DNA of 46,987 nt from an uncultured Bacteroidota bacterium (GTDB lineage: Bacteria; Bacteroidota; Bacteroidia; AKYH767-A; JABDAW01), in the NCBI GenBank assembly GCA_903911135.1, contig CAIWCG010000279.1:1-46987 (forward strand), read 5' to 3'. Under the pieces are notes generated by a model, which was not told the origin of the DNA, ran no database searches, and worked only from the letters and a program-made list of their open reading frames with translations. Positions 1 to 46,987 of the stretch are shown here, one piece after another. How positions within the stretch are numbered: position 1 is the stretch's first letter; each line of letters begins with the position of its first letter. A program made the translations under genes and the position numbers.

Positions 1-199
1 GCAAATCCGCTACAAAGTTTCAACTTCATAACGGATTATGTGCTCATCTGGCAGGATTATTCCTGGTGGGTTGCTCCTCAGCATTGACCAATTCCGCTTC
101 ATCCATGCCAGGCAAAAGTAAACCTATTTTAGGATTAATTAAAATGTGTAAATTAAAGTCAGGATTTTACCTGATAGAGTGTCAACTTATTTTAGGACG
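1..199 (-). mobile_element. possible insertion-sequence end (partial)
   Basis: No complete gene is visible here. Two copies of a motif of the form GT(A/C)AAC(C/T)TATTTTAGGA lie 63 bp apart, at about 118-135 and 180-197, with a small palindrome TCAGG-N6-CCTGA between them at 160-175. Paired subterminal motifs like this are usual for transposase binding at the end of an insertion sequence, and the outer one would mark the element edge near 199. The window starts inside the putative element, so no transposase can be shown. This is inference from layout only. It could equally be an unrelated AT-rich intergenic stretch. Confidence 0.3.
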
Positions 200-213
200 A
201 TACACTCCTTGAA

Positions 214-256
214 AGAGTTATGAGTGATGAATTATTAGTTATGAGTTATGAGTGAG
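214..256. repeat. AT-rich ATGAGTTATGA-type repeat tract
   Basis: This is a run of short direct repeats of the form TTATGAGT/TTATGAATTA. The same motif class occurs at 4768-4792, 21450-21482, 32341-32370, 32866-32930 and 46879-46905, usually at the edge of the ~145-bp dispersed element. Here it lies just 3' of the minus-strand response-regulator gene. Function is unknown. Confidence 0.6.
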
Positions 257-273
257 GGGAGGAGGATGGGGCA

Positions 274-1062
274 TCAATTGCTTCCGTGGGTAATGTTTTC
301 GACCATGTTGATGACGAATTGAGCCTTGCCGTGGAAGTCGCGGATGGCTGATGAGGCGACGCTGCACCAGATGATGGAGCCGTCTTTGCAGGTATATTTT
401 CGGCGCATTCGGTAGTTGTCGCGCTTGGCATAAACGAGTTCGTTGAAGAGTTTTTCGTTGGCTATCTTGTCTTCTTCGATGGAGATGTCGGAGAGGTTTT
501 TTGCGAGCAGTTCTTCTTCTGAATATCCGAGCATTTTGAGTATGGCCGGGTTGGCATTGACAATGTTTCCGCGGATGTCGGCTACACAGATGCCGATGGC
601 GGAGTTGTAGAACACGGCCTGAAACATGGCTTCGGTGTCGGCCAAAACCTGTGATGTCTGCTTTAACTTCACCACGAGCTTGTTTCTTTCGATGGCGTGA
701 ATAAGGGATTTTTCGAGCAGTTCGGCGGTGATGCTTCCCTTTACGATATAATCCTGTGCACCGGTTTCCATCACGTTTTCGGCCAGGTCGTCATCAGGGG
801 TTCCGGTGAAGAGGATGATGGGTATCTTCTGGAAGGAATCGTGTAGCTTGAAGAAGGTTTCGAACCCGAAACTGTCGGGCAAGGAAAGGTCGAGAAGCAC
901 CACATCTATTCCTCCTTTCTTGAGGCGGCTCATGCCTTTGTAGAAGGATGGCGTAACCTCTATCTTGTATTTTTTCTTGGTTTTTGATTCCAGCAGCATT
1001 TCCTTTATCAGCAACACATCGCCAGGATTGTCTTCAATGAGCAAAACGTTTATTATTTCCAT
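274..1062 (-). CDS. response regulator with PAS domain
   Basis: A 262-residue protein. Residues 1-125 form a receiver domain: the acidic pair is E10/D11, the phosphoacceptor is D58 in VVLLDLSLPD, and a conserved T and K follow in ILFTGT and YIVKG. Residues about 140-258 form a PAS domain (ICVADIRGNIVNANPA, then a PAC-like end). There is no kinase, DNA-binding or diguanylate cyclase domain, so phosphorylation probably signals through protein contact or the PAS domain. It starts 3 bp after the stop of the upstream regulator and is the last gene of a kinase-regulator-regulator set. The PAS ligand cannot be read from sequence. Confidence 0.88.
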   Translation of the reverse strand: MEIINVLLIEDNPGDVLLIKEMLLESKTKKKYKIEVTPSFYKGMSRLKKGGIDVVLLDLSLPDSFGFETFFKLHDSFQKIPIILFTGTPDDDLAENVMETGAQDYIVKGSITAELLEKSLIHAIERNKLVVKLKQTSQVLADTEAMFQAVFYNSAIGICVADIRGNIVNANPAILKMLGYSEEELLAKNLSDISIEEDKIANEKLFNELVYAKRDNYRMRRKYTCKDGSIIWCSVASSAIRDFHGKAQFVINMVENITHGSN

Positions 1063-1065
1063 AAT

Positions 1066-1506
1066 TTATTTTGGTAGGGAAGGAGATTTGGCTTTGGTAA
1101 ACCAAAAATCTTCAATAGAATTTATCACTTCAAAGAAACTGTACAGATCGACCGGCTTGATGAAAAAGGCGCTTGCCTTGAGCTCGAAGCATCGATAGAA
1201 ATCCTGTTCGGAATTGGAGGTGGTGAGTATCACCACGGGTATCGTGTTCAGGTTGGGATTGTCCTTAATTTCACTCAAAACTTCGAAGCCATCCTTACGG
1301 GGCATATTGAGATCCAGAAGAATGAGGTCAGGTTTATTGGCGTTGGAATATTTACCTTTTTTATTGAGAAACTGTATCGCTTCTTCGCCATCGCAAACAA
1401 CATCTAAATGATGGCTGATGCGACCATTGGCAAGGGCTTCCCTTGTCAGTTCGGCATCACCGGCACTATCCTCCACCAGCAATATGTTTACAGTTTCGTT
1501 ATCCAT
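1066..1506 (-). CDS. single-domain response regulator (Rcp1-like)
   Basis: A 146-residue stand-alone receiver domain. Visible features are the acidic pocket E12/D13, the phosphoacceptor D65 in LILLDLNMPRKDG, T/S in VILTTSN and K in FFIKPVDL. The N-terminal form ILLVEDSAGDAELTREAL and the long loop before the beta strand carrying D65 match the Rcp1-type regulators that usually pair with PAS- or phytochrome-containing kinases. It lies between the histidine kinase gene upstream and the receiver-PAS gene downstream (3-bp gap), so it is very probably a phosphorelay partner of that kinase. No output domain is present. Confidence 0.9.
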   Translation of the reverse strand: MDNETVNILLVEDSAGDAELTREALANGRISHHLDVVCDGEEAIQFLNKKGKYSNANKPDLILLDLNMPRKDGFEVLSEIKDNPNLNTIPVVILTTSNSEQDFYRCFELKASAFFIKPVDLYSFFEVINSIEDFWFTKAKSPSLPK

Positions 1507-1554
1507 TTTATCTTTTTAACAGGCCTCAAATCTATCCTAATCATCATTAATAAA

Positions 1555-3315
1555 TTATGAAGATGTGTTGTTTATCGGGAATTTATGAATGGTAAAATGG
1601 AAGGTGGTGCCTTTTCCCATTTCCGATTCCAACCATATTTTCCCTTCATGGCGTTCAACGATTTTCCGGCAAATTGAAAGCCCGATGCCTGTTCCGGGAT
1701 ATTCTTCGCGATTGTTCAACCGTTGGAAAATTATGAATATCCTGTCCCAATATTCCTTCTCTATCCCGATGCCGTTATCCCGAATGGTAAACAACCATTT
1801 ATCTTTCAATTCTTCTGATGAAATCCTGATAATGGGTGTTTTTTCTCCCTTGAACTTAATGGCATTGTTGATGATGTTCTGGAACAGCTGAACCATCTGA
1901 ATGCTTTCGGCAATGATGGTCGGAAGATTTCCAATCACTTCAACCGATGCCTTATTTTCTTTGATGGCCATCTTCAAGTTATGGGTAACCTCTTCGATGG
2001 TTTCATTCATATCGGTAGGTTTCATGGATTTTGCTTTCGAATCTACCCTCGAGAAATCGAGCAAGTCATTTATCAAGGCTTTCATTCTGCTTGCACCATC
2101 TACTGCAAACCCTATGTAGGTGTCTGCCTTTTCGTCAAGCTGGCCTTTATATTTCTTTTCTAGCAACTGAACATAGCTGGCCACCATCCTTAATGGTTCT
2201 TGCAAATCATGTGATGCTACATAAGCGAACTGCTGCAATTCTTCGTTGGATCGTTTGAGTTCGGCAGTGCGCAGTTCCACCCTGTTCTCCAATTCTTCAT
2301 TCATTTTCTTGATGCTTTCGGCAGCCATCTTTTGTTCGGTGATGTCTCTTGCGCTTGCATAGCGAACATCATCGATAGGTACTGCTTTCCACGCCAACCA
2401 ACGGAAGGTTCCGTCTTTTCTGATGCATCTGTTTTCTATGGCAAGTTTGGAACCTTCCTTGTTCATGTTACGAACTGCCTCAATCGTTTTTGTCTTATCG
2501 TCTGGATGAAGAAATTCATGATAGGGTCTGGAGAACAATTCTTCTTGCGTATATCCCAAAACATCTTCGAAAGCCGGATTGATCCTTTTGAAATAACCGT
2601 CTGCCCCAACGATACACATCATGTCGAGCGACAAGGTAAAGAAGCGGTTCAATTCCTGTTCCGCTATCTTTCTTTTGATGTTATCCCTATTGATGAAATA
2701 CAAGCCAAGGAAAATTATTATGATGCTGATGCACCCTGTAACAAGCATCACTTCTATGGTTCGCTTAGCACTCACATCCGTTTGGTTGGTATGCAATGTC
2801 AACAGGTGATTCTCATCCTCCTTCATTGTGTTTATAAGTTTCCTGATCATGTCCATGATTCTGTTTTCCTCACGGGTCATGATTTGTTCCGCCATGGCGG
2901 TGTGGCCTTTTTCCTTTTGCAATAAAAGCGTTGCCTCCATCCTGTTATATCGTTCTCCAACCAATGAATCGATGGTAATGATTTGTTGCTGCTGCTTGGG
3001 GTTGTCACCCGTCAACTTCATCAGTTCGGCTATCTCGTTCTTAACATTGTTGTTATCCATCTTATAAGTTTCCATGTAGGCCGAATCATTGGTTATCATA
3101 TACCCCCGTTGTCCCGATTCTGCATCCTTGAGAAATGAAAATACCAATTCCAATTTCGTCAATATCGTATGTGTATGGTTCACCAGTTTGGTGTTATCGA
3201 TGAGCTCATTGGTAGTTCTAAAAGTAAACCATTCTATGCCGGTTAAAATCAATAATAGAAATATAAACCCTGCTAAGGTCTTGTTATCTATCGCGAATTG
3301 TATTTTCTTTGGCAT
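1555..3315 (-). CDS. CHASE3/PAS sensor histidine kinase
   Basis: A 586-residue membrane kinase. A first transmembrane helix lies at about 14-30. An extracytoplasmic CHASE3-like domain at about 35-182 contains the family signature around ESGQRGYMITND. A second transmembrane helix is at about 186-207. A PAS/PAC domain follows at about 222-332, then a coiled segment, and a HisKA domain with the phosphoacceptor H369 in FAYVASHDLQEPLR. The C-terminal HATPase has its N box around FQNIINNAIKF and G boxes DNGIGI and GTGIGLSICRK. It is the first gene of the three-gene signalling set, and the two regulators downstream are its likely partners. The stimulus is unknown. Confidence 0.93.
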   Translation of the reverse strand: MPKKIQFAIDNKTLAGFIFLLLILTGIEWFTFRTTNELIDNTKLVNHTHTILTKLELVFSFLKDAESGQRGYMITNDSAYMETYKMDNNNVKNEIAELMKLTGDNPKQQQQIITIDSLVGERYNRMEATLLLQKEKGHTAMAEQIMTREENRIMDMIRKLINTMKEDENHLLTLHTNQTDVSAKRTIEVMLVTGCISIIIIFLGLYFINRDNIKRKIAEQELNRFFTLSLDMMCIVGADGYFKRINPAFEDVLGYTQEELFSRPYHEFLHPDDKTKTIEAVRNMNKEGSKLAIENRCIRKDGTFRWLAWKAVPIDDVRYASARDITEQKMAAESIKKMNEELENRVELRTAELKRSNEELQQFAYVASHDLQEPLRMVASYVQLLEKKYKGQLDEKADTYIGFAVDGASRMKALINDLLDFSRVDSKAKSMKPTDMNETIEEVTHNLKMAIKENKASVEVIGNLPTIIAESIQMVQLFQNIINNAIKFKGEKTPIIRISSEELKDKWLFTIRDNGIGIEKEYWDRIFIIFQRLNNREEYPGTGIGLSICRKIVERHEGKIWLESEMGKGTTFHFTIHKFPINNTSS

Positions 3316-3351
3316 AACGGTTCTCTTTTTGACGCATTAAAATTACAATTT

Positions 3352-4629
3352 TCATTTGTAATCATGTTCCACTGGCTTCGAATTCTGTTGAGAAATCCAA
3401 CTCTTTCCATAGTCTCCCTTTTCAATTCCATCATGCATATGAACGTAAACCAGGAAACTGATTGTGATGATCATTTGCGCTGATATCAAGGCAAGCAGCA
3501 ACTTCTTGTTTTTGAACAATATCTTTACTATGAATATATACGAGAACGGAAATGCAACAATCAAATAATGCTGAAACGTCATCACCCCGCTGAAATTCAT
3601 GAACACTCCAAGCCCCAACAATATCGAGAGAAGATAAAATTCATTCATGTTCACCTTGGCAATATATCCCTTGATTGATTCCCAAGATTTAAAATTCTTG
3701 CTGTTGTTTTTAACATGAAAATAAATCTTCTTGATGGAGAATAACCCCACTGCCGCAAGGAAAACATGAATCAGTCCAAGCAAATACGTTGGCATTTCAC
3801 CAATGTAGGGCCACTTGATGAACTCCCAGAAAGTCTTCCTGATGGAATACATGATGTTCAATCCCAATCCATCGATAATCCAATAAAAATAAAAACTGAA
3901 TTGCAGCAAATGAGACCAAGCCAACGTGGTCGGATGAGGATGACCCGAAATAAACAAAACCCATGGAATAAGCCCCACTCCACCAATGACGCTCCCGATA
4001 AACCACCAAATCCATTGAGTCCTTTGTTTCGAAGTTAAGTCATGAACCACAGTGAAAACTACCAGCCCCAATGCATAAAAGAACCCCGACATATGGATTT
4101 GTCCTACCATCGCTCCAGCCAATCCCCATACAAATGCGCCCGATCTTTTCGCCCTGTAGGCATTCCCCACTATCGTCAACATCGAGAACAATACGATTAC
4201 ATCCTGCTCCCATATTTTTCTTGAAAACAGCACAGCCAATGGGCTCACCGATGCCAATGCCAAGCCCCAAAGCCAAATCATCCGCTCCTTTTCGCCCACC
4301 TTTTTCATCACGAACAAGACAAATCCCAAAATCGAAATCACATTTATCATCGCCACTCCCCTCGCCATCCCTACCGGAGTCGAACAAACAAAACTCATGG
4401 CCGAAAATATCCAAACACTCAATCCCGGATTCACAATCCCACCCGAACTTTCCATTCCTACCAAAGGAAATTGTCCACCGTGAACCGATTGTTGCGAATG
4501 CTCAAACATCCACTGTTCATCACCTTTCCACTCCATGTCGGGCAGCCAGATCAACCGCAAAACAATCCCCAAAAAAATGAAAACCCAAATTAAGTTATCG
4601 ATCTCCCAAATACTTATTTTATCTTTCAT
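3352..4629 (-). CDS. multi-pass membrane glycosyltransferase (GT39/ArnT-like)
   Basis: About 425 residues from the start chosen at 4629 (MKDKISIWEID). An in-frame ATG at 4692 would add 21 residues, but the shorter form puts the first transmembrane helix right after a charged N-terminus, as usual in the family. After that helix comes a loop with DMEWKGDEQWM, the acidic motif typical of polyprenyl-phosphate-sugar-dependent GT-C enzymes. About ten further hydrophobic helices follow. It probably moves a sugar from a lipid carrier to an acceptor on the outer face of the inner membrane, but donor and acceptor cannot be read. It stands alone, upstream of the signalling genes on the same strand. Confidence 0.72.
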   Translation of the reverse strand: MKDKISIWEIDNLIWVFIFLGIVLRLIWLPDMEWKGDEQWMFEHSQQSVHGGQFPLVGMESSGGIVNPGLSVWIFSAMSFVCSTPVGMARGVAMINVISILGFVLFVMKKVGEKERMIWLWGLALASVSPLAVLFSRKIWEQDVIVLFSMLTIVGNAYRAKRSGAFVWGLAGAMVGQIHMSGFFYALGLVVFTVVHDLTSKQRTQWIWWFIGSVIGGVGLIPWVLFISGHPHPTTLAWSHLLQFSFYFYWIIDGLGLNIMYSIRKTFWEFIKWPYIGEMPTYLLGLIHVFLAAVGLFSIKKIYFHVKNNSKNFKSWESIKGYIAKVNMNEFYLLSILLGLGVFMNFSGVMTFQHYLIVAFPFSYIFIVKILFKNKKLLLALISAQMIITISFLVYVHMHDGIEKGDYGKSWISQQNSKPVEHDYK

Positions 4630-4763
4630 CAGCTTCTTTTTTTCAATGGTGTAAAGAAACAAAAAATGGAAGCAATCTCCTCCACAATTCATCCGTCACA
4701 TCTCCAATTATCCAACTGCCCCACTCTCCTAAACCATCCATCAACCCTACCAAATGCTCCTCT

Positions 4764-4910
4764 AATTCATAACTCATAATTTATATCCCCTAACTCTTAT
4801 AAGGAGCCTATGTTTTCCTCTAATCCAAGCTACGTCTCGCTATCCGCTGTTGCTGTTACATCCCCATTTCCGTTACAAAGCGGAGGGCTGCCGCTACTAT
4901 CGGGGTTATA
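4764..4910 (+). repeat. ~145-bp dispersed element, copy 1 (diverged)
   Basis: This copy carries the landmarks of the family: an ATTCATAACTCATAA-type lead-in, AAGGAGCCTAT at 4801, CGCTATCCGCTGT in the middle, and GGGCTGCCGCTACTATCGGGG near the end. It lacks the terminal GACGGCAG...TTCGAAA part seen in the other copies and runs directly into an orphan T9SS tail. It is the most degraded of five copies in the window. Confidence 0.8.
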
Positions 4911-4913
4911 ATT

Positions 4914-5114
4914 GATGACATTTTTTCCATCGTGTATCCATCGAATGAACCATGCATCATAACGATTCGGGATATGCTGTCAAACGAACTGATTAGCAAA
5001 GAGTTCATCAATTCCACCACGATAAATACAGATAATCTGCCTCGAGGAATTTATCTTTATGAAATAAAAAACAGCAATGGAACCATTAAAAATGGCAAGG
5101 TCCTGAAGATGTAA
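4914..5114 (+). pseudogene. orphan T9SS type A C-terminal tail (gene remnant)
   Basis: The reading frame contains IVYPSNEP, then TIRDMLSNELISKE, NTDNLPRGIYLYEI and a terminal GKVLKM. This is the layout of a Por-secretion-system sorting domain (YPNP..., xDxxG..., LxxGIYxY, GKxxK). Only about 65 residues remain, with no signal peptide or cargo domain, and the 5' side is the degraded dispersed element. A sorting tail alone cannot work, so this is most likely the 3' relic of a larger secreted-protein gene. A GTG at 4932 could be used but has no convincing ribosome binding site. Confidence 0.7.
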
Positions 5115-5274
5115 TGGTGGCTTTTTTATGATTTATTAATCAACGATGCTTAAGATTCAATCTCCAAAACTATCCCAACAATATTTACTCTATCCTGGCT
5201 TCTTACATAAGATTTCAGAACGAATGATTTCCCAAAAATAATTACTGGATTCCCCAAAGCATTTTGCTGCTTTC

Positions 5275-5735
5275 CAATCCAGCAAATCGGTTTTCCAATC
5301 CAGCAAACCCGAAATTCAATCCACCAAAATGGTTTTTCAATCCACCAAAACCGATTTTCAATCCACCGAGCCAAAAAATCCAGCGTTTTCCCGTTCAAAT
5401 CATTCCATCTTTTCAGAAATCCACTCCACCGACCGAGAAATCCTTTCCAGCAAGTGCGAAATCCATTCCAAGAAGTGAGAGATCCACTCCACCGACCGAG
5501 AAATCCATTCCAGCAAGTGAGAAATCCATTCCAACAAGTGCGAAATCCACTCCAAGAAGCGAGAAATCCATTCCACCGACAAAAATACCATTCCAACAAT
5601 CGAGAAATCCACTCCAAAAAGTTCGTTTCGCACTCCACCGACCTGTTGGCGCAATCCACCAAAGTCCTTTTCCAATCCACCAAATCAAAATTACATCTCA
5701 CTCGATTCGTTTTCCAATCCTCTTCCATCCTATGA
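5275..5735. repeat. 21-bp tandem array 1 (about 22 units)
   Basis: Units begin with CAATCCA, CATTCCA or CACTCCA and repeat every 21 bp. The outer units (CAATCCACCAAA type) differ from the inner ones (CATTCCAACAAGTGCGAAAT type). The length of 461 bp fits 22 units minus one base; I locate a single 1-bp deletion at about 5569-5588. The 21-bp period keeps several frames open on both strands, which explains the long but implausible open frames here. The array lies between the divergent genes at 4629 and 5931. Confidence 0.93.
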
Positions 5736-5861
5736 ATTTCGGCCACAATTTCCAAAACCTTATCTATTTGTTTATGCCATCTGCCATCCAATTTATAAGT
5801 ATAACCCACCAAAATCTTGGCACCTGCCATCCGAAAAAAAATGGAACGGGCATAAATTTTA

Positions 5862-5893
5862 TTTGAAATGTTAAATTTTTTTTATTAATTTTA
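5862..5893 (+). promoter_or_regulatory. candidate Bacteroidota promoter for the kelch protein
   Basis: TTTG at 5862-5865 (-33 type) is followed after 20 bp by TAATTTTA at 5886-5893, a one-mismatch form of the TAnnTTTG -7 box. It lies about 38 bp upstream of the ATG at 5931, just past the end of array 1. Confidence 0.35.
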
Positions 5894-5930
5894 CACCGTT
5901 AAATAATTATCAACATTAAAAATTAATCTT

Positions 5931-7682
5931 ATGAAAACTAAAATGTTACTTACGATTCTGTTCTTCGGAGCAGCCGTTATTCTAAGTGCCCAAAACTCTT
6001 GGACTCAAAAGGCAAGCATTCCTGGCTTGGGAAGAAGAGGGCCTGTAGGGTTTGCAATAGGAAATAAGGGATATGTAGGAACCGGATTATATGACCCTAC
6101 AGTAACCTTGCGAAATGATTTTTGGGAATATGACCCTGCCACCAACACTTGGACACAAAAGGCAAATTTCCCTGGAACAGCAAGATTTTGTGCCACCTCT
6201 TTCGTCATAGGTAATTTCGGATACGTAGGTAATGGATGCGATGCTTATCCTGTTTATCATTGGCCTACCGATTTTTGGAAATATGATCCTTCTACCAACA
6301 CCTGGTCTCAGGTTGCGAATTTCATCGCTGCTGGTAGATATAATGCTCCTGCATTTGTAGTTGGAACAAAGGCATATTGTGGAACTGGGTGGAACCAAAC
6401 CCATTATTTTAATGACTTTTATGAATATAATTCCGTGACCGATTCATGGACGGCGTTATCAAATTTCCCAGGTGTAGTAAGAGAATCGAGCTTTGCCTGT
6501 TCTATCGGAAATATCGGTTATTTAGGTGGAGGATATACAGGCGGAATAGTAAATGATTTTTACAAATATGACCCTACTACAGGGGTATGGACACCGTTGG
6601 CCAACTATCCATATAATATGTATAATGGAGCCAGCTTTGTTCTGAATAATATGTTTTATGTAGGGACAGGAGGCACCAGTTTATCGCCTTTCTTATGCAC
6701 CAATCGTTTTTGGGTTTATAACCCTGCCACCAATGTATGGTCTGCAATCCCAAATATGCCTGATACATCAAGATTAAACGACGTTGGCTTTGCAATTGGA
6801 GGTGTAGGATATTGTGGTTCAGGCGAGGATAGTACCATCGTAAATAATCTTTCATCATTTTGGGCTTATACTCCAGGACCAAGTTGCAATAATTTGGCAA
6901 CCACCACTCAAGCCACCAATGCCATGTGCAGTACCTGTGCCAATGGTTGGGCTGTTGCAATTCCTTCTGGGGGAACAGCTCCTTTTACATATGTTTGGAC
7001 TACTACTCCGGTTCAAACTACTCAATCTGCCAATGGCCTGCTTCCAGGTAACTATACTGTCAATGTTACCGATTCCAACAACTGTTCCGCCTCATCAATT
7101 GTTACCATTGGCAATGCTAATGTTTGCGGTGCCAATTATTTGCTCTATCCCGATACCAATATTGCCCATACCTATTATATCGTCAATCAATCCTGGGGTA
7201 CCAATCCTATTCATTACGATTGGAATTGGGGAGACAACACCACGCATGATACCACTTTGTATCCCAGCCACACCTATGCTACTGCAGGATATTACAACAT
7301 CTGTCTTACCGTTACCGATGCAGTAGGATGTTCGAGCACTTATTGCTATAATTATTATTTGATGAGAGGCCAGAATTCGATGATCAACGTGATTGTCATG
7401 TCGCCTACCACCGGAACAAATCAAATTAAGAAAAACGATTATTGTGCCTTGTTTCCAAATCCAAACAATGGCAATTTTACATTTAACTATCATCAGTCAA
7501 TGAGCAATTGCGAATTGCAACTGATAGACCTTTCAGGCAGGGTGGTTTACAAACAAACCTTTATCGAACTTGAAGGCAGCCAAACAATCAATGTTTCAAA
7601 TCTAGATAATGGCATTTATTATTGGAAAATGGTTTCTGACAATGTTATCCTCTCGAAAGGAAAAATGACCATCGTGAAATAA
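5931..7682 (+). CDS. kelch-repeat T9SS-secreted protein with SprB and PKD domains
   Basis: 583 residues. The signal peptide is at 1-20 (MKTKMLLTILFFGAAVILSA). Residues about 22-320 hold six or seven kelch-like blades, each with a YDPATNTWTQ-type strand and a GYVGTG-type turn, which should form a beta-propeller. Next is an SprB-type repeat (about 325-395, APFTYVWTT...GNYTVNVTD), then a PKD domain (about 400-475, WNWGDNTTHDTTLYPSHTY). The type A sorting tail starts at LFPNPNNG and ends in GKMTIVK. The tail predicts export across the outer membrane by T9SS and surface attachment or release. It is monocistronic, with a candidate promoter upstream and a strong terminator downstream. The ligand is unknown; propeller plus PKD suggests binding or adhesion. 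Confidence 0.9.
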   Translation: MKTKMLLTILFFGAAVILSAQNSWTQKASIPGLGRRGPVGFAIGNKGYVGTGLYDPTVTLRNDFWEYDPATNTWTQKANFPGTARFCATSFVIGNFGYVGNGCDAYPVYHWPTDFWKYDPSTNTWSQVANFIAAGRYNAPAFVVGTKAYCGTGWNQTHYFNDFYEYNSVTDSWTALSNFPGVVRESSFACSIGNIGYLGGGYTGGIVNDFYKYDPTTGVWTPLANYPYNMYNGASFVLNNMFYVGTGGTSLSPFLCTNRFWVYNPATNVWSAIPNMPDTSRLNDVGFAIGGVGYCGSGEDSTIVNNLSSFWAYTPGPSCNNLATTTQATNAMCSTCANGWAVAIPSGGTAPFTYVWTTTPVQTTQSANGLLPGNYTVNVTDSNNCSASSIVTIGNANVCGANYLLYPDTNIAHTYYIVNQSWGTNPIHYDWNWGDNTTHDTTLYPSHTYATAGYYNICLTVTDAVGCSSTYCYNYYLMRGQNSMINVIVMSPTTGTNQIKKNDYCALFPNPNNGNFTFNYHQSMSNCELQLIDLSGRVVYKQTFIELEGSQTINVSNLDNGIYYWKMVSDNVILSKGKMTIVK

Positions 7683-7700
7683 GTGATCTTTTAAAAAATA

Positions 7701-7739
7701 AAAAATCCGCCCTGATTAAATATTAGGGCGGATTTTTTA
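7701..7739 (+). terminator. rho-independent terminator
   Basis: A 14-bp stem, AAAAAATCCGCCCT pairing with AGGGCGGATTTTTT, with an 11-nt loop and a T-run inside the 3' arm. It lies 19 bp after the stop of the kelch protein. Confidence 0.9.
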
Positions 7740-7840
7740 TTAAATGCTTAATGTCATGCATCAATCAATTTTTCTGCCGAGGTAATGAATCATAATTCTT
7801 TAGGAAATGAGATGTACATTGCGTGCCAAATAGTTAATGA

Positions 7841-8041
7841 AATAATTTCCACATGCTGGTGTTTGATCGCTGGGGAGAACAGATTTTTGTATCCATTGAT
7901 ATCGCAACAGGATGGGATGGCAAATATATGGGAAGCGATGTTCCAGAAGGAATTTATGTTTACATGATTACCTATGCCACCTTTGATTATTTTGAATTGC
8001 AGAAGCATTCCAAAATAGGAAGGGTTTCGTTAATAAGATAG
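7841..8041 (+). pseudogene. orphan T9SS type B (CHU_C-like) tail remnant
   Basis: The frame reads NNFHMLVFDRWGEQIF, then GWDGKYMGSDVPEGIYVY and ends near GRVSLIR. This matches the gliding-motility-associated C-terminal domain (xVFDRWGxxIFxS..GWDGxYxGxxVPxGVYVY). An in-frame stop lies directly upstream at 7838-7840 and nothing resembling the rest of a secreted protein precedes it. Only the last ~65 residues of an ancestral gene remain. The region 7740-7840 shows no other feature. Confidence 0.75.
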
Positions 8042-8056
8042 CAGTTTTAAGTTCTT

Positions 8057-9082
8057 CTATTTCTGATAAATCGCTTTCATTATTTCATCCGATACCTGCG
8101 GACGATAATGCGACTCTTCATAATAGTTATGGTAATCGTTTGTAATGGCATTGATGCCCGAGAAATCGAATACGTTTTCAGCCCCATAAATATTTTTCAA
8201 TGTCTCCAAATCCATTGAATTAATCTTTAATTGATCATACAATGGATTGATAACTACCTTGACATTTGTGTGATGTTTTTTCAAGATAACATTGATCTCC
8301 TCAAGCATTCTTAATTGTTCCTTTTTGATAACCATAGGTGAATATTTTTGTATGCTGTCACGATGAAAGAAGAGTTTCATTTTCTTGTCGTTGTAGAAAT
8401 TTACAGGGTTTGCCTTGATGCTGTCCTCAAAGGTTTTCAAACGCATTTCATTATATTTCAAATCATATTCCAAAGGCGTGTCATCAAGTAAATGTCCCGT
8501 AATCATATAGTCCTTTATCTTCCCTGAAATCTTATAGTCCAAATAAGCAGGAAAGAAACTGAAAGAACAAAAAGTCTTGAAATATTCCAATTGAAAATCT
8601 ATCTTGCCTTGCCCAGAAAGCAAAGGATGCTTGATGAACAGGTGTCCTTTCGAATTATTCGTTTCTCTCAATGTTCCATAATCCAAAATCATCAAAATAT
8701 TCTTGATGTCATAATGGTTTTCATCAAGGAAAATTATCTTTTTATAAATGCCATATAACGATTCAGCCGAGGCATCGAAATGAAAACATTTATCTGAATT
8801 GATATAATCAGCCCATGTTTTAAGTTCATAAAATCGTGTTCTAGAATTGCCCATAATGTAGGAGTCATAATGATAAGTTGGTTCATTATTTATAAGTGTT
8901 TCCGTCGAAACATAGTCCCGGTTCAGTGTGATATAACTCGGTTTGCCTGAAATGTAATACGAGTAGTATTTATTCACCACCTCGAAAGGATCATAATGTA
9001 TGTAGGCGATCAACAGCGCCACGAATGGAACTATCAGCACCGATACGAACATTAAGAACCTTTTTAAAAATGCTTTCATCAT
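8057..9082 (-). CDS. SGNH-like membrane-anchored partner of the MBOAT acyltransferase
   Basis: 341 residues. An N-terminal helix (about 9-28) anchors the protein, and the rest should be outside the inner membrane. The segment YIMGNSRTRF with S80 resembles block I of SGNH/AlgJ/DltD-type proteins, and DYHNYYEESHYRP near the C-terminus supplies a D-x-x-H-like catalytic pair. The gene starts on the base after the MBOAT stop, so the two are translationally coupled. Known MBOAT systems (AlgI with AlgJ/AlgX, DltB with DltD) use such a partner to finish acyl transfer to a polysaccharide, and I infer the same role here. The family match is weak and rests on motif plus context. Confidence 0.6.
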   Translation of the reverse strand: MMKAFLKRFLMFVSVLIVPFVALLIAYIHYDPFEVVNKYYSYYISGKPSYITLNRDYVSTETLINNEPTYHYDSYIMGNSRTRFYELKTWADYINSDKCFHFDASAESLYGIYKKIIFLDENHYDIKNILMILDYGTLRETNNSKGHLFIKHPLLSGQGKIDFQLEYFKTFCSFSFFPAYLDYKISGKIKDYMITGHLLDDTPLEYDLKYNEMRLKTFEDSIKANPVNFYNDKKMKLFFHRDSIQKYSPMVIKKEQLRMLEEINVILKKHHTNVKVVINPLYDQLKINSMDLETLKNIYGAENVFDFSGINAITNDYHNYYEESHYRPQVSDEIMKAIYQK

Positions 9083-10531
9083 TTAAAATTGGAAATAAAT
9101 GAATTGTTGATTGGAGCCAGCAAAAATTACGATGGCAAGAATGATGAGATAGTAAAATCCCCATCTCAAACTCTTTGATTTATTGTGAAATATCTTGGCT
9201 ATTGCATATTGCTCTTCTCTGCCGAACCATTCGATGATGATGAATATGATGGTAAGGATAACTGTCGGATAACAAAATGTGATTCGTAAGAAATACGGAG
9301 CCTTGAAAAGGCTTGTAGAAAATATTTTGGTTACGATGCTCATGGCATGGTTTAAATTTTCTGCCCTAAAAAATATCCATGCAAAAACCGTTAAACCAAA
9401 TGTAACTATCATTGACAATAATTCTTTGCCTGTAGGAATATATTTCCCCTTTGCAACTATGTCAAGGTGGATTCTATTGGTAGAAAAGATAATGGATGGC
9501 ATTATATATAAAGCATTAAGTAAGCCCCAAATGATGAAAGTCCAATTGGCACCATGCCAAAAACCGCTTACAAGAAAAATAATGAAAGTATTTCTAATTT
9601 TCATCAATATACCACCCTTACTTCCACCTAATGGGATATAAAGATAATCCTTGAACCAAGATGAAAGGGAGATATGCCATCGTCTCCAGAACTCTGCAAT
9701 GTCTCTTGAGAAATAGGGAAAGGCAAAGTTTCTCAATAAGTCTATGCCAAAAAGTCTTGCAGTTCCTAAGGCAATGTCGGAGTAGCCTGAAAAGTCACAA
9801 TATATTTGAATGGTGAAGAACAAAGCTCCAATTACCATTGTACTTCCGGTATAATCAGCAGAGTTATTGAAAATGGTATTGGCATGTTCTGCACAATTGT
9901 CCGCAATAACAATCTTTTTGAACAAACCCCATAATATTTGCCGCAAGCCATCAACTGCCTTCCCATAATCAAACTCTCTTTTCTTGATGATTTGGGGCAA
10001 TAAATGTGTTGCTCTTTCAATTGGTCCTGCTACAAGTAATGGAAAAAAACTTACGAAGACAGAGTAGTTTATGAAATTCTTCTCTGGTGAAATCCTATTC
10101 TTATACAAGTCAAGAACATAGGATAATCCATGAAAAGTATAAAAGGAAATACCAACAGGTAAAATCACATTTAAGGTACCAAGATCTGCTTTGACACCAA
10201 CCATTGACAAAGCATCTGCAAATGAGGATGCAAAGAAATTGTAGTATTTGAATACCCCAAGAAATCCAAGGTTTATTGAAATGCTTAACCATAGCCAAAA
10301 CCGTTTCTTGTTTTGAGTAGTTGCTTCAAATATTTTTATTCCTGTTGAATAATCAAGTACGGTAGAAAAGATTAACAGGAACAAGAATCTCCAATCCCAA
10401 CAGGCATAAAAAAAGTAACTAGAAATAAGAAGTAATATGTTTTGAAAGGTAAAATCCTTTTTTGCAACGAACCAATATAGAAAGAATACTATTGGTAAAA
10501 ATACTGCAAAATCTATTGAGTTGAAAAACAT
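9083..10531 (-). CDS. MBOAT-family membrane O-acyltransferase (AlgI-like)
   Basis: 482 residues with about ten to twelve transmembrane helices. Hallmarks are FFPLLVAGPIERATHLLPQ (about 162-180), CDFSGYSDIALG (about 245-256), FWRRWHISLSSWFKDYLYIPLGG with H286, and the catalytic-type H326 in SGFWHGANWTF. These match the AlgI/DltB branch that moves acyl groups across the inner membrane onto extracellular glycans. It lies 40 bp downstream of the GT2 gene in a sugar biosynthesis operon and abuts the SGNH-like gene, so an acylated surface polysaccharide is the likely product. The acyl group is probably acetyl, by analogy only. Confidence 0.92.
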   Translation of the reverse strand: MFFNSIDFAVFLPIVFFLYWFVAKKDFTFQNILLLISSYFFYACWDWRFLFLLIFSTVLDYSTGIKIFEATTQNKKRFWLWLSISINLGFLGVFKYYNFFASSFADALSMVGVKADLGTLNVILPVGISFYTFHGLSYVLDLYKNRISPEKNFINYSVFVSFFPLLVAGPIERATHLLPQIIKKREFDYGKAVDGLRQILWGLFKKIVIADNCAEHANTIFNNSADYTGSTMVIGALFFTIQIYCDFSGYSDIALGTARLFGIDLLRNFAFPYFSRDIAEFWRRWHISLSSWFKDYLYIPLGGSKGGILMKIRNTFIIFLVSGFWHGANWTFIIWGLLNALYIMPSIIFSTNRIHLDIVAKGKYIPTGKELLSMIVTFGLTVFAWIFFRAENLNHAMSIVTKIFSTSLFKAPYFLRITFCYPTVILTIIFIIIEWFGREEQYAIAKIFHNKSKSLRWGFYYLIILAIVIFAGSNQQFIYFQF

Positions 10532-10571
10532 GTATTATCCTTTGAACCGTTATCGTGAAGGTGTATTCAAG

Positions 10572-11687
10572 TTACGAAGGAGCCCCTTCAAAAGAGAACT
10601 GTCGGATGATGGTTTTCTTTTTACTGTTGATGATCTCCATCTTTTTCTTCTCCTGTTTCACAAAGTTATTTTTCTTTTCAAGTCCTGCCTTTCCCCTTAT
10701 CAGAAATATAAAAACATCGGACAGGATTCTTGCTATCGGTGCCGGCAGCCACAAAACAAAAAGGATTATTTTCAGTAACCGTTGTTCCTTGGCACTGAAT
10801 ACGCCCAAATGCTTTGATATGTGGTCTCGGGTCTTCTTCTTGTTTTCATTGCTGTCTAAATAAACGCCACACTGCAAAACATTAAAGAATTTCTGGGTGG
10901 CATCATCAATGAAATATTGTCTTCCTGCCCCTACCACCTCCTTGCTCACCACATCCCGCAAATTCTCAATGTCTACTACCAGTTCGTAATAGGAAACCTT
11001 CCAGAGGTAATAGGAATTATATAAGGTGATGTTGGCATGTTCCGTACCCCCTATGAGATTGAAATTACCCACCATTATTTTATTTTGTGGGTTTTTATAA
11101 CTGCCTATGATCATCAGTTGTGTTTGCGGCCAAGAGAAACTTACTCCCTTTATCTTGGGGTCACCGAAGTTATCTTTTGTATAGGAGGTAAGGGTAACAA
11201 AAACACCTGCATTTCCCATAAACCAGTAGTAGGTCTTTAGAAATTGTTCTAACGAAAGGTTGGTGATATTTTCTACCTTGCCCTTTTTGGCATCAGTAGT
11301 ATCTACAAGTAGTCCTGTGTCAGGATGCTGCTCTAAATAAGTAATAAGGGATGGAAGGCAATCCGATTTCAATCGGTCGTCATCACCCAGAAGCAAGGTG
11401 TATTTTCCATTGGCAAGCAGCATGGATTGGGTCACATTCGGACCAAGCCCAATGTTGCTGTCATTCTTATGGTAACTCATGTAACTGCACCTTTCCATGA
11501 AACTATGCACCACCGCTTTTGTGGTGTCGTTCGAGTCGTTATCGGAAACATACACATCAATTTTATCTTCTAAATGATGTTTTGCTATTTGTTCCGTTAT
11601 GTTCACCAGCAATTCTTGCAGTAAAATATCCCTGTTCCAGGTAGGAATGGAAATGGAAAGTATCTTTTGTTTATCGATCTGATTCAC
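10572..11687 (-). CDS. family 2 glycosyltransferase
   Basis: 371 residues with a GTG start at 11687, directly following the stop of the epimerase gene. The GT-A fold is shown by SISIPTWNRDILLQELL, VYVSDNDSNDTT and the metal-binding D102-D104 in LLLGDDDRL. The C-terminal part (about 310-345) has one amphipathic or membrane-associated segment followed by a lysine-rich tail. It probably transfers the deoxy sugar made by the operon onto a growing lipid-linked oligosaccharide at the cytoplasmic face. The acceptor is not predictable. Confidence 0.87.
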   Translation of the reverse strand: MNQIDKQKILSISIPTWNRDILLQELLVNITEQIAKHHLEDKIDVYVSDNDSNDTTKAVVHSFMERCSYMSYHKNDSNIGLGPNVTQSMLLANGKYTLLLGDDDRLKSDCLPSLITYLEQHPDTGLLVDTTDAKKGKVENITNLSLEQFLKTYYWFMGNAGVFVTLTSYTKDNFGDPKIKGVSFSWPQTQLMIIGSYKNPQNKIMVGNFNLIGGTEHANITLYNSYYLWKVSYYELVVDIENLRDVVSKEVVGAGRQYFIDDATQKFFNVLQCGVYLDSNENKKKTRDHISKHLGVFSAKEQRLLKIILFVLWLPAPIARILSDVFIFLIRGKAGLEKKNNFVKQEKKKMEIINSKKKTIIRQFSFEGAPS

Positions 11688-12539
11688 TTAGCTTATTATT
11701 GAATTTAACTTGTTTGTATCACCCCAAAATTCCATTGGTTCATAATCGGGGTATGGGTAATGCCCTAAAATCAGTTTCATGTCTTTCCCTTTTGATTGAA
11801 AGTAATCCGTTACAAAATCCTTTACTTTTTGTGGCTTGCCGCTACAGCAATTTATAATGCCAACATTGGAATCCTTTAGAGCGATCTTTATAATGTTGCC
11901 AACCATTTCTTTTAATGGAAGAAAGTCCCTGACTTGTTCTCCCCCCGACATTTTGAATTCTGTATCCTTGTTTCCAACGGCTTTTTCCATTTGAGTAAAT
12001 AAGGATTTATCTGACTGTCCTTTGCCGTACATATAAAACAACCGAATCCATTTAAGATGGAAGGTATTCCCTTTATTCATTGATTCCAGCATTCTCCTTA
12101 AGGTATCTTTGGCAATGGCATAAGGATTCTTTGGGTCAGCAGGCATTGATTCCTTCAGACAACCATTCTGCATTCCATATTCAAAACAGGTGCCTGTTAT
12201 GGTTACATCTTTCATGCCATTAGAAATGATGTTCTTCAGGAAATGATAATTGGAAAACAAGTTTCTTTCAAAATGAAATGGCTCATTGTAATTTGGCAAA
12301 CCTTCCCATGACAAGTGAATCAATTTGTCAGGCGATAGGAAGTAATGAAACAGGTCTGCCGTAGTTGTTTGAGCCTCATTAAGATCGAATGGAATGTATG
12401 TTACACTGTCATACCAATCAAAAGATTTTGCCTTGGCTTCATTTCGTGAGCTGGCAATCACCTCAAAATTATTCTTCAATGATTCATTGATGATTTCATT
12501 GCCTAAGAAACCGGTAGCACCTGTAACAAGTATCTTCAT
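11688..12539 (-). CDS. NAD-dependent epimerase/dehydratase-family nucleotide-sugar reductase or epimerase
   Basis: 283 residues, extended SDR family. The dinucleotide-binding GATGFLG is at 7-13 and the catalytic YAIAK (YxxxK) at about residue 140. It begins on the base after the methyltransferase stop. In CDP-deoxyhexose pathways a short SDR of this kind usually reduces the 4-keto group after epimerisation and methylation, which gives the final sugar. I infer a 4-ketoreductase role from position; a further epimerase role is possible. Confidence 0.8.
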   Translation of the reverse strand: MKILVTGATGFLGNEIINESLKNNFEVIASSRNEAKAKSFDWYDSVTYIPFDLNEAQTTTADLFHYFLSPDKLIHLSWEGLPNYNEPFHFERNLFSNYHFLKNIISNGMKDVTITGTCFEYGMQNGCLKESMPADPKNPYAIAKDTLRRMLESMNKGNTFHLKWIRLFYMYGKGQSDKSLFTQMEKAVGNKDTEFKMSGGEQVRDFLPLKEMVGNIIKIALKDSNVGIINCCSGKPQKVKDFVTDYFQSKGKDMKLILGHYPYPDYEPMEFWGDTNKLNSIIS

Positions 12540-13778
12540 TTATTTGGGATCGATGATTTGCAATTCAGGAATAGCAATGACGAATTTGGCATTCCATTCC
12601 TTTACATAGGATAACTGTTGCATTATTTCCTCCTTGATGTTCCAAGGCAAAATTAAAATGTATTCCGGTTTTTCCCTTTTCAAAACGTCCTCATTAACCA
12701 CAGGAATATGGCATCCCGGCAACAATTTACCTTGCTTGTATGGCGAAATATCAACAACAAAATCCAATAAATCCTTTTTTACTCCGCAATAGTTCAACAA
12801 AGTGTTTCCTTTGGCAGCAGCACCATATGCAGCCACTTTTGTTCCTTTCATTTTGCTATTGACTAAAAAAGTAAGCAAATCATATTTGATCTTATTTGCC
12901 TTTTGTTGAAATTCCTTATAAAAATTGATGCTGGTGATGCCTGCTAACTTTTCCTTCTCCCTAAGTTTGCTTACAGCCTCTGAAACAGGTCTTGATTTTA
13001 CATATTCATCATGTAGGGCATATATCCTTAGAGAACCACCATGAGTAGGAATTTCCTCCACATCAAATATGGTAAGTGAATTTGCAGCAAAAATCCTTTC
13101 AACAGTAGTCATCGAAAGATAAGAAAAATGTTCATGATAGATGGTATCAAACTGGCAGTCTTCTATTAATTTCAATAGATGAGGGAATTCCATTGTAATG
13201 ACACCATCATCCTTTAAGGCAACCTTTAAGCCTTCAACAAAATCGTTGATGTTGGGAACATGTGCCAATACATTATTTCCTATCAGCAAATCTGCCTTAG
13301 GATGTTTGGTAATGAGTTTCTTTGCAAAGGACTCTCCGAAAAATTCAACCATTGTATCAATTCCTTTTGCCATGGCCACATCTGCAGTTCCTCTGGTTGG
13401 TTCAATCCCTAAAACTGGAATTTCCTGTTGTTTAAAATATTGCAAGAGATATCCGTCATTTGAAGCAATCTCTACCACTAAAGAATTCTTATCCAATTTA
13501 AATCTTTCAGTCACCAAGTTAGAATAATTTTCGCAATGCTTTAGCCATGAGGAAGAATAGGAAGAAAAATAAACGTACTCCTTGCTGAATATCTCATCCG
13601 CCTTTTTAAACTCATCGAGCTGCACCAGAAAACAATTGTCGCAGACATAAACCAACAAGGGATAAAAGACTTCCGGTCCATTCAGTTGTTCAGGAGAAAG
13701 AAAATCATTGGAAGGCGGACTGCTATTCAAGTCTATGAAAATATTGGTGAGTTTATGGTTACAAAATCGGCAATTCAT
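12540..13778 (-). CDS. nucleotide-sugar C-methyltransferase, SAM-dependent
   Basis: 412 residues with the three-part structure of TylC3/NovU-like sugar C-methyltransferases. The N-terminal zinc-binding part has C3, C6, C46 and C49. The central Rossmann SAM domain has motif I at about 105-119 (VVEIASNDGYLLQYF). The C-terminal domain contains YGAAAKGNTLLNY and PWNIKEEI. The family methylates carbon 3 (or 5) of 4-keto-6-deoxy sugars. Together with the CDP-glucose pathway enzymes next to it, this predicts a branched 3-C-methyl-6-deoxyhexose. The carbon position is an inference. Confidence 0.87.
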   Translation of the reverse strand: MNCRFCNHKLTNIFIDLNSSPPSNDFLSPEQLNGPEVFYPLLVYVCDNCFLVQLDEFKKADEIFSKEYVYFSSYSSSWLKHCENYSNLVTERFKLDKNSLVVEIASNDGYLLQYFKQQEIPVLGIEPTRGTADVAMAKGIDTMVEFFGESFAKKLITKHPKADLLIGNNVLAHVPNINDFVEGLKVALKDDGVITMEFPHLLKLIEDCQFDTIYHEHFSYLSMTTVERIFAANSLTIFDVEEIPTHGGSLRIYALHDEYVKSRPVSEAVSKLREKEKLAGITSINFYKEFQQKANKIKYDLLTFLVNSKMKGTKVAAYGAAAKGNTLLNYCGVKKDLLDFVVDISPYKQGKLLPGCHIPVVNEDVLKREKPEYILILPWNIKEEIMQQLSYVKEWNAKFVIAIPELQIIDPK

Positions 13779-13784
13779 ACGTTG

Positions 13785-14336
13785 TTAGTTTAGTTTTATT
13801 AAAGAATAATTTTTATCTTTTTCAGAAATAATAACTGCTTCGATGGGCCATTGGATATTGATGGTGGAATCGTCATGTCTTATACCACTTTCGAAGGCAG
13901 GATTATAAAATTCGGTGTGGCAATAAATCAGTTCAGTGTTGTCTTCCAAGGTAATGAATCCATGTGCAAAACCTTCAGGAATAAAAATCATTTTCATATT
14001 ATCCTTAGATAATTCGGCACCGAACCATTTAAGGTAGGTTTCAGAACCCTTTCTAAGATCAATAGCAACATCAAAAACTTTTCCTACTACACATCTTATT
14101 AATTTGGTCTCTTGAACAGGAGGCAACTGAAAATGCATGCCTCTCAACGTTCCTCTTTTATTATTGATAGAATGGTTCATTTGAACAAATTCCTTGGCAA
14201 ATCCAATACTCGCAAATTCGTTCTTGCAATACGTTCTTGCAAATAGTCCGCGGTCATCTTTCAAAATATTTAATTCAATTAAATAAAGACCTTGAAGCTC
14301 TGTGTCGATAAAGTTCATTATTTTATTTAAATTCAA
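13785..14336 (-). CDS. dTDP-4-dehydrorhamnose 3,5-epimerase-like cupin
   Basis: 183 residues, the full length of RmlC-type epimerases. Visible motifs are GLFARTYCKNEF, then MNHSINNKRGTLRGMHFQLPP, which includes the catalytic-type histidine, KLIRCVVGKVFDVAIDLRKGS, and FIPEGFAHGF. Flanked by CDP-glucose enzymes rather than rmlABD, it probably acts on a CDP-4-keto-6-deoxy sugar, inverting C3 and/or C5. The ATG chosen at 14336 is preceded by an in-frame AT-rich stretch; another ATG lies six codons in (MNFIDTEL). Confidence 0.88.
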   Translation of the reverse strand: MNLNKIMNFIDTELQGLYLIELNILKDDRGLFARTYCKNEFASIGFAKEFVQMNHSINNKRGTLRGMHFQLPPVQETKLIRCVVGKVFDVAIDLRKGSETYLKWFGAELSKDNMKMIFIPEGFAHGFITLEDNTELIYCHTEFYNPAFESGIRHDDSTINIQWPIEAVIISEKDKNYSLIKLN

Positions 14337-14362
14337 TAATTGTTTTCACAGTTTGTATTAAC

Positions 14363-15436
14363 TTAGCTTTTAAAATCATTAATGTCGTTAATGCAAAGAC
14401 CAAAAATATCTGCTTTTCTATCCAGTGAATTCTTATACCACATAATGGATTTTTCAATGGCCAAATCCGACTTCCATTTCGGTGTCCAGTTCAATTCTTC
14501 TTTAGCTTTTTTAATGTTCAATTTTAATGTCCCAGCTTCGTGAGGAGCATTTTTCGGATTCGTATTTTTATACTTTCCGTTACTCCAGGATTTGATTGCA
14601 TGTTGAACCAATTCTTCAACAGTCCTTACATCTTTAATTTCAGGTCCGAAGTTATAGGCACTTGCATATTTATTTTGATTATTATTCATGGCAATAGCTA
14701 ATGTCAAATATCCTGAAAGAGGATCCAACACATGCTGCCAAGGACGAATGGCATTGGGATTACGGACTTCAATGATTTCATTATTTGATAGTGCACGAAA
14801 TATATCTGGAAAGATTCTGTCTTTTGCAAAATCGCCTCCTCCAATTACATTTCCAGCTCTTGCTGTAGCGATGGATTTGCCATGTTCTATGATTTTATCT
14901 GGATGAAAAAATGAATGCCGATAGGATTCTGTTGCAATTTCTGCGGCAGCTTTGCTAGAGCTATATGGATCATGCCCTCCCAAAGCATTGTCCTCTGTGA
15001 AGGGTTTACCTGTCTCGTTATTTTTATAAACTTTATCAGTGGTAATGATAACAACGTTGCATTTTTTCTTTAAATCCTTCAATGCATCGAGCAAATTAAT
15101 GGTGCCCATCACATTGATTTCAAATGTTTCGACAGGTGTGATATAGGATTCCCTAACCAACGGTTGCGCTGCCAAATGAAAAATGTAATCAGGTTGAAAG
15201 CTATTTATTTCCTTATTTAATCTCTCTCTGTCCCTAATATCGGCATACACCGATTCAATATTCAATTTCCCTTTTATTTGATTGTTTAAAGAAATCTTGT
15301 CAGGTTTTAGGGCATATCCTTTAATATGTGCACCTATTGTTTGTAGCCAAATGGTCAACCAAGAACCTTTAAAACCGGTATGACCAGTTATGAATACTTT
15401 CTTACCTTTGAACTTCTTTTCAAATTCTATGCTCAT
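14363..15436 (-). CDS. rfbG: CDP-glucose 4,6-dehydratase
   Basis: 357 residues from the ATG at 15436 (MSIEFEKKF). This ATG shares one base with the rfbF stop (TAATG), so translation is coupled; an in-frame start 12 codons upstream lies inside rfbF and is less likely. NAD-binding GHTGFKGSW is near residue 20, the catalytic YSSSKAAAE (YxxxK) is near 160, and the IITTDKVY segment carries the T/D pair. The reaction is CDP-glucose to CDP-4-keto-6-deoxyglucose. Length and motifs match RfbG closely. Confidence 0.93.
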   Translation of the reverse strand: MSIEFEKKFKGKKVFITGHTGFKGSWLTIWLQTIGAHIKGYALKPDKISLNNQIKGKLNIESVYADIRDRERLNKEINSFQPDYIFHLAAQPLVRESYITPVETFEINVMGTINLLDALKDLKKKCNVVIITTDKVYKNNETGKPFTEDNALGGHDPYSSSKAAAEIATESYRHSFFHPDKIIEHGKSIATARAGNVIGGGDFAKDRIFPDIFRALSNNEIIEVRNPNAIRPWQHVLDPLSGYLTLAIAMNNNQNKYASAYNFGPEIKDVRTVEELVQHAIKSWSNGKYKNTNPKNAPHEAGTLKLNIKKAKEELNWTPKWKSDLAIEKSIMWYKNSLDRKADIFGLCINDINDFKS

Positions 15437-16212
15437 TACCAATTTTTCCATTCTGCTTTTCCATCTCTCCACAAGCCATTCAGATATTCGAAATCACGGT
15501 ATGTATCCATACATTGCCAAAACCCTTCATGTTTATAGATGCATAACTCCTTGTCACGAACCAAATCTTCTAAAGGTTGTCTCTCTAAAATGCAACTGTC
15601 ATCAGCAGATAAATACTTAAAAAATCGTTTATCAAAAACAAAAAAACCACCATTAATCATCCCACCAGCATGTACTTGAGGTTTTTCATTAAAACTTTCC
15701 ACTAATTGCCCATTCGTAACTAATTCACCAAACCTCGATGGCGGCAATACGCCAGTAACCGTGCCGATTTTTCCATGAGATCTATGAAATGTAAGCAAAT
15801 CTTCAATATTCACACTACTTACGCCATCACCATAAGTTAGAAAGAATAAATCATCATCAATGTACTGTTCAATTTTTTTGACCCTGGACCCAGTCATTGC
15901 ATTAGCACCCGTTTCGGCAAATGTTATTTCCCAACCTGTTTCTTGATGTTGGTTGTGAATTTTCATTTCACCAGATCCAAGTTTCAATGTAAAATCATTG
16001 TTACGAATCTCGTATTTATAAAAGTAGTCCTTGATAACATCACCTCTATATCCTAAACATACAACGAACTTATTACAACCAAAACTACTGTAATTTTTCA
16101 TAATATGCCATAATATTGGGCGTCCGCCAATTTCAACCATTGGCTTGGGTTTATATTCGGTTTCTTCTTTTAATCTAGTGCCTAACCCTCCACATAAAAT
16201 AACTGCTTTCAT
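15436..16212 (-). CDS. rfbF: glucose-1-phosphate cytidylyltransferase
   Basis: 258 residues. The nucleotidyltransferase signature MKAVILCGGLGTRLKEET begins the protein, followed by KPKPMVEIGGRPILWHIM and, centrally, FFLTYGDGVSSV with the metal-binding aspartate. It makes CDP-glucose from CTP and glucose-1-phosphate, the committed step of the CDP-deoxyhexose pathway. It is the first gene of the eight-gene minus-strand operon and overlaps rfbG by one base. A perfect TACATTTG -7 box lies about 70 bp upstream. Confidence 0.95.
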   Translation of the reverse strand: MKAVILCGGLGTRLKEETEYKPKPMVEIGGRPILWHIMKNYSSFGCNKFVVCLGYRGDVIKDYFYKYEIRNNDFTLKLGSGEMKIHNQHQETGWEITFAETGANAMTGSRVKKIEQYIDDDLFFLTYGDGVSSVNIEDLLTFHRSHGKIGTVTGVLPPSRFGELVTNGQLVESFNEKPQVHAGGMINGGFFVFDKRFFKYLSADDSCILERQPLEDLVRDKELCIYKHEGFWQCMDTYRDFEYLNGLWRDGKAEWKNW

Positions 16213-16279
16213 CTTATTATTTTAAAAATTATTCTCTTTAATCAATTTTATTTCCAATTTTGCCGTTTCAAACAAGCCG

Positions 16280-16287
16280 CAAATGTA
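16280..16287 (-). promoter_or_regulatory. candidate -7 box for the sugar operon
   Basis: On the minus strand this reads TACATTTG, a perfect TAnnTTTG. It is placed 67 bp before the rfbF start, in the 94-bp gap between divergent rfbF and the flippase gene. No good -33 partner was found. Confidence 0.4.
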
Positions 16288-16306
16288 TAGAATTTAAGGA
16301 ATAAAT

Positions 16307-17779
16307 ATGGGCGTAATTCAAAGACAAGGTATCAAAAACGTAATTTCGAACTACTTCGGGCTGTTTCTTGGGTATATTAATATATTAATTATCCAGCCAA
16401 ATTTCCTGTCCAAGGACGAAGTAGGCTTGTTGAAAGTGTTATTCACCTTTTCCGCTCTACTAGCCACTTTTCTTCCTATGGGAATGAATAATATTACACT
16501 AAAGTTCTTTCCTCAATTTCGCAATTCAGATACGCGTCATTATGGCTTTTTTGGTCTAATGCTAATATTTCCTGCGTTAGGTTTTTTGTTTCTAACAACC
16601 GTTTTGTTGTTATTTAAATATTATATTATAAGATATTATATCCAACAATCACCACTTTTTACTCATTATTTTAATTATCTAATTCCTTATATACTTATTC
16701 TAGGCTTCCAAAATGTTTTTTTCGCTTATGCCAATTCATTGTTAAAAACAACAGTACCTACATTTTTAAATGATGTTGTCAGTAGGGTTATATTAATGTG
16801 CCTTACGTTTGGGTATTATTTCAGACTTTTCAATTTGGATACATTTGTTTTTTTGAATATTATGGTTTATGGATTACAATTGATATTGACGGTGGCTTAT
16901 ATAATTTATGAAGATAGGATCAGCTTGAAGATTGATTACAGTTATCTCAAAAGTCAAAATCCAAAGGCTATGATACGTTATGGCTTTATGCTTTCATTTG
17001 CTGGTTTAACATTTATAGGGCTTAAGAGTTTGGATAATATTATGTTGGCCCATTATTTACCGCTTTCTGTTGTTGCTGTATTTGGAGTTTCGGCTATGAT
17101 TCCTTCATTAATAGAAGCTCCTCTTAATGCTCTTGACAGAATTGCCGCCCCAAGTATAGCTCATGCCTTTGCAGCAAATAATCTTGAGGAAATTAAAAGT
17201 ATTTATTATAAATCTACTCGCTATTTATTTTTACTGGGTGGATGGTTGTTTATTGGGATCAATATTAATATTCATTCTCTATTTCAACTAACTGCAAAGG
17301 ATTACGCTTCTGGTTCATTAGTTGTTTTGATAATTAGTATCGGCACTTTAATCAATATATCAACTGGGCTTAATGATTCAATATTAGCCTACTCAAAAAA
17401 ATATAAATATCTCACTTACATGCTTTTCTTCCTTTTTATTTTGGCAGTAATAAACAACATGATTTTTATTCCACGTTGGGGCATTGAAGGTGCAGCATTT
17501 GCAACGTGTCTTTCAAGTTTCATTTTTAATTCCATTAAGTTCACTTATATCTGGAAGAAATTTCAGTTGCAACCATTTGATAGAAAATCTATTTACACTT
17601 TATTATTGATTCTTCTTTGTTTTGGAATTAATTATTTCATTCCAGTTGTTGTAAATCCTATTGTAAATATAATAATACGTTCAACCATTGTTACGATAGT
17701 CTATGGAGTTGGAGTTTATCTTTTCCGAATTGTACCTGAATTTCATCATCTTATTCCTTTCATTAATAAAGTTAAATAA
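16307..17779 (+). CDS. polysaccharide flippase (Wzx/PST family)
   Basis: 490 residues, strongly hydrophobic, with about 12-14 transmembrane helices and the family N-terminus IKNVISNYFGLFLGYINILIIQP-type (first helices at about 10-60). It should flip the lipid-linked repeat unit across the inner membrane. It is divergent from the sugar operon, whose product it probably carries. The ATG has a good upstream AAGGAA. The gene is markedly more AT-rich than its neighbours, which is common for surface-antigen flippases exchanged between strains. The stop is 3 bp from the next gene. Confidence 0.88.
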   Translation: MGVIQRQGIKNVISNYFGLFLGYINILIIQPNFLSKDEVGLLKVLFTFSALLATFLPMGMNNITLKFFPQFRNSDTRHYGFFGLMLIFPALGFLFLTTVLLLFKYYIIRYYIQQSPLFTHYFNYLIPYILILGFQNVFFAYANSLLKTTVPTFLNDVVSRVILMCLTFGYYFRLFNLDTFVFLNIMVYGLQLILTVAYIIYEDRISLKIDYSYLKSQNPKAMIRYGFMLSFAGLTFIGLKSLDNIMLAHYLPLSVVAVFGVSAMIPSLIEAPLNALDRIAAPSIAHAFAANNLEEIKSIYYKSTRYLFLLGGWLFIGININIHSLFQLTAKDYASGSLVVLIISIGTLINISTGLNDSILAYSKKYKYLTYMLFFLFILAVINNMIFIPRWGIEGAAFATCLSSFIFNSIKFTYIWKKFQLQPFDRKSIYTLLLILLCFGINYFIPVVVNPIVNIIIRSTIVTIVYGVGVYLFRIVPEFHHLIPFINKVK

Positions 17780-17782
17780 ATC

Positions 17783-19702
17783 ATGGCTTATAAAAACTTA
17801 CAACATTTTATTAAAACACTTGAAGATGCTGGCGAATTAGTACGCATCAAAGAATTTGTTAATCCTCATTTAGAGATTACCGAGATTACTGATAGAGTCT
17901 CTAAAAATTATGGTCCTGCTTTGTTGTTTGAGAATACAGGTTATGATATGCCTGTCCTAATCAATGCAATGGGTACCGAGAAAAGAATGGCTATGGCTCT
18001 TGGGGTTAATAAGCTTGATGACATTGCGGATGGAATGGAATCGTTATTAAAGAATATGATGCCTTCGCCAAACAGTGGTATCATCGAAAAAATAAAGATG
18101 CTACCTAAGCTTGGGGAAATCGCTTCATGGATGCCCAAGGTGATTTCTGGAAAGGGCGAATGCCAGGAAGTTGTAATCCTTAATCCAGATATTACCAAGT
18201 TTCCTGTCTTGAAATGCTGGCCAGAGGATGGTGGTCCATTCATTACTCTGCCTATCATTCATACGAAGGATCCTATTACAGGTATTAGAAATGTAGGTTT
18301 ATACAGGATGCAAGTTTTTGGACCGGATATGACCGCAATGCATTGGCATCGTCATAAGGTTTCGGCTCGTCATTATCAAGAGTACAAGAGGCTGAACAAG
18401 AAGATGCCCGTTGTGGTGGCATTGGGAGGTGATCCTGCCTATACCTATAGTGCCACTGCCCCGCTTCCTGATGGCGTGGATGAATATATGTTAGCAGGTT
18501 TCTTGAGAAGAAAGCGGGTTGAGTTGGTGCAATGCATTACACAAGATGCCCAGGTGCCTGCCGATGCTGAAATAATCATCGAAGGTTATATCGATCCCAA
18601 TGAAGATTATATTTTAGAAGGGCCTTTTGGTGACCACACCGGTTATTATTCTCTTGCTGATTATTATCCCAAGTTTCATATCACTGCTATCACGCATCGA
18701 AAGAATCCGGTCTATCCTGCCACGATAGTGGGCATTCCTCCACAAGAAGATGCATGGATTGGCAAAGCCACAGAGCGTATCTTTCTCACTCCGATAAAGA
18801 TGTCAATGATTCCTGAAATTGTGGATATGGTGATGCCTGTCGAGGGGGTGTTTCATAATCTTGTTATTGTAAATATTAAGAAGGACTATCCCGGGCAGGC
18901 AATAAAGGTAATGAATTCGTTATGGGGTGCAGGGCAGATGATGTTCACCAAGTTTATGATTGTGGTGGATGGTGATGTGAACATCCATGACTCTATGGAA
19001 GTGGCTCAATATATTACAAAACATACCGATGCTGCAAACGATTTTTATTTTACCAAAGGGCCGATGGATGTTCTCGATCATTCCTGCTCAACGATGGCTT
19101 TTGGAGGCAAGGTAGGCATAGACGCTACGGCTAAATTGCCTGAAGAATCTAACAACAATCATTCATCAAACATTAAAAACAATCCTATAGATATTGATGC
19201 TGTCAAAACTATCTTTGGGGAGATTAAAGACATCAATCAAACCCTTTTGCTTCTCCATATTTCCGTGGTGTTCATTGCCGTTCATAAAACCAAAAAGCAA
19301 CATATCAAAGAACTGAACGATGCTTTATTAAAGACAGATCAGTTTAAGAATATCAAGATGATTATTTATCTGGATGATACTATTGACATCAGTGATGTGG
19401 CTGATGCGGTGTGGCGGTTTGCCAACAATGTGGACCCGATGCGCGATTATTTCATCACTAAAAATAATGAACCCGATGATGAAGTTTCGCACATCAGTTT
19501 TGATGGTACCCGAAAGACGAAAGACCTCGACGGGTTCGATCGCGATTGGCCCAATATCCTGGCATCGGATGAAAAAACGATCAAACGTATTGATGAAATC
19601 TGGGACAAACTTGGCTTGGGCAAATTCATTCCTTCGCCATCGTTGAAATATCGCAAACAACTCTACAAAGGTGGTGCGGTTGCTGGCAATAAAGGAATCT
19701 AA
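17783..19702 (+). CDS. UbiD-family decarboxylase
   Basis: 639 residues, the long form common in Bacteroidota. Typical UbiD segments are LLFENTGYDMPVLINAMGTEKRMA, GLYRMQVFGPDMTAMHWHRHK, EGPFGDHTGYYS and HNLVIVNIKKDYPGQA, which carry the R/E/E-type residues that bind prenylated FMN and Mn. The reaction is non-oxidative decarboxylation of an aromatic or unsaturated acid, and in this phylum it is usually linked to menaquinone synthesis. The C-terminal ~150 residues include a charged insert (about 455-480) and the closing FIPSPSLKYRKQL. It is 3 bp downstream of the flippase, so cotranscribed, although no functional link is evident. Confidence 0.9.
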   Translation: MAYKNLQHFIKTLEDAGELVRIKEFVNPHLEITEITDRVSKNYGPALLFENTGYDMPVLINAMGTEKRMAMALGVNKLDDIADGMESLLKNMMPSPNSGIIEKIKMLPKLGEIASWMPKVISGKGECQEVVILNPDITKFPVLKCWPEDGGPFITLPIIHTKDPITGIRNVGLYRMQVFGPDMTAMHWHRHKVSARHYQEYKRLNKKMPVVVALGGDPAYTYSATAPLPDGVDEYMLAGFLRRKRVELVQCITQDAQVPADAEIIIEGYIDPNEDYILEGPFGDHTGYYSLADYYPKFHITAITHRKNPVYPATIVGIPPQEDAWIGKATERIFLTPIKMSMIPEIVDMVMPVEGVFHNLVIVNIKKDYPGQAIKVMNSLWGAGQMMFTKFMIVVDGDVNIHDSMEVAQYITKHTDAANDFYFTKGPMDVLDHSCSTMAFGGKVGIDATAKLPEESNNNHSSNIKNNPIDIDAVKTIFGEIKDINQTLLLLHISVVFIAVHKTKKQHIKELNDALLKTDQFKNIKMIIYLDDTIDISDVADAVWRFANNVDPMRDYFITKNNEPDDEVSHISFDGTRKTKDLDGFDRDWPNILASDEKTIKRIDEIWDKLGLGKFIPSPSLKYRKQLYKGGAVAGNKGI

Positions 19703-19783
19703 ATAGTTTGAGATTCTTATCTGTATAATTAGATGTTATTAATTGACAATTGAAAAATATTAAGCCACAAGAGCATTTTTTCC

Positions 19784-20386
19784 TCAAAACTTGCAGTTGC
19801 AACTTGGCGAGAAACGGATTTTCGCATTCGGAAGCAACGAAGTTATATGGTCTTGAATTTCCTGATTCATCGCTATATCCTGCAGTTCCAAGATTTTAAG
19901 ATTTACCAGGCTCTTCGCTTCATCAGGTAAGTCGCTAAGGTTATTGTCCCACATGATGAGTTGTTCCAAGTTCACCAGATTGCCGATGGTTTTAGGCATC
20001 ATTTCAATATCATTGCGACTCAATTCGAGAAACTTCAGGTTTACAAGTTTCCCTATTGCAGGGTCCACGGTTACAATATCGTTTCGAGACATGTCCAACT
20101 TCTGAAGATGTGTCAATTCGCCGATCTGTTCCGAGATTTCCGTCAATTTGTTTCTTCTTAGAATCAGCACTTGAAGATTCTTCAGCCTGGTGATTCCTTC
20201 TGGCAACGAATCCAACTTTTGGTGCGTCAAATCAAGTTTATATACCTTTTCAGGATCTTTCAACGCTTCCTTGATGGAAGTATAGGTCCTTTCTTTGGCA
20301 AGATGTGCCGAGTCCAATAAAATTTCTTGGGCATGCGAATAAATGCTTATTGTTATCAAAAGGAATATTGCCCAAAATGTTTTCAT
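19784..20386 (-). CDS. secreted leucine-rich-repeat protein
   Basis: 200 residues. Signal peptide at 1-19 (MKTFWAIFLLITISIYSHA). From about residue 45 there are five or six leucine-rich repeats of 23 residues with the pattern LxxLxxLxLxxNxLxxLPxxIG. A short C-terminal cap ends in CNCKF, whose two cysteines may form a disulfide. It should be periplasmic or surface-exposed and act in protein binding. It follows ribF by 5 bp on the same strand and is probably cotranscribed, with no obvious functional tie. Confidence 0.85.
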   Translation of the reverse strand: MKTFWAIFLLITISIYSHAQEILLDSAHLAKERTYTSIKEALKDPEKVYKLDLTHQKLDSLPEGITRLKNLQVLILRRNKLTEISEQIGELTHLQKLDMSRNDIVTVDPAIGKLVNLKFLELSRNDIEMMPKTIGNLVNLEQLIMWDNNLSDLPDEAKSLVNLKILELQDIAMNQEIQDHITSLLPNAKIRFSPSCNCKF

Positions 20387-20391
20387 TTTCT

Positions 20392-21327
20392 TTAATACGC
20401 CATCGAAAGTGCTTTTATTGTTTCAATCTTATCCAGGTCTATTTGGCTTTTCAGCTCTTCGAGGCTGTTCAGTTTCATGTCGTTTCTGATTTTTTGCTTC
20501 ATCACCACCGTTATCGTCTTGCCATAAATATCCCTGTTGAAATCAAGTATGTTCACCTCTATGCTTTGTTTTGTTCCATTCAGCGTTGGGCGGTTTCCGA
20601 TGTACAGCATACCCTTAAACTTTTCCAAATCCACTCGAACATAAACTGCGTAGATGCCTTCAGGGGGGATGAGTTTATATTTGTCTGCTATTTCCAGATT
20701 GGCAGTGGGGTAGCCGATGCTTTTCCCCACATGTGCCCCATGAATCACCTTGCCCGAAAATTCAAAATCATGCGCCAGGAACTCATTGGCAATGGTAATG
20801 TCGCCATCAAATATGGCAGTTCTTATTTTAGTGGAGCTCACCGCAATATTGTTCACATCCTGTTCCGGAATTTCCACCAGATCGAAATTATAAAGCGACG
20901 AAAGTTCCTCCAGCAGTTCGAAAGTTCCCTCTCTATGGCGCCCAAAACGATGATCATAACCGATGACCAAGGTTTTCGTACCCATTTTATTCACCAATAT
21001 GTCCCTCACGAACTCTGTCGCAGTCTGGCGCGAAAATTCCTTCGTGAAAGGATGAACAATCAAGTGGTCGATGCCATATTTTTCAAACAGCGCAATGCGT
21101 TCTTCGATGGTAGAAATCAGTTTCAGGTCATTGTCATCAGGAAACAGCACCATGCGGGGATGAGGAAAGAGCGTCAGCACAATCGTTTCCCCATTTTTTT
21201 CCGCTGCCAGTTGCTTTAACGACGAAATAATCCGCTGATGGCCAATATGTACCCCATCAAAAGTGCCAATCGTAATCACCCCGTTCGCCACCTTCTCGAA
21301 TTCGTCCAAAGAATTGTAAACTTTCAT
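20392..21327 (-). CDS. ribF: bifunctional riboflavin kinase / FAD synthetase
   Basis: 311 residues, the usual length for RibF. The N-terminal FAD synthetase (about 1-180) shows GTFDGVHIGHQRII (HxGH-type nucleotide site) and the ISSTKIR-like AVSSTKIRTAI. The C-terminal riboflavin kinase (about 185-305) shows GKVIHGAHVGKSIGYPTANL, PPEGIYAVYV and NRPTLNG. It makes FMN from riboflavin and FAD from FMN in the cytoplasm. An AGGAAA sequence precedes the ATG. It is upstream of the LRR gene. Confidence 0.96.
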   Translation of the reverse strand: MKVYNSLDEFEKVANGVITIGTFDGVHIGHQRIISSLKQLAAEKNGETIVLTLFPHPRMVLFPDDNDLKLISTIEERIALFEKYGIDHLIVHPFTKEFSRQTATEFVRDILVNKMGTKTLVIGYDHRFGRHREGTFELLEELSSLYNFDLVEIPEQDVNNIAVSSTKIRTAIFDGDITIANEFLAHDFEFSGKVIHGAHVGKSIGYPTANLEIADKYKLIPPEGIYAVYVRVDLEKFKGMLYIGNRPTLNGTKQSIEVNILDFNRDIYGKTITVVMKQKIRNDMKLNSLEELKSQIDLDKIETIKALSMAY

Positions 21328-21483
21328 CTTTTTCCTGCGTTCCTGTTGTTGAATCTTGCCGCAAATGTACTAACTAATCCAATAATCCAGCTTTTCCCCA
21401 TCCCCGTTTCACCCATTTACCCTTCAAAAATGAACTTTTCGCCTCACTATCATAACTCATACTTCATAACTCATAACTTTTTT

Positions 21484-21624
21484 AAGGAGCCTACGGTTTC
21501 TACTCGTATCATGGCCAGTCCCGCTATCCGCTGTAGCCGCTGCATTCCCATTACTTATACAAAGCAGCGGGCTGCCGCTACTATCGGGGCTAGGTTTTGA
21601 CGGCAGCTACTTCGAAATGACTTT
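21484..21624 (+). repeat. ~145-bp dispersed element, copy 2
   Basis: It starts AAGGAGCCTA, preceded by a CATAACTCATAACTTTTT lead-in from about 21450. It contains GGCCAGTCCCGCTATCCGC, the hairpin arms AGCCGCTGC and GCAGCGGGCT, CTACTATCGGGGCTAG, and ends GACGGCAGCTACTTCGAAA. Array 2 begins about 37 bp downstream. The gap between divergent ribF (start 21327) and the permease at 22238 holds this element, array 2 and a GC-rich structured element, with no gene. Confidence 0.92.
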
Positions 21625-21660
21625 TAACCGGTCAAATTTGTTGAAATGAGGCTTCCAGCC

Positions 21661-21828
21661 TATCGGTTGGAAGCTCCAATCTATCGGTAGGAAGCTCCAA
21701 TCTATCGGTGGGAAGCTCCAATCTATCGGTTGGAAGCTCCAACCTATCGGTGGGAAGCTCCAATCTATCGGTAGGAAGCTCCAATCTATCGGTTGGAAGC
21801 TCCAATCTATCGGTTGGAAGCTCCAACC
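21661..21828. repeat. 21-bp tandem array 2 (8 units)
   Basis: Eight units with no indel. Each contains CTATCGG, a variable dinucleotide, then GGAAGCTCCAA. Variation is confined to a few positions. The centre GGA-AGC-TCC is a small inverted repeat, extended to TTGGA-AGC-TCCAA in several units. A diverged unit precedes the array (GCTTCCAGCC), and an inverted CCGATAGG piece ends it. Confidence 0.95.
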
Positions 21829-21989
21829 GATAGGTAGAATCGATTCCGCTGTTGAAGGAATGAATTGATAAATAAATAATTAGCCTGTTTTCATACTCGG
21901 AAGCTATCTTTTGGGGTGAAAGTTCAGACCATCCTGGCGAGTATGGTTCGAAAAGTTTGAAGTGAAGTTATTTCGTAGCGTTGGGCGAG

Positions 21990-22104
21990 GGATGAGGGAG
22001 GGGCGCCGATAGGCGGTTCTTTGCCGCCTTTATCGGCATCAGGGGATGGCGGCAAAAACGGTACCCCCGGAACAGCCCGTCCCGAAGGGCGCCCCCAAAA
22101 GAAA
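21990..22104. repeat. GC-rich structured intergenic element
   Basis: A GC-rich island between AT-rich flanks. It contains the nested stem GCCGATA/TATCGGC around GGCGG/CCGCC, then GGTACCCCCGG, and the stem GCCC-N8-GGGC leading to GGGCGCCCCC. The GGGGGCGCCC end next to an AATTATGAAT motif recurs in opposite orientation at the right end of the window (46905 onward). It is probably a dispersed non-coding element distinct from the ~145-bp family. Confidence 0.5.
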
Positions 22105-22145
22105 ATTATGAATGAGGAATAAGAAGGGGTTATTCTTTTATTTTT

Positions 22146-22153
22146 TAGTTTTG
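22146..22153 (+). promoter_or_regulatory. candidate -7 box for the permease operon
   Basis: TAGTTTTG is a perfect TAnnTTTG. It lies 84 bp upstream of the permease ATG. The -33 position has no clear TTTG, so support is partial. Confidence 0.35.
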
Positions 22154-22237
22154 CCCCAAATTAATTTAGGAAAGAAATAAATCAGGTATGAGATTTGCTG
22201 CAATCGGGCAATCGTAATTTAAACACCAATAACCACC

Positions 22238-23545
22238 ATGTCAGAATCCAGGAAACCAATCGGCTTTTATACAGCCACCGCCTTAGTTATCGCCAACATG
22301 GTTGGTACGGGAGTGTTCACCAGCTTAGGCTATCAGGTGTTCGATACCAAAACCGTTTTCGCCTTGCTCATGCTTTGGATTGTGGGTGGCATCATTGCCT
22401 TTTGCGGTGCGGTTTCTTACAGTGAATTGGGTGCTGCCATGCCGAGGTCGGGTGGCGAATATCATTACCTCTCCAAGATTTATCATCCTGCAGTGGGATT
22501 TTTGTCGGGTTGGGTATCGGCATTGGCAGGTTTTGGAGCACCCATTGCGTTGGCAGCCATGGCTTTGGGCGGATATACGCATAAGGTGTTTCCTGATTTG
22601 AATGAGATGTATGTTGGTGCTCTAGTGGTGATATTGATTACCCTAGTGCATTCGTTCGATACCAGCAAAGGGGCGAGTTTTCAGCGGATATTCACGGGTA
22701 TCAAGGTATTGCTGATCATCATCTTCATCGGTTGTGGTTTGTTCATGGGCGATCATCAGAGCATCACCATCATGCCGGTAGAAGGTTCGTGGAAAGAGAT
22801 TTTCAGCGGGGCATTTGCGGTGTCGTTGATTTATGTTTCGTATGCTTATTCGGGTTGGAATGCCAGTGCTTATGTAGCCGGTGAAATAGAAAATCCACAA
22901 AGGACCTTGCCTCGGTCCTTGTTGCAGGGAACTTTCTTCGTCATGATACTTTATGTGCTTTTGAACTTGGTATTTTTGATGACTACCACCATCCCTGAAA
23001 TAATGGGACAGAAGGAGGTGGGTTTCTTCGCTGCCAATCATATCTTCGGAACCACAGGTGGCAACATCATGTCGATGGTCATTTCCTTATTATTGATTTC
23101 TACCATCAGCTCCATGGTTTTGGCAGGACCAAGGGTAACCCAGATGATAGGAGAGGATTTGCCCGCCATAAAGTTCTTAGCCATCACCAACAAGAAGAAG
23201 GTTCCTTATGTAGCCATCATCGTTCAATCGGCAATAGCGCTGGTATTGATATTCACTTCTAAGTTCGATACGGTTTTGACGTATCTTGGCTTCACCTTGA
23301 GCTTGTTCACCACGCTAACCGTGATAGGATTGTTTGTTTTACGCTTCACCCAACCTAATCTTGAACGACCTTATAAGACTTGGGGTTATCCGGTTACGCC
23401 TATCATCTTCATTGCCTTGAATATTTGGGTGATGTATTTCCTTATCCATAATAAACCGATGATAGCCGCTTATGGTTTTGGCACCATCGTTGTCGGGTTA
23501 GTGGTTTATTATATCGGGCAGGCGATAGCACCTTCAAAAAAATAA
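22238..23545 (+). CDS. APC-superfamily amino acid permease
   Basis: 435 residues with about twelve transmembrane helices. The start is classical for the family: GFYTATALVIANMVGTGVFTSLG (helix 1 with the unwound GxG substrate site), then AFCGAVSYSELGAAMPRSGGEYHYLSKIY (helix 2 and the conserved loop). WNASAYVAGEIENPQRTLPRSL is the helix 6-7 region. It should import amino acids, or exchange them, across the inner membrane; specificity is not readable. The lipoprotein and serine hydrolase genes follow with 21-bp and short gaps, probably as one operon. Confidence 0.9.
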   Translation: MSESRKPIGFYTATALVIANMVGTGVFTSLGYQVFDTKTVFALLMLWIVGGIIAFCGAVSYSELGAAMPRSGGEYHYLSKIYHPAVGFLSGWVSALAGFGAPIALAAMALGGYTHKVFPDLNEMYVGALVVILITLVHSFDTSKGASFQRIFTGIKVLLIIIFIGCGLFMGDHQSITIMPVEGSWKEIFSGAFAVSLIYVSYAYSGWNASAYVAGEIENPQRTLPRSLLQGTFFVMILYVLLNLVFLMTTTIPEIMGQKEVGFFAANHIFGTTGGNIMSMVISLLLISTISSMVLAGPRVTQMIGEDLPAIKFLAITNKKKVPYVAIIVQSAIALVLIFTSKFDTVLTYLGFTLSLFTTLTVIGLFVLRFTQPNLERPYKTWGYPVTPIIFIALNIWVMYFLIHNKPMIAAYGFGTIVVGLVVYYIGQAIAPSKK

Positions 23546-23566
23546 AAATTAAACATATCATTAAAC

Positions 23567-24778
23567 ATGAAACACCTAAAAGTTATTTTTCCTTTCTTTA
23601 TTTCTCTCTTGATTTTAATCGGTTGCCATAATGGAACCAAAAACTCTTCAACCGCTAAGGATACCACCAAAGTAGATAGTTCCAAATTGGTAAAAGCTAA
23701 GCCAGAGATTCCAAAAGGCAACAGGAAGTTCGACGATGTTGCAAGATTCATTTCAGGATTGCAAGCTACCGATAGCACTACTGATTTGATAGTCCTGCAT
23801 CAAACAAAGAAATGGCAGAAATATTCCTCCGACTTTGACACAAGTTGGGTAAGAAGCCAGGATAAAAGAAGGGTTTCTAAGATGGAAGAATGGCGTAAAG
23901 CTGAATTAGACAATACTAAAACGGATACCTCAACGCTCTTTTATCCTTTCAGTGGGCCTGATTTCTTGAATGCCTTTACATTCTTTCCAAAGGCTAATAA
24001 GTATATTATGCTTGCCCTTGAGCCAGTAGGAACAGTGCCGGATTTTTCTAAAGTTCATGGAGATAGTTTAGGTAGATATTTTACAGCAATCAAGAATTCC
24101 TTGAACTCCATTCTTAATTTCAGTTTCTTCAGAACCAATTCCATGTCCAAGGACTTTCATAGTGAAGAGCTGAATGGAACCATTCCAGTTTTGTTCGTTT
24201 TCATTGAACGGACAGGCAACAAAATCATAGATGTTCATCCGATAACCTTAGATAGTTTGGGGAATATAGTAGCAGGAGAGTTCGCGCAGAAAGTGCCAAA
24301 AGGAAAAACCAATTATGGTATTCAGATTGACTTCAAGAATCCTGATAACGACTACCTGCAAACACTCTATTATTTCTCTTGTGATTTAAGCAATGGTGGA
24401 TTGGATAAAAACCATGGTATGGTTAAGTTTGTTTCCAATCTTAAAGATGAAACCACCTATCTCAAATCGGCGTCTTGCTTGATGTTCCACTCATCATTCT
24501 CAAACATTAGAGATATGATATTGGCACACACCAATATGCTGTTGCAAGATGATTCCGGCATTCCTTATAAATACTTCGACAAGAATGTTTGGGACTTAAA
24601 ACTGCATGGTAAATATATCCGTCCGATAAAACTTTTTGCTGATGATTACCAGAAAGATTTAAGAGAGGCATATATCAAGGATAGCGCTTCCATAAAAAGA
24701 CTTGACTTCGGTATAGGATACAATTATGTATTAGGAGAATCGAACCTGATGATTGCCCTTCGCAAAGCTGCTAAATGA
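23567..24778 (+). CDS. hypothetical lipoprotein
   Basis: 403 residues. An N-terminal signal with lipobox LLILIGCHN (C at about 19) predicts lipid anchoring, followed by a Ser/Thr/Lys-rich linker of about 35 residues. The mature part resembles no family I can name. Its end, KRLDFGIGYNYVLGESNLMIALRKAAK, is unlike an outer-membrane barrel. It lies between the permease and the serine hydrolase gene with short gaps, which suggests joint expression and perhaps an envelope task. Confidence 0.8.
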   Translation: MKHLKVIFPFFISLLILIGCHNGTKNSSTAKDTTKVDSSKLVKAKPEIPKGNRKFDDVARFISGLQATDSTTDLIVLHQTKKWQKYSSDFDTSWVRSQDKRRVSKMEEWRKAELDNTKTDTSTLFYPFSGPDFLNAFTFFPKANKYIMLALEPVGTVPDFSKVHGDSLGRYFTAIKNSLNSILNFSFFRTNSMSKDFHSEELNGTIPVLFVFIERTGNKIIDVHPITLDSLGNIVAGEFAQKVPKGKTNYGIQIDFKNPDNDYLQTLYYFSCDLSNGGLDKNHGMVKFVSNLKDETTYLKSASCLMFHSSFSNIRDMILAHTNMLLQDDSGIPYKYFDKNVWDLKLHGKYIRPIKLFADDYQKDLREAYIKDSASIKRLDFGIGYNYVLGESNLMIALRKAAK

Positions 24779-24814
24779 TAGGACATGATTAACGGAATGT
24801 GCATAAGCAAGAAT

Positions 24815-26095
24815 ATGAAACATCTTCTTCTTGCCATCCTGTTTTTATGTTTTATCAATACGGTTGTTGCTCAAAAGGCAAGCACCAATCCTCCTCCTCC
24901 CGACACAAAGTTCATCTTAAACTTATTGAAGAGTCATCCCGAAAAGTTCAGGGATGTATTAAAGAACATTAACCAAAGAGAAATTCAGATAATCTATACC
25001 CAAATCAACAGGGATAAGGATAACAAACCGACATTCAAACAATTCACTTATCGGTTAAATCCCAATGCTTATTTCTATCCTGCCAGCACTGTGAAGCTGC
25101 CTGCCATAGCGGTGGCTTTGGAGAAAATAAATCGTTTGGCCATTCCAGGATTTACCAAATATAGCCGTATGGAAATAGACACAGGACATGTCTGCCAGTA
25201 TGGTGATAAATATGACAGCACTTCTGAAACCAAGTATCCTTCCATCGCAAATTATGTTCGGAAAATGTTGCTCGTCAGCAACAACGATGCCTATAACAGA
25301 ATGTATGAGTTTTGCGGTCAGGAATATTTGAATAATCGCTTATGGGAAATGGGCTATCCGATGACTCGAATAGTGACCCGCTTCTTTTCTAATTGCGACA
25401 CCAGTTCGAATCGTTATACCAACCCCATGAAGTTTTATGACAAGGAAGGAAACATCATTTATGATCAGCCGCAGGCATATAATCCTACGCTTTATAAAAA
25501 CCCATTAGGCACCATGAAAAAGGGAATAGGATGGGTGAATGGAGAAGGAAAACTAATCAAGCAGCCAAAGAACTGGACTTACGGAAACTACCTGAATCTT
25601 AAGGATTTGAACGATATTTTGATATCCCTGATATTTCCTCAAGCCGTGCCTGTCAACCATCGTTTTTTATTGACTGATGATGATTATAAATTCCTGCATA
25701 AGTACATGTCATTATATCCCAGCGAATGCGAATATCCGCAATATTGCCCCGAAGACGGATGGATAGACAGTTGGAAAAAGTACCTATATTATGGTGCCAA
25801 CAAACAGGTGATAGATGACAAGAATCTTCGCATCTTCAACATCGTGGGGCAGGCATGGGGATATTTGATTGATTGCGCCTACTTTGCCGACTTCGAGAAT
25901 AAGACAGAATTCTTTTTATCGGCAGAGATTTATTGCAACAACAAATTGATTTTTGATGGCAAGTATGCTACCGAAACAGTTGGATTTCCTTTCTTGTATA
26001 ACCTTGGGCATTTGATTTATTCTTTTGAAAAGGATAGAAAGAAAACCTATCCACCCAACTTGGACGAGTTCAAGGTGCAGAACGATCCTTATTGA
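24815..26095 (+). CDS. periplasmic serine hydrolase of the beta-lactamase/transpeptidase fold
   Basis: About 426 residues from the ATG at 24815 (MKHLLLAILFLCF), which gives a normal signal peptide; an in-frame ATG 30 bp upstream would put a hydrophilic extension before it. The SxxK motif is STVK in FYPASTVKLPAIAVALEK. The second motif is SNN in LLVSNNDAYNR (the SDN position). NIVGQAWGY may stand in for the KTG strand. This matches class A-like serine hydrolases of Bacteroidota that are longer than true beta-lactamases. The substrate is unknown; a cell-wall peptide or ester is likelier than antibiotic resistance. Confidence 0.82.
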   Translation: MKHLLLAILFLCFINTVVAQKASTNPPPPDTKFILNLLKSHPEKFRDVLKNINQREIQIIYTQINRDKDNKPTFKQFTYRLNPNAYFYPASTVKLPAIAVALEKINRLAIPGFTKYSRMEIDTGHVCQYGDKYDSTSETKYPSIANYVRKMLLVSNNDAYNRMYEFCGQEYLNNRLWEMGYPMTRIVTRFFSNCDTSSNRYTNPMKFYDKEGNIIYDQPQAYNPTLYKNPLGTMKKGIGWVNGEGKLIKQPKNWTYGNYLNLKDLNDILISLIFPQAVPVNHRFLLTDDDYKFLHKYMSLYPSECEYPQYCPEDGWIDSWKKYLYYGANKQVIDDKNLRIFNIVGQAWGYLIDCAYFADFENKTEFFLSAEIYCNNKLIFDGKYATETVGFPFLYNLGHLIYSFEKDRKKTYPPNLDEFKVQNDPY

Positions 26096-26146
26096 GAATC
26101 ATTAATAAAGATAAGTTTTTTTCTTTACGATAGAAATAGTTCAGGT

Positions 26147-26475
26147 TCCGCTTCTATGGAACCCAAGGTCGTGTAATTGGAACCCAATGTCGTGTAATTG
26201 GGTCCCAATGTCGTGTAATTGGGTCCCATAGTCGCGTAATTGGGTCCCATAGTCGTGTAATTGGGTCCCATAGTCGCGTAATTGGGTCCCATAGTCGCGT
26301 AATTGGGTCCCATAGTCGCGTAATTGGGACCCACGGTCGTGTAATTGGGTCCCATAGTCGTGTAATTGGGACCCAAGGTCGTGTAATTGGGTCCCAAGGT
26401 CGTGTAATTGGGTCCCATAGTCGTGTAATTGGGTCCCATGGTCGTGTAATTGGGTCCCAAGGTCGAGTATCTTGG
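26147..26475. repeat. 21-bp tandem array 3 (14 full units)
   Basis: Fourteen full units in strict 21-bp register from 26168 to 26461, plus degenerate units at both ends. Each unit has GTCGTGTAATTGGGTCCCA with C/T and terminal dinucleotide variants. TGGG-T-CCCA is a small palindrome. No indel was found in about 300 bp. No copy of the ~145-bp element is next to it. The remaining 26476-26600 shows no feature I can name. Confidence 0.95.
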
Positions 26476-26609
26476 TACAAAAGTCTCTCCGCCGAGTTCC
26501 TTTTCCTCCTCCAAAACCGCCTTTTCAACGGGAAAACGGAAAACTTGGAGGAATTTTGGTTGGAGGGAGTCCATTATATATAGCCATTCTTTTTATGAAA
26601 ATCAGCTAT

Positions 26610-26641
26610 TTTGGCCTTGCTAAATTAATTCCATACTTTTG
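26610..26641 (+). promoter_or_regulatory. Bacteroidota promoter for the small lipoprotein
   Basis: TTTG at 26610-26613, a 20-bp spacer, then TACTTTTG at 26634-26641, a perfect TAnnTTTG. It lies 33 bp upstream of the ATG at 26675. This is the best promoter match in the window. Confidence 0.6.
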
Positions 26642-26674
26642 CTGCTCAAATAATTAACAAAATATTCAAAAAAG

Positions 26675-27085
26675 ATGAAAAACTTAACCCTAATATTGCT
26701 AATCATTTTCAGCATAGGCTGTGGAATAAACAAGCCAGAACCTGCCAAGGCAAAAGAATTGGTAGAGAAACTTTTGGCCGATTTGAAGGCGGGCAGTTAC
26801 CAAAACCTGAATCAATATTATACCGATGAATTCAATGAGAGCGAATCATTGGATAAAAAGACGGATAAATACAAAAAAATGGCCGAGGCATTGGGTACAA
26901 TAAGCAGCTATGAATTCGTGAATTCGCAGGAAAACAACAAGATTGAAAACTTGCCTGCACTGAATTTAACTTATAAGGTAAAGTATGCCAATGCCTTGTT
27001 GACTTTTACTTTTACCGTCATCAAGGATGAAGGAAACTACAAGATTACGTTCCAGAATATGGATTCGAATCCACATAACAAATAA
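26675..27085 (+). CDS. small lipoprotein of unknown function
   Basis: 136 residues. The signal sequence has lipobox FSIGC (C at about 16). The mature domain of about 115 residues starts with a helix (KAKELVEKLLADLKAGSYQNLNQYYTDEF) and ends with beta strands (LNLTYKVKYANALLTFTFTVIKDEGNYKITF). This resembles the NTF2-like/DUF4019-type fold of small secreted proteins. It has its own promoter and a terminator downstream, so it is monocistronic. Role unknown. Confidence 0.82.
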   Translation: MKNLTLILLIIFSIGCGINKPEPAKAKELVEKLLADLKAGSYQNLNQYYTDEFNESESLDKKTDKYKKMAEALGTISSYEFVNSQENNKIENLPALNLTYKVKYANALLTFTFTVIKDEGNYKITFQNMDSNPHNK

Positions 27086-27122
27086 ACCTTTCTGGAGCGT
27101 TCCATAATCTTGTAAATGCATT

Positions 27123-27154
27123 AAAGGGCGGTACCGATGGTGCCGCTTTTTTTA
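27123..27154 (+). terminator. rho-independent terminator
   Basis: Stem GCGGTACC-GAT-GGTGCCGC (one G-T pair) followed by seven T. It lies 40 bp after the small lipoprotein gene. Confidence 0.85.
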
Positions 27155-27182
27155 TTCCTTAAATTCTTATCTTTGGTTTGAT

Positions 27183-27190
27183 TAAATTTG
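27183..27190 (+). promoter_or_regulatory. candidate -7 box for the dehydrogenase gene
   Basis: TAAATTTG is a perfect TAnnTTTG, 29 bp before the ATG at 27220. No well-spaced -33 TTTG is present. Confidence 0.38.
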
Positions 27191-27219
27191 CGCCTTTAAA
27201 TTTTTAATTATCATTAATA

Positions 27220-28422
27220 ATGAAAGTAGCTATTATCAGGGAGGGGAAGATTCCGCACGACAAACGGGTGCCATTCACCCCGGCTCAATGCAAGCAGATT
27301 ATGGAACAATATCCAAATATTGAATTGACTGTGCAACCATCGAACCACCGCTGTTTTGTGGATGAAGAATATATTGCAGCAGGAATAACCGTGAAGGAAG
27401 ATGTAAGCGATTGCGACCTGTTGATAGGCATCAAGGAGGTGCCCATAAGCGAAATGATTCCTGGCAAGAAATACATATTCTTTTCGCATACCATCAAGAA
27501 ACAACCCCATAACCGCAAGCTGATGAGGGCGGTATTGGAAAAGAAAATAGAACTGATAGATTATGAATGCATGACCGACGAGGAGCACAATCGGGTGATT
27601 GGTTTTGGCCGATTTGCAGGGGTAGTGGGAGCATATAATGCCATCATTGCATATGGACGCCGATATGGATTGTACGATTTGAAGCAAGCCTATCAGTTCA
27701 AGAGCATCGATGAGCTGGAAGAGGAACTGGATAAGGTGAAGCTGCCAAACATCAAGATCATCATCACCGGTGGTGGCCGTGTAGCAAATGGAGCCATCGA
27801 AACCATGGGTGCATTGAAAATAAGAAAAGTTACTCCTTATGAATTCGTCAACTATTCCTTCCGCGAACCGGTTTATGTAAACCTCCATTCGAAGGATTAT
27901 TACAAGCCAGAAGATGGTGGACCATGGGTGGTGGGCGAGTTTTATGAGCATCCCGAAAACTTTGTCGGCAACTTTTTGCGCTATGCTCCCGTCTGCGATC
28001 TCCTCATCCATTGCGCCTTCTGGCATCCCAAGGCACCTCCCCTTTTCACCAAAGAAGACATGCGTTCTCCGGCCTTTCACATCAGCGTCATTGCAGATGT
28101 AACCTGCGATTTGAATGGCAGCATTCCGTCCACCACCAAGGCATCCACCATCGAGGAACCGTTTTATGGTTACAATCCCGACACCGAAAATATCGACAAA
28201 CCTTTCGACACCCACACCATCACGGTGATGGCGGTGGATAATCTCCCTACCGAATTGCCTCGCGATTCATCCGAGGATTTTGGCAAGAATCTCATCGACC
28301 GCGTGCTGCCTTACCTGTTCTACGAGGACAGCAAAAACGTGATAGAACGTGCCACCATTACCAAAAATGGACATCTTACCCCCAAGTATTCTTACCTCGA
28401 AGATTATGTTTTGGAGGATTAG
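27220..28422 (+). CDS. saccharopine dehydrogenase-like / AlaDH-PNT family oxidoreductase
   Basis: 400 residues. The N-terminal domain starts MKVAIIREGKIPHDKRVPFTPAQC, the AlaDH/PNT-type substrate domain also found in LYS1-type saccharopine dehydrogenase. NAD binding is suggested by IIITGGGRVANGAIETMGAL (about 184-203). The C-terminal half contains ISVIADVTCDLNGSIPSTTKAST, common to the LYS1-like group. It probably catalyses an NAD-linked step of amino acid metabolism such as lysine/saccharopine interconversion. Exact substrate is uncertain. Monocistronic. Confidence 0.8.
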   Translation: MKVAIIREGKIPHDKRVPFTPAQCKQIMEQYPNIELTVQPSNHRCFVDEEYIAAGITVKEDVSDCDLLIGIKEVPISEMIPGKKYIFFSHTIKKQPHNRKLMRAVLEKKIELIDYECMTDEEHNRVIGFGRFAGVVGAYNAIIAYGRRYGLYDLKQAYQFKSIDELEEELDKVKLPNIKIIITGGGRVANGAIETMGALKIRKVTPYEFVNYSFREPVYVNLHSKDYYKPEDGGPWVVGEFYEHPENFVGNFLRYAPVCDLLIHCAFWHPKAPPLFTKEDMRSPAFHISVIADVTCDLNGSIPSTTKASTIEEPFYGYNPDTENIDKPFDTHTITVMAVDNLPTELPRDSSEDFGKNLIDRVLPYLFYEDSKNVIERATITKNGHLTPKYSYLEDYVLED

Positions 28423-28437
28423 TTTAATGATTCCAAT

Positions 28438-28573
28438 AAGGAGCCGATATCCTCTTCTCGTCCCAACTGCGTCCCGCTATCCGCTATAGCCGCTGCATCC
28501 CCATTGCCGACACAAAGCAGCGGGCTGCCGCTACTATCGGGGCTATGCTTCGACGGCAGGTTGCTCGAAACAG
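28438..28573 (+). repeat. ~145-bp dispersed element, copy 3
   Basis: It starts AAGGAGCCGATATCCTCTTC, 15 bp after the dehydrogenase stop. It contains GTCCCGCTATCCGCTATAG, the hairpin arms AGCCGCTGC and GCAGCGGGCT, and GGGGCTATGC, and ends GACGGCAGG...CTCGAAA. Array 4 follows 90 bp downstream. This copy has no ATTCATAA lead-in. Confidence 0.92.
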
Positions 28574-28663
28574 CTTTCATCCATATCATCCAAAACTCAG
28601 ACAAAAAGAACTTTTCTAAGCAAGTCTTAGCCTTTTAGTATCCGAAAAAACTCATTTAGCAGT

Positions 28664-28894
28664 TTGGAAAGTCATTTTCCAACCTTGGAAAGTCATTTTC
28701 CCACCTTGGAAAGTCATTTTCCCACCTTGGAAAATCATTTTCCCACCTTGGAAAGTCATTTTCCCACCTTGGAAAGTCATTTTCCCACCTTGGAAAATCA
28801 TTTTCCCACCTTGGAAAATCGTTTTCCCACCTTGGAAAGTCATTTTCCCACCTTGGAAAATCATTTTCCCACCTTGGAAAGTCATTTTCCAATC
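28664..28894. repeat. 21-bp tandem array 4 (11 units)
   Basis: Eleven units with no indel, each reading TTGGAAA(G/A)TCATTTTCC then CACC or AACC. GGAAAA-TCA-TTTTCC is an inverted repeat within the unit. The array lies between convergent genes (dehydrogenase and rpe). All three frames on both strands stay open for long stretches. Nothing further was seen in 28895-28995. Confidence 0.96.
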
Positions 28895-28995
28895 AGCTAA
28901 TTCGACTAATCCAACAGGTTTTTAATGATTATTCCATAATAATAGCTTCGCGTTTGGCGAGCCATCATGAAGAAATCATCAGTAAGAAAAGGATC

Positions 28996-29652
28996 CTAAT
29001 GTCCCTTTTTCTTCAACAACCCAATCGTTTCAGTCGGATTGGGAGATGAAAAGACCGTGTTTCCGGCCACAAAAACATCAGCCCCAGCTTGTATTAGCCG
29101 TTCTATATTGTTCAAATCCACCCCGCCATCTATTTCTATCAGCGCTTTTGAGTTTTTCTGGAGGATGATTTCCTTCAAGGCACTGGTTTTGGCATACGTG
29201 TTTTCAATGAACTTCTGTCCACCAAAACCCGGGTTGACAGACATCATGCACACCAAATCTATGTCGGCAATTATATCCGACAATAAATTCACGGGCGTAT
29301 GCGGATTGATGGCCACTCCCGCCTTCATTCCCAATGCCTTGATGCCCTGTATGGTACGATGCAGATGGATGCAGGCTTCGTAATGCACGCTCAAGGAATG
29401 GGCACCCACCTCCTTGAATTTAGCCAAGTATTTGTCGGGTTCCACTATCATCAAATGAACATCCAAAGGCTTTTTTGCGTATTTGTTGATGGCGCCAATG
29501 ACCGGAAAACCGAAAGAGATGTTCGGGACAAAAACACCGTCCATCACATCCACATGAAACCAGTCGGCTTCGCTGTTGTTTATCATCTCGATGTCTTTGG
29601 CCAGATTGGAAAAATCGGCCGACAAAATGGAAGGGGCTATAATAGTATTCAT
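28996..29652 (-). CDS. rpe: ribulose-phosphate 3-epimerase
   Basis: 218 residues, standard length. Family motifs: IIAPSILSADFSNL, WFHVDVMDGVFVPNISFG with metal-binding H and D, LDVHLMIVEP, SVNPGFGGQKF and EIDGGV. It interconverts ribulose-5-phosphate and xylulose-5-phosphate in the pentose phosphate pathway. It lies 83 bp downstream of the sigma-factor gene on the same strand, but a terminator between the two suggests separate expression. Confidence 0.96.
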   Translation of the reverse strand: MNTIIAPSILSADFSNLAKDIEMINNSEADWFHVDVMDGVFVPNISFGFPVIGAINKYAKKPLDVHLMIVEPDKYLAKFKEVGAHSLSVHYEACIHLHRTIQGIKALGMKAGVAINPHTPVNLLSDIIADIDLVCMMSVNPGFGGQKFIENTYAKTSALKEIILQKNSKALIEIDGGVDLNNIERLIQAGADVFVAGNTVFSSPNPTETIGLLKKKGH

Positions 29653-29672
29653 GAGGCGAAAATAAATAAAAT

Positions 29673-29705
29673 AAAAAAAAGGAAGGTTATGGCTACCTTC
29701 CTTTT
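29673..29705 (-). terminator. rho-independent terminator of the sigma-factor gene
   Basis: On the minus strand: AAAAGGAAGGT, a 7-nt loop, ACCTTCC and a run of eight or more T. It lies 31 bp after the sigma-factor stop. Confidence 0.85.
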
Positions 29706-29735
29706 ACAAATTAACAAATAAACAGTAAACAAAAT

Positions 29736-30599
29736 TTATCCTAAATACATCTTGAGCACTTTGCTTCGAGAGGTATGTTTCAATCTTCTCAATCCCTTTT
29801 CCTTTATCTGGCGGATACGTTCAGCCGATAAGTCATATTTTCTTGAAAGCTCCTCCATCGACATGGGCGGTTTAGAATCCAATCCATAAAAATCGGATAT
29901 GATGCCCGCTTCTTTTTTATTGATCGTTGAAAGAGCTTTTTTCACGTCAAGTTTTAATGATTCCGTTAGAAAAGCTTCATCCGGTTGTGGCGAATCTTCA
30001 TTCACCAGAAAATCGATCATGCAACTTTCGTCCTCATCGCTAAAGGGTTCATCCATGGATACATGCCTTTTTGAAGACCGCATGGCATCGTCGATATCTT
30101 TTTCTTCCAGATTCAATACGTCAGCCAATTCCGAAGTAGATGGTTCACGCTCATATTCCTGCTCCAGCTTGGCATATACCTTCCTGATTTTACTTATGGC
30201 TCCGATGCGGTTAAGCGGCAAACGGACAATTCTGGAATTATCTGCAATGGCTTGCAAAATGGCTTGCCGAATCCACCAAACAGCATAAGAAATGAATTTG
30301 AATCCACGGGTTTCATCGAATCGGTGTGCAGCCTTCATCAAACCCAGATTGCCTTCGTTTATCAAATCGCCTAAGGTCAATCCTTGGTTTTGATATTGCT
30401 TCGATACCGATACCACAAAACGAAGGTTGGCCTTAGTCAGTTCTTCGAGAGCCAACCGGTCGCCATCCCTAATTTTTTTTATCAATACAATCTCTTCATC
30501 CAAATTCAAGAGTTGCACTTTTCCAATTTCCTGCAGGTACTTCTCAACCGAAATGGTTTCCCGATTAGTAACCTGTTTAATGATTCGTAGCTGTCTCAT
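29736..30599 (-). CDS. rpoD: primary RNA polymerase sigma factor (RpoD/SigA, Bacteroidota short form)
   Basis: 287 residues. It starts MRQLRIIKQVTNRETISVEKYLQEIGKV, as usual for the Bacteroidota housekeeping sigma, which lacks region 1.1. Region 2 shows LTKANLRFVVSVSKQYQNQGLTLGDLINEGNLGLMKAAHRFD and then YAVWWIRQAI. Region 3 includes REPSTSELADVL, and region 4 ends SAERIRQIKEKGLRRLKH, the helix-turn-helix for the -33 element. It directs transcription from TAnnTTTG promoters such as those seen in this window. Confidence 0.95.
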   Translation of the reverse strand: MRQLRIIKQVTNRETISVEKYLQEIGKVQLLNLDEEIVLIKKIRDGDRLALEELTKANLRFVVSVSKQYQNQGLTLGDLINEGNLGLMKAAHRFDETRGFKFISYAVWWIRQAILQAIADNSRIVRLPLNRIGAISKIRKVYAKLEQEYEREPSTSELADVLNLEEKDIDDAMRSSKRHVSMDEPFSDEDESCMIDFLVNEDSPQPDEAFLTESLKLDVKKALSTINKKEAGIISDFYGLDSKPPMSMEELSRKYDLSAERIRQIKEKGLRRLKHTSRSKVLKMYLG

Positions 30600-30711
30600 T
30601 TGATCATAATTCTTGTCGGAGGTTTTTAATTATTCATTAAAACGGATTCGAAATTTAAAGGTTACGTTTGTAAGGTTTTTTATGTTTTTTTTAGGAAATG
30701 CATCTTATTAT

Positions 30712-30742
30712 TTTGACTATATCAAAAACTTATATACTTTCG
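30712..30742 (+). promoter_or_regulatory. candidate promoter for the second amino acid permease
   Basis: TTTG at 30712-30715, a 19-bp spacer, and TACTTTCG at 30735-30742 (one mismatch to TAnnTTTG). It lies 23 bp upstream of the ATG, in the gap divergent to the sigma-factor gene. Confidence 0.48.
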
Positions 30743-30765
30743 CACCATCTTAATAAATTTTATTT

Positions 30766-32250
30766 ATGGCAAATCTTTGGGTTAAAAAATCAATTGCTTC
30801 CCTCCAAGGAGAAGCATCAGAAGAAAAAGAAAGTTTAAAACGCACACTCGGGGCTCGCTCCTTAGTGGCCTTAGGAATCGGTGCTATCATTGGCGCAGGA
30901 CTCTTCTCCATCACAGGCGGTGCAGCAGCCAATAATGCCGGCCCTGCTGTCACCATCTCCTTCGTAATAGCAGCCGTAGCATGCGCTTTTGCAGGATTGT
31001 GCTATGCAGAATTTGCCTCCATGATTCCCGTTGCAGGCTCTGCCTATACTTATTCCTATGCCACCATGGGCGAATTTATTGCCTGGATAATCGGTTGGGA
31101 TTTAGTCCTCGAATATGCCGTAGGAGCAGCCACAGTTTCCATTTCATGGTCCCGCTATTTTGTAAAACTGTTAGAGGGCTACGATATTCATCTCCCCGCC
31201 TCCATGACCTTGTCCCCCTTCGATACCGCCAAGTTAGCCGATGGTACCGTTGTCCATGGGATGATAAATTTCCCTGCAATATTCATCATCGTTTTAATGT
31301 CTTCCTTATTAATAAAAGGAACCCGCGAGTCTGCCGCAGTCAATAATTTTATTGTAGGATTAAAAGTAACAGTAGTTTTAATATTTATATTTTTAGGCTG
31401 GGGATATATCAATACCGCCAACTATCATCCATACATCCCAGAAAACACAGGCGACTTTGGAAGCTTTGGCTGGAGTGGCATTGTCCGTGCTGCCGGAATT
31501 ATTTTCTTTGCCTACATCGGTTTCGATGCTGTATCCACTGCCGCCCAAGAAGCTAAAAATCCAAAGCGAGACATGCCTATCGGTATTTTAGTTTCCCTTG
31601 CCATCTGCACAGTCTTGTATCTTTTCTTTGCCCACGTCATGACAGGTGTCACCAGCTATACCTCCTTTCAAGGTGCCGACGGCATTGCACCAGTAGCAGT
31701 AGCCATCGATCACATGGGCCCTGCCGATGCAAATGGCGTCATCACACCGGCATACCCTTGGTTAAACAAAGCAATTATCATCGCCATTCTGGCCGGCTAC
31801 TCCTCCGTTATTATGGTCATGTTAATGGGTCAATCACGCGTTTTCTTCTCCATGAGCAAAGATGGATTATTACCAAAAATATTTTCCCGAGTACATCCAA
31901 AATTCGGCACTCCAAGCAAATCAAACTTGTTGTTTATGCTCTTCGTAAGTTTATTTGCGGCCTTCGTCCCTGCCCGTGTAGTAGGCGAAATGACCAGCAT
32001 CGGCACCCTCCTCGCATTCGTTTTAGTATGTGTAGGAGTTATGGTTCTACGCAAAACCCAACCCAATCTTCCACGTGCATTCAAAACACCATTAGTTCCC
32101 TTAGTACCAATTCTTGGCATCCTATCATGTTTAGGAATGATGGTATCCTTGCCTGGCGACACCTGGCTGCGGTTAATCATTTGGTTAGCCATCGGCTTTG
32201 TAATTTATTTTGGATACAGCATCAAAAACAGCAAATTGAACAAGGAATAA
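30766..32250 (+). CDS. APC-superfamily amino acid permease (cationic-type, YfnA-like)
   Basis: 494 residues with a soluble N-terminus of about 30 residues and 12-14 transmembrane helices. Helix 1 reads ALGIGAIIGAGLFSITGGAAA with the GxG substrate loop. GLCYAEFASMIPVAGSAYTYSYATMGE follows, and FFAYIGFDAVSTAAQEAKNPKRDMPIGI is the helix 6 region. This fits the cationic amino acid transporter branch better than the shorter permease at 22238. It probably imports amino acids by proton symport. Monocistronic, with promoter and terminator visible. Confidence 0.92.
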   Translation: MANLWVKKSIASLQGEASEEKESLKRTLGARSLVALGIGAIIGAGLFSITGGAAANNAGPAVTISFVIAAVACAFAGLCYAEFASMIPVAGSAYTYSYATMGEFIAWIIGWDLVLEYAVGAATVSISWSRYFVKLLEGYDIHLPASMTLSPFDTAKLADGTVVHGMINFPAIFIIVLMSSLLIKGTRESAAVNNFIVGLKVTVVLIFIFLGWGYINTANYHPYIPENTGDFGSFGWSGIVRAAGIIFFAYIGFDAVSTAAQEAKNPKRDMPIGILVSLAICTVLYLFFAHVMTGVTSYTSFQGADGIAPVAVAIDHMGPADANGVITPAYPWLNKAIIIAILAGYSSVIMVMLMGQSRVFFSMSKDGLLPKIFSRVHPKFGTPSKSNLLFMLFVSLFAAFVPARVVGEMTSIGTLLAFVLVCVGVMVLRKTQPNLPRAFKTPLVPLVPILGILSCLGMMVSLPGDTWLRLIIWLAIGFVIYFGYSIKNSKLNKE

Positions 32251-32282
32251 TCCTCCCGAAAACAGCTATTCAACAAACCGAA

Positions 32283-32319
32283 GAGGGCAGATGTGCACAA
32301 AAACATCTGCCCTCTTTCA
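32283..32319 (+). terminator. rho-independent terminator
   Basis: A 13-bp perfect stem, AGAGGGCAGATGT pairing with ACATCTGCCCTCT, followed by a short TTTC tract, 33 bp after the permease stop. Confidence 0.82.
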
Positions 32320-32368
32320 TTCCCAGCTTTGCCTCCCCACCTAATTCCTAATTTATAATTCCTAATTC

Positions 32369-32513
32369 TTTTAAGGAGCCTATATCCTCCTCTCGTATCA
32401 TGGCCAGTCCCGCTATCCGCTGTAGCCGCTGCCTCCCATTTCCGAAACAAAGCAGCGGGCTGCCGCTACTATCGGGGCTAGATATGACGGCAAGTGGCTT
32501 CGAAAGGACTTTT
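32369..32513 (+). repeat. ~145-bp dispersed element, copy 4 (left arm)
   Basis: It starts TTTTAAGGAGCC after an AATTCCTAATTTATAATT lead-in. It has GGCCAGTCCCGCTATCCGC, the AGCCGCTGC/GCAGCGGGCT hairpin, CTACTATCGGGGCTAG, and ends GACGGCAAGTGGCTTCGAAA. It is nearly identical to copy 5, which lies inverted beyond array 5. Confidence 0.95.
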
Positions 32514-32529
32514 GGCAAAAATTTTGGAA

Positions 32530-32718
32530 CCCCTCGTTCATCCAGGGGAGCCCCTCGTTCATCCGGGGGAGCCCCTGATTCATCCGGGGGAGCCCCTCGT
32601 TCATCCGGGGGAGCCCCTGATTCATCCGGGGGAGCCCCTGATTCATCCGGGGGAGCCCCTGATTCATCCAGGGGAGCCCCTGATTCATCTGGAGGAGTCC
32701 CTGATTCAACTGGGGGAT
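32530..32718. repeat. 21-bp tandem array 5 (9 units)
   Basis: Nine units with no indel. Each reads CCCCTGATTCATCCGGGGG or CCCCTCGTTCATCC..., then AG. Across the unit boundary GGGG-AG-CCCC forms an inverted repeat, in some units CAGGGG-AG-CCCCTG. The array is the central part of a structure with inverted ~145-bp arms on both sides. Confidence 0.96.
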
Positions 32719-32720
32719 AA

Positions 32721-32864
32721 AAGTTTTTTCGAAGCTACCTGCCGTCAAAACTAGCCCCGATAGTAGCGGCAGCCCGCTGCTTTGTTTCGGAAATGGGAGG
32801 CAGCGGCTACAGCGGATAGCGGGACGCAGATGGGACGAGAAGAGGATATAGGCTCCTTAAAAGA
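32721..32864 (-). repeat. ~145-bp dispersed element, copy 5 (inverted right arm)
   Basis: In reverse orientation it begins AAGGAGCCTATATCCTCTTC, has CGTCCCGCTATCCGC, the same hairpin arms, CTACTATCGGGGCTAG, and ends GACGGCAGGTAGCTTCGAAA. Against copy 4 it differs mainly in the stretch just before GTCCCGC. Together the two form long inverted repeats around array 5. Confidence 0.95.
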
Positions 32865-32865
32865 G

Positions 32866-32930
32866 TTATGAGTGATAAGTTATGAATTATGAGTGCCACC
32901 AACTCATAATTCATAACTCATCACTCATAA
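32866..32930. repeat. 28-bp near-perfect inverted repeat
   Basis: Left arm 32866-32893 begins TTATGAGTGATAAGTTATGA. Right arm 32903-32930 is its reverse complement at 27 of 28 positions. The loop is 9 bp. The arms are built from the same ATGAGT/ATGAATTA motifs that lead into the ~145-bp element elsewhere. The structure ends 8 bp from the stop of the minus-strand T9SS gene at 32939 and could fold in its transcript end, although no T-run follows. Confidence 0.9.
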
Positions 32931-32938
32931 TTTGAGCT

Positions 32939-35900
32939 TTAGTTGCTCTTGATTATTTTCTTCGAGAGTCGTTTGTCCTTGCTTTGTGCGGTGATGAAAT
33001 AGATTCCATCGGGGTGGCTGCTTAGGTCTATCTTGTTGCTAAGTACAGAAACGTTCTTAAGCGTTTCTTCTAGGATTCTTGCTCCCATCATGTCGTAAAC
33101 AACTACTGTAACGTCTTGGGCGTCATTGAAACTCATGTCGAGATTGAATATTCCCTTTGATGGATTCGGATAGACGGTCATCACGTTTTCGGAGGCTATG
33201 GTAGGTAGGTCGAGGTAATACCCAACGGTGAACTGCTGATACATGTCGTGGCCGAAATCCATTCCGAAACTCCTGAATATGGTTCCGCTGGAAGCACGGC
33301 GGAAGAAAAGGTGCCCAACTGTATTGGTTTGGTCTGGCCAGTTGGTCATGCCATCGCCTTCCTTGTAGTTCGGGTCGGTAGGGTCGGTGGCACCCAAGTC
33401 GTCAGTGAAATGGAAAGTATAGCATCCATTCAGGAAGTTTACGGTGTCTTTATAAACCGTAGATGGGGCAAGCGAGGCGGCAGTGCGCTGCCACACCACT
33501 GTTCCGGCATCATTGGTGATGGTGTAGGAACCTTCGTTGTTTCCATACTGGTTGTAGTGGGCATCGGTCATCAAATCGAACACGATGCTGTTCGGATATT
33601 GTGGAGGCATGGAGTAGGTGCTTTCCATGTAGTCGTTATATGGGTATTGGTCAACTCCTCCGTTAGGATTGCTAACGGTAGCCTTGAACTTATTGCCACT
33701 GCTCCAGGCAAAGGTAGGCAACTCCACATCAACGGTATCAAGGAAAGCCAAACTGCCTGTCCAATGATAGACGCTTTGTGGACCGCCCTCTATACCATAG
33801 GTAATGGTGAGGGAAGTGAGCGTGGTAGAACCCGTGTTTTTTATGGTAATCTTAGGAAAGGAACAGATTGGGTTAATTCTTTTATCTACATCCTTTGAAG
33901 ATGGCGACTTGATGTCCCACACTGCTGCGTCCAATGTAAAGTTCGGAGCACCATAAGATATCAATTGGGTTTCGATGACATAAACCGCACCACCGCCTTC
34001 AACGCTTTGATAAGGATCAACAGTGTAATGCAGGTTGACGGTATCGCCTGGAGTTACATAAGGTGTCAGCTCCCAATCCCAAGTATAGACAGGAGCGCCA
34101 GGGCACCAGTTGGCGCGGTTATAAATCCAAGTTCCACCTTGAGGATAGAGTGGATTGAAACTGCAGTTGTTTCTCCATAAAAGTTTGCTGTACCGTTGCG
34201 TGTTATTAATGAATAGGAAATGGTTTCTTGGGCAGAACTCAAGACAGTTGAGACCATCTTCACCATGACCGGTGGTACGCAGTTTATATCTTGTGTTGAT
34301 GGCAAGAGGATCGATGGTAAGTGTTTTAGGCACCAAGAAGTTTCCGATGCCATTGTATCCCGGGGCACCATTCCAAATATTCTTTACACTGAATGGATCG
34401 CGAGGAGGAACACCTAACTTGAACTCGAAACTTACATCCAGAAGTTCTTGCCAGTTGCCGGCAGAGAGATAAACGGTATCATGCAGCAAAGGCTTGTAGT
34501 CGCTCACATCTTCAGTCCAGGTAAAGCCGGCTCCAAGATTAAGATTGATGCCATAAGGAGTGATGAATCTGCCTATCTCGAAACGGTTGACTATTTCGAA
34601 AGGTGCGCTGTAATAAGGAGTGTGGATGAGGTGCAGAGTATTGTCTGGGGTTATGAATATAGAGTCGATGATTACACCGGCGCTATTGTATATATAACGA
34701 TAATAAGTTGACCAAACCAATAAGGTATCCGTTGGAACCAAAGGATGGCTGAAATCGAGATACTGAACGATTTGGAAAGGAGCATTCTCAACCGAATCGA
34801 TGGTCAACACCGAATCGATATGAGAAGTGAAAGAATCCTGTTCGAAGACGATATAAGGTCGTGCATTTATCGAATTGAAGTTACGGAACAGATTAGGCCC
34901 TGTTATTTGCGGATCCGTTGGTACTCCCATTAAAGTGCCATTGTTTCCGCCTAAAGTACTTGCATCGCTAACGGTAGAATAGGAGTTGTCATTGCATTGA
35001 TAATAAAGAATCAGATTCGAACTGAATGGATGAGTAGCATCCAAATCCTTGAACATATAAGCCTGAATGGTAGCTTGGTCGAGCTCCTTGTTCCATACAG
35101 CAAATTCATCTAGATTTCCACCGTAATAATAATCATTGGCTGCTCCGGAACCAAAATAGAATTTGTTTATGCCATACATCCTTTTGATCTTGGCAGTTCC
35201 GGAGAACAAGACATTTCCATTGACATAAGCCTTCATTATTCCGGTGGCAACATTTTTTGTAAAGGTCCAATAGTTCCACTTTCCTTCCCAATCTGCAGCG
35301 GGCACAGCAGCATTGACCCGGTCATAACTTCCGGTTCCAGAATTTCCGCAATCCCAATACACCGAACCATCCGACCAAGGCATGTGCACATTCAACACAC
35401 GATGTCCTTGTGCATCATAAGCCTCGAAAGCAGAATTGTTCTGTGGTTGCAAGGCAGGATTACCATAGCACCAGAAGGCTACTGTTATAAAACTATCCAA
35501 GGATGCGGCAGCGGCAGCTGGAACATTCACTTGATCCACTCCGCTGAATTTCAATGAACGGTCATCTCCTGAAGAATAGATGCCTGAAGCAAAGTTGGCG
35601 GTATCAGCTAAGATCTTAGTATAGACACCTGGAGATGAGTTTGTATAACTGATATCAATGACCAAATTAGAAACTCCATCCCAGCTAAAGGGCTGTGTAA
35701 GAAAAATAACTTGCCAACCTATTGTTGGGAATGAAACATTATTGTCATAAGCCAATGAAAGCCCGGTTGATTCATAAGAAGAAGGCGAAAGGGCTGTTAA
35801 GGAGGAATTCTTAAATCGAATGGTAAGATCACTTAAATCAGTGCCATTACCATAGATATTTAATCTTAGGTTGGTTATGTTTCCGGCATGCAATCCGGCA

Positions 35901-36421
35901 GCGGTCAGCTCTGATGCCTTCCAAAGATATTGCGTCCTGGTTTGTGGATTGCTTGCATTGAAAGGATATATCGATGTAATGCTCCCAGTTCCAATAGTCG
36001 CTGAACCTCCATTGATGATATTGTCATAAACAATATTATAATGCCAAACTGGATAATAAGAATAAGACGGAGTGTTCATGTATTGCACACTGTCTGGCGA
36101 ATTGCCACCAATTCTATAACTTGGTGCTGACAGCAAGGTAGAATCGTATTGATGGGTATGTTGGTATAAATAGGTATAGGTAAGGTAATCCCATTCGCCA
36201 CAGGCTGGATTTTGTAGGGAATTGCATTTCAGCTTGTAATGCATCAGTATCTTTTCATACCTGTTTGTGTCAGGCGGAAAGATAAAGAACGAATCTTGCG
36301 AAGACCCGAATGTAAAGGTCTGCACATTGATGGTATCACCAATTTGCGACTTGCTGCTGTTATATGCAAGAACAAGGATGATGATGACAAGTAGGTTTCT
36401 GAATAAGGTATTATTTTTCAT
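32939..36421 (-). CDS. large PNGase F-related, LamG-containing T9SS-secreted protein
   Basis: 1160 residues. Signal peptide at about 1-26. The N-terminal part has HYKLKCNSLQNPACGEWDYL, typical of the peptide-N-glycosidase F-related group of Bacteroidota. A LamG/concanavalin-like domain spans about 293-455 (FITVAFWCYG ... NLDEFAVWNKEL). The middle contains CLEFCPRNHFLFIN and GTWIYNRANWCPGAP, again PNGase F-like. The type A sorting tail starts VYPNPSKGIFNLDM and ends SKKIIKSN. It should be exported by T9SS and act on or bind glycans or glycoproteins outside the cell. Catalytic residues cannot be confirmed by eye, so the enzyme activity is a family inference. Confidence 0.85.
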   Translation of the reverse strand: MKNNTLFRNLLVIIILVLAYNSSKSQIGDTINVQTFTFGSSQDSFFIFPPDTNRYEKILMHYKLKCNSLQNPACGEWDYLTYTYLYQHTHQYDSTLLSAPSYRIGGNSPDSVQYMNTPSYSYYPVWHYNIVYDNIINGGSATIGTGSITSIYPFNASNPQTRTQYLWKASELTAAGLHAGNITNLRLNIYGNGTDLSDLTIRFKNSSLTALSPSSYESTGLSLAYDNNVSFPTIGWQVIFLTQPFSWDGVSNLVIDISYTNSSPGVYTKILADTANFASGIYSSGDDRSLKFSGVDQVNVPAAAAASLDSFITVAFWCYGNPALQPQNNSAFEAYDAQGHRVLNVHMPWSDGSVYWDCGNSGTGSYDRVNAAVPAADWEGKWNYWTFTKNVATGIMKAYVNGNVLFSGTAKIKRMYGINKFYFGSGAANDYYYGGNLDEFAVWNKELDQATIQAYMFKDLDATHPFSSNLILYYQCNDNSYSTVSDASTLGGNNGTLMGVPTDPQITGPNLFRNFNSINARPYIVFEQDSFTSHIDSVLTIDSVENAPFQIVQYLDFSHPLVPTDTLLVWSTYYRYIYNSAGVIIDSIFITPDNTLHLIHTPYYSAPFEIVNRFEIGRFITPYGINLNLGAGFTWTEDVSDYKPLLHDTVYLSAGNWQELLDVSFEFKLGVPPRDPFSVKNIWNGAPGYNGIGNFLVPKTLTIDPLAINTRYKLRTTGHGEDGLNCLEFCPRNHFLFINNTQRYSKLLWRNNCSFNPLYPQGGTWIYNRANWCPGAPVYTWDWELTPYVTPGDTVNLHYTVDPYQSVEGGGAVYVIETQLISYGAPNFTLDAAVWDIKSPSSKDVDKRINPICSFPKITIKNTGSTTLTSLTITYGIEGGPQSVYHWTGSLAFLDTVDVELPTFAWSSGNKFKATVSNPNGGVDQYPYNDYMESTYSMPPQYPNSIVFDLMTDAHYNQYGNNEGSYTITNDAGTVVWQRTAASLAPSTVYKDTVNFLNGCYTFHFTDDLGATDPTDPNYKEGDGMTNWPDQTNTVGHLFFRRASSGTIFRSFGMDFGHDMYQQFTVGYYLDLPTIASENVMTVYPNPSKGIFNLDMSFNDAQDVTVVVYDMMGARILEETLKNVSVLSNKIDLSSHPDGIYFITAQSKDKRLSKKIIKSN

Positions 36422-36451
36422 TGCTTAATGTTATTTATTATTTTAGAATCG

Positions 36452-36459
36452 CAAATATA
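36452..36459 (-). promoter_or_regulatory. candidate -7 box for the PNGase F-related gene
   Basis: On the minus strand this reads TATATTTG, a perfect TAnnTTTG, 30 bp before the ATG at 36421. The nearest TTTG upstream is about 25 bp away, longer than ideal. Confidence 0.4.
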
Positions 36460-36633
36460 GTTTTCCTTTAGAACTTCCTACCTTCAAAATAGGTTTTTTG
36501 CTTTCCGAATAGAAAATATCATTAAAATAACTATCTTTGCTGCTTCGAATTCAAAAAATAAATGACAAAAGTATCCTTTCAAAAAAAGTGATGAATTCTC
36601 AAAATAAAATATCAATTACTAACCAATCTCTAA

Positions 36634-36678
36634 CGGAGCCCAACAACCTTCGCCAGTCCTTGACTAGCAACAGCTCCG
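36634..36678. repeat. 45-bp palindromic insertion within the recombinase remnant
   Basis: Outer arms CGGAGC and GCTCCG enclose inner arms AGTC/GACT separated by two bases. It sits just where the tyrosine-recombinase reading frame loses similarity, so it may be a small mobile palindrome or a deletion scar. It does not belong to the ~145-bp family. Confidence 0.5.
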
Positions 36679-36699
36679 AAAGATGGCTATAAATCCTAC

Positions 36700-36990
36700 C
36701 TTATTTAAACTGCCCCGATCCATTGAAACAAATGTTTATTGTGATACGCTGAATATTCCAACCCTTCAAATACTTGATTTGCGGGCTCCCTGCATTCACC
36801 CATTAAACTAAAGCTTGTTCAGAAATAGGCATCATTTCAACCCCTTTTGTTTTCTGTTGCTTGAATTGAATGAAATATCCGTACCCTTCAATAAATTAAA
36901 CTTCCCCCCAAACCATTTTTTGAATCTCTAAAAGCCTCAACCCTGTTAGTGCTGAAAACAAGGCTGCATGTTTCATTAATGGATGAAGAA
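36700..36990 (-). pseudogene. tyrosine recombinase (integrase) remnant
   Basis: The minus strand translates, with stops and frameshifts, into pieces of a Bacteroidota tyrosine recombinase. At 36898-36987 it reads PLMKHAALFSALTGLRLLEI then QKMVWGEV, the segment with the first catalytic arginine (TGLR). A stop follows, then GYGYFIQFKQQKTKGVEMMP and ISEQA (the beta hairpin with the catalytic lysine) at 36810-36893. In another frame YSAYHNKHLFQWIGAV lies at 36709-36756. The HxxR and tyrosine parts are missing, as is the N-terminal half. The stretch 36460-36633 shows nothing else I can name. Confidence 0.82.
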
Positions 36991-36994
36991 AAAA

Positions 36995-38020
36995 CTATAT
37001 AACCGTTTTTGGTATCCCGAACAGCTCCAGCAAAAGATGATTCGATTTATCAGTAAGCACGTAGTTTGATGGCGGCTGTTTTTTTATCAAATCATATCGA
37101 ATCAACTTAGTCAAATGCTTCTCGAATCCATCTGCCGAGAGTCCGCTAAAACCGCGCAGTTCTGAACTGGTTGCCTTGCCTGCGTTATACAAAAACAATA
37201 TTTCGGTGGTAATTGTATGCCCCAAAGAATAATTTGCTTTACGTGGCAAATGCTTTCGCAAAACACGACATAGGATTGCTGAATTATAGTGATCACTGAT
37301 TATTTTCAACGGTAGCGAATGTGTATCCTCCAACCGAGCATTGGATATAGCTTCATTGCTTTTTGTGGCAGCCGAATTTTGCTCCTTCACGGCATCCTCA
37401 AAATCAGCATAAAAGCTATAAAGCGTGTTTTGCCCAGAACCGTTTTTAATATAATCATCCAAAGCATTAAGTAGTGCTTTCTCGAAAACCGAGTATAGTA
37501 AAGCACCTCCATTTGCATTAATATTGATAATTGGCAAATCTGCAAAAACTGTATTTCCACCTTGCATCGTTTCCTCTAAGCCTCCATCAGCTTTGTTTCC
37601 ACCTTGCATCGTTTCCGCTAAGCCTCCATCAGCTTTGTTTCCACCTTGCATCGTTTCCGCTAAGCCTCCATCAGCTTTGTTTCCACCTTGCATCGTTTCC
37701 GCTAAGCCACCTTTAGCTTTATATCCACCTTGCATCGTTTCCGCTAAGCCTCCATTGGCTTCATTTCCACCTTGCATCGTTTCCGTTAAGCCTCCATTAG
37801 CCTTTTTCCCGCCAGAGATAATTTCAGGTAACCCTCCAATCAACTTATTTGAACCCGTCCTATTTTCAGGCAAGTCCTTGTCATCATTGTTTAAGGCAGC
37901 CTTATTTTTAAGGTAAGCAATTTCGTTCTTCATATCCATCAGGTGCTTCAGCAAGATATGAATAATCTTTCGTTCCTCTATGGTCAGTTTTTCCGCTTCG
38001 TTATCTTTATTCATAATCAT
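36995..38020 (-). CDS. unrecognised protein with a 14-residue tandem repeat and a C-terminal winged-helix-like region
   Basis: 341 residues. Residues 1-45 form a charged helix (LTIEERKIIHILLKHLMDMK) with coiled-coil character. Residues 49-162 hold about nine 14-residue repeats of the form GLAETMQGGNKADG, degenerate at both ends. Residues 175-260 look helical. The last 80 residues (EILFLYNAGKATSSELRGFS, then HLTKLIRYDLI and YVLTDKSNHLLLELFG) resemble a winged-helix DNA-binding fold. No signal peptide. The start may be at 38020 or two codons later. The gene lies between an integrase remnant and mnmE. I do not recognise the family; a DNA-binding role is a guess from the C-terminus. Confidence 0.72.
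   Translation of the reverse strand: MIMNKDNEAEKLTIEERKIIHILLKHLMDMKNEIAYLKNKAALNNDDKDLPENRTGSNKLIGGLPEIISGGKKANGGLTETMQGGNEANGGLAETMQGGYKAKGGLAETMQGGNKADGGLAETMQGGNKADGGLAETMQGGNKADGGLEETMQGGNTVFADLPIININANGGALLYSVFEKALLNALDDYIKNGSGQNTLYSFYADFEDAVKEQNSAATKSNEAISNARLEDTHSLPLKIISDHYNSAILCRVLRKHLPRKANYSLGHTITTEILFLYNAGKATSSELRGFSGLSADGFEKHLTKLIRYDLIKKQPPSNYVLTDKSNHLLLELFGIPKTVI
37535..37876. repeat. in-frame 42-bp tandem repeat (2 x 21 bp)
   Basis: On the plus strand, units run from CACCTTGCATCGTTTCC through CTAAGCCTCC to the next. Three are near-identical (about 37594-37719) and the rest increasingly diverged. The 42-bp period is exactly twice that of the intergenic arrays. The amino acid pattern is kept through the degenerate copies, so here the repeat is under coding constraint. 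Confidence 0.9.
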
Positions 38021-38068
38021 TTATCTTTAAAATTATTAACCATCTTATTTCCAGACAATGTTAAAAGG

Positions 38069-39484
38069 TTACTTCCCGATGCAAAAGCGGGAAAAGATAT
38101 TCTTCAACAAGTCATCCGTCGTAACTTCCCCACTGATCAACCCAAGATAATACAACGCGTTTCGAATATCAGATGCAATGAAATCGCCGGTGATATTCGA
38201 TGCCAAACCTTCCATCACCTTATTCAATGATTGCACCGAATTATTTAGAGCCTCCAGATGGCGAGAGTTGGTGATGATGGTGGTATTCATATCTATATTT
38301 TTTGATTTTACATAATCCATCAAAGCATGAATCATTCCATCGATATGTTTCTTTTCTTTGGCTGATATGAAGATGATTTCAGGGATGGAAGAGAATTTAT
38401 TTTGATAAAACTTTAGTTCCTTTTCATCAATCTTGTTGCCTATAATCAAAAGTCTTTGCTGGTTGGTGGCTTTCGCTTTCAAATCGTTCATGGCAGCCAT
38501 AAGTTCTGTTTCAGATAATTCATTGACGTCGAAAATATAAAGGATTATGGCAGCATCCATCATTTTTTGATGCGTCCTTTCTATGCCTATTGCCTCAATC
38601 TTATCCTGAGCCAACCTTATACCGGCAGTATCGATGAACCGAAAGCTGATGCCTTGAATGTCTATCACATCTTCAATGACATCGCGGGTGGTGCCTGCTA
38701 TATCAGAAACAATTGCTTTCTCCTCATTCAGCAAAGCATTTAGTAGGGTTGATTTTCCGGCATTCGGTTTGCCGATGATTGCCACTGGGATACCGTTTTT
38801 AATGACATTGCCTGCCTCGAAGCTACCTATCAGTTGGTTCGATTTAACGATTATGGCATTTACCAAAGCCTTCAAATCGCTTCTGTTGGCAAATTCCACA
38901 TCCTCTTCGCTGAAATCCAGTTCGAGTTCTATTAGCGATGCAAAATGAATCAGCTGGTCGCGCAATTCCTTGATATCATGAGAGAATCCGCCCTTCAACT
39001 GTTTGATGGCCAAGTTATGGGTGGCAAAATTCTCTGATGCAATCAAATCAGCCACCGCTTCAGCTTGAGACAGGTCGAGTTTGCCATGAAGAAACGCACG
39101 AAGCGTATATTCTCCCGGGTTAGCCATCCTTGCTCCGTTGGCAATAAACAGGTTGATGAGCTGCTGCTGTATGAATACCGACCCATGGCATGAAATTTCC
39201 ACCACATGCTCTCCGGTATAGGAATTAGGCCCTACAAAAACGCTTACCAGCACCTCATCCAGCACCTCATCGTGGTCCATGATGACGCCAAAATGCAGGG
39301 TATGCGACTTTTTCTTGTTCAAATCGATGGGTTTGCCTGACTTGGTGAAGAGCAATTTGCTCAACACATTAAAGGCATCCTTCCCCGAAAGCCTGATGAC
39401 TCCTATGGCTCCCACCCCAGCAGGGGTAGCCAAAGCCACGATGGTATCCTCGCCAAAAAATACACTATTTTTCATCTTTCCCAA
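38069..39484 (-). CDS. mnmE: tRNA uridine-5-carboxymethylaminomethyl modification GTPase
   Basis: 471 residues. The N-terminal tetrahydrofolate-binding domain starts DTIVALATPAGVGAIGVIRLSG. The helical domain surrounds an embedded G domain with P-loop GKPNAGKSTLLN, DIAGTTRD (G2), DTAG (G3) and NKID (G4). The protein ends FSRFCIGK, the conserved C-terminal CIGK. With MnmG it modifies the wobble uridine of several tRNAs. The ATG at 39475 (three codons in) is an alternative start. All key motifs are intact. Confidence 0.96.
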   Translation of the reverse strand: MGKMKNSVFFGEDTIVALATPAGVGAIGVIRLSGKDAFNVLSKLLFTKSGKPIDLNKKKSHTLHFGVIMDHDEVLDEVLVSVFVGPNSYTGEHVVEISCHGSVFIQQQLINLFIANGARMANPGEYTLRAFLHGKLDLSQAEAVADLIASENFATHNLAIKQLKGGFSHDIKELRDQLIHFASLIELELDFSEEDVEFANRSDLKALVNAIIVKSNQLIGSFEAGNVIKNGIPVAIIGKPNAGKSTLLNALLNEEKAIVSDIAGTTRDVIEDVIDIQGISFRFIDTAGIRLAQDKIEAIGIERTHQKMMDAAIILYIFDVNELSETELMAAMNDLKAKATNQQRLLIIGNKIDEKELKFYQNKFSSIPEIIFISAKEKKHIDGMIHALMDYVKSKNIDMNTTIITNSRHLEALNNSVQSLNKVMEGLASNITGDFIASDIRNALYYLGLISGEVTTDDLLKNIFSRFCIGK

Positions 39485-39587
39485 TCATTTTATGGCGGTA
39501 AAATTATTCTTTATGATGATATGTCTGAATTAATAGTTAATTTTGACCCCGATAAATGACATTATAAGCATAAAAATTTTAACTGTT

Positions 39588-40463
39588 ATGAGCGTATTAG
39601 TAAACAAGGATTCAAGAGTGCTGGTGCAAGGATTCACCGGCAGCGAAGGCAGCTTTCATGCCTCACAAATGATAGACTATGGCACCAATGTGGTTGGTGG
39701 CGTCACTCCAGGAAAGGGTGGTTCCGACCATCTGGAACTGCCCATTTTCAATACCGTGGCCGAAGCCGTGAGAGTGACCAAGGCAAACGTAAGCATCATC
39801 TTCGTTCCGCCGGCTTTTGCTGCCGATGCGATTATGGAAGCTGCCGAAGCGGGCATTGCACTGGTGGTTTGCATCACCGAGGGCATCCCTACCAAAGACA
39901 TGATAGCCGTGAAGGAATATCTGCAAGGAAAGAACACCCGACTGATAGGCCCTAACTGCCCAGGAATCATTACTCCGGGCGAGGCCAAGATAGGCATCAT
40001 GCCAGGCTTTATACACAACCCGGGAAAGATAGGCATCGTTAGCCGTTCGGGCACCTTGACGTATGAAGCCGTTGATCAGATTACCAAAGCGGGACTGGGC
40101 CAGTCCACCTGCATAGGCATCGGTGGAGACCCCATCATAGGCACCACCACCAGAGATGCCGTTCAGTTGTTCATGGCCGATCCTGACACTGAAGGCATCA
40201 TCATGATAGGCGAAATAGGCGGTGGCATGGAGGCCGATGCAGCCTACTGGATAAAGGAAAATGGAACCAAACCGGTTGTCGGGTTCATTGCCGGCCAAAC
40301 GGCTCCTCCGGGCAGACGAATGGGTCATGCCGGAGCCATAGTAGGTGGTTCGGCAGATACTGCTGCTGCCAAGATGGAAATCATGCGTGCCTGTGGCATA
40401 CACGTGGTGGAAAGCCCTGCCGACATAGGCGCCAAGATGGCCGAAGTGCTGAATAAAAGGTAG
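39588..40463 (+). CDS. sucD: succinyl-CoA ligase alpha subunit
   Basis: 291 residues from the ATG at 39588 ([18 protein letters not shown]), the conventional SucD start; an upstream in-frame ATG at 39543 would add 15 residues without family support. CoA-binding Rossmann motif [28 protein letters not shown], and the phosphohistidine loop [13 protein letters not shown] are all present. It forms succinyl-CoA synthetase with SucC in the TCA cycle. sucC is not adjacent in this window. Confidence 0.96.
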
Positions 40464-40490
40464 GTTTTAAACCTCCCGACAGTTTATAAA

Positions 40491-40531
40491 AAACAGGAAA
40501 GGCTGAACGCATGTTCAGCCTTTCTTGTTTT
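40491..40531. terminator. bidirectional terminator between sucD and the GloVer protein
   Basis: A long stem with AAAGGCTGAAC and GTTCAGCCTTT at its core around a GCAT loop, extended by AACAGG/CTTGTT, with A-rich and T-rich flanks. It lies between convergent genes and can serve both strands. Confidence 0.85.
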
Positions 40532-41930
40532 ATTCCACTACCACTCGTTTCACCAATGATTCCTTGTCGCTCTGGAGGTGAACCAGGTAGATTCCTTTGC
40601 TCCAACGGGAGAGGTCTATGGTTGATTGAGTGGAGGTGGATGGTGCTTGATGATACACCGTATTCCCCAACACATCGGTTATTCTTAATTCATAATTTCT
40701 AATTCCTGATTGATTGGAGATGGTGATGTTATTACTTGAAGGATTAGGGAAAACCAAAACCTTGCTATCATTCTTTTGTGCTTCAGGTATGCCCGTATCT
40801 GCTGGTAATTCTATAAAAGCACCATTCATTATACAATGAAGAACATTCCACGAAGATACATTGCTTCCTAAAGAATCAATACTGAAAATCGTATAATTTG
40901 TAGTGCCAAATATTTTACCATTACCTCCCTGTAAAAGGCTACCATATGTAAGAAATGTAGAATTATAAATATAGGATAATGTATTGTTACCAATATCAAA
41001 ACTAAAAATTTTCCCAGCATCTGTAGTCCCATATAATTTACCATTTGTTGCTTGTATCAATGAAGAAAAGTTTGACAATGAAGTTTCATTATATAAATCA
41101 GTGTAAGAGTTAGTAGTAGGGTCAAAACTGAAGATTACACCTTTACCAGCTGAAAAACCAACTGTATCACCGCCATAGGATGTAGTACCATATAATTTGC
41201 CATCATTTCCTTGAATCAAATTCCCTTTTGGCGCCCAGCCAGTTAACTTATTAAAATTATAAACATCGGAACATGTATTTGTTGTAGGATCAAAACAATA
41301 AATTGTTCCACCTCCTGGATGTATGAAAGAAGTATCACCACCTGAATAAGTTACACCATATAATTTACTGTTGTTTGCCTGAACTAAACTTCCTTTTGGA
41401 TTTGTTCCTGTAGATTTATTTTGAAATTCATACAAATCAGAATAAACATTAGTTGCGGGATTATAGCTAAAAATAACTCCACTTGTATCAATACCACCTA
41501 AATAAGTAGACCCATATAATTTCCCGCTACTTAATTGTATTAGAGAACCTGTTGGGTATAGCCCGTGAACTTTATCAAAATTATATAAATCGTTATATGT
41601 GTTATAGACAGGATCATAAGAAAACAATACACCTGATCCGGCGGCAGAGGATTGACCGGAATGATGTGTTGTATCAGTGCCACCATAATATAATAATCCA
41701 TATAATTTACCATCGCTAGCCATTAATAGATTCCCAGTTGGCATTATCCCAGTCAATGTATCAAATGAATACAATGTCTGGAATCCGGTCCCATCTTCAT
41801 TAATTTTAATAATTGAACCGGAATTATTTATGCCACAATTATAAGTTAAACCCCATAGTTGTGGTATTTGTGCCTTCATTGTTATTCCTGCAAGGCATAG
41901 CAGGATTAAGATTGTAATTTTAGTTTTCAT
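40530..41930 (-). CDS. GloVer-repeat T9SS-secreted protein
   Basis: 466 residues from the ATG at 41930 (MKTKITILILLCLAGITMKA signal peptide); an in-frame start 51 codons upstream would precede the signal peptide with hydrophilic sequence and is unlikely. Residues about 25-395 hold eight or so GloVer-type repeats (GSLVQANNSKLYGVTYSGG, FSFDPTTNSYTDLYNF). The type A tail begins VFPNPSSNNITI and ends LVKRVVVE. It is probably T9SS-exported. Odd point: in the tail, the codons for GIRNYELRI match the intergenic AATTATGAATTA-type motif. Confidence 0.88.
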   Translation of the reverse strand: MKTKITILILLCLAGITMKAQIPQLWGLTYNCGINNSGSIIKINEDGTGFQTLYSFDTLTGIMPTGNLLMASDGKLYGLLYYGGTDTTHHSGQSSAAGSGVLFSYDPVYNTYNDLYNFDKVHGLYPTGSLIQLSSGKLYGSTYLGGIDTSGVIFSYNPATNVYSDLYEFQNKSTGTNPKGSLVQANNSKLYGVTYSGGDTSFIHPGGGTIYCFDPTTNTCSDVYNFNKLTGWAPKGNLIQGNDGKLYGTTSYGGDTVGFSAGKGVIFSFDPTTNSYTDLYNETSLSNFSSLIQATNGKLYGTTDAGKIFSFDIGNNTLSYIYNSTFLTYGSLLQGGNGKIFGTTNYTIFSIDSLGSNVSSWNVLHCIMNGAFIELPADTGIPEAQKNDSKVLVFPNPSSNNITISNQSGIRNYELRITDVLGNTVYHQAPSTSTQSTIDLSRWSKGIYLVHLQSDKESLVKRVVVE

Positions 41931-42036
41931 TTGAATGATTTTTTGATTAGCGATAAGCTGTTTTTTTGCGATACAAAAATAGAAAATTATTTTAACTATA
42001 AAAAAACATTCCTGCCTTTTATTTTCATTTTGATGG

Positions 42037-42339
42037 TCTTGAGATGCATTTAAGTGGTCTTGAGATGGTCTTGGATTCATCAAAAATTGAAATTCTTGGG
42101 CAAAAGTTCCAATCCTGTTGCAGTATGGTGGAATGTCGTTGCCGTAGCATTGAATCCTACTGTCTTGAGATGGAATGTTGTTTCAGCAACTTCGAATCCT
42201 GCTGTATTGAGATGCAAGGTTGTTGAAATAACATGGAATCTTATTGCACCAACATTCCATCTTGTTGTCTTGAGATTGAATGTCAAGACAACAGGATTCC
42301 ATCTTATTGCAACAGGATTGGAGGTTGTTTTTATTGTTT
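42037..42339. repeat. degenerate 21-bp tandem array 6 (about 14 units)
   Basis: The period is 21 bp but units are strongly diverged; common parts are GAATCCT/GAATCTT, then (A/G)TTG, then GAGATG or CAACAT. Examples start at 42109, 42130, 42151, 42172 and so on in steady register. A 32-bp inverted repeat TTGTTGTCTTGA/TCAAGACAACA spans two units (42262-42294). It lies in the gap upstream of two divergent genes (41930 and 42522) and looks like an old array. The remaining 42340-42521 shows only a possible promoter, TTGAC...TATTATTG, near 42455-42480. Confidence 0.75.
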
Positions 42340-42521
42340 TTATGCTTGTTTCAAGCTCAAAAAGGATTATAATGATCAAAATAATAATCGTAAGGATGGA
42401 AAATCTTGGCTCAAAAACTATGCAGCAGAGCTTGAAAATAGGGTTTGGGATTTGACTTAAACAAAATTATGCTATTATTGCAGGGTTGATAACATAAACG
42501 GTTAACCTAAATTATGATTTT

Positions 42522-43196
42522 ATGAGATTATCTCAAAAACTTTCTGACTTCGATGCTGAAATGAATAATTCGGTTCCTTATATAGAAAGTACCGGCACTG
42601 CTGGCCGCCTACAGATTTCGGGGACAAAAGTAACGTCGCTTCACGATAAAAGGGAGCTGTGGAATCCATTATATGATAGCTATAAAGACCCTCTGACTCA
42701 TGCTGAATCGGTTAAAGACATCAATGATTTGTATGATAAGTTTCATGCGGAAATAGAGGATTTGAAAAAACAGTTGAAGTCGAATACTGATATTGTTTTG
42801 ACAGGCACCGATTACTCAAAAATACACATTCATGTAGATTTAGACCATCGTCATCATGTGGAAAAATCAACCATTGCGCCAGCAAATACCTGCACAAAAA
42901 TTACCCATCTTGTGAATCGATTTTTTACATTTAATCCCACCAGTGGACAAGAAGCTGTAAAGCATTTGCCCAAGGATGTGAAGAAAATTGGCAGGAAGGT
43001 AGTTTATACAAATCATGGCGAGCCTGTACCTGCCAGAGATAAGTTTTTATTGATTGATGCCATTGGAACCTCATCATACGACATTGTTCATGCCACTGAA
43101 AATGCGCATAAGAAAGGGTATCTGATAACTTGGTACCTCAATAATCGTGGAGAAGCCGGTCCCGAAAGCGATCCATTTCCATTCGATACGGTGTAA
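42522..43196 (+). CDS. unrecognised cytoplasmic protein
   Basis: 224 residues, no signal peptide or transmembrane helix. The N-terminal half is helical and charged. The second half is beta-rich and ends LITWYLNNRGEAGPESDPFP, which resembles the last strand of a fibronectin-type or similar module. Similar Bacteroidota hypothetical proteins end in ...NxKGExGPxS..., but I cannot name the family. It is monocistronic with a terminator directly downstream, between two GloVer T9SS genes. Confidence 0.78.
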   Translation: MRLSQKLSDFDAEMNNSVPYIESTGTAGRLQISGTKVTSLHDKRELWNPLYDSYKDPLTHAESVKDINDLYDKFHAEIEDLKKQLKSNTDIVLTGTDYSKIHIHVDLDHRHHVEKSTIAPANTCTKITHLVNRFFTFNPTSGQEAVKHLPKDVKKIGRKVVYTNHGEPVPARDKFLLIDAIGTSSYDIVHATENAHKKGYLITWYLNNRGEAGPESDPFPFDTV

Positions 43197-43215
43197 CAGC
43201 AAGGAATTAATGAAC

Positions 43216-43254
43216 AAAAAAGCCTCCGAGAGTAAAGTTTCGGGGGCTTTTTTT
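43216..43254 (+). terminator. rho-independent terminator
   Basis: Stem AAAAAAGCCTCCGA pairing with TTCGGGGGCTTTTTT (one mismatch), loop of about 9 nt, T-run in the 3' arm, 19 bp after the gene at 42522-43196. Confidence 0.85.
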
Positions 43255-43285
43255 ATTGAAAATCTCCATAGCGTTTATCATTTAT

Positions 43286-43293
43286 TATATTTG
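43286..43293 (+). promoter_or_regulatory. candidate -7 box for the large GloVer/PKD protein
   Basis: TATATTTG is a perfect TAnnTTTG, 23 bp upstream of the ATG at 43317. The nearest TTG lies about 27 bp further up, too far for the usual spacing. Confidence 0.4.
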
Positions 43294-43316
43294 CAACCAA
43301 TATTAATAATGCACCG

Positions 43317-46220
43317 ATGAGGACAATGACCTGCCAAACACGTTTTACCGCCCGCTTAGCCAAAATTATTTTGGTGCTGATGGCGGTATTTTCTTCGTTT
43401 CAGGCATTGGCTCAAGGCCCCATGATGTGGGGCATGACGCAGACTGGAGGCGCCTACAACAAAGGAGTTATCTTCAAACAGAATTTTGATGGTTCGGGCT
43501 TTCAGGTGCTGATCAATTTTACCGCTACCACCGGATATGCCCCCATGGGCACCTTGCTGCAGTCGTATTCGAACGGGAAACTTTACGGAATGACTTCGAA
43601 CGGAGGAGCGAACAACTTGGGAACCATCTTCTGTTTCAATCCATCGAACAACGACTTTGTGGTGCTAATGGATTTCAATAACACCAACGGAGCCACGCCC
43701 ACAGGAAACATGATGGAAGCCACCAACGGCATCATTTATGGCATGACGCAATTGGGCGGAACGAATAACGATGGGGTGCTGTTCAGCCTAGACCCGGTGA
43801 CGAATGCCTATACCGTGCTGGCGAATTTCGATGGCACCCATGGCAAAAACCCGATGGGAAGCCTGATGCAGGCAAGCAATGGAAAACTTTATGGCATGAC
43901 CAACCAGGGAGGCAATGGGCAGGGAACGATTTTTTGTTACGACATCGTGGCCAATGCGCTTACCGATATCTTTAATTTTTCAGGAAGCAATGGGTCGAGC
44001 CCATACGGCAGCCTGATACAGGCCACCGACGGCAAACTCTATGGCATGACGAACATAGGCGGAACGGGCAATGTCGGAGTTATTTTCAAAATAGGCCCAA
44101 CTACCAATGCCTACAACGTTGTTTGGAACTTCAATACCTTCACCCAGCATTATCCTTTTGGCACCCTCAAGCAGGCCACAAATGGTTTGCTTTATGGACT
44201 TACGAGTGGAGGTGGCGCCTTATCGGGCAATATCTTCTCCTTTGACATTTCAACGAACGTCTTGGCTTCGCTGATTACCTTCGGAAACAATGAAGACCCG
44301 CATGGCAGTTTGATGCAGGCAGGAAATGGAAAGATGTATTTCATGACCTATGGTGGAGGAGCAAACAGCCAAGGCAAAGTGATGCAGTTCGACCCGGGAA
44401 ACAACACCATCTATGTGCTTCACGACTTCGATGGAACTACCGGCTTGAACCCTATTGGCGACATGACGCTTGGCAGATGTGCAGTGGCGTTTTTTCATTC
44501 CATATTGGGCAATACTTGCCAAGCGATGAACTCCACCTTCATCAATACCAGCATCTATGCAGGCAGTTATCGCTGGTACTTCGGCGATGGAGGAGTAGAT
44601 TCGGTTGCCAATCCAAACCACCAATATGCTGATACGGGTTTGTATTCAGTCAAGCTGGTGACTTATAATCTTGAAGGTTGCAATGACTCAACCACCAAAG
44701 TATATCATGTAGTGGAGAACCCGCCAGTGGCTGCATTGACTGGAAACATCACTACTGGTTGCCCGATACTTACGGTTACTTTCAATAACACTTCGGCTTA
44801 TTCAACCAATTACAAGATATTCTTTGGCGATGGTTATACTTCTACCTATACCAATCCCATTCATAACTATACTCAAACTGCCACCTATGATGTTAGGCTT
44901 GTAGCTTATGATACCATCCATGGCTGTATGGATACTTTGGCATTATTGAACTATATCACCGTTTTGCCTACCCCACCGGTAACTGCGGCATTCAGTTTGG
45001 ACAATCATCATGGCTGCGGACCGCTTACCATCAACTTCACCAATGGCAGTGCGTTGGCAGATTCCTATAAATGGTATTTTGGCGATGGCGATTCATCCAC
45101 AGTAGCAAATCCTATCCACACCTACTATGGTGGAGATTCGGTTTTCATCAAATTAATAGCCTACAGTCACGATATCAATTACCAATGCGTGGGCAGCAGC
45201 ATAGCCATCGATACCATTGTGGTTCATGCCACACCTACACTTTCTTTTTTCGTTGATTCGAGCCAAGGATGCCTGCCGCTTCCAGTTCATTTCACCAATA
45301 CTTCCACCAATGCCATCTCCTATCTTTGGGATTTTGGAGATGGTGGAAACGATACCGCTACCAATCCAGTTCATTTATATACCACTTCTGGACACTTCAC
45401 AATTTCTTTGATAGGATATGGAGCTGGTGGATGCAATGATACGGTTCGTTATCAAAACTATATTTCCACACAAGTGCGACCTGTTGTCAATGCCGCCTTT
45501 GCCGCCAATCCCAATTCCGGCTGTCCTCCACTTACTGTAAGTTTCGTCAATAACAGTTTAGGAGCCGGTTTTTATCAGTGGCGGTTTGGTGATGGCGGTT
45601 CCAATTCCATTGACAATCCCAGCCATTCCTACCTTCATGCAGGAAACTATTCCGTCACCTTGATTGCCTACAATTATGCCTATTGCGGATTGATAATCGA
45701 TACCACCACCATCAACAATTTCATTCATGTCTTGACTCCACCTAATCCCATCATCATCTTATCTTCCGACACCTTGATTTCAAATTATGTCCACCGAAAC
45801 CAATGGTACAACAATTCGGTCCTCATGCCAAACGATACCAATCAAAAGCTCCTGCCACCTGCTACTGCCTGCTATTATACCATGGTAACTGACAGCAACG
45901 GATGTGTTGCCAATTCAAATACCATCTGCTTTAATTATGCAGGCATCAATGAGTTGACCAATAGCACTGCAAACAACCTCACCATCTATCCAAATCCTTT
46001 TACAGACGAAGCCCTGCTGACCATAAACCCTTTAATCACCAATTCGAACTTAACCCTCATCATCTATTCTATCACCGGACAAACTATAAAGGAAATTCCT
46101 CTTGGAAACAAAACCGAACAGGTCTTGAAAAAAGATGGTTTGCCGGCAGGAATGTATTTTTATAAACTCCTACAAAACACTCATGAAACGATTGCTGCCG
46201 GCAAGCTCATCATCGAGTGA
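43317..46220 (+). CDS. large GloVer/PKD T9SS-secreted protein
   Basis: 967 residues. Signal peptide at about 1-32 (ILVLMAVFSSFQALAQ). Residues 33-385 hold about eight GloVer repeats (MQASNGKLYGMTNQGG pattern). Then five PKD domains in a row, each with a (Y/F)FGDG or DFGDG strand and NPxHxY turn, at about 415, 495, 585, 670 and 755. A type A tail follows (IYPNPFTDEALLTI ... AGKLIIE). The GloVer part is paralogous to the protein at 40530-41930, but PKD domains are added. Predicted T9SS export and surface role, ligand unknown. GC content is visibly higher than in the neighbouring GloVer gene. Confidence 0.9.
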   Translation: MRTMTCQTRFTARLAKIILVLMAVFSSFQALAQGPMMWGMTQTGGAYNKGVIFKQNFDGSGFQVLINFTATTGYAPMGTLLQSYSNGKLYGMTSNGGANNLGTIFCFNPSNNDFVVLMDFNNTNGATPTGNMMEATNGIIYGMTQLGGTNNDGVLFSLDPVTNAYTVLANFDGTHGKNPMGSLMQASNGKLYGMTNQGGNGQGTIFCYDIVANALTDIFNFSGSNGSSPYGSLIQATDGKLYGMTNIGGTGNVGVIFKIGPTTNAYNVVWNFNTFTQHYPFGTLKQATNGLLYGLTSGGGALSGNIFSFDISTNVLASLITFGNNEDPHGSLMQAGNGKMYFMTYGGGANSQGKVMQFDPGNNTIYVLHDFDGTTGLNPIGDMTLGRCAVAFFHSILGNTCQAMNSTFINTSIYAGSYRWYFGDGGVDSVANPNHQYADTGLYSVKLVTYNLEGCNDSTTKVYHVVENPPVAALTGNITTGCPILTVTFNNTSAYSTNYKIFFGDGYTSTYTNPIHNYTQTATYDVRLVAYDTIHGCMDTLALLNYITVLPTPPVTAAFSLDNHHGCGPLTINFTNGSALADSYKWYFGDGDSSTVANPIHTYYGGDSVFIKLIAYSHDINYQCVGSSIAIDTIVVHATPTLSFFVDSSQGCLPLPVHFTNTSTNAISYLWDFGDGGNDTATNPVHLYTTSGHFTISLIGYGAGGCNDTVRYQNYISTQVRPVVNAAFAANPNSGCPPLTVSFVNNSLGAGFYQWRFGDGGSNSIDNPSHSYLHAGNYSVTLIAYNYAYCGLIIDTTTINNFIHVLTPPNPIIILSSDTLISNYVHRNQWYNNSVLMPNDTNQKLLPPATACYYTMVTDSNGCVANSNTICFNYAGINELTNSTANNLTIYPNPFTDEALLTINPLITNSNLTLIIYSITGQTIKEIPLGNKTEQVLKKDGLPAGMYFYKLLQNTHETIAAGKLIIE

Positions 46221-46238
46221 TAAAACTCCAATAAAAAA

Positions 46239-46844
46239 ATGAAAACCAAAGCCGTAATTATCCTCTTGGGAATGATATTAAGTTTAAATGTCCAAGCACA
46301 GAATTGGGACATCAACCTGCTCAACAAACTTAATTCACCTCCCAATCCCGAAGCCGACAAAACTTGGCAATTCATCACCAACACGGCCACACCACTCAAT
46401 ATAGCCGCACCCATAACCATGTTTCTCGTAGGCTATGCCAGCCACAACGAAGACCTCAAGATGAAATCCTACGAATCCATTGCCGCAGCCATATTAAATG
46501 CCGGAGTTACCACTGCCATCAAGCTCACTGTCAAACGTGAACGCCCGTTTAATGCATATCCCGGCCTCCTCTACAAAAAGACCGATGGCGGCAGTTACTC
46601 CTTCCCCTCCGGACACACCTCCGCAGCCTTCAATACCGCCACTTCTCTTTCCCTTGCCTTCCCAAAATGGTATGTCATCGCCCCTGCCTATGCCTATGCC
46701 AGCGCAGTGGCCTACTCCCGAATGTATCTCGGCGTACATTATCCAAGCGACGAAATCGGAGGCATACTCATCGGGGCAGGCTCCTCCTTAGTCTGTTTCC
46801 AGGCACATAAGCTATTCGAAAAAGTCCTCCATCCACAAAAATAA
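46239..46844 (+). CDS. PAP2-family phosphatase
   Basis: 201 residues with signal sequence (about 1-21) and a few hydrophobic helices. The three-part acid phosphatase signature is complete: KLTVKRERP (KxxxxxxRP), SFPSGHTS (PSGH) and SRMYLGVHYPSD (SRxxxxxHxxxD). It should dephosphorylate a lipid or isoprenoid diphosphate at the periplasmic side, such as undecaprenyl diphosphate or a phosphatidic-acid-like lipid. It starts 18 bp after the GloVer/PKD gene and may be cotranscribed. Confidence 0.92.
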   Translation: MKTKAVIILLGMILSLNVQAQNWDINLLNKLNSPPNPEADKTWQFITNTATPLNIAAPITMFLVGYASHNEDLKMKSYESIAAAILNAGVTTAIKLTVKRERPFNAYPGLLYKKTDGGSYSFPSGHTSAAFNTATSLSLAFPKWYVIAPAYAYASAVAYSRMYLGVHYPSDEIGGILIGAGSSLVCFQAHKLFEKVLHPQK

Positions 46845-46878
46845 GTCAGGCATTTCTCCCCAAAACCTCCTCCTCCAT

Positions 46879-46987
46879 TTATAATTCATAATTCCTAATT
46901 TATAATTCTCCTTTGGGGGCGCCCCCTTTTAGCTGCCAAGGGAAAAAAGGCAGCTAAAAGAGGTCGGGGTGTTGCGTGGGTTCGCTA
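46879..46987. repeat. AT-rich motif and GC-rich structured element (runs off the window)
   Basis: ATAATTCATAATTCCTAATTTATAA-type repeats lead into GGGGGCGCCCCC and a perfect 11-bp hairpin TTTTAGCTGCC/GGCAGCTAAAA at 46927-46959. The GGGGGCGCCC edge next to the AATTATGAAT motif matches the element at 21990-22104 in the opposite orientation. The right edge is outside the window. Confidence 0.5.

Follow-up and report, generated by a model that had tools for sequence, protein, structure and literature searches.

The closest described architecture to the locus analysed here is that of BrickBuilt and MITEPgRS of Porphyromonas gingivalis, in which the repeat measures 23 nt in BrickBuilt and 41 nt in MITEPgRS/464 (PMC4596501). 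BrickBuilt is defined by its 23-nt repeat, and its terminal repeats are ~12 bp long and IS5-like (GAGACCTTTGCA). The end pieces of our locus match a different catalogued family, the Flavo-1 RNA (RF01705; Weinberg et al., 2010, PMC2864571), to which the literature consulted assigns no function. Flavo-1 copies in F. psychrophilum show no sense or antisense preference with respect to transcribed regions and often lie outside them (PMC9723704), a pattern more in keeping with a DNA element than with an RNA gene.

The locus lies at positions 32369-32862 of the window, by which we mean the whole stretch of 46,987 nucleotides that was analysed. As the original prediction had described, two inverted arms of ~145 bp enclose a repetitive centre. 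The left arm (32369-32513, minus strand) carries Flavo-1 at 32402-32483 and the right arm (32719-32862, plus strand) carries it at 32749-32830, in each case with the 5' end toward the array and the 3' end outward. Both matches, at 56.1 and 55.5 bits with the RF01705 covariance model, lie above the Rfam gathering cut-off of 42. The array between them (32526-32717) has a period of 21 bp with the consensus GGAGCCCCTGATTCATCCGGG, 9.1 copies and 91% matches. By BLAST, the two arms share 91% identity over 144 nt, and the best ungapped stretch of one against the other spans 107 nt at 94% complementarity with 205 nt in between. Folded as a single strand, 32340-32900 is predicted to form one long hairpin of -388 kcal/mol, as compared with -199 +/- 7 in shuffles (z = -26.7), an energy far outside chance, and by this calculation a large hairpin or cruciform would be energetically possible. 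Beyond the arm ends AAGGAGCC on the left and GGCTCCTT on the right lie AT-rich tails of ~7-bp repeats, at 32339-32368 (minus strand, e.g. AATTAGG) and 32863-32894 (plus strand, e.g. TTATGAG). Directly past the right arm, 32866-32930 holds a 29-bp near-perfect palindrome (97%, 7-nt loop) made up of AT-rich 7-bp repeats; similar tails are found at the ends of many arms, and alone at 215-253, 40681-40711 and 46877-46907. By inspection, the locus is flanked on the left by a permease-like gene on the plus strand (30766-32250) and on the right by a secreted protein on the minus strand with an apparent T9SS sorting tail (32939-36421), so that the locus fills a convergent gap. Open reading frames inside the locus are mechanical only.

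The source genome (3.80 Mb in 296 contigs) holds at least 149 Flavo-1 matches, with 150 of 1220 candidates scored, and many of these matches lie at contig ends. We sampled 60 stretches which, together with the window, amount to 0.90 Mb; since these stretches were picked around matches, densities in the sample are biased upward. An iterated profile located 138 arms in this sample, and TRF yielded 171 merged array loci of period 21n (168 rows of period 21, 75 of period 42, 31 of period 63 and few others). The placement of arrays around arms is one-sided. Of 103 arms, 80 had an array no more than 300 bp from their 5' end, and of 130 arms, 3 had one that near their 3' end; spacings ranged from 1 to 275 bp, and self-similarity at lag 21 peaked ~100-300 bp upstream of arms and was near background downstream. 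Among the 136 arrays away from contig edges, 85 had no arm, 34 had one and 17 had two. Nineteen arm pairs were less than 900 bp apart, with gaps of 187-687 bp, and all 19 faced outward; no same-strand or convergent pair within 900 bp was seen in the 0.90 Mb. If orientation were random, this outcome would have a probability of 0.25^19 = 4e-12. A diverged arm subfamily keeps the same rule at L080:11752-11907 (left arm minus, right arm plus). A crude ORF and hexamer caller gave neighbours for 18 of the two-armed loci: 10 are in tandem gaps, 8 in convergent gaps and none in a divergent gap. Immediately 5' of several arms (e.g. L033_8051_+, L041_6824_+ and L042_3200_-) there is a recurrent GC-rich hairpin (GCTGCGGCGAAAAGGC...GCCTTTTCGCCGCAGC), which is either terminator-like or another part of the element.

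As one half of its refuting condition, the original prediction had named the lack of a second two-armed locus in any relative. Among the matches listed for ~250 other genomes none was indeed seen, but the 18 further two-armed loci in the sampled part of the source genome answer the question behind that condition. In a genome of another genus (G019), 50-bp tandem arrays occur near a Flavo-1 match (L118:6738-7740). Three records titled Bifidobacterium breve, Candidatus Rokubacteria and Chlorobiaceae (L137, L161 and L193) encode a Bacteroidota-like sigma factor 61-62% identical to that of the window, and may be mislabelled bins. Against named genomes, the sigma factor of the source organism reaches at most 63% identity, in a collection from which its own record may be missing.

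Three pairs of composite loci are copies of each other over their full length: L035:17069-17597 with L052:9191-9836, L042:6045-6689 with L068:12478-13093, and L073:9361-10027 with L066:9411-10080, the last including a copy cut by a contig end. In all three, homology runs across the arms, both junctions and the array, while the flanks are unrelated. The two-armed form is therefore a dispersed unit bounded by its arms. Because arms and junctions align on both sides of the copied composites, the two-armed state in these cases is older than the copying. Homology between copies extends as far as the arm terminus TAGGCTCC(TTA) with a variable AT-rich tail, and no further; by eye, the arm ends read TAGGCTCCTTA. 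The original prediction suggested that the two-armed form may be the complete unit and the one-sided loci its decayed or partial versions. Its recurrence at 19 loci and the whole-unit copies, although there are only three such pairs among the 19, bear out the first half of this view. Mere decay is not supported for the second, since a one-armed unit has been duplicated as well: array, junction and arm at window 28454-28848 recur at L035:13358-13755 with 89% identity. One-armed units are thus units too and need not be decayed.

The duplicated one-armed unit consists of an arm at 28424-28580 (minus strand) and a 21-bp array at 28664-28890, and the window contains further variants. In a second one-armed unit, an arm at 21463-21639 (minus strand, Flavo-1 at 21513-21595) is accompanied by a 21-bp array at 21660-21826. 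A diverged arm at 4784-4920 (minus strand), which scores under the Rfam cut-off, has two 21n-type arrays (5271-5367 and 5415-5621) on its 5' side, and a 21-bp array at 26168-26459 has no detectable arm. The gene at 36995-38020, with a weak winged-helix match (HTH_45), contains an internal 42-bp (14-residue) tandem repeat at 37554-37809 and may thus be an example of a coding gene that harbours a 21n array; a ~76% identical relative over 1 kb lies at L072:1586-2622.

The near identity of the two window arms had been taken to imply that they were recently duplicated or underwent gene conversion. In the context of the family, their similarity is ordinary and does not show either event at this locus: the arms are 89% identical over the profile, the partner arm ranks 3 of 119, and ~20 other copies outscore it, at up to 96% by BLAST. 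Over all pairs, identity is 0.832 within a locus and 0.788 otherwise (permutation p ~0.0003), a modest excess; shared descent of the unit, gene conversion and a constraint on pairing could each account for it. Mean pairwise identity is ~94% in the Flavo-1 core and ~73% in the remainder of the arm, which indicates that the core is constrained and that the arm family is not very young. The 15 hairpin pairs of the core are nearly invariant across 120 copies. In the copied composites, an arm is not closest to its counterpart in the other copy (ranks 15-115 of 119). Arms may therefore have been swapped or gained independently; the ranking fits an old, star-like burst as well as exchange between arms.

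The arrays are a layer separate from the arms, and probably the older of the two. In a second genome of the genus (G001, mean ~52% amino-acid identity to the source genome), 764 kb hold 182 period-21n loci, or 24 per 100 kb, and no match to the arm. A third congener (G002) has 21n arrays plus one of 22/44/66 bp (L107, L108), and a genome of the same family (G003) has few arrays, one of them of 22/44 bp (L110); the preferred period may therefore shift between lineages. No 21n arrays were found in other families of the order, each represented by one or two stretches. A general Bacteroidota trait was considered and rejected: the 1.43 Mb taken from 80 named genome records contained 14 period-21 rows, all of at most 3.5 copies, and no array of period 42 or 63. 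For the most part, units at different loci bear no relation to one another (145 clusters from 171 arrays). A rotation-aware Gibbs search for a hidden common motif found essentially none, with 6.49 bits in the source genome and at most 6.34 in shuffles, and 7.07 bits in G001 and at most 6.89 in shuffles. Coding for 7-residue repeats was also discarded, since codon-position variation showed no bias (0.491 observed, 0.505 permuted). Sub-periods of 7 or 10-11 bp within units were not found, and inverted repeats showed no clear excess as a general feature of armless arrays. Dyads are modestly enriched in units, with stems of at least 5 in 31 of 93 as compared with ~10 in shuffles.

At 29 conserved gene neighbours between the source genome and G001, 23 lacked arrays, four had one in G001 only, one in the source genome only, and one in both. 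Where only G001 had the array, the gap in the source genome was at most 45 bp, and in the reverse case the G001 gap was 16 bp. Arrays are therefore gained and lost as insertions that measure hundreds of bases. In one orthologous gap (L067:5252-5448 and L221:13753-13924), a 21-bp array occupies the same place in both genomes with unrelated unit sequences. We tentatively entertain, as one possibility short of an even chance, that the genus carries hundreds of period-locked intergenic minisatellites with a unit of 21 bp (two helical turns) whose sequence is free and which are replaceable at a conserved position. Either a dedicated process would write or maintain them from an arbitrary seed, or the period itself would be the function through DNA phasing, and the Flavo-1 arms in this genome would be parasites or carriers.

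We think it rather probable that this locus represents a full copy of a dispersed DNA element, non-coding, non-autonomous and MITE-like, that has the Flavo-1 arms as its ends. The unit would read inverted arm, junction, 21-bp minisatellite, junction, arm, here placed between two convergent genes, and the arms would be the ends of the mobile unit, each with a near-invariant hairpin-forming core and its 3' end always outward. Units, including those made of an array and one arm, would spread by copying into new intergenic sites, and an enzyme supplied in trans would presumably recognise the Flavo-1 core or its hairpin. We infer transposition as the copying mechanism and the arm core as the recognition site. 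Several features are those expected of a MITE. Inverted repeats stand at both ends of 19 loci, the array units of the interior show no codon-position pattern, and in the three composite pairs homology at unrelated sites ends at the inverted repeats. The contrast between at least 149 Flavo-1 matches in the source genome and no arm match in the two same-genus genomes (G001, G002) or the same-family genome (G003) speaks for a lineage-specific expansion. Against this reading, no consistent target-site duplication was seen by eye in the outer flanks, where ragged AT-rich tails blur the ends, and a genome-wide search of the Y1_Tnp family found no transposase with matching ends. An autonomous parent was looked for between outward arms 0.9-6 kb apart; the two cases contained no recognisable transposase among genes read by eye. 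No copies occurred in phages, plasmids or viral contigs.

The main rival to this reading holds that the 21-bp arrays are resident and that a Flavo-1 hairpin element inserts alongside them in a fixed orientation, a two-armed locus being an array that was hit once on each side. It would explain why a congener is rich in 21n arrays and has no arms, why most arrays away from contig edges in the source genome (85 of 136) are armless, why the distance from arm to array is so variable, and why the nearest relative of an arm in a copied composite is not its counterpart in the other copy. If the two sides were filled independently, however, then ~9 two-armed arrays should be seen among the 136, and 17 were. 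Insertion would also require a rule that always directs the 3' end away from the array, and the alignment of arms and junctions on both sides of copied composites favours whole-unit copying. We favour the MITE-like element and regard separate insertion beside resident arrays as somewhat unlikely, if still a substantial competitor.

The arms might instead act as transcribed structures, such as a two-way terminator or a pair of small RNAs between genes, with the array as a spacer and selection keeping their placement and orientation. In favour of this stand the cataloguing of Flavo-1 as a structured RNA, the near-invariant core hairpin, and the place of the window locus in a convergent gap, a class that is over-represented at 8 of 18. 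Yet 10 of the 18 loci lie between tandem genes, ordinary terminator-like hairpins already adjoin the element (e.g. 32278-32318, by eye), Flavo-1 has no strand preference relative to F. psychrophilum transcripts, and the congener G001 does without arms. The hairpin pairs never vary and so offer no covariation either way. We judge a role in transcription improbable. More improbable still, to the point of being very doubtful, is a system of the REP/RAYT type, in which a Y1 (HUH) transposase would mobilise the arms as REP-like hairpins. To REP and REPIN sequences (PMC3116915, PMC3733652) the likeness is one of resemblance only: high-copy intergenic hairpins, often in inverted pairs. Here, by contrast, arms of ~145 bp enclose a long tandem array, and a link to a Y1 transposase is absent. 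The sole Y1 gene of the source genome is broken and has no arm beside it, and two genomes with multiple Flavo-1 copies (G050 and G056) lack any Y1 match. That decayed gene, which is IS200-like, lies at L031 (G000:C203:27321-27678) and is followed by a small hairpin.

With the MITE-like element as the preferred reading, Flavo-1, a widely catalogued "RNA" family, would gain a concrete second identity, that of a terminal piece of a mobile DNA element. The arrays, in turn, form a genus-level intergenic set with a constant 21-bp unit length and almost no shared sequence. We found nothing relevant on period-21 arrays in the literature, and no minisatellite process that accounts for constant length with free sequence. 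Compared with Flavo-1 as catalogued, the family here is present in at least 149 copies, turns its 5' end toward a 21-bp array and is paired outward. Like BrickBuilt and MITEPgRS, the element is a non-coding intergenic element of Bacteroidota in which a minisatellite lies between end pieces with inverted ends, and it occurs in multiple copies with one-ended forms common. Unlike them, it shares no 23-nt or 41-nt repeat, its period being 21n, and by eye it has no IS5-like terminal repeat, its arms being ~145 bp long and carrying Flavo-1. Above all, it differs in the diversity of its array units, which are unrelated at most loci.
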